A DNA stretch of 24,766 bases from a virus: positions 1 through 24,766 of IMG/VR virus record IMGVR_UViG_3300032298_000173; one strand, written 5' to 3'. The notes beneath the pieces were generated by a model that saw only the letters and a list, made by a program, of their open reading frames with translations, did no database searches and was not told the origin of the DNA. The number at the start of each line of letters is the position of its first letter. The stretch's first letter is position 1. Position numbers and translations under genes: made by a program. This document shows, piece after piece, positions 1-24,766 of the stretch.

Positions 1-690
1 CATACGCATGTGCTTGAGCTTGACCAGTGGGATGCCCAATACGTTGTGGCACCCGCCGGAATTGATCGACGCACCAAGGTTGGTAAAGCTGAATGGGAAG
101 TATTCCAGACAGCCATCGGCACTCGCACTGTGATCAGCCGCGAGGATGCAGACCTTGTGATGAAGATCGGGCGATCAGTGCTTAGCCACCCTGCTGCGGC
201 CTATCTGCTTGGCTTGCCTGGTAAGGCAGAGACCACGCACATGTGGATTGATGAGATCAGCGGCTTGCAATGCAAGTGCCGCCCGGATTGGCTGCTGGAT
301 GACGGCAGCATGATCCTGGATCTCAAAACCACCGAGGACGCCAGTCCCAGGGCATTTCAGCAGGTGATCGCCAAGTGGCGTTACCACGTCCAAGCTGCGT
401 GGTATTTGGACGGCATTGAAAAGGCAACGGGCAAACGCCCTGAGCAATTTATTTTTCTTGCTGTCGAGAAAAAGCCACCGTACGTCTGTGCGGCGTACGT
501 TGCAGATCCGCAAATGGTTGAGATTGGCGGCCAGACTGCTCGCGCAGATCTGGACAAACTCAACATATGCAAGGCTGCTGACTATTGGCCTGGGTATAGC
601 GACCAGGTGGAGGTCATTAACCTTCCACCATGGATGCGACCCAAAGCTGATGGGACTATGCCTACACCAACTGAAATTGAAACCTACTAA
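1..690 (+). CDS. RecE-like PD-(D/E)XK exonuclease (DUF3799 type), 5' partial
   Basis: Probable phage exonuclease that resects double-stranded DNA so the RecT encoded next can anneal strands. The frame is open to base 1 (His-Thr-His before the GTG at 10), so the N-terminus lies outside the window and the GTG is probably not the true start. Numbering from that GTG: the segment YVVAP.GIDRRTK is typical of the family; then come Glu74, CRPDW with Asp93, ILDLKTT with Asp104 and Lys106 (the D-x-K metal-binding pair), and QAAWY at 128-132, matching the QxxxY motif of RecB-like nucleases. TAA overlaps the recT ATG by one base (TAATG), so the two are translationally coupled. Assignment to the RecE/DUF3799 group is from motif recognition; exonuclease function is inferred from context. 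Confidence 0.85.
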   Translation, partial: HTHVLELDQWDAQYVVAPAGIDRRTKVGKAEWEVFQTAIGTRTVISREDADLVMKIGRSVLSHPAAAYLLGLPGKAETTHMWIDEISGLQCKCRPDWLLDDGSMILDLKTTEDASPRAFQQVIAKWRYHVQAAWYLDGIEKATGKRPEQFIFLAVEKKPPYVCAAYVADPQMVEIGGQTARADLDKLNICKAADYWPGYSDQVEVINLPPWMRPKADGTMPTPTEIETY

Positions 691-1352
691 TGGAAAACAC
701 AGCAATTACAACAACCAACAACTCGGTCTTCTCTGGCATCCAAGCTTTCGAAGATGCCCAGCGCATTGCGAAAGCTTTGGCCAGTAGCACGTTGATTCCA
801 CCGCAGTTCCAAGGGCAAAACGGTTTTGCCAACTGCTTGGTGGCGCTTGAGATTGCAGGGCGGATGAACATCAGCCCGTTTCTGTGTATGCAGCATTTGC
901 ACATCATCCACGGGCGCCCCAGCTGGAGCAGCGCTTTTATCATCGCCATGGTCAATGGCTGCGGCCGATTTACGCCGCTGCAGTTTGAGATCAGCGGCGA
1001 AGGTGACAGCCTTGCTTGCTATGCCGTTGCCACGGACATCAAGACCCAGCAGGAGTTGAAGGGACCAACCATCACAATGTTGATGGCAAAAAAAGAAGGA
1101 TGGGCCACTAAGTCTGGCAGCAAATGGCTGACCATGCCGGAGCTGATGATTCGGTACAGAAGCGCAGCATTCTGGGGACGTCTTTTTGCCGGTGATTTGC
1201 TGGTGGGTCTACAGACTCAGGAGGAGGTAATTGACGTGCAAACCGTTAAGGTTTCCGTCGGGATTGACGAACTCAACGCAAAGGTTCAGGCTGCACCAGT
1301 TGTTGAACCTGAACCGGCCAAGCCGGTTGAGGAACCTGATGACCTCTTCTGA
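690..1352 (+). CDS. recT: RecT family single-strand annealing protein
   Basis: 220-aa RecT-type recombinase, which coats ssDNA and promotes annealing in phage recombination together with the upstream nuclease. Diagnostic stretches are the N-terminal AQRIAKALASS.LIP, the ALEIAGRMNISPF.CMQ..HIIHG.P.WSS segment (about residues 53-81), and EGWATKSGSKW.TMPELMIRYR.AAFWGRLFAGDLL (about 127-170), the conserved core in this branch. The tail after about residue 190 is Pro/Glu-rich and ends EEPDDLF, resembling the acidic C-terminal tip of SSB proteins; the next-but-one gene product ends EADLF. The start ATG overlaps the upstream stop by one base. The 3' end overlaps the next gene by 14 nt. Confidence 0.88.
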   Translation: MENTAITTTNNSVFSGIQAFEDAQRIAKALASSTLIPPQFQGQNGFANCLVALEIAGRMNISPFLCMQHLHIIHGRPSWSSAFIIAMVNGCGRFTPLQFEISGEGDSLACYAVATDIKTQQELKGPTITMLMAKKEGWATKSGSKWLTMPELMIRYRSAAFWGRLFAGDLLVGLQTQEEVIDVQTVKVSVGIDELNAKVQAAPVVEPEPAKPVEEPDDLF

Positions 1353-1536
1353 CCTTACATTTTTCACCGACCTGCAATTGGCTGAGCGGTGGCACCTTCA
1401 CCGCCAGACGTTGATCCGATGGCGGTCTAGCAATACTGGACCTGCCTTTCTCAAGATCAACGGTCGCGTGCTTTATTCCCTGGCCGAGGTGGAGCAATAC
1501 GAAAAGGCCAACACCATCACACCTGACAACCAATGA
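1339..1536 (+). CDS. Small helix-turn-helix DNA-binding protein (MerR/excisionase type)
   Basis: 65-aa protein with a winged-helix excisionase-like (HTH_17/MerR-type) layout: LAERWHLHRQTLIRWR forms the helix-turn-helix, followed by GPAFLKINGRVLYSLAEVEQYE, the beta-wing plus closing helix typical of AlpA/Xis-like proteins. The ATG at 1339 is preferred over longer in-frame starts because a GAGG ribosome binding site sits at 1329-1332, 6 nt before it, and because it gives only a 14-nt overlap with recT. The stop overlaps the next ATG (ATGA). It could be a transcriptional regulator, or an excisionase if the element integrates; no integrase is seen here. Confidence 0.75.
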   Translation: MTSSDLTFFTDLQLAERWHLHRQTLIRWRSSNTGPAFLKINGRVLYSLAEVEQYEKANTITPDNQ

Positions 1537-1910
1537 CTTTCAAAGCAAACGGCGCATTGTTCAAGAACACACCTGAGAAGCTGCAAGAGCGCTTCAAGGA
1601 TCGCTACGATCCCAGCCGCAACTACCCGGCATTTGATGGCGTGTTCAGCATCAAGGAAGATGACCGGATGGCGTTTGCGTCATACATCATGAACGCCAAC
1701 CCCAATGATCGCGGTGAGATTCCCATCAAGATCAGCGGATGGACCAAACAGGCTGCTAGCGGCCAGAACTACCTGAGCCTTGCCTTTGAGCCTGACTACA
1801 AGACCATGAAGGCAATTGAAGAAAAGATGGAAGCTGCCGGTGCGGCTGACAGCTTGGCCAAGGCCACTGGTGGCGCCGTGGTTGAGGTGAGTGAGGCTGA
1901 CTTGTTCTGA
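1533..1910 (+). CDS. Putative ssDNA-binding (OB-fold-like) protein
   Basis: 125-aa protein, ATGA-coupled to the HTH gene and last gene before a strong terminator. The pattern ALFKN near the N-terminus, YPAFDGVFSI, GEIPIKISGWTKQAASGQNYLSLAFEPD and a short acidic C-terminal tail ending EADLF is what I expect of a small phage OB-fold single-strand-binding protein. Position in a RecE-RecT-like cluster supports this. I cannot name a family with certainty; the fold and ssDNA binding are inferred from the beta-rich GW.K.A.SG..YLSL segment and the SSB-like tail. An alternative is a small accessory protein of recombination without direct DNA binding. Confidence 0.6.
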   Translation: MTFKANGALFKNTPEKLQERFKDRYDPSRNYPAFDGVFSIKEDDRMAFASYIMNANPNDRGEIPIKISGWTKQAASGQNYLSLAFEPDYKTMKAIEEKMEAAGAADSLAKATGGAVVEVSEADLF

Positions 1911-1918
1911 TTGAATTG

Positions 1919-1940
1919 GCCCCGTTTTGGCGGGGCTTTT
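1919..1940 (+). terminator. Intrinsic terminator after the recombination genes
   Basis: Perfect 6-bp G+C stem GCCCCG/CGGGGC with a 6-nt loop (TTTTGG), followed directly by TTTT. It lies 9 nt after the stop of the ssDNA-binding gene and only 14 nt before the next ATG (1955), leaving almost no room for a separate promoter. Confidence 0.85.
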
Positions 1941-1954
1941 ACCCCCAACTTTTA

Positions 1955-2257
1955 ATGAATTGCCCGAATTGCGGTAGCAAAAACAACCGCACACCAGTAA
2001 CCAATGGGCACCTACCTGACGAGGTGGTGCGCAAACGGGTCTGCAAGGCTTGCGGCCATGCTTGGTTCACGGTCGAGATGACTGTTCCTGTTTACGCCAT
2101 TGGTTGGTCTGATCGACACCAGCACAAGCCGGTACTGCGGACACCGATCACGCTGGAGCCAAGCTTTTTTGAGGCTGCTGATGTGATGGAGAACCTGGCA
2201 AAGGCCAACGCTGCCATCCAAAGGAAAGCGGCGCTCAAGTACGGTGAAAATTTGTAA
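1955..2257 (+). CDS. NrdR-like zinc-ribbon protein
   Basis: 100-aa protein with an N-terminal zinc ribbon: C3-P-N-C6 and C30-K-A-C33 with KRVCKACGHAWFTVE, the arrangement of the NrdR repressor N-terminus. The ATP-cone that follows in NrdR is absent; the rest is a hydrophilic helical tail. In cellular NrdR the ribbon binds DNA boxes upstream of ribonucleotide reductase genes; here only metal and nucleic-acid binding can be inferred. The ATG at 1955 is chosen because an in-frame TTG at 1916 would place the N-terminus across the terminator hairpin. No clear Shine-Dalgarno is visible. Confidence 0.7.
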   Translation: MNCPNCGSKNNRTPVTNGHLPDEVVRKRVCKACGHAWFTVEMTVPVYAIGWSDRHQHKPVLRTPITLEPSFFEAADVMENLAKANAAIQRKAALKYGENL

Positions 2258-2273
2258 CACAACGCCTAATTCC

Positions 2274-2417
2274 ATGAACACTTATTATTTCTCCATCCCA
2301 GAAGCATCTGTCCTTGAATTTGTGCAAGCACCTACCCTGCTTGAAGCCAAAGAAGCTGCAACCGAAGAGTGGCTACCATTTCTTAGCCAAATGGAGTGGC
2401 TGCCAACCGATGACTAA
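2274..2417 (+). CDS. 47-aa hypothetical protein
   Basis: Small ORF starting MNTYYFSIPEASVLEF and ending LSQMEWLPTDD, with an acidic, probably alpha-helical middle (LLEAKEAATEEW). It starts 16 nt after the zinc-ribbon gene and its stop overlaps the next gene by 8 nt, the same junction type used elsewhere in this operon, which argues that it is translated. No family recognised and no membrane segment. Confidence 0.55.
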   Translation: MNTYYFSIPEASVLEFVQAPTLLEAKEAATEEWLPFLSQMEWLPTDD

Positions 2418-2703
2418 GGTTCCGCCAGAAGCAGTGCGCGACATCCTTTTGTCGCCTGACACCCACAAAGCCATGGCTCAACGGTATGGTATTTCACGCC
2501 AAACTGTTGAGCAAATACGCTTTGGTGTAGGCCACAAAAAACTGTTTCCCGAAATCCCTCGGCGAAATTCTTTTGCTAAGCATTCCTGTGAATGCTGTGC
2601 CTTGTGGCTTAAAGGCAAATGTTCTCTTGGCTTTCCAGAGCCAGCGCAAAATCTTTATTTTGCTGGAGAATGCAACATCTTTACTAAAATCTCAAATGAT
2701 TGA
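2410..2703 (+). CDS. HTH plus four-Cys module protein
   Basis: 97-aa protein. The N-terminal half looks like a helix-turn-helix: residues 17-40 (DTHKAMAQRYGISRQTVEQI) match the A..YG.S..TV..I pattern. The C-terminal half has a Cys module C60-x2-C63, W66, G-K-C71, LGFPEPAQN, FA.EC88, likely a zinc or Fe-S site. The same module occurs at residues 74-105 of the 3815-4195 product. The ATG at 2410 is preferred over an upstream in-frame ATG (2314) because the segment between overlaps the 47-aa ORF and has no domain character. Possibly a DNA-binding regulator; the target is unknown. Confidence 0.7.
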   Translation: MTKVPPEAVRDILLSPDTHKAMAQRYGISRQTVEQIRFGVGHKKLFPEIPRRNSFAKHSCECCALWLKGKCSLGFPEPAQNLYFAGECNIFTKISND

Positions 2704-2872
2704 CCACCTGAGCCGTCTTCAAGCACTTGTCAGCGATTCCGGCCTGTTTAAGGCTGGCCGCGAACATGAGCGCGAACACATCAAAGCTTTGATCCGTGTC
2801 CGCATGGATCAGTTGCATCACAATTCGGTAGCGTGGCAGGAGTGCCGCAACCTTTACAACATCATCAAATGA
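2696..2872 (+). CDS. 58-aa hypothetical helical protein
   Basis: Starts MIDHLSRLQALVSD, charged and helical throughout (GREHEREHIKALIRVRMDQL), ending in NLYNIIK. It overlaps the preceding gene by 8 nt and the next by 4 nt (ATGA). The reading frame is open further upstream, but that part overlaps the Cys module of the previous gene, so the ATG at 2696 is chosen. No family recognised. Confidence 0.6.
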   Translation: MIDHLSRLQALVSDSGLFKAGREHEREHIKALIRVRMDQLHHNSVAWQECRNLYNIIK

Positions 2873-3132
2873 AGCAACACGAGCTTGACCTGAACCGCTC
2901 CCGCTTTATGGACGCGCTGTATGCGGCCAGTGGCCGTACAAACGGCCTATACACCAACCTATGGCAGGAGTTTTGCGCCAGGCTTGGCACCAACCTCCGC
3001 GACACTGATGGGCGTATAATCCTGGCTGATTGCATCAAGGCAATCGGTGGCACCGAAAGCCACCTTGCCGAAAAGCACGCTATGGCCTGCATGGAAGCAA
3101 TTCGAATTCACCTAATGAAAGGATCAGAATGA
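2869..3132 (+). CDS. 87-aa hypothetical protein
   Basis: Begins MKQHELDLNRSRFMDALYAASGR and continues as an amphipathic helical protein (NLWQEFCARLGTNL, ILADCIKAIGG, HAMACMEAIRIHLM). It has three Cys in no obvious metal-binding arrangement. ATGA overlaps at both ends place it firmly in the operon. No family recognised. Confidence 0.65.
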   Translation: MKQHELDLNRSRFMDALYAASGRTNGLYTNLWQEFCARLGTNLRDTDGRIILADCIKAIGGTESHLAEKHAMACMEAIRIHLMKGSE

Positions 3133-3380
3133 CCGCACCAATTTTTTTCAAGTCTTACCTGCTGGGCCGTAACGTCCAATTGGATGAGATCAAGGATTTG
3201 TCGGACCAGGATTTGCGCACGTTGAACGTCGAGACGCTGGCTTCGCTTGACGAGTCTCGTTTTGAGTACAGCCAAATCGACAACAAGCATTCCGCTGATG
3301 CTGGCCCGACATTTGCCCGCATGAAGATTGCGGGTTACTTTCAGGCTGCCATCAAAATTGAGCTTTCAACCGATGCCTGA
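3129..3380 (+). CDS. 83-aa hypothetical protein
   Basis: Starts MTAPIFFKSYLLGRNVQLDEIKDLSDQD and is acidic and soluble. An AAAGGA Shine-Dalgarno at 3118-3123 is 5 nt upstream of the ATG, which also forms an ATGA overlap with the preceding stop; this decides the start over a longer open frame. The next gene begins 8 nt before its stop. No recognisable domain. Confidence 0.65.
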   Translation: MTAPIFFKSYLLGRNVQLDEIKDLSDQDLRTLNVETLASLDESRFEYSQIDNKHSADAGPTFARMKIAGYFQAAIKIELSTDA

Positions 3381-3588
3381 TTTAGTCAACCATCCGCCGC
3401 ATTACACCGATGGCGCCGTTGAATGCATTGACGCCATTGCAGCGCAACTGACACCAGAAGAATACAGAGGCTATTTAAAAGGAAACATTGCCAAGTATAT
3501 CTGGCGTGAGCGCCATAAAGGTGGGATAGAATCACTGAGGAAGGCACGCTGGTATTTAAACCTTCTTATTACTACCATTGAATCATGA
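3373..3588 (+). CDS. DUF3310 (SaV-like) phage protein
   Basis: 71-aa protein matching the DUF3310 consensus: VNHPPHYTDGAVECIDAI at the N-terminus, then EEYRGYLKGNIAKYIWRERHKGG and LRKARWYLNLLI. The domain is frequent in tailed phages; from memory it is related to the T7 gp1.7 nucleotide kinase region, but no kinase motif can be read here, so function stays open (nucleotide metabolism is a guess). The ATG at 3373 is chosen because the family normally begins within a few residues of the NHPPHY motif. It overlaps its neighbours by 8 nt and 4 nt. Confidence 0.85.
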   Translation: MPDLVNHPPHYTDGAVECIDAIAAQLTPEEYRGYLKGNIAKYIWRERHKGGIESLRKARWYLNLLITTIES

Positions 3589-3818
3589 AAGCACCATTCC
3601 TTACAGCGCTTGAGAACTGGGCGCTGCGTTTCCTAATCAGCAGCCCACGGGTGGGTCTTGTGATTGTCAAAAATCACACGGGCAACGGCATTTACGTTGC
3701 CTCCGATCTATCCGATCCAACACTGCCGCTTCAATTTCGGGAAGAAAAAGATCAAGAACCACTGTCGATGCAACTGGAACGGTTGTATCACGAACCTGCA
3801 TATGGTGAACTCAAATGA
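3585..3818 (+). CDS. 77-aa hypothetical protein
   Basis: N-terminal amphipathic stretch (FLTALENWALRFLISSPRVGLVIVK) followed by an acidic hydrophilic tail (REEKDQEPLSMQLERLYHEP). It is not hydrophobic enough for a confident membrane anchor. ATGA overlaps join it to DUF3310 upstream and to the Cys-module gene downstream. No family recognised. Confidence 0.6.
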   Translation: MKAPFLTALENWALRFLISSPRVGLVIVKNHTGNGIYVASDLSDPTLPLQFREEKDQEPLSMQLERLYHEPAYGELK

Positions 3819-4195
3819 TCGTTCTCTATAGCGGTAGGGTCATCGTTGAACGATTGAAGTTGTCTGAAAACTGGCGCGCCAAAATTCGCGTACCCGGCCA
3901 GCCTGAAACAATTCTTGACCTTTGCACGCCTGACGTGCGAGAGGCGTACATCCGTGCGCAGTACCACTATTTGGCACTACGTAAAAACCAACCAATTGAA
4001 GAAATTGAAACTGAGTTCTATGGAAAAGCTAAATGCTGGTCTTGTATCCATTGGTTGCCAAGGGGTGACCAATGCAGTTTTGGATTCCCGGAAGCACGGC
4101 AGAATGGGGGGCGCTTTGCCGCACGTTGCGGGTTGTACGACGATGGAAAGGAAGGTGTTGGACAGGATGGACCGGGGCGATGGCCGCTGGATTGA
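3815..4195 (+). CDS. 126-aa protein with C-terminal four-Cys module
   Basis: The N-terminal 70 residues form a small unrecognised domain (VRVPG-type beta strands followed by a helix, VREAYIRAQYHYLALRK). The C-terminal part carries the module C74-x2-C77, W80, C87, FGFPEARQN, FAARC105, the same arrangement seen in the 2410-2703 product, with Cys spacings of 3, 10 and 18 against 3, 8 and 17. The four Cys suggest a zinc finger or small Fe-S cluster. ATGA-coupled to the preceding gene. The next small ORF starts inside its 3' end. Confidence 0.7.
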   Translation: MIVLYSGRVIVERLKLSENWRAKIRVPGQPETILDLCTPDVREAYIRAQYHYLALRKNQPIEEIETEFYGKAKCWSCIHWLPRGDQCSFGFPEARQNGGRFAARCGLYDDGKEGVGQDGPGRWPLD

Positions 4196-4313
4196 ATTGC
4201 TGGACCACAGCTTTGGTGAAGAACCGCTGTACCGCGCTTGCGGCCAAAACGGTGCCCTCTGCCGATATACCAACGATCTTTGGCAGGCTGAAATTTACGT
4301 GCAGTATTACTGA
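4143..4313 (+). CDS. 56-aa hypothetical protein
   Basis: Small ORF with a composition like a real protein: GDGRWIELLDHSFGEEPLYRA, then YTNDLWQAEIYVQYY. It overlaps the preceding gene by 53 nt if the ATG at 4143 is used. An internal ATG at 4167, with an AGGAAGG-like sequence ending 11 nt before it, would give 48 aa and a 29-nt overlap and may be the real start. It is the last + strand gene before the opposite-strand HNH island, whose end it overlaps by 7 nt. Confidence 0.45.
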   Translation: MERKVLDRMDRGDGRWIELLDHSFGEEPLYRACGQNGALCRYTNDLWQAEIYVQYY

Positions 4314-4627
4314 GTAAGCCACGAGTCGATGGCTTCTTCGCGAGTCAGGCTGTGAAACGGCTGAGCACGAAACCATTCGCGCCAATCACGATGCCCTTTG
4401 CTGCCGTTGCACATGATGCAAGCGCCGCAGAGATTTTCTGGCACGGTTAACCCACCCATAACCTTGGGGATGATGTGGTCAAGCGTGGCGCTGCGGGGAC
4501 CCAGTTGCTCATTGCAGTAGGCGCAGCAGTAATCACTGCGAAGCAGCACGGCATCACGCCATCGCCGCTTCGCCTCCTTCCTCGGTATCAATGTTGTCCC
4601 GTCGATTTGATGATCCACTGTTGGCAT
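4307..4627 (-). CDS. HNH endonuclease
   Basis: 106-aa HNH nuclease encoded against the surrounding operon. Motifs: C35-x2-C38 (zinc), L-D50-H51-IIPKVMGG (first catalytic His), ENL with Asn66, and C70-x2-C73-N74-x-SKG (second zinc pair and end of the beta-beta-alpha fold). The C-terminal DWREWFRAQPF tail is typical of short HNH proteins of cyanobacteria and cyanophages. The ATG at 4627 is preferred; the frame is open much further upstream but that part is low-complexity and overlaps the 76-aa ORF. Its location as a reversed insert suggests a homing-type or mobile nuclease. No Shine-Dalgarno seen. Confidence 0.85.
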   Translation of the reverse strand: MPTVDHQIDGTTLIPRKEAKRRWRDAVLLRSDYCCAYCNEQLGPRSATLDHIIPKVMGGLTVPENLCGACIMCNGSKGHRDWREWFRAQPFHSLTREEAIDSWLTQ

Positions 4628-4784
4628 CTGGCAGGGGAAACATTTCGATCTCAAGCGACAGCAGATCATCCTCGTTCTCGATGAACTCGGTGATCCGTGC
4701 ATACATGTCTGCTGGCAGCTCTTCGGGGTCAGTCTCCGAACGAACCACCACCAGGGCAGTGATCTCGAACAGATATGGCTGCAC
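4554..4784 (-). CDS. Acidic 76-aa hypothetical protein upstream of HNH
   Basis: Starts at a GTG (4784), the only start between the upstream in-frame stop (4809-4811) and the conserved-looking core. The sequence is protein-like: PYLFEITALVVVRS, then an acidic stretch DPEELPADMYARITEFIENEDD. It overlaps the HNH gene by 74 nt in another frame, so the two are probably co-transcribed. Unknown function; such a small acidic partner could be a regulator or simply cargo of the HNH island. Confidence 0.5.
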   Translation of the reverse strand: MQPYLFEITALVVVRSETDPEELPADMYARITEFIENEDDLLSLEIEMFPLPDANSGSSNRRDNIDTEEGGEAAMA

Positions 4785-4856
4785 GGAGCAGTTGCCGCTG
4801 CCTCTAGGTTAGCCAACGGGCACAAGCGTAAAGAATTGCAACAACACTGCCAGACG

Positions 4857-4898
4857 CGCCGCCTGCGGCGTATTCTGTCTGCACGGGAGGCAACTCCC
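4857..4898 (+). promoter_or_regulatory. Two tandem hairpins ahead of the 52-aa membrane protein gene
   Basis: Within the 132-nt gap between the HNH island and the next + gene there are two perfect 5-bp hairpins: CGCCG-CCTG-CGGCG (4857-4870) and GGGAG-GCAA-CTCCC (4885-4898, a GNRA-type loop). Neither is followed by a T-run, so they are not ordinary terminators. They may be a leader RNA structure or protein-binding site for the gene starting at 4917. A TATTCT at 4871-4876 could be a -10 element, but no convincing -35 was found. Confidence 0.35.
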
Positions 4899-4916
4899 AC
4901 AATTAAATGGAATCAA

Positions 4917-5075
4917 ATGAACATCACCGCTTCTTCCACCAAGGCCGAGATCATCGACGCATCCTGCGAGTTGATCGACACCCAAGCCGAGCAGATCAAC
5001 GATCTCAAGGAGCGCCAACTGATCCTCTGGACCATTGTTGGCATCCTGTCCGTACTGCTTGCATTCGGCGCCTAA
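4917..5075 (+). CDS. Small single-pass membrane protein (52 aa)
   Basis: Starts MNITASSTKAEIIDASCELIDTQ, with a hydrophilic helical N-terminal region (TQAEQINDLKERQ) followed by one C-terminal membrane segment (LILWTIVGILSVLLAFGA). Tail-anchored topology with the soluble helix in the cytoplasm is likely. The ATG at 4917 is chosen because the open frame upstream crosses the two hairpins and is Arg-rich and unstructured. It is followed within 8 nt by a strong terminator. Candidate accessory lysis, superinfection-exclusion or membrane-remodelling protein; nothing decides between these. Confidence 0.65.
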   Translation: MNITASSTKAEIIDASCELIDTQAEQINDLKERQLILWTIVGILSVLLAFGA

Positions 5076-5083
5076 CAACAACG

Positions 5084-5104
5084 GGGCACTTCGGTGCCCT
5101 TTTT
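5084..5104 (+). terminator. Intrinsic terminator with UUCG tetraloop
   Basis: Perfect 6-bp stem GGGCAC/GTGCCC closed by TTCG (the exceptionally stable C-UUCG-G loop) and followed by TTTTT. It ends 10 nt before the ATG at 5115, the same tight terminator-start arrangement seen at 1919-1955. Confidence 0.9.
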
Positions 5105-5114
5105 CATTACCTAC

Positions 5115-5282
5115 ATGAACTACGCACTTCAAATCCACGACATTCAAGTCGGACTATTCGACACCCACATTGGGGCCACGGCTTTTGCTGAGCAGAACGG
5201 GTTTGACAATTACACAATGATTAAGTTGTTTGACCCAGCAGAAGCGCCGGGTGTGATCTACCGCTTAAGGGAAAACCAATGA
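5115..5282 (+). CDS. 55-aa hypothetical protein
   Basis: Begins MNYALQIHDIQVGLFDTHIG and contains AFAEQNGFDNYTMIKLFDP, a mixed alpha/beta soluble small protein. It starts just after a terminator, so its expression requires read-through, antitermination or an unseen promoter. It is ATGA-coupled to the next gene. No family recognised. Confidence 0.6.
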   Translation: MNYALQIHDIQVGLFDTHIGATAFAEQNGFDNYTMIKLFDPAEAPGVIYRLRENQ

Positions 5283-5524
5283 GCTTTCGGTCTACCATCT
5301 CCACTGTTGCTGCGCTGGCCTCCATTGGAGTTACCAGCGTTGGCATCTACAAGGCCACTGAGATTCCCAAGCAGTCAATTGCCGAGCCGCAACAGCAAGT
5401 TCAGCCACCAGCACCGGTCACCATGGTGCCACCGCCTCAGGCGGTTACCTTGCCGCCGCCAATGGTCGAACCAATCCAAGAATTACCACCACCACCACCG
5501 TCAGACCTACCGATCCGCCAATGA
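5279..5524 (+). CDS. Membrane-anchored proline-rich protein (81 aa)
   Basis: N-terminal hydrophobic segment (ISTVAALASIGVTSVGIYKA, residues 7-26) after a short basic start, then a Pro/Gln-rich extended tail with repeated PPPQ, LPPPM and LPPPPP runs. It probably has an uncleaved signal anchor with an extended periplasmic stalk. Such a layout is reminiscent of spanin subunits or stalk proteins, but no lipobox Cys is present and the position in the early arm argues against a lysis role. ATGA-coupled on both sides. Confidence 0.6.
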   Translation: MSFRSTISTVAALASIGVTSVGIYKATEIPKQSIAEPQQQVQPPAPVTMVPPPQAVTLPPPMVEPIQELPPPPPSDLPIRQ

Positions 5525-6111
5525 CTAACCAACACCCCATCACCCCACCGCCTGAGCTGGTAAAAAAGCTGCAAGAAAAAGCTCCATACTTTGAGGGAGT
5601 TTTTGAAAGAGAGCAGTGCATCATTAACGCCGCCTACCAAGCTGGCGCCGACCAGGAGCTGGAGGCGTGTTGTGCAGAGATGGACGGCTGGGGCGACATC
5701 CACTATTCCTCTGGTTGGAAGTTCTCTAAAGATCTTCGCGACCGCCGCCGCCCCAAACCGCCGACGCTGAAGGAGCAGGCGCTGGCAATCGGCCCTGAAT
5801 GGCAACCTTGTGTAAAACTGCCCATCACGGTACATGTTCGCGAACAACGTCACGGTGAAACACATATCAGCACTCGTGAAGGTCTAACTCCACTGCTTCC
5901 CGACGACTTAATTATGCGTGGGGTGCAGGGTGAGGAGTACCCGATTGGCCGGGAACTGTTTGAGCAAACGTATCGGATGGGGACCAATGAATCGGAAGGG
6001 CCCACGGATAATGAGTTGCGTGAATTGTGGCACGACGGCTGGGATACCACCGAAGAGTTTGGTGCATTTCAGTTTGCCCGCGCCGTCCTTGCCCGCTGGG
6101 GGCAGTCATGA
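5521..6111 (+). CDS. Cyanophage-type modular hypothetical protein (196 aa)
   Basis: Composite of motifs I associate with small proteins repeated in Synechococcus genomes and their phages: N-terminal ITPPPELVKK, then AAYQAGADQELEACC (about residues 37-51), RDRRRPKPPTLKEQAL (about 73-88), and C-terminal DNELRELWHDGW with FQFARAVLARWG. Function unknown. The middle (about 95-150) differs in style, as if a separate domain had been placed between the two signature halves. ATGA-coupled upstream and to the 32-aa ORF downstream. The cyanobacterial affinity is from memory and needs a database search. Confidence 0.7.
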   Translation: MTNQHPITPPPELVKKLQEKAPYFEGVFEREQCIINAAYQAGADQELEACCAEMDGWGDIHYSSGWKFSKDLRDRRRPKPPTLKEQALAIGPEWQPCVKLPITVHVREQRHGETHISTREGLTPLLPDDLIMRGVQGEEYPIGRELFEQTYRMGTNESEGPTDNELRELWHDGWDTTEEFGAFQFARAVLARWGQS

Positions 6112-6206
6112 CTGACACTCGCATGATCCAAATGTTTGCCATTGGCTTTCTTTGTAGTCCACTCACCTGGATAACAGTTCATCATTTACTAAACTACAAA
6201 CAATGA
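6108..6206 (+). CDS. 32-aa putative membrane micropeptide
   Basis: Tiny ORF beginning MTDTRMIQMFAIGFLCSPLT and ending HHLLNYKQ, with one hydrophobic stretch of roughly 18 residues. The evidence for translation is positional: its ATG overlaps the upstream stop (ATGA) and its own stop overlaps the downstream ATG (ATGA), filling exactly the gap between two genes. No family recognised. Confidence 0.45.
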   Translation: MTDTRMIQMFAIGFLCSPLTWITVHHLLNYKQ

Positions 6207-6439
6207 CTAACCTCTCCCCCGCCGCGCAGGCTGTCCTGGATGCTGCGAAACTACCTAGCAAGTGCTATGCTCGCCAGATTGCTGCTGCTATTCTTCGCGC
6301 TGCTGTGAATCAGGTGGTGCCGCCTGAGCAAGAGCGATTGTTCAACGAAGAAAGACCGTGGGATGGTGAGCTTTGCGCTGTTGTGGAAATCCGCCAGCAG
6401 CTCCTCGCCATCGCCAACGAGCTGGAGGGGCACGCATAA
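6203..6439 (+). CDS. Cyanophage-type hypothetical protein (78 aa)
   Basis: Carries LSPAAQAVLDAA at the N-terminus, ARQIAAAILRAAVNQVVPPEQ in the middle and RQQLLAIANELE at the end, a pattern familiar from many short proteins in picocyanobacterial phages. Helical, soluble, function unknown. It is the last gene of the + strand arm; the A-run of the convergent terminator begins inside its stop codon. Confidence 0.7.
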   Translation: MTNLSPAAQAVLDAAKLPSKCYARQIAAAILRAAVNQVVPPEQERLFNEERPWDGELCAVVEIRQQLLAIANELEGHA

Positions 6440-6479
6440 AAAACATGCAGCAGATCAGCGCTAAGCCGAACTGCTGCAT
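6438..6479 (-). terminator. Terminator of the late (minus) operon
   Basis: A 9-bp perfect inverted repeat ATGCAGCAG/CTGCTGCAT (6445-6453 and 6471-6479) with a 17-nt loop. Read on the minus strand it is followed after one base by TTTTTT (6443-6438), giving an intrinsic terminator 12 nt after the dCTP deaminase stop. On the plus strand it is followed by AAAA, so it is not a canonical terminator in that direction. Confidence 0.75.
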
Positions 6480-6490
6480 AAAACGTATTC

Positions 6491-7006
6491 TCAACCCTTG
6501 CTCGCCGTAACGCCAAGATCAGCGTTGTAGCGGCCAGTTTGGGCATATGTGCGTTCTGGGGTGCCGGATACCAAGATGAATTTCATCTGCCCAATCCGCA
6601 TTCCAGGCCAAATTGGCAACGCATTCAACCGCCTGCTGTTCTTCAATTCCATTGTCAGCCGAGACCCATACCAACCGGGATCACACCAACCAGCCTCGGC
6701 GTGGTCCCAACCATCACGGGCACGGCTTGACTTCAGCACGAACTGGGCACCGACGTAATCAGGCAGGTGGAAGATTTCCCTGGTTTCAGCAAGGAAGAAT
6801 TCACCCGGCTTGATCCAGTACGGTTGCTCTTCGCTGTAATTATGAATGCCGGTGATCTCCAGTTCACGGGTGCCGGTGACCTCGATCATGATCCGATCAC
6901 CAAGTGTTACATCCAGTGATGCTGGGTTGAGGTGCTCTTCTACGTAAGGCGTGACCATCTGCTTCTTTTGGCAGAGGCGTCGGATCTCAAAATCAGGTAG
7001 CAGCAC
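6491..7006 (-). CDS. dcd: dCTP deaminase
   Basis: 171-aa protein of the dCTP deaminase/dUTPase trimeric family, converting dCTP to dUTP (some homologues go on to dUMP) for dTTP supply. Motifs: NPASLDVTLGD (27-37), IKPGEFFLAET (65-75), KSSRARDG (92-99), AGWCDPGWYGSRLTMELKN (105-123) with the catalytic Glu120 of the LTMEL strand, and PGMRIGQMKF (134-143). The C-terminal lid is GVTASKG. Slightly shorter than the roughly 190-aa E. coli enzyme. Start is GTG; the frame is closed by a stop four codons upstream. Notably it lies at the end of the late operon rather than with the replication genes. I cannot decide whether it is mono- or bifunctional. Confidence 0.92.
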   Translation of the reverse strand: MLLPDFEIRRLCQKKQMVTPYVEEHLNPASLDVTLGDRIMIEVTGTRELEITGIHNYSEEQPYWIKPGEFFLAETREIFHLPDYVGAQFVLKSSRARDGWDHAEAGWCDPGWYGSRLTMELKNSRRLNALPIWPGMRIGQMKFILVSGTPERTYAQTGRYNADLGVTASKG

Positions 7007-7031
7007 AGATAAAAATTAAGCGCACCGCAGC

Positions 7032-7721
7032 CTAAGCGATGATGCACCATCCTGAGCTGGGTCCATCGACCATCCAACGCGGCTCGAAGGTTTTGTAGTC
7101 GTAGTGTTGCTTGGCGCCAAAGGTGCTGCCATACTCGCCGGTCGCCACGTTCATAGCGCCCCATGGATCGTGGACGATGTAGGAGCCGCGCTGGTTGTTA
7201 TACCCGATGATGCACAGCCAGTGGCCACCACCTGATGGTGCGTTGGCCGTGCCATGGTGCAGGAACCCCGCAGGCACCGGTTTGCCTGCATCAATCTGCT
7301 GTTGTACCAAGGCACGATTGCCGTTGGTCTTGAACCGTGCATCAAGTCCGTAGTGGTGCAACGCCTTGATCTGCACGGTTGAGTTGGTCGTGTCCCCGAT
7401 GGTGAACACCGTTTTGATGTACTCGTCGTCGGAGTGGATCACACCCGGCTTGAGCGTCATCAGCAGCATGGCGCAGCTTGAGCTGAAGCATGTCCGCCAA
7501 GCATCGCGGTAATTGTCCCGCTGGCTTTGGTACGGCGTTGGCAACGGGTTGGTGATCTGCTGCTTGCCAGCTTGACTCCAGGTCTTAAACCACGCCTGCT
7601 CGCGGCCAAGGATGTTGGGGTTGGCTTTGTTGATGGCCTCCTCCAGCTTGGAAATGGCAGCCATCTGGTAGCTGAGACCCTTATAAAACTTGCAAAGGTC
7701 AATCAGTTTGATGTTGCTCAT
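7032..7721 (-). CDS. C39-family peptidase-like protein, candidate endolysin
   Basis: 229-aa protein with a papain-like C39 peptidase fold (Peptidase_C39_2 type). YQSQRDN (64-70) supplies the oxyanion Gln67; CFSSSCAMLL (78-87) holds the likely nucleophile Cys78; GGHWLCIIGYN (165-175) has His167; IVHDPWG has Asp185. An N-terminal helical region (about 1-50) precedes the catalytic domain. No signal peptide. Located after small membrane proteins at the distal end of the late operon, it may be the endolysin cleaving peptide cross-links, or a tail-associated peptidase. ATGA-coupled to the upstream gene. Bond specificity cannot be told. Confidence 0.75.
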   Translation of the reverse strand: MSNIKLIDLCKFYKGLSYQMAAISKLEEAINKANPNILGREQAWFKTWSQAGKQQITNPLPTPYQSQRDNYRDAWRTCFSSSCAMLLMTLKPGVIHSDDEYIKTVFTIGDTTNSTVQIKALHHYGLDARFKTNGNRALVQQQIDAGKPVPAGFLHHGTANAPSGGGHWLCIIGYNNQRGSYIVHDPWGAMNVATGEYGSTFGAKQHYDYKTFEPRWMVDGPSSGWCIIA

Positions 7722-8050
7722 TGGTCGAATGCAGGTTTTACCGGCGACTGAATGCGCATTTCACCGCCAAGGTCGCGGCTGTCGCCTGTTTGCAGCTCGT
7801 CATTAATCGGCTGCTCGGTGTAAATCGGCTTTGGCTTCTGGCGTTCAATCTCGCGATCAATGACGGCTGCGGCCTCAGCTACAGCAACATCGATCTTGGC
7901 GGGCAGCGTTGTCTCGAACTTCTTTCGTGCGATGTACCGCTGTGCCCGCTCAAAATCTGATCGCGTATCAAACTGCCAGATCAGCCCTTTTTTGGCTTCA
8001 GTGTGCGGAGGATCTGGAAGACAAGCTGAACAATGCTGTTGGCTTTCCAC
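7718..8050 (-). CDS. 110-aa hypothetical protein, start uncertain
   Basis: Hydrophilic helical protein. The convincing part begins around LIWQFDTRSDFERAQRYIARKKF and continues through KIDVAVAEAAAVIDREIERQ to a C-terminal tail. The only ATG (8050) makes it overlap the 48-aa ORF by 70 nt. A CTG at the first residue of LIWQFD would instead form a CTGA overlap with that ORF's stop and give an 88-aa protein, mimicking the ATGA junctions used everywhere else. Ends ATGA-coupled to the C39 peptidase. Function unknown. Confidence 0.6.
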   Translation of the reverse strand: MESQQHCSACLPDPPHTEAKKGLIWQFDTRSDFERAQRYIARKKFETTLPAKIDVAVAEAAAVIDREIERQKPKPIYTEQPINDELQTGDSRDLGGEMRIQSPVKPAFDQ

Positions 8051-8127
8051 TTGGGATTAAGGCCGATGATCTCAGATGCGGCTGCAATAACAATCCAAAA
8101 GATTGGATTGGCAAGGATAGCTTCCAT
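7981..8127 (-). CDS. 48-aa hydrophobic protein, holin candidate
   Basis: Starts MEAILANPIFWIVIAAASEIIGL, containing one hydrophobic segment (about residues 9-23), continues with an amphipathic part (ANSIVQLVFQILRTL) and ends in a basic tail KPKKG. The basic tail, small size and position between another membrane protein and the C39 peptidase fit a small holin or antiholin, but this is inference. In-frame GTG and CTG codons upstream could extend it by a few residues. Confidence 0.55.
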   Translation of the reverse strand: MEAILANPIFWIVIAAASEIIGLNPKWKANSIVQLVFQILRTLKPKKG

Positions 8128-8152
8128 GACTGGCACGGTGGTTTTGCCCAGT

Positions 8153-8395
8153 TTAGCGCCGAAGTTCCAGCTTGATCAAGCGGACATCATGATCCATAAC
8201 CTTGTCTTCAACGTCACCAAGCTTTTTTTGGATCAACTGCTGGTTGCTGAGCACGTCATCCAGCTTGGTGGGGACGGTGTAGCAGAGGTAGAAGATGCCA
8301 GCGCCAGCACTGCCAACGGCCAAGATTACGATGCCAGCCAAAGCTTCTTGCCGCACGCCGCGCCAAAACCCTGGTTGTGGTTCAGGGGTTGACAC
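8153..8395 (-). CDS. 80-aa membrane protein with coiled coil, holin-like candidate
   Basis: Starts at GTG (8395). After a short Pro-rich, then Arg-containing start (FWRGVRQ) comes one membrane segment (LAGIVILAVGSAGAGIFYLCY, about 19-39) and a C-terminal predicted coiled coil (VLSNQQLIQKKLGDVEDKV). Similar layouts occur in small phage membrane proteins of lysis cassettes (XhlA-like). The stop is 25 nt from the 48-aa ORF. The frame is closed by a stop nine codons upstream of the GTG, so the start is well bounded. Confidence 0.65.
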   Translation of the reverse strand: MSTPEPQPGFWRGVRQEALAGIVILAVGSAGAGIFYLCYTVPTKLDDVLSNQQLIQKKLGDVEDKVMDHDVRLIKLELRR

Positions 8396-8430
8396 GGCGG
8401 GCGGCTCACTGACCGTATTTTACCAACCCC

Positions 8431-8595
8431 TTAAGCTTCCAGATAGATGAACGTGCTGTCCTCGTACAGCAACGCATCCGAGTCCTCGGTCAGGATGTAC
8501 TCCGTTGCGGCTGGGGCTGCGGCACCACCGCTCAAGCTGGTCTTAATACTTGGCCGCAATGAGCGCTTAAGGCTAGTGCGTAGGTTTGCAGCCAT
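8431..8595 (-). CDS. 54-aa protein with C-terminal TED/LLYED motif
   Basis: Basic N-terminal half (MAANLRTSLKRSLRPSIKTS), a Gly/Ala linker, and a C-terminal segment YILTED.DALLYED.TFIYLE. The last segment is nearly the same as an insert in the minor tail protein L (residues 125-145 there, YLLTED..VLLYED.TFIYQE). The start ATG overlaps the upstream stop by one base (TGATG). It is probably a virion-associated or tail-fibre-linked small protein; function is not known. Confidence 0.65.
   Translation of the reverse strand: MAANLRTSLKRSLRPSIKTSLSGGAAAPAATEYILTEDSDALLYEDSTFIYLEA
8437..8499 (-). repeat. TED/LLYED coding repeat, copy 1
   Basis: 63-nt segment encoding residues 33-53 of the 54-aa protein. 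It is similar at DNA level (shared GATAGAT.AA.GTG and TCGTACAG when read on the + strand) and protein level to 19153-19215 inside the L gene. Confidence 0.6.
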
Positions 8596-8936
8596 CAGCC
8601 TGCGCCGATAATGGTGGCAACAGATGGGCTACCACCGTTAATGGTGACCAATCGCAAGCGGGCATAGTTGACTGGGCAACCGCTTAAGCAATAACCAGTT
8701 GTCCCATTGGTCAGAATTGTATAGTCAGCATTGTCTTGGTTAAGGTTAAAATAATCAACGCCGTCGAGGCTGCCTTCAAATCTGATCACAACGCTGGTGC
8801 CAATGGTGGCAACTGTGACTTGATAGGTAATTGCTTGCGCGCCGTAGCTCAAACCGTTCTCAGTTACGCCAGTCGCAGTCAACGTGTCCAGTGTCACGTA
8901 TTGCTTTGACTGAAGCCTTTCGTCTGCGGATGGCAT
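8595..8936 (-). CDS. 113-aa putative virion-associated beta-sandwich protein
   Basis: Beta-rich sequence: YVTLDTLTATGVTENG, then ITYQVTVATIGTSVVIRFEGSLDGVDYFNL, then GYCLSGCPVNYARLRLVTINGG. The pattern TSVVIRFEGSLDGVDYF resembles the domain in phage structural proteins that measures differences (SLDGVNWF-type) and is often found near tail fibres. No catalytic motif. Follows the small basic protein in the accessory section of the late operon. Confidence 0.65.
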   Translation of the reverse strand: MPSADERLQSKQYVTLDTLTATGVTENGLSYGAQAITYQVTVATIGTSVVIRFEGSLDGVDYFNLNQDNADYTILTNGTTGYCLSGCPVNYARLRLVTINGGSPSVATIIGAG

Positions 8937-8960
8937 GGTGTTAAACGCTTTGGAATAATT

Positions 8961-9098
8961 CTAGCCTTTGCCTTGACCACGGCGCTTCTTACGTCCGTGG
9001 TTAGGACGTGAGCGTTTGCCTTGGCCTTGGTTGGTCAGCTTTGGAGCACCCGGCTGGTGGGTGATGTGGGAGGCACCAGCCTTTGCGCGTACTGCCAT
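8961..9098 (-). CDS. 45-aa highly basic protein ending RGQGKG
   Basis: Starts MAVRAKAGASHITHQPGAPK and ends NHGRKKRRGQGKG, with about a dozen Lys/Arg and no acidic residues. Short basic proteins ending in RGQGK or RGQGR occur in cyanophages as I remember them; none has a proven function known to me. A nucleic-acid-binding or DNA-condensing role, or a virion-internal peptide, is plausible. It starts 3 nt after the preceding stop, within the late operon. Confidence 0.65.
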   Translation of the reverse strand: MAVRAKAGASHITHQPGAPKLTNQGQGKRSRPNHGRKKRRGQGKG

Positions 9099-9101
9099 GG
9101 C

Positions 9102-9419
9102 TTACCAGGGGACGCCAGCAGCTTGGGTTGGATTGCGTTGCTGGTTGAGCTGGTTCTGCAAGGCGGCTTCTACTTCAGTAACCTTGTCAGCGCCAAGTGC
9201 TTCCTTGACCCATGACACCACTTCGTCCTCGGTGAGATCGGCGAAGGGGATCAGGTTGTCGGGACGCTCAAAGCCAAGAGATCCATAGGCTCCGGCGGAG
9301 TAGGTGTCGTCTTTGGCGTTGACGGTGTAGTGGGCGGTGAACACAAAACCGTCAGCAGTTTCGCGTTCGAGGTTGGCAATTGCCCAGGTGGTGACGGTCA
9401 CGGGTGCAGCGGTAGCCAT
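9102..9419 (-). CDS. 105-aa conserved cyanophage-type hypothetical protein
   Basis: Starts MATAAPVTVTTWAIANLERE; the first half (TADGFVFTAHYTVNAKDDTYSAGAYGS) is beta-rich and the second half acidic and helical (LIPFADLTEDEVVSWVKEALGADKV, EAALQNQLNQQ). The same TW.IANLERE..DG.VFTAHYTV pattern is familiar from phages of aquatic bacteria; function unknown, possibly a virion or tail-associated protein. The ATG at 9419 is preferred over an upstream in-frame ATG because everything before it is untypical and lies in the largest gap of the operon. Confidence 0.7.
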   Translation of the reverse strand: MATAAPVTVTTWAIANLERETADGFVFTAHYTVNAKDDTYSAGAYGSLGFERPDNLIPFADLTEDEVVSWVKEALGADKVTEVEAALQNQLNQQRNPTQAAGVPW

Positions 9420-9447
9420 GGATTGAAGTGTTTTGTGGAAGTGTAGT

Positions 9448-9493
9448 TGGTTTGCAACCAGTTGTATAGGCCGGTTGCCCGCCGGGTAGTAAA
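9448..9493 (-). promoter_or_regulatory. Possible promoter and operator in the largest late-operon gap
   Basis: The 79-nt gap 9420-9498 holds a weak -35/-10 pair on the minus strand (TTTACT at 9493-9488, TATACA at 9468-9463, 19-nt spacer) and, just downstream, a 5-bp inverted repeat TGGTT-tgc-AACCA (9448-9460). Both are weak by themselves; together they could provide internal expression of the accessory genes to the left. Confidence 0.25.
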
Positions 9494-9498
9494 GGTGA

Positions 9499-9669
9499 CT
9501 AATCAAGCTGGCTAAAGGCTTCTGAGTACTGTTCAATTCCTAGACATACAATGCCAAGGATCTTGGCAAGCCGATTGAGTTGATCTTTGTCTGCCGGTGC
9601 GACCAGTGAAGGATCGTCCTCAATGCACCAATCAACAAAAGACAGAAATTGTACTTTGGTGTCATTCAT
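9499..9669 (-). CDS. 56-aa hypothetical protein
   Basis: Starts MNDTKVQFLSFVDWCIEDDP, helical (KDQLNRLAKILGIVCLGIEQY), ending in SEAFSQLD. The ATG overlaps the end of the preceding membrane-protein gene by 8 nt. Moderately hydrophobic in the middle but unlikely to be a membrane protein. No family recognised. Confidence 0.55.
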   Translation of the reverse strand: MNDTKVQFLSFVDWCIEDDPSLVAPADKDQLNRLAKILGIVCLGIEQYSEAFSQLD

Positions 9670-9826
9670 GACCAAACGGATAGCCCTCAGATTTAATAAT
9701 GTAACCTTCAATCCAGGCGTCCGCTGGATCTTCTTTTGTAGGTTTAATCTTGAGCAGGAACATAAGGGCACTGGAAACACTAATGCCAATAAATCCTGTA
9801 ATCAAAATAGCAATAAGTTCAGACAT
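9662..9826 (-). CDS. 54-aa membrane protein
   Basis: Starts MSELIAILITGFIGISVSSALMF, with one N-terminal membrane segment (residues 3-25), then a hydrophilic part (IKPTKEDPADAWIEGY). Located just after the 350-aa tail fibre gene. An 8-nt overlap with the next ORF supports translation of both. Could belong to lysis or act at the inner membrane; nothing in the sequence decides this. Confidence 0.55.
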   Translation of the reverse strand: MSELIAILITGFIGISVSSALMFLLKIKPTKEDPADAWIEGYIIKSEGYPFGHE

Positions 9827-9849
9827 AGAAGAGAGTAGGGTTAATGGGC

Positions 9850-10902
9850 TTAGGTGGCAATAATGCCAAGGGTCCGCAGTTTTGCCAATAAGTCATTTAA
9901 CTGCGTAATTACGTCAACGGCAGTAGTGGCATTAGCTACAGCAGCGGGTTGCACCACAGGAGTGGAGTTATAGAAGCCCAGTTTTTGCGTGGTAGCTGTG
10001 CCGATTTTGGTGCCAGTGGTGGTGCCAACGGTGATGTTGCCAGCATCGGCCACCTGGAGCACACCTGCGCTGGTAATACGCAGCCTCTCCGTAGGACTAG
10101 CCGCGCCGTCGGCAGTAGTGGAGAACACTAGGCGTGATGGTTGACTACTGCCAGAAGTCCACGTTCCTCCATCCGCAAAAGCGCCAATGTAGGCAGCAGC
10201 AACATGACCTGAATCAGAAAACCCGATGTTTCCCAGGTTGTCGCTTGTAATTCCAGTATTGCTACCACGCGCTAGCAGAATATAAGAATTGCCTGTTGGC
10301 GCCGCAGAATTACCAGTAAAAACAGCACGGGCAACTTCAGACGTAGAAGACGTGCCAACTAAGAGCCTGCCGCTGGAGTCGATGCGGGCGCGTTCGGTAT
10401 TGTTAGTAGCAAAAACAATAGGGTAATTACCGCTATGCCAAATGTTAAAAGAATATGGCGCACCCAATCCACCAGCGCTACTGTCAAGCCCTATGTAGCC
10501 GGTTCCACCAGTATTGTTTACCCTTAAAAAAGCATTATTTGTACCAGTTGAGGAGGTTACATTGATATTGCCCTGAGGAGCAGATATATCAAGTGTGTAG
10601 TTAGGCCCAGTAGTGCCAATCCCTAACCTGCCGCTGGAGTCGATGCGCATGGCTTCAACGCCACCTTCAGCAAATGCCAGCGTGTCTGCTGCTGGGTTGA
10701 AGATGCCGGTGTTCGGGTCGCCGTCAAAGCTGAAACTTGGTGCGGCGGCCGAACCAGCCGGTGCGCTGGCAAGCAATTCGCCGTAGGTGATCTTTTTGTT
10801 TTTATCGGCTGCTGCGGCCTCACTAATATCAACAATCGGCAGCACGTCACCAGTGGCTGGTGCTGTCAGCGCCGTCAGGTCCGTAATTCTGCGGTTAGCC
10901 AT
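9850..10902 (-). CDS. Tail fibre protein (350 aa)
   Basis: Tail fibre with the common N-terminal attachment motif (MANRRITDLTALTAP, then GDVLPIVDIS) and a shaft of SSGRLGIGT-type beta repeats: AMRIDSSGRLGIGT (about 84-97), ERARIDSSGRLLVGT (about 170-184) and ERLRITSAGVLQV (about 270-282). The C-terminal segment GTKIGTATTQKLGFYNSTPVVQP and a helical LNDLLAKLRTLGIIAT end are shared by many phage fibres. It probably forms a trimer and contacts the host surface. A smaller partner of the 564-aa fibre encoded upstream; the two share the repeat type but not their C-terminal domains. Confidence 0.8.
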   Translation of the reverse strand: MANRRITDLTALTAPATGDVLPIVDISEAAAADKNKKITYGELLASAPAGSAAAPSFSFDGDPNTGIFNPAADTLAFAEGGVEAMRIDSSGRLGIGTTGPNYTLDISAPQGNINVTSSTGTNNAFLRVNNTGGTGYIGLDSSAGGLGAPYSFNIWHSGNYPIVFATNNTERARIDSSGRLLVGTSSTSEVARAVFTGNSAAPTGNSYILLARGSNTGITSDNLGNIGFSDSGHVAAAYIGAFADGGTWTSGSSQPSRLVFSTTADGAASPTERLRITSAGVLQVADAGNITVGTTTGTKIGTATTQKLGFYNSTPVVQPAAVANATTAVDVITQLNDLLAKLRTLGIIAT

Positions 10903-10925
10903 AAGAGTTCTTGCGTAGTGAAAGT

Positions 10926-11165
10926 CTAGCTCTGGATGTCAAGAGCTACCTTGATTTCATCCGCATTGTCGGCATCATCGATGGCGTCTTGCACCAGTGC
11001 GTACTTGTCGCGGATGGCTTGGCGGGATGTCTCGGCGGCTGTGTGATCAGCGCCGGGAATCTGCTTGCTGATGATCGCGTCAAGCGGTGCAAATTCAGCC
11101 TCCCGTTGAGCGCGGCGCAGTTGATGGCCGATGGTCTTGGCCTTGTCCATGTTGATGGTGATCAT
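10926..11165 (-). CDS. 79-aa fibre-adjacent hypothetical protein
   Basis: Helical and charged: MITINMDKAKTIGHQLRRAQREAEFAPLD, then SRQAIRDKYALVQDAIDDA, ending DIQS. Proteins of this type lie next to tail fibre genes in many phages, so a fibre chaperone or structural role is plausible but unproven. ATGA-coupled to the upstream gene. Confidence 0.65.
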   Translation of the reverse strand: MITINMDKAKTIGHQLRRAQREAEFAPLDAIISKQIPGADHTAAETSRQAIRDKYALVQDAIDDADNADEIKVALDIQS

Positions 11166-11428
11166 TGGTCGGCCTCTAGGGTGGCGAAATAGGCATCGGC
11201 ACCAAGGCCGTAACCGTCGGGGGTGCTGAAGTCAGCTTCCCAGGCGCCACGGAATGTCCGATCCGCTGGGATGTCCGCAGCATCAATGAGCAGGTAGGGG
11301 ATGCCTGCCGGTACATCCTTCCGGGCGACGTCCTCGATGGGAAGTTCACTTGTGGGAATGATGACGCTGACGCCGCCAGACTCGTTTTGAAAAATGATGC
11401 GTGAGGTGGTCATGGTTGTGGTTGTCAT
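11162..11428 (-). CDS. 88-aa fibre-adjacent hypothetical protein
   Basis: Contains RIIFQNESGGVSVIIP, VARKDVPAGIPYLLIDAADIP and RTFRGAWEADFS, a conserved pattern in small proteins coded between phage tail fibres. Possibly a fibre assembly factor. The Thr-rich start (MTTTTMTTS) contains two candidate ATGs (11428, 11413) and no Shine-Dalgarno distinguishes them. Confidence 0.65.
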   Translation of the reverse strand: MTTTTMTTSRIIFQNESGGVSVIIPTSELPIEDVARKDVPAGIPYLLIDAADIPADRTFRGAWEADFSTPDGYGLGADAYFATLEADQ

Positions 11429-11434
11429 GATGGG

Positions 11435-13129
11435 TTACCGGAAGATGGCGACATCAATCTCTTGGAAATCAGTAAATGCGGAATCTGTATAATTAACGGT
11501 GCCAAATGTTATTGCAGTAGTTGTTTTTGTTGTTGTGCCCCTCAGTGATCCTGAGCCGAAGGCGGCTACTCCAGCTGTTTCAGGAAACACATTGACAAAG
11601 GTTGCATAATTAGCATCCGCCAACGCCGTCGTGAAGTTCACCGTATAGTTTCCAGTGCCATTATCCGTAATGCTGCTCACGTTGCCACTCGCCCGGATCG
11701 CAACCGTACCCGTGCCATCAAAGTTTACCCACGCACGAGCTGAATACGAGGGAGCAGATCCCGATGCTGTGGATAGTGCTGCTGGAGTTCCCCAGGCTGG
11801 TAACGCGCTGGCCCCTTGACTGACCAGGACCTGTCCTGTTGTGCCGTAGTTCGCACCACCAATACCCAGTTGACCTGCACTCCCGATTCTGAACCGCTCA
11901 GTATTCGTAGTGCGGAGAGAGATTGCGGCGGCATCTTCTGTTTGCAACAATAAATCACCCGTGCCACGGTGAGTTACGAACGACGATGTGTTGGCACCCG
12001 AATTGCCCCGCATCACTCTCAACCCATAATCTGTATAGGTTGTGTCACCAACTAAATCGACAAAGGCGTATTGGCTGGTTGTTGTCCCTTGGCCTAATTC
12101 AATGGTGGAGCTACCACCTTGATTAAGAATTCGTGCGCTACCTCCTTGAACGTCAAGTTGATAGCCGGGAGTAATGGTGCTAATGCCTACGCGGCCTATA
12201 GTGTCAACAGTAATGTAATCAACTTCGGTTCCAGCGACAGATTTAGATAGTTTGAAAGCATGGTCAGTGCTTGTTTTTTGACCAAGCAACCATTCGGCAG
12301 TTGCTCCACCGTTATAGAGGTGATAGCGGGCTTGCCCTGCTGTGGATGGAGCAATGCGTATGTTGCCAGCTGTTGCACTTGCGGCGGGAAAGCGGACGTC
12401 CAGACTTGTACCTGGGGTGGTCGTACCAAGGCCCACATTGCCGTCTGCTCCGACCGTCACCCGGTCGAGGTTGCTGGTTGCAAACGTGATTCGCGCTGCC
12501 TCTTCAGCCGCAATTACAAAAGCACCGGTGCCGCGATGCCTGATGCTGGCAGTGCTATTGGCCCCACCGTTATCTCGAATCAGTCGTAAACCATAGTCCG
12601 TGTAGGTTGTATCACCAACCAAGTCAAGGTTGGCGTATTGGTTGCCGCTTGCTCCAACGCCCACCTCAAGTGATGTGCCAGCGCCGCCAGCAAACACCCT
12701 TGCATTGCCGCCTTGAACGTCGAGCCGATACCCAGGAGACGTGGTCCCAATTCCCACATCACCCGAGCTGCCGATGTGGATCCGTGATGTTGAGTTGGTC
12801 GTCAACCCCAGCGTGTTGCTTGCTGGCGAAAAGATCCCATTGGCGACACTGCCAGCCGTACCTGTGGCATTGACGGAGAAGTATTGAGCGGCGGCGGTGC
12901 CGGTGACTGAAATGGCCGGGAACGCAAACGTGCTTGACAGTGCGCCCCAGGCGCTGCCCGTCCACTTTTGCCATGTGTTAGATGCACTGGTCCAGCGAAT
13001 TGCACCCGTTGGGATGTTGGTGCTGGTGGTCCCGTCAAACTGCAACGCCAAATCGGTGTCGCGGCTTTTGACCTCAGCCAAAAAATTGGTGTAGGTGCTG
13101 CTAAGCGTTGGCAGGGACCAGTCAGCCAT
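11435..13129 (-). CDS. Long tail fibre with internal duplication (564 aa)
   Basis: Fibre encoded directly after J, with no gap to its stop. The N-terminal region (1-75) includes the TGAIRWTSASNTWQKWTGSAW module seen at the base of fibres. The shaft carries GIGTTSPGYRLDVQGG-type repeats, with a roughly 105-residue module present twice (about 131-237 and 320-424), both containing LDLVGDTTYTDYGLR or VDLVGDTTYTDYGLR. The C-terminal part (about 455-564: PSYSARAWVNFDGTGTVAIRASGNV and NYTVNFTTALADANY) is the widespread receptor-binding tip type. Likely the main host-recognition fibre attached to the J hub. Confidence 0.8.
   Translation of the reverse strand: MADWSLPTLSSTYTNFLAEVKSRDTDLALQFDGTTSTNIPTGAIRWTSASNTWQKWTGSAWGALSSTFAFPAISVTGTAAAQYFSVNATGTAGSVANGIFSPASNTLGLTTNSTSRIHIGSSGDVGIGTTSPGYRLDVQGGNARVFAGGAGTSLEVGVGASGNQYANLDLVGDTTYTDYGLRLIRDNGGANSTASIRHRGTGAFVIAAEEAARITFATSNLDRVTVGADGNVGLGTTTPGTSLDVRFPAASATAGNIRIAPSTAGQARYHLYNGGATAEWLLGQKTSTDHAFKLSKSVAGTEVDYITVDTIGRVGISTITPGYQLDVQGGSARILNQGGSSTIELGQGTTTSQYAFVDLVGDTTYTDYGLRVMRGNSGANTSSFVTHRGTGDLLLQTEDAAAISLRTTNTERFRIGSAGQLGIGGANYGTTGQVLVSQGASALPAWGTPAALSTASGSAPSYSARAWVNFDGTGTVAIRASGNVSSITDNGTGNYTVNFTTALADANYATFVNVFPETAGVAAFGSGSLRGTTTKTTTAITFGTVNYTDSAFTDFQEIDVAIFR
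11858..12172 (-). repeat. Fibre shaft module, copy 2
   Basis: Encodes residues 320-424 of the 564-aa fibre. It is homologous to 12419-12739, with the best-conserved core LVGDTTYTDYGLR followed by HRGTG. Confidence 0.75.
12419..12739 (-). repeat. Fibre shaft module, copy 1
   Basis: Encodes residues 131-237 of the 564-aa fibre; the partner is 11858-12172. Both start with PGY-LDVQGG and end at a GLGTT/GIGG turn. Confidence 0.75.
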
Positions 13130-16100
13130 TTAAACGCCTCGTGCGCTCCAGCTAAATCCTCCGCTTACTCTACTACCTGCTGTGTTGTAGAGAAGCACTT
13201 TGAACGTGGTCGGATTGGGTACGTCAACAAAATCATAGATTGCAATGACGGGCGCACTGGTGCCAGCGGCTGTCACGCTGATGCTGTCAACGTCGATAAA
13301 TGGGATGTTGAAGGTCACGGTCGTGCCGCCACTATCGCCGGAGTTGGCCGTACCACTGCCCGAGTCGGTACGCAGCTTGGCGTCCAACTTGGTGTTGATG
13401 TTGGTAATCTCCAAAATGTCGTTGTTGCCCGTGCTTACAAAATCATATTGAATGCGGACAAATTGAAAGTCTGTAACAAACACTGAGCTAACACCTGCGT
13501 AAACAGTCCAGGCATCGCCAACAAATTTCTTAACGCTGATTGCCGGAGTGACTGCGACGGAACCAACAATGTTGCTTGATGTCAGTGTGGTGCTGACCCT
13601 AGTGCCCGCTAGCACTGCGCCATAGTCAATGGTTTCTGTGTACTGTCCTGTTGTTTCGGTCGGCATTGCGTAGTAGGCATAGCCTGCTGTGATTTGATCT
13701 TGTGGTGTGGTCCAGCTACGACTGGTGAAGTGCGATTGCCACGTTTCGGTGGTATTGACGGTGGCATATAATTTGCCATTTTCGGCTGCAAGATTTGTTT
13801 TGGTGCCGTTGAAGGTACTGTTCTGATCCAGTTTGAGTATGTAATCAGGCGGTTGGTTGACTTGGGCGGAGATGCTGCCTGGTGTTCCGTAATTGCCAGC
13901 AGAATCAATGCCTGCCAACCAGTAGGTGTAGGTGCCTGATGCGGTTTCAAACACGGTTGTAAACTTGCCTTGCTTAGTACCGATTACCGTGGCGCCTGCC
14001 CAGGTTGCACCCTTACGCAGTTCGTAAACACTGATTGGCAATGTCTGGGTGCAGTCGTTCCATTGCAGCAATACATTGTTATCAATAACTTGTTGGCCAA
14101 TGGTCGGTTGGCCTGGTGGGATAACAACGGCGTCAACATAATTGCTAGTGCCGTATGTTCCATTAAGATCAACTGCTGCAACAAAAAACCTACGTGTACC
14201 AGCGAACGGTGCTCCACTGGGATCCCATTTGGTGGTAAACGTGGTTGCTTTAACGGTGCCCAAAAGTGTTGCTGTTGCGTAAGTGTCGGAAGTTGCTCCG
14301 TAACGTATGTCATAAACAGCAGTTGCTAGATCACCGGTTACAGCATCCCAAGACAGAGTAAAATTCTCTCCGGCAAACTGCCCGTTAACGGACGGTGCTG
14401 GTGCGCCAACAATTGTGAGGGATGCACTAATTGCTGTTTCGCTGTAAACGCCACTGGTGTCGAGCGCTTTGATCCACCAAGTTGTTGTTCCAGGTGCAAC
14501 CAATCCAAGTTTTTTGCTGGTAGCAGCAAATAGACCAAGCTTGATGCCGTTATCCCATGACTCGCCTTGCCATATTTCGTAACCTTGAAGGTCAAGATCT
14601 GTAATCGCCTCCCAGTTCAGTGTGACCCCAACATCAGGATCTAGGGTGGCGCTGAATGTTGTGACATCGCTGGGCGGCGCGGTCTTGCCTAGTGCGGCAA
14701 TAGATCCCGTGAGTGCTGTTGTTGACGGTTTGCCGCCTGCATTAAGACTGTAAATCTTAAAATCAAACAGACCCGGCGTTATGTTAAGAAGTTCAAAGTC
14801 AAGAGATGGTTGCTTGCTTATCGTCCAGTTGTCTAAATCTTTGCGCCAGCGAACTTCGTACTGATTGACACCAACGACGGGCTTCCAGGTGACAATAATT
14901 TTTGAGCGTACCTCAGCTTGATTCGTGTATAGAACTTCATTGAACGATAGGTCTGTGGGGGCGTCGGGTATTTCGTTGAGGTTGGTAGTGTCCCTAAATT
15001 GAAGCGGTGTGCCATCTTCGATGTTGGCGTATTTGGTGGCGTTGTAGGCAATTGCCGTAATGGCATACTGGCTTTGCTCCTGTTCTGCTACACCAAGTAC
15101 GCGCCAGGTGCTGGTCTGTAGATCGGTGGACTCAAAAACCCAGATGCTATTGGTAAGTGGTGCAGAGCTAAATGCAGTGCCAACCGTGATGGCGTTGCCA
15201 GCGATGTTTGTAACCGCTCGTGTTTGAATAGATCCATCACTCAAAATGACGGACAGTGTTGGCGAGTTGGCTGTAGTCAGGAATGTGGCGTCGTCAACTG
15301 TGATGATTGTTGTCGTTGCAGATCTGATGCGTCCACCGCGCCGGGATCCAGCGCGCATGGGATCGGCAATCTCGATGACCTGACCAGGGCGGACAATGAC
15401 ACCGGCGTCAAGAGATGTGACAAACGCAACGGTTTCAGATTCATAATTCTCGGCGAACAACAACCACTTGCCAATTCTGTTGGCTTGACCGCGAGAGGTG
15501 CAGGCAAAAGCTGAAACTTGTGTCGTCAGTACGCCATATTTGGCAATAGCTGGTGCATCTTCTACCGCTTCGTAGGCAATTTCCCTGGAACCATCAATCC
15601 ATTTTGCCTGGACAGGATCGTAGTATCCAAGGTCCAGGTACGACACCACCGCAACCGTAGCTCGGGTTTTTTTGCTGCTGTTTTGATAGGTAAAACCACC
15701 TTCAATTACATTGGCCAGCGTAAACAAATAAGCAGCATCAGATGGCTTGTCTTGGCTGATCGTTAGCGAGCCTGCGCTCCAGTACGCCTGAGCGCGAAAT
15801 ACTGAAACAAGATCATTGATTAACTTGAACGCTTCCTCTTGGGTTTGGATGTTGACATTACACGAGAAGCGTGGCTCGTAGATAACGGAACCGTTTTCTG
15901 CTCGACGCCCCGAGTCAACAAGCGCACTGGAGTATTGAGACGCGGAATAAAATGCCCATTTATCTAGCGTTGCATTTTGGATGTAATCACCGAATCCGTA
16001 GCGTGTTGACGTTAGTAAATCATAAAGTATAAAACATGGGTCCGTTGTCCAAGCGGCAGCAGCAAACGTGCCATCCCACATTCCTGCATAAATTAAGCGA

Positions 16101-16900
16101 CCATTGATGGGGTCAACGGTTGCATTACTGGGAATGCGTACTTTGATGCCTCGAACCAGGTAGCTGCGGGATGGAATGCTATTAAATTGCTCAGCGTCTA
16201 TTCGTAGACCAACCAGTGCGCTGTTGGGATAGCGTAGTTTTGCGTAGGTGATCTCGGTGTATGAAGCCCAGCTAAAAGCGTTTGTTAGCCTAGGGTCTGC
16301 GCTATCAGGTGTTATGCGAGTTACGCGAATATCAACTGGTCTTGATCCAGTAAAATTAACGATGTAGTCTTTCTGGTACAAGTCACCTGTCCGTCCAGAA
16401 ATGGTGTCGTCAACAACGGTTGTAAATCCACCGCCAGCATATTGCAGGGCGATTTGCAATTGAACGCTTGTTCCGTTGATGTCGCCCTTGTCGCTAATTG
16501 ATTGCAATTGGGGGATTGAAATTGTAATGCGCGCCGCGTCTACATTTGCCCTAGTTATTGATTTGACAACAGGCAGACCAGTGAGTACTGGTGTTTGAAC
16601 TCCTATCTCGCTGTTGATTTCATCGCTAATGGGGATGGCGGCTTGGTTTTGCGTGCCGTTGGTGGTGTAAACCGAAACGTTTTGGAAATTGTAGGTTCCG
16701 TCTGCGTTTTGTAGCGGTGTGTTGTTGATGTAAATGGACTTGTGGCCGTCTTTCAAACCTTCGATTTCGCCTTCGCTGATCAGGTCAATGACCTTGGCGT
16801 ACTGACCCGAATCAAGGCCATCCCGTGCTGTGGTTGGGTTGTAGGCTTTGCCGCCACCTTTTCCGCCGCCACCACCAGCGCCAGCAATTAAAGTGCTCAC
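13130..16900 (-). CDS. J: Tail tip / central hub protein J with four FnIII domains
   Basis: 1256-aa lambda gpJ-type protein at the tail end; it contacts the host and caps the tube. A Gly-rich N-terminus (GAGGGGGKGGGK) precedes the hub region, with DLISEGEIEGLKDG (39-52) and KSIYINNTPL as in gpJ, and continues to about residue 635 (including NYESETVAFVTSLDAGVIVRPGQ-type hub strands). Four fibronectin type III domains follow (about 646-737, 741-832, 836-928, 931-1015), recognisable by LSFNEV...VTWKPV.GVNQYEVRW, LNWEAITDLDLQGYEIW, LSWDAVTGDL.TAVYDIRY and LQWNDCTQTLPISVYELR. The last 240 residues form a beta-rich receptor-side domain. ATGA-coupled to I. The next fibre begins immediately after the TAA. 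Confidence 0.92.
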   Translation of the reverse strand: MSTLIAGAGGGGGKGGGKAYNPTTARDGLDSGQYAKVIDLISEGEIEGLKDGHKSIYINNTPLQNADGTYNFQNVSVYTTNGTQNQAAIPISDEINSEIGVQTPVLTGLPVVKSITRANVDAARITISIPQLQSISDKGDINGTSVQLQIALQYAGGGFTTVVDDTISGRTGDLYQKDYIVNFTGSRPVDIRVTRITPDSADPRLTNAFSWASYTEITYAKLRYPNSALVGLRIDAEQFNSIPSRSYLVRGIKVRIPSNATVDPINGRLIYAGMWDGTFAAAAWTTDPCFILYDLLTSTRYGFGDYIQNATLDKWAFYSASQYSSALVDSGRRAENGSVIYEPRFSCNVNIQTQEEAFKLINDLVSVFRAQAYWSAGSLTISQDKPSDAAYLFTLANVIEGGFTYQNSSKKTRATVAVVSYLDLGYYDPVQAKWIDGSREIAYEAVEDAPAIAKYGVLTTQVSAFACTSRGQANRIGKWLLFAENYESETVAFVTSLDAGVIVRPGQVIEIADPMRAGSRRGGRIRSATTTIITVDDATFLTTANSPTLSVILSDGSIQTRAVTNIAGNAITVGTAFSSAPLTNSIWVFESTDLQTSTWRVLGVAEQEQSQYAITAIAYNATKYANIEDGTPLQFRDTTNLNEIPDAPTDLSFNEVLYTNQAEVRSKIIVTWKPVVGVNQYEVRWRKDLDNWTISKQPSLDFELLNITPGLFDFKIYSLNAGGKPSTTALTGSIAALGKTAPPSDVTTFSATLDPDVGVTLNWEAITDLDLQGYEIWQGESWDNGIKLGLFAATSKKLGLVAPGTTTWWIKALDTSGVYSETAISASLTIVGAPAPSVNGQFAGENFTLSWDAVTGDLATAVYDIRYGATSDTYATATLLGTVKATTFTTKWDPSGAPFAGTRRFFVAAVDLNGTYGTSNYVDAVVIPPGQPTIGQQVIDNNVLLQWNDCTQTLPISVYELRKGATWAGATVIGTKQGKFTTVFETASGTYTYWLAGIDSAGNYGTPGSISAQVNQPPDYILKLDQNSTFNGTKTNLAAENGKLYATVNTTETWQSHFTSRSWTTPQDQITAGYAYYAMPTETTGQYTETIDYGAVLAGTRVSTTLTSSNIVGSVAVTPAISVKKFVGDAWTVYAGVSSVFVTDFQFVRIQYDFVSTGNNDILEITNINTKLDAKLRTDSGSGTANSGDSGGTTVTFNIPFIDVDSISVTAAGTSAPVIAIYDFVDVPNPTTFKVLLYNTAGSRVSGGFSWSARGV

Positions 16901-17475
16901 GCTGTCACCTGCACAGTATCAATACCAGCGCTGACTACCACTGATCCTACTAATGTCTCGCCATAGACAATGGGACATGGTGTGCCCTGGCGGCTTGTGT
17001 TTTGAATGCCTGAGAAGGAATAGCTTTTACGTGGATCCTGATCGCTATCCAATCCTGTTGGCAATTTTGGCACGGGACTAAGCAACTGAGCAACTCCTCC
17101 AAGAATTAAACTACCACCAAACAAACCAACAGCAGTAACAACAGAACCTGCCAAACCCAAGCCAAGACCTGGTATTGCAATTGCAGCAACCACAAGCAAT
17201 GCACCAATAATAATTCTTCCTACCGCACCAGCTCCCGCAACCACGGGTACAATCTTGATGTCCTGCTGACCGGCTGGATCGTGAATCTCGTTTAGGTCAA
17301 GATCGTAGGTGCCAACCGTCACGCGGTAGTGCTGGTCGGCCATATGTTTTTCCACTTCCGGCCAGTTGGCCACCAACATCCGCACCGCCTCGGCTGCTGT
17401 TGCTACGTCCGCGTGGAGTACGCGCTTGCCGATAAACTTGGCCAGCTTGCCGTACAGCTTGATCTTACGCAGCAT
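16897..17475 (-). CDS. I: Tail assembly protein I
   Basis: 192-aa lambda gpI-like protein. The N-terminal 80 residues form a ubiquitin-like beta-grasp ([49 protein letters not shown]). A hydrophobic Gly/Ala region ([21 protein letters not shown] and [17 protein letters not shown], about 87-130) and a C-terminal segment [21 protein letters not shown] complete the family pattern. It is needed for tail tip assembly. Overlaps K by 11 nt and J by 4 nt. Confidence 0.9.
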
Positions 17476-18166
17476 GACGCAACCTCCTTCCTGTGCATTT
17501 TAGTAGCCAGCCGCCATATAAATCACGTGATGACAGCCGATGTTCCAAGTGATGCAAAACCAGCTGCTCGCCTAGGTAGACCCCGCAGTGGTTCAGGCCG
17601 GGTGCGCTGATTGACATCAGCAGCAGATCGCCAAGTTCTAATTCTTCGTTTTCTTGAAGTTCGCGGAAACCAGTTGCCCGCCAGCAACCGTCAAACATTG
17701 GTGCTGCCAAAAAAGCATCTGGATTGCGGGGACGTTCCCAGTCGCGCAGGATGATGCCTTGTTCTGCGTACCAGTCCCGCGCCAATGTCCAGCAATCCTG
17801 TACAGCCCACACCCATTCACGGCCAATCAGCGGGGCCTTGTACCCGCAGGGTGTGTAGGTGCCCCATGCTTGGGTCTTGGGGTTGACGATGTGCCATGGC
17901 AATTCGCTTGCCTCTGCTGCCACCTTGTCTGCACCGCTGGCCAAGGGCATCGTTACCGGATGGCTATGCACGATGGCCGTGATCTCGCCAGCATCCTCAG
18001 CAGTAGCGTAATCTTCAGGGTCAAGCACAAACATTTCCGTGGGACTGCTTGCCAAGTTTTTGCAAGGCCAGTAACGTTCACGGCCTTTGATCACCACGAT
18101 CACGCCGCAAGATTCCCGTGGATCTTCCGCTTGCGCATGTTCTAGTGCAGCATCGCGCCAGGTCAT
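17465..18166 (-). CDS. K: Tail assembly protein K (JAMM + NlpC/P60)
   Basis: 233-aa lambda gpK-like protein with two enzymatic domains. The JAMM/MPN metalloprotease is at about 1-110, with Glu18 in ESCG, HSHP (His67, His69), Ser77 and Asp80 forming the ExnHxHx7SxxD signature. The NlpC/P60 cysteine peptidase is at about 118-233, with Cys125 in [10 protein letters not shown], His193 in NHCGVYLG and a following His205/206. It likely cleaves the peptide part of peptidoglycan or processes tail proteins during assembly and entry. ATGA overlap with L and 11-nt overlap with I keep the L-K-I-J order of lambda. Confidence 0.92.
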
Positions 18167-19587
18167 GAGCTGTAACTACCCACGCCAGGGAAACTGCCAA
18201 AGGGCAGCTCTGCATCCGGCTCCCTAAAGGCATAGTCGGTGTTTGCTGAGAACGTGTAGGTTCCCAAGGCTGGCGATGCCGGCATGAAGTTCAGCGTCAC
18301 CAGGGCCCCATCTTCTGGCGTTGGCGGTGCAGTCGTCAGCGTGATGCTGACACCAGCAGAGACAGCGGCGACAGTGGTGTTGATGCCAAGCGACCCGAAG
18401 ACGCGCATCCCAACCACGATGCCCGTTGTATTCGTGAGTTTCACTACATCGGGAGGGTTTAAGTAGAAATAACCAGGGATCACCTCATACGTCCCAGAGC
18501 GGCTAAAACTGTAAGGCCGCTGGCTCAGGGTCAGCGTGTAGCCTGCAATTCCCGTGATTGTGGCACCATTCATGTAGGTGCCTGCAACGGTCATGCCTAC
18601 ACCTACTCCAGTGGGATCGGTCACGGTCAACGTTGCAGCCGTAGCCGATGGGGTTGCTGCTGTTGCTGCGCTACTGGAGGCTGTGGCATTGGCGGACAGC
18701 ACCAGCGTGGTGGAGCTGCTTACGCTGCTTACCGTAGTGCCAACTGGCAGGCCCCAGCCACGCACTAGATCACCAGGCAAAATCGACGTCGTACTTGCCA
18801 TGGTGAGAGTGCTGCTGCCAATGGCGACCGTACCAGTGCGGGTGTACACGCTAAATCTTGTCTGGCAACTATCAAGACGCTTGCCACATACATCCAACTC
18901 CAGCGACCCAACCGGGTTGTTGTTTACGTCGTAATACCCTGCCTTGTTGTAGCTGCATTCAGTGGAGCGGTAAACCCACTGACAGATGTTTGATAGGCAC
19001 TGGCGTTTGGGTGCGCGAACACCTACCAGGTCAAAACTTGCGGCAAGTTCAAATTCAACAACTTCGCGGTTTTCGGCGGATTTACGATCAACGTAGTAAA
19101 TTTCTCGGGGGAATTCCGCAGTGGGATCTGGTGTCGCGTACGGGTTTTCGCCTTCTTGATAGATAAATGTGTCGTCTTCGTACAGAAGAACAGAGTTGTC
19201 TTCAGTAAGTAGATAATCAATCGAAGGAAAATTATTTCCGTCGATGTATCTGGCTAGCGTCCGAATGCGGGTAACCTTGGCGCCTTCCAGCCCGCTGGGC
19301 AGTGACAGGATCAGCGCTGTGATGGTGCCCATGATATTGGACACCCGGATTTTGGGTCTGGGGAGCTGACCATTCCCGGAATACTCAAAACCCTCGGCCT
19401 CCAAAGGCATTGCTTGGTATGTGTTCCCAGCCCAAATCACATTGCCGTTATCTCCAGTTACGTTGGTGCCAGCGTGGAATCTGTAGATGTCATTGACGCC
19501 GTGCATCCTGGCATTTAGTTCCAGCTCAAACAATTCAATGAGTGCGCTGGGTGCTATTGATTGCAGTTCTGCTACAGGAATTGCCAT
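18163..19587 (-). CDS. L: Minor tail protein L with large repeat insertion (474 aa)
   Basis: Lambda gpL-type tail tip protein that binds an iron-sulfur cluster in lambda. The core is recognisable: [11 protein letters not shown] near the start, [37 protein letters not shown] (about 157-182), cysteines C197, C202, C211, C234, C241, and the C-terminal LPFGSFPG. The family is normally about 230-240 aa. Here about 210 extra residues (246-457) separate the Cys region from LPFGSFPG and hold three similar beta repeats, and a shorter insert (about 122-147: [21 protein letters not shown]) interrupts the NFP...PDPTAEFP stretch. It overlaps M by 1 nt and K by 4 nt. Confidence 0.9.
18217..18852 (-). repeat. 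Insertion of three beta repeats inside L
   Basis: Encodes L residues 246-457. The repeat units are about 252-302 ([26 protein letters not shown]), 319-356 ([25 protein letters not shown]) and 381-420 ([25 protein letters not shown]), sharing the pattern T..G...GM.V.G....TTV..V....TL.L. Confidence 0.75.
19153..19215 (-). repeat. TED/LLYED coding repeat, copy 2
   Basis: Encodes L residues 125-145. The partner segment is 8437-8499 at the 3' end of the 54-aa protein gene. Confidence 0.6.
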
Positions 19588-19955
19588 TAGGGTTCAAAGA
19601 CTTGCCGAAACGTAGCTGTAATTGTACAAATATCTGCATGTTCAAATTGACGCTTCCATGATTCAACTACAAATTTGTACGATGTTCCTTCGGTAAGTGG
19701 TGTCCAATTAAATGATTGCACTGCGCCACGAGCTTCAAAAAATGCTTCGATTGCTGCTGAAACTGAATTGCTTTTGGCACTCCAAGTCAAATCCCAAATT
19801 TTGGGGCTTTGATTTAAGCCAAACGCAATGCGTTGTTCATAACCATCGCCAAAAATAGTGCGTCGCGCCTTAGGTTCGCTTTTGCGTTGGGCTCCAAAGT
19901 CAGGTGTGGTCTGCCCTGCGGCGACTCCTACGGTTGCATCGTCAAAGGTAGCCAT
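19587..19955 (-). CDS. M: Minor tail protein M
   Basis: 122-aa protein of the lambda gpM family. FGAQRKSEPKARRTIFGDGYEQR (about 20-42) contains the hallmark FGDGYEQR, followed by WDLTWSAKSN, AIEAFFEARGAVQSFNWTPLTEG and a C-terminal ADICTITATFRQVFEP strand. It assembles at the tail tip between tape measure and hub. Overlaps the tape measure stop and the L start by one base each (TAATG). Confidence 0.92.
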   Translation of the reverse strand: MATFDDATVGVAAGQTTPDFGAQRKSEPKARRTIFGDGYEQRIAFGLNQSPKIWDLTWSAKSNSVSAAIEAFFEARGAVQSFNWTPLTEGTSYKFVVESWKRQFEHADICTITATFRQVFEP

Positions 19956-22903
19956 TAGCGTCGGGTGTTGGCTAGAAGGCCACCAGGGCGTTGTTGTTTC
20001 ACCAATTCTGCCTGAACTGCAGCGGAAATGACAACACCAAGTTGTTTAGCCTGGGCTTGGTCGCTTTCAACGCTAGTGCCACCTGCGTCTACGTTGACAA
20101 CCACGTTGGTGGTGCCGCCGCCTGACGCGATCACGCCCAGCTTGCCATTAGCGGCACGCTGTAGCGGCATGATGGCCTCTGGACCAGCTTCACCCATCAA
20201 GCCGGTGCCGTTTGCAAACGGGAAGATGGTTGGCCGGTTGACCACGCCACCCATGGCAAATTTTTGAATTCCGTTTTGGTTAAATATGTTGCCATTGGCG
20301 CTAGGAGTAAAATTGCCAATTGGTATTGATTTATAAAAATCACCACTTATGGCAGGCACACCGGAAGCAGCACTGCTTCCAACAAAACCAATCGCCTGCA
20401 TAATTGCTTTAAGCACAAATTGCTGAATAATCATTTGTGCGGTTGCTTTAAGAATGCCAGCCGCAAATTCACGGAAGTTGGCAGTGCCATTAATTGCAAG
20501 GTTAGTAATTGAATCTCCAAGTGACTGGAAACCTTGTTGCGCCAAATCACTCGTGGCTTGCCGAAGCGTGCCAAGGCTATCTACATAAGAATTGGCACCT
20601 TCGCGGAATCCAGCGCCAGCATTTGTTGAATCACGCAAAGCAGTTGCATAATTCTGTGCGCTTTTGGCAGCTTCATCAAAACCGGCCGCCACTTCAGACA
20701 TCTGCTCAAAAACTGCCGTGCCAAATTCACCCTGTGCAAGCTTCATGGTTTCAGCTTGGACTTGATCTTGCGCTTGCCTAAATTCTTTTGCTTTCTGGGG
20801 ATCGACCTCTGCGCCAAGCTTGGTCATGGCATCAATCCGTTTTTGCAACACGTCCGTAAGACGAGCACGGTCTTTTGCAATTTTGTCAGTATTTGCAACG
20901 TATTGTAAATAAATTGCGTCTAGCGGTTTGGCAACCGCAATGGCACCTTTGTTTTGAATGTCAACAATGTATTCTTGCAGCTTGCGAAGATCAATTACAA
21001 ATGCTTTTTGCTGATCAACAATCCGCTCTTGCCGTGTCTTTTCACGCTTGGCAGCAGCGGCGGCTGCTTTGTCTGCCTTGGCAGAGCTGCCATCTCCACC
21101 ACCGCTCAACCCCAATCCTTTACCAGGCTCACGAAATGGCGTGCCCAATGCTGTGAGCATTGTCCTGTTAGCCAAAAGCCTCGCCTCCAGTGGAGCATTC
21201 ATGCTTTTGGCAAAGTTAGCTTTTTGTGCATCAGACATGCCTGCTTGGCCTTGCTTGTACCCAGCCAACAATTTCTCATCTGCTGCAATTTGAGCTTTAA
21301 GCGAAGCTTTCCTGCCAGTAGGATCCAGTTTTAAAAATGCGTTTAATTTGCGGATAGCTGCATCAATAATTTCAGCGACAAACGAAAATGTATTTTGAAA
21401 TGCAGCGCCAATTGGCTTTAGCAATGTACCAACACTTTCCGACAAACTTGCAAGTGTTGTCTTAAGGCGATTGCCTGCGTTTTCTGGGCTGCTTGCAATA
21501 ATTTTTGCGGCTTCTCCATAGCGGTCAAACAAAGCCTTAGTAAATGTTTGAAAATCGGTAAGGGAGACTTTCCCTTCTTGCAGCATTTTATCCAATTCTT
21601 GCGGAGTCTTTTTCATTGACTCTGCAAACAAGGTAAACGCACCGGGCAAGCGTTCACCAATTTGACCGCGCAATTCTTCAGCGCTTACCTTGCCTTTGCT
21701 GAATACTTGCGATGTTGCAAGCAATGCCGCATCAAGATTTTCAAGGCTTCCACCAGTGCCAAGAATACCAGCAGAAATTCCTTTAAATGCTTGCTCTGCA
21801 TCCTTTACATTGCCACCAGCTCCAATTACAGAAGCAGACAAACGTGTAAAGTTTTTAAGAACTATGTCCTGCGGGATTGCAAGTTCTTTGCTTGTTTGAC
21901 TAACAAATTTTAATGATTGATTGTAACCATCTTGAGAACCAATAACTTGACGCAATGCTGTGCGTTGCTTTTCAAGCTCAGCCGCATAGGTGGCGGTTGC
22001 ACCAATAGCTTGCCGCACAATGCCAACAGTAGCGCCGACAGTGGCGCCCACTTGCGCACCAACAGGGCCGCCAAGAGCAAAGCCTGCGATGCCACCTAAG
22101 GCGCCCTCAGGGCCGCCAAAGATGCCTCCAGCAGCGGCGGCACCAAGACCACGGGCAACGCCTGCTCGGCCACCGTAACGCCCTGGTGCTGCTTTACCAG
22201 CAGGTTGTGGACCAATGGGTTGTGCGTATTGAGTCCCAACCCCCATAAACGGTCCGTAGCCACCGGCAATCATTGCGCCTGTGCGCGGGTCTCTGCCCCC
22301 AATCGTGGTGTCAGCGTATTCAGCCAAGCCCTGCATCTTCTGTGCCCGGCGTGCTTCCCTAGCAGATTGAGCAGATGCACCAGCAACTTGTGCTTGGATG
22401 CGTGCGTCTTGTGCAGAAAAATCAAACCCTTGTGCAGGTGGCAACAACCTTCCACCCATTGGGACTTCAACTGACGGCATCGAGTATGCCCCAGTCAATG
22501 GGTTGCGGATCAAACCGTTGTAGCTGCGTTGTGCAGCAGCAGCAGCATTGGTTGCACGGGTGATCCGGTTGAATCCCTGCGTTACAGCGTTCTGCTTGCC
22601 TTGCAGTGCCCCAAGCTCACCATCAAGCTGCTTGATCTCAAGCGTCAGCTCATTAAATGTGGTACTGCCAATCTCAGCAGACTGACGCAAGGCGTCTAGG
22701 CCAGCGCGATAGTTCTTAAGGTTATTGACAGAACGAAGTGACTCAGCACCTAGCTCCTTAAACATTCCACGCAACTTGCCCAGATCATTGCTGGCAGCCT
22801 TGGATTCAGTAGCAAAATTTCTTACGGCAGATCGTGCGCGATTCAATCCCTCCAGGTTCTCAACCTGGGCCCTGATGCGGAGGATTGTCGCTTCGTTGGA
22901 CAT
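19955..22903 (-). CDS. H: Tail tape measure protein (982 aa)
   Basis: Sets tail length and is ejected during infection. Starts MSNEATILRIRAQVENLEGL (ATG 22903, overlapping the T-domain stop as TAATG), which is preferred to an ATG 14 codons upstream inside the T coding region. An N-terminal helical region (about 1-120) precedes a Gly/Ala-rich hydrophobic stretch (about 246-306). The tape-measure domain follows (about 308-500) with ELAIPQDIVLKNFTRLSASV, KVSAEELRGQIGERLPGAF and EGKVSLTDFQTFTKALF. A Lys/Ala-rich helical part and a second hydrophobic stretch follow, and it ends with GEAGPEAIMPLQR.ANGKLGV as in lambda-type tape measures. The length predicts a tail somewhat like lambda's, about 150 nm by the usual 1.5 Å per residue. 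Confidence 0.93.
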   Translation of the reverse strand: MSNEATILRIRAQVENLEGLNRARSAVRNFATESKAASNDLGKLRGMFKELGAESLRSVNNLKNYRAGLDALRQSAEIGSTTFNELTLEIKQLDGELGALQGKQNAVTQGFNRITRATNAAAAAQRSYNGLIRNPLTGAYSMPSVEVPMGGRLLPPAQGFDFSAQDARIQAQVAGASAQSAREARRAQKMQGLAEYADTTIGGRDPRTGAMIAGGYGPFMGVGTQYAQPIGPQPAGKAAPGRYGGRAGVARGLGAAAAGGIFGGPEGALGGIAGFALGGPVGAQVGATVGATVGIVRQAIGATATYAAELEKQRTALRQVIGSQDGYNQSLKFVSQTSKELAIPQDIVLKNFTRLSASVIGAGGNVKDAEQAFKGISAGILGTGGSLENLDAALLATSQVFSKGKVSAEELRGQIGERLPGAFTLFAESMKKTPQELDKMLQEGKVSLTDFQTFTKALFDRYGEAAKIIASSPENAGNRLKTTLASLSESVGTLLKPIGAAFQNTFSFVAEIIDAAIRKLNAFLKLDPTGRKASLKAQIAADEKLLAGYKQGQAGMSDAQKANFAKSMNAPLEARLLANRTMLTALGTPFREPGKGLGLSGGGDGSSAKADKAAAAAAKREKTRQERIVDQQKAFVIDLRKLQEYIVDIQNKGAIAVAKPLDAIYLQYVANTDKIAKDRARLTDVLQKRIDAMTKLGAEVDPQKAKEFRQAQDQVQAETMKLAQGEFGTAVFEQMSEVAAGFDEAAKSAQNYATALRDSTNAGAGFREGANSYVDSLGTLRQATSDLAQQGFQSLGDSITNLAINGTANFREFAAGILKATAQMIIQQFVLKAIMQAIGFVGSSAASGVPAISGDFYKSIPIGNFTPSANGNIFNQNGIQKFAMGGVVNRPTIFPFANGTGLMGEAGPEAIMPLQRAANGKLGVIASGGGTTNVVVNVDAGGTSVESDQAQAKQLGVVISAAVQAELVKQQRPGGLLANTRR

Positions 22904-23570
22904 TACTTCCCGTTCTGGCTGTTCATTTGGCTGAGAGCGGCGCACTCCATAATTTGGATGCCCTCAAAAATCCTGACCGGATCTGCCACTTCGTACAGTC
23001 TACAGATCCATTCCAGCGAGCTGTAATTGAGACCCATGGGACCAGCCATGCTTACGTTCCACTGGGTTCGCATCCGCAGGAATACGGCAACGATTTCCCA
23101 GTTCTCTTCCCATACTTCAAAGCGCTGCTCAGCCGGTGAAAGCTCAGCAGCGGCAATGTCAGCGGAAGAGAGGCCCAGCGCAGCCAGGTCGCTCTCACGT
23201 TCGTCTACAACGCCGCCCTTTGCCCAATACTGAGCAGCGGCCTCTAGTTTTTTGCAGCACCGCCGCTGAGGCTGTCAGCGTAGGCTGTGATCAACGCACG
23301 TACCACGTAGGGATCGTCGCAGATCTCTTTCTTTGACTTGGCAGTAAAAGGAATCTCCTTGCCTGCTTCGTCAAAAATGCCCTCCCAACCTTCAAGGATG
23401 CTTTCGATCAAAGCATCGTCACCTTTGTCGACCAAGTCGTTGAAACTTGATCGACTCATCTTGCGAAAGGTTGCATCAAACGTAGTTTTTTCAAACTTGC
23501 CGCCATCAATGGGTGTTTCCACCGCGACGGGCCATTTGTAAGATGCAACCTTTTTAAGAACGAATGCCAT
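22903..23570 (-). CDS. Tail assembly chaperone G-T, -1 frameshift product (222 aa)
   Basis: Extended chaperone made when ribosomes slip -1 at AAAAAAC (23253-23247). After the slip the frame continues as KLEAAAQYWAKGGVVDERE and stays open for 114 codons to a TAA at 22905-22903 that overlaps the tape measure ATG. The extension contains WEIVAVFLRMRTQWNVSM and GPMGLNYSSLEWICRLYEV, matching the DUF1799 T-domain type. As in lambda, G-T would bind the tape measure and recruit tail tube subunits during assembly. Without the frameshift these 340 nt would hold no gene and the T domain would have no start codon near its beginning, which supports the reading. Experimental frameshift efficiency is unknown. 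Confidence 0.85.
23244..23570 (-). CDS. Tail assembly chaperone G (108 aa)
   Basis: The unshifted product, ending at TAG directly after the slippery heptamer. The sequence has the compact chaperone pattern: MAFVLKKVASYKWPVAVETP, GGKFEKTTFDATFRKMSRSSFNDLV, then LIESILEGWEGIFDE and PYVVRALITAYADSLSGG. It lies between tail tube and tape measure, the standard location. Starts 6 nt after the tail tube stop. Confidence 0.9.
   Translation of the reverse strand: MAFVLKKVASYKWPVAVETPIDGGKFEKTTFDATFRKMSRSSFNDLVDKGDDALIESILEGWEGIFDEAGKEIPFTAKSKKEICDDPYVVRALITAYADSLSGGAAKN
23247..23253 (-). promoter_or_regulatory. Programmed -1 ribosomal frameshift site (A AAA AAC)
   Basis: Heptamer AAAAAAC in the exact X XXY YYZ register of G (codons AAA AAC) followed immediately by the TAG stop. 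Seven nt further on, a 10-nt arm CGCTGCTCAG (minus strand, 23239-23230) can pair perfectly with CTGAGCAGCG (23132-23123); a shorter 5-bp GCCGC/GCGGC stem is also possible 5 nt after the heptamer. Either could stimulate slipping. Confidence 0.85.
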
Positions 23571-23576
23571 GCAGAA

Positions 23577-24518
23577 TCAGGTGAAAACTAGGCTCACCTC
23601 ATTATTGCCTGCTGTGGTGGGAAGTGCCAAGTAGGGCATGGACAGCGAGACAACACCGTTGGTGTCGCCGTAGGTGCAGCCAGTGATGTCGGTCTGCGGT
23701 GCGTTAAGGGTGACAATGTTGCCACCGGTAGCGCCCAGCACGATGGTGCTTGCTGCGGTTGCAGGAGCAACGGCTTTAGCAAAGAAATCAGTGGTGCCAA
23801 CGGCAGGCGCTTCGACCACTGCTGTGCCACCAGCGGCACGATCAGTAATCAGCACTTCTTGGCTGGAGCCGGTTTCCTTGTAAAGAAGTGTGTTGTTCAG
23901 CGCAAGATCAATGCTCTCAAGGCGAGTGCTTGTGACGCCGTGGAATGTGCAGGTGGTGACGTTGGTGTCGTTGACTTCCAGTGCAGCAGCTTGGTTGGCA
24001 ACCGTAAAAGTACCAGAAGCAGCCGTGCCGTCAGGAGCGTTGTAGATCCCGATGAACTGGAAGCTGGCGGTCGGGAACTGCCCAGCCGTCATGTTGAAAG
24101 TCACCGTGCCACGGGCACCAGTGATTTTGTGGCGAGTGCCGTCGTAGAAGCAGTACAAGGAAGCGCTGGAGAAACTGGCGCTTACGCCTGCATAGGTAAC
24201 AGATGTGCTGCTTACAACCACTTCGCTCATGCCAGCAGCTTGAAGCAACGGGCCAAAAGCAGGAGCCGTTCCAGCCGTTCCAGACCCGCCTAGTTCGACT
24301 TCAAAAGTTACCGAAACCCGCTTGTTGGCAACCAACGTTCCACGGGTGCTGTTACCAATGAAGCCTTGGTATGACGCCGCCTGAACGTTGTCTGACTCGA
24401 TAGGAGTCACCTCAAGATTGGTGACCTGAATGGCATTGCTACCACCAACAGGGATTGAATCCGTCCCGTAGGTAGCCTCAATCTTCGCGAGCAGAAACTT
24501 CTTCCGTGTCAGAGCCAT
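23577..24518 (-). CDS. Major tail tube protein (313 aa)
   Basis: Forms the tail tube. The N-terminal pattern ALTRKKFLLAKIEATYGTDSIP, then AIQVTNLEVTPIESDNVQ, RGTLVANKRVSVTFEVEL and ARGTVTFNMTAGQFPTASFQFIGIY matches the phage tail tube family (Phage_tube_2 type), where the polymerising beta-barrel lies in the first half. The C-terminal 100 residues are Ala/Thr/Val-rich beta strands, probably an outward-facing Ig-like decoration. It is encoded between a 50-aa ORF and the G chaperone, as expected. No Shine-Dalgarno is seen; its start lies inside the 50-aa ORF, so translational coupling is possible. Confidence 0.9.
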   Translation of the reverse strand: MALTRKKFLLAKIEATYGTDSIPVGGSNAIQVTNLEVTPIESDNVQAASYQGFIGNSTRGTLVANKRVSVTFEVELGGSGTAGTAPAFGPLLQAAGMSEVVVSSTSVTYAGVSASFSSASLYCFYDGTRHKITGARGTVTFNMTAGQFPTASFQFIGIYNAPDGTAASGTFTVANQAAALEVNDTNVTTCTFHGVTSTRLESIDLALNNTLLYKETGSSQEVLITDRAAGGTAVVEAPAVGTTDFFAKAVAPATAASTIVLGATGGNIVTLNAPQTDITGCTYGDTNGVVSLSMPYLALPTTAGNNEVSLVFT

Positions 24519-24630
24519 TGTTCTGTAAAACAGGAGTGGTTGTAGTCAGTGTAAGCTTCCCAGTCTTAGGGTCGTACAGATAACTGCCGCCCACTCCAGG
24601 GGTAGGGATTTCCTTCTCAATCTTAGCCAT
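24478..24630 (-). CDS. 50-aa ORF overlapping the tail tube start
   Basis: Starts MAKIEKEIPTPGVGGSYLYD, continues PKTGKLTLTTTTPV and ends EEVSARED. The last 41 nt overlap the tail tube gene in another frame. The GGSYLYDPKTG core looks like a genuine small phage protein found next to tail tube genes, but I cannot name a family. It starts 4 nt after the preceding stop. Confidence 0.5.
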   Translation of the reverse strand: MAKIEKEIPTPGVGGSYLYDPKTGKLTLTTTTPVLQNNGSDTEEVSARED

Positions 24631-24634
24631 GGTG

Positions 24635-24766
24635 CTAGGCCGAAGTTAGGTTGGTGCGACTTGTGCGGTATCGCACCAAGAAGTCTTGGGTAATCATACC
24701 GACAGGAATATCAGCCTCGTACATTGCAAAGTCTGTGCGGTCGGGCAGCAGATCAAGGGCGTAACC
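24635..24766 (-). CDS. C-terminal fragment of a neck/tail-completion-type protein, partial
   Basis: Only the last 43 codons lie in the window: GYALDLLPDRTDFAMYEADIP, then MITQDFLVRYRTSRTN. Position directly before the tail tube region, in the late operon, suggests a head-tail connector or tail-terminator protein. The sequence alone does not allow assignment. Confidence 0.6.
   Translation of the reverse strand, partial: GYALDLLPDRTDFAMYEADIPVGMITQDFLVRYRTSRTNLTSA

Follow-up and report, generated by a model that had tools for sequence, protein, structure and literature searches.

The DNA analysed here, referred to as the window, is the 24,766-base sequence of an uncultivated virus record, which represents a siphophage. 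Between its genes for the major tail tube protein and the tape measure protein lies a small tail assembly chaperone gene, G, followed in the -1 frame by a second coding region, T (Table 1). In Pfam searches the domains Phage_tube_2, Phage_TAC_4, DUF1799 and TMP_3 stand in that order. Beyond the tape measure gene come M-like (Phage_min_tail), L-like (Phage_tail_L) and K-like (NlpC/P60 and JAB) genes, an ORF in the position of I, for which no Pfam match was found, and a J-like gene. The order of the tail genes is lambda-like.

Table 1. Positions of the G-T features and the flanking tail genes in the window
Feature	Position	Strand	Evidence
Major tail tube protein (lambda V position), 313 aa	23577..24518	(-)	Phage_tube_2 E 3.1e-14; phrog_290
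Gene G, tail assembly chaperone, 108 aa, frame 0	23244..23570	(-)	Phage_TAC_4 E 9e-5; phrog_569 E 1e-19
SD-like element position, putative 5' stimulator	23261..23264	(-)	GGAG/GGGG in most relatives, 7 nt upstream of heptamer
Slippery heptamer A AAA AAC	23247..23253	(-)	Sequence; invariant in 128/128 distinct relatives
Frame-0 stop TAG adjoining heptamer	23244..23246	(-)	Stop straight after heptamer in 128/128 distinct relatives
Predicted stem-loop, putative 3' stimulator	23209..23244	(-)	Minimum free energy (MFE) structure of window
T domain, -1 frame, 114 aa and TAA stop; proposed G-T fusion of 222 aa	22903..23247	(-)	DUF1799 E 7.7e-16; phrog_680 E 1.1e-26
Tape measure protein (lambda H position), 982 aa	19955..22903	(-)	TMP_3 E 1.9e-23; Tape_meas_lam_C E 2.4e-12

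Some other genes of the window are recorded here as side observations. The L-like minor tail protein (18163-19587, (-) strand; 474 aa) has a Phage_tail_L match split into two stretches, and at roughly residues 250-440 there appears to be an inserted Ser/Thr/Ala/Val-rich, repeat-like segment. Two proteins after J (9850-13129, (-) strand; 350 and 564 aa) have repeated G-IGTT-P---LDV motifs and no Pfam match; they are perhaps tail fibre proteins. Downstream of the tail module are genes, all on the (-) strand, for an HNH endonuclease (4307-4900), a dCTP deaminase-like protein (6491-7006) and a C39-like peptidase (7032-7721).

The Phage_TAC_4 match spans the full length of G and lies slightly over the Pfam gathering cut-off. 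The 3' end of the gene reads GGT GCT GCA AAA AAC TAG. An earlier note on this DNA had claimed that G ends in AAA AAC TAG with an in-register A AAA AAC, and the sequence at 23253-23244 on the (-) strand agrees. The heptamer consists of six A and then C, and because AAA and AAC are frame-0 codons, it is in the register for tandem -1 slippage. The TA of the TAG stop doubles as part of CTA (Leu), the first codon of the -1 frame. The other AAAAAAC within G, at 23491, serves as an internal contrast, since it is out of register (GAA AAA ACT).

The -1 frame begins at the heptamer's C with CTA (23247-23245) and runs for 114 sense codons (LEAAAQYW...SQNGK). It ends in a TAA (22905-22903) that shares its final base with the tape measure ATG (TAATG, a one-base overlap). 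These coordinates match the earlier note's description of a 114-codon open frame ending in a TAA that overlaps this ATG. From base composition alone, a frame of 114 codons is expected to be open by chance in ~0.6-2% of trials, so its length is only moderately telling, and conservation is decisive. GPMGLNYSS, which the note had singled out as a DUF1799-like motif, is found in the T translation, and the profile search that it suggested establishes the similarity of the 114-aa extension to DUF1799 (58.5 bits against a Pfam cut-off of 26). All 43 aligned T domains match DUF1799 as well. When the window was compared with 12 relatives, pN/pS was 0.30-0.50 in the T frame versus about 0.75-2.1 in the other two frames. 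Low pN/pS confined to this frame is direct evidence that it encodes protein and marks T as being under purifying selection. The earliest ATG, GTG or TTG in it is codon 59, which lies within the DUF1799 match and leaves 56 aa. An ordinary gene caller would therefore miss most or all of T, as the note had said.

An AlphaFold model of T made with 43 sequences (pLDDT 86, pTM 0.72) matches the predicted tape measure chaperone of Enterobacter phage F20 (E 2.4e-5). Further matches are to the predicted tape measure chaperones of Klebsiella phage Solomon, Caulobacter phage CcrColossus and, weakly, Acinetobacter phage Loki. Sequence comparison with the PDB gave no structure resembling T or G, and fold comparison gave none resembling T. 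Lambda T belongs to Phage_tail_T (PF06223), and an hhalign comparison of lambda T with the DUF1799 alignment gave a probability of 0.5%, i.e., no detectable homology between the T domains. Since the families here are Phage_TAC_4 and DUF1799, and not Phage_TAC_2 and Phage_tail_T as in lambda, the likeness to lambda is limited to position and mechanism. The note's statement that the arrangement is known from lambda and relatives stands in these two respects, but does not extend to detectable sequence homology with lambda T.

To assess conservation, we used IMG/VR regions found with T or G, counted as distinct G-T regions (n=128), with identities of 49 to 100% in T and 45 to 100% in G. The note had made its reading depend on the heptamer being kept in relatives, and it is intact in every one: in each of the 128 regions T lies in the -1 frame, the heptamer is A AAA AAC without variation, and the frame-0 stop follows it directly. 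Neither this constancy of the adjoining stop nor the flanking elements described below had been remarked on in the note. We also compiled a wider set of 126 DUF1799 loci, in which rows are distinct T sequences and not clusters. In this set a heptamer directly adjoins the stop in 84 loci (A AAA AAC in 65, G GGA AAC in 19), and 14 others have A AAA AAC one codon ahead of the stop. The remainder have G GGA AAC at -31 (8 loci), A AAA AAG at -37 (3), A AAA AAA (1), no recognised heptamer that we could find (13) or a site that is not assessable (3). Isolate genomes are represented by S-CBS1 (A AAA AAC TGA), PS-1 (G GGA AAC TAG) and RC1 (G GGA AAC TGA). A scan of genome contigs yielded five bacterial loci with 32-49% identity, from which no host assignment resulted.

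Several details of the wider set deserve mention. A AAA AAC TTA TAG is the commonest departure from the adjoining stop among S-CBS1-like loci; the subgroup comprising L257, L260, L266 and kin has A AAA AAC, this one sense codon (TTA) and then TAG, and is without the SD-like element. In the group L201-L221 (around position 1453) G ends in GTG CAA AAG TTT AA, without an X XXY YYZ heptamer, and judging from this sequence these loci may use a different shift site or type of shift. The T domains of S-CBS1 (gp14, L161:3070-3333) and PS-1 (gp65, L162:1567-1815) are annotated as separate truncated ORFs, both labelled tail length tape measure protein in their records; the labels are probably mis-annotations of a G-T fusion.

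We interpret G and T as a lambda-type tail assembly chaperone pair produced via programmed -1 ribosomal frameshifting, and we hold this interpretation with high confidence. What is observed directly is how the sequence is built, which families its products match, that the site is conserved and that selection acts on the -1 frame. One published property of the site counts against frameshifting: in E. coli, A AAA AAG shifts more readily than A AAA AAC (PMC5009743).

The best-surviving alternative is transcriptional slippage, in which RNA polymerase would stutter on the six-A run and alter its length in the mRNA, so that standard translation would yield G-T. The site is indeed a homopolymer run of six A, and poly-A runs can slip. 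However, the runs at which such slippage has been described in bacteria are about nine A or T long (PMC5009743), and the heptamer is identical in all 128 relatives. Moreover, PS-1, RC1 and kin have G GGA AAC, which lacks a long homopolymer and keeps the X XXY YYZ pattern. Because exchange between A6C and G3A3C preserves tRNA re-pairing and not the homopolymer, we favour ribosomal slippage and regard the transcriptional explanation as very unlikely.

Even less probable is that T is a separate gene with its own start site and is not fused to G. The T frame does overlap G at its end, and it is annotated as an ORF of its own in some records (S-CBS1 gp14, PS-1 gp65). However, the window's first possible start lies inside the DUF1799 match, a start codon occurs within +28 of the G stop in only 2 of 40 window-clade representatives, and more than 90% of T could be made from its own start in 3 of 40. 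In addition, all 43 aligned T domains begin with the same residue, Leu. That a sequencing error or gene decay split one ORF by a one-base change in a homopolymer is scarcely credible, given that the split, although it sits at an error-prone A run, is common to 128 distinct regions and to the isolate genomes S-CBS1, PS-1 and RC1, and that the T frame is constrained.

Two candidate stimulatory elements flank the heptamer at this locus. The first is upstream of it. When G genes were grouped at 90% identity, the window clade was represented by 38-40 sequences. Of these, 35 have Gly at the codon 18-16 nt ahead of the stop, and 31 of the 35 use GGA or GGG for it, versus 38 of 254 at other positions in G (Fisher p 2.5e-18, uncorrected for shared ancestry). 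With the next G, such a codon forms GGAG or GGGG. Calculated pairing with the 16S anti-SD is stronger than in synonymous-codon shuffles. The z-score is about -8 for the window clade, -5 for the S-CBS1 clade and -2.9 for a mixed third set, and the excess falls at the same position in all three. Initiation of T does not explain this bias, because nearly all window-clade representatives are without a T-frame start codon near the element. The window's own copy is degenerate (GGCG, within GGC GGT) and a weaker match than those of its relatives. The spacing of 7 nt is also closer than the 9-14 nt published for SD stimulators of -1 shifts (PMC5009743). Because of the short spacing and the degenerate copy, we regard the element as a putative 5' stimulator of slippage.

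The second candidate is the predicted stem-loop downstream. From an alignment of the window clade without gaps, RNAalifold recovered hardly any consensus stem, since the GC-rich stem changes register from one member to the next. We therefore used a synonymous-shuffle test, comparing the 47 nt after the G stop with synonymous recodings of T (60 shuffles per clade). The mean fold energy was -16.4 versus -11.6 kcal/mol in recodings for the window clade, -17.0 versus -11.8 for the S-CBS1 clade and -15.0 versus -11.6 for a third clade, and none of the 60 shuffles reached native stability in any of the three. For the window alone, the z-score against its own shuffles is about -1.1. Compensatory change in the stem-loop is scarce. 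A search of 22800-23700 against Rfam returned a single chance snoRNA match, far under threshold. In most relatives, the SD-like element and the stem-loop exceed what the coding sequence requires.

Under the frameshifting interpretation, the majority of ribosomes would translate G and stop at the TAG after A AAA AAC, releasing the 108-aa protein. A small fraction would slip back one base, as the tRNAs for Lys and Asn leave AAA AAC and pair again with AAA AAA, and would then read from CTA in the -1 frame to give the 222-aa G-T fusion. The slip is probably aided by the upstream SD-like sequence, weak in the window, and by the downstream stem-loop. By analogy with lambda, G may coat the tape measure protein, the T part of the rarer G-T may recruit the tail tube protein, and the ratio of G to G-T may control tail assembly. 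It is important to emphasize that we infer slippage itself, how efficient it would be, what the stimulators do and which roles the products have.

A more speculative extension is that DUF1799-type phages have in common a compact three-part cassette, in which an SD-like sequence lies 7 nt ahead of a heptamer that runs directly into the stop, with a 3' stem-loop after it. The stop would occupy the A site at the moment when both tRNAs are ready to slip, so that the ratio of G to G-T, and hence tail assembly, could be set by the amount of release factor available or by which stop codon is used. We consider this extension possible but rather doubtful.

Frameshifting in tail chaperone genes is already known, and a heptamer right before the stop has been published for phages Loki and KL1. 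The observation made in the note is genuine and was rightly interpreted, and it is of an ordinary kind. Our literature search found no paper that treats DUF1799 together with a frameshift. It also found no description of family-wide conservation of the adjoining stop with SD-like and stem-loop elements; only open-licence papers were covered, so this is weak evidence. The analysis restores a gene that would be lost in automatic annotation and gives an uncultivated phage group its pair of tail-assembly proteins. Because well over a hundred related contigs have this site, a single rule, namely a heptamer adjoining the stop together with a -1 frame that encodes DUF1799, could serve to annotate many phages in one step. 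The flanking elements, which are conserved, also offer a natural series for studying how an A-site stop and an upstream SD-like sequence tune -1 frameshifting.

Among known systems, lambda G/G-T likewise lies between the major tail protein and the tape measure gene and consists of a small chaperone and a rare -1 fusion. The end of T overlaps the start of H there, as T overlaps the tape measure gene here. Lambda G binds the tape measure protein and T the tail tube protein, at about 30:1 (PMC5009743). However, the lambda heptamer is G GGA AAG and begins 22 nt before the stop, whereas A AAA AAC adjoins the stop here. In HK97-like phages, chaperone shift sites gave 6-7% in assays (PMC3711429), and Caulobacter phages phiCbK and Colossus have A6C/G3A3C sites (PMC3556154).

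The dnaX-type cassette of E. coli, in an unrelated gene, combines a 5' SD-like element, a heptamer and a 3' stem-loop, parts to which the heptamer and the putative stimulators here would correspond. Its heptamer is A AAA AAG, with about 50% efficiency and an SD spacing of 9-14 nt, in contrast to A AAA AAC and 7 nt here. In some bacteria, a frame-0 stop directly follows the dnaX shift site (PMC5009743).

Closer likenesses are found in other phages. Published -1 fusions are proposed for gp12/gp13 of Acinetobacter phage Loki, with AAAAAAC directly before the stop of the shorter chaperone (PMC5313236), and for gp18/gp19 of Burkholderia phage KL1, with GGGAAAC in that place (PMC3483164). The heptamer thus adjoins the stop as here, but an extra gene separates these chaperones from the tape measure gene; the stimulator analysis, in the passages covered, consists of mfold stem-loops for KL1. 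In Synechococcus phage S-CBS1, gp13/gp14 was annotated as two separate ORFs without a frameshift, and T is only 33% identical. Its arrangement is nevertheless that of the window: A AAA AAC adjoining the stop (TGA), a DUF1799-type extension and then the tape measure gene.
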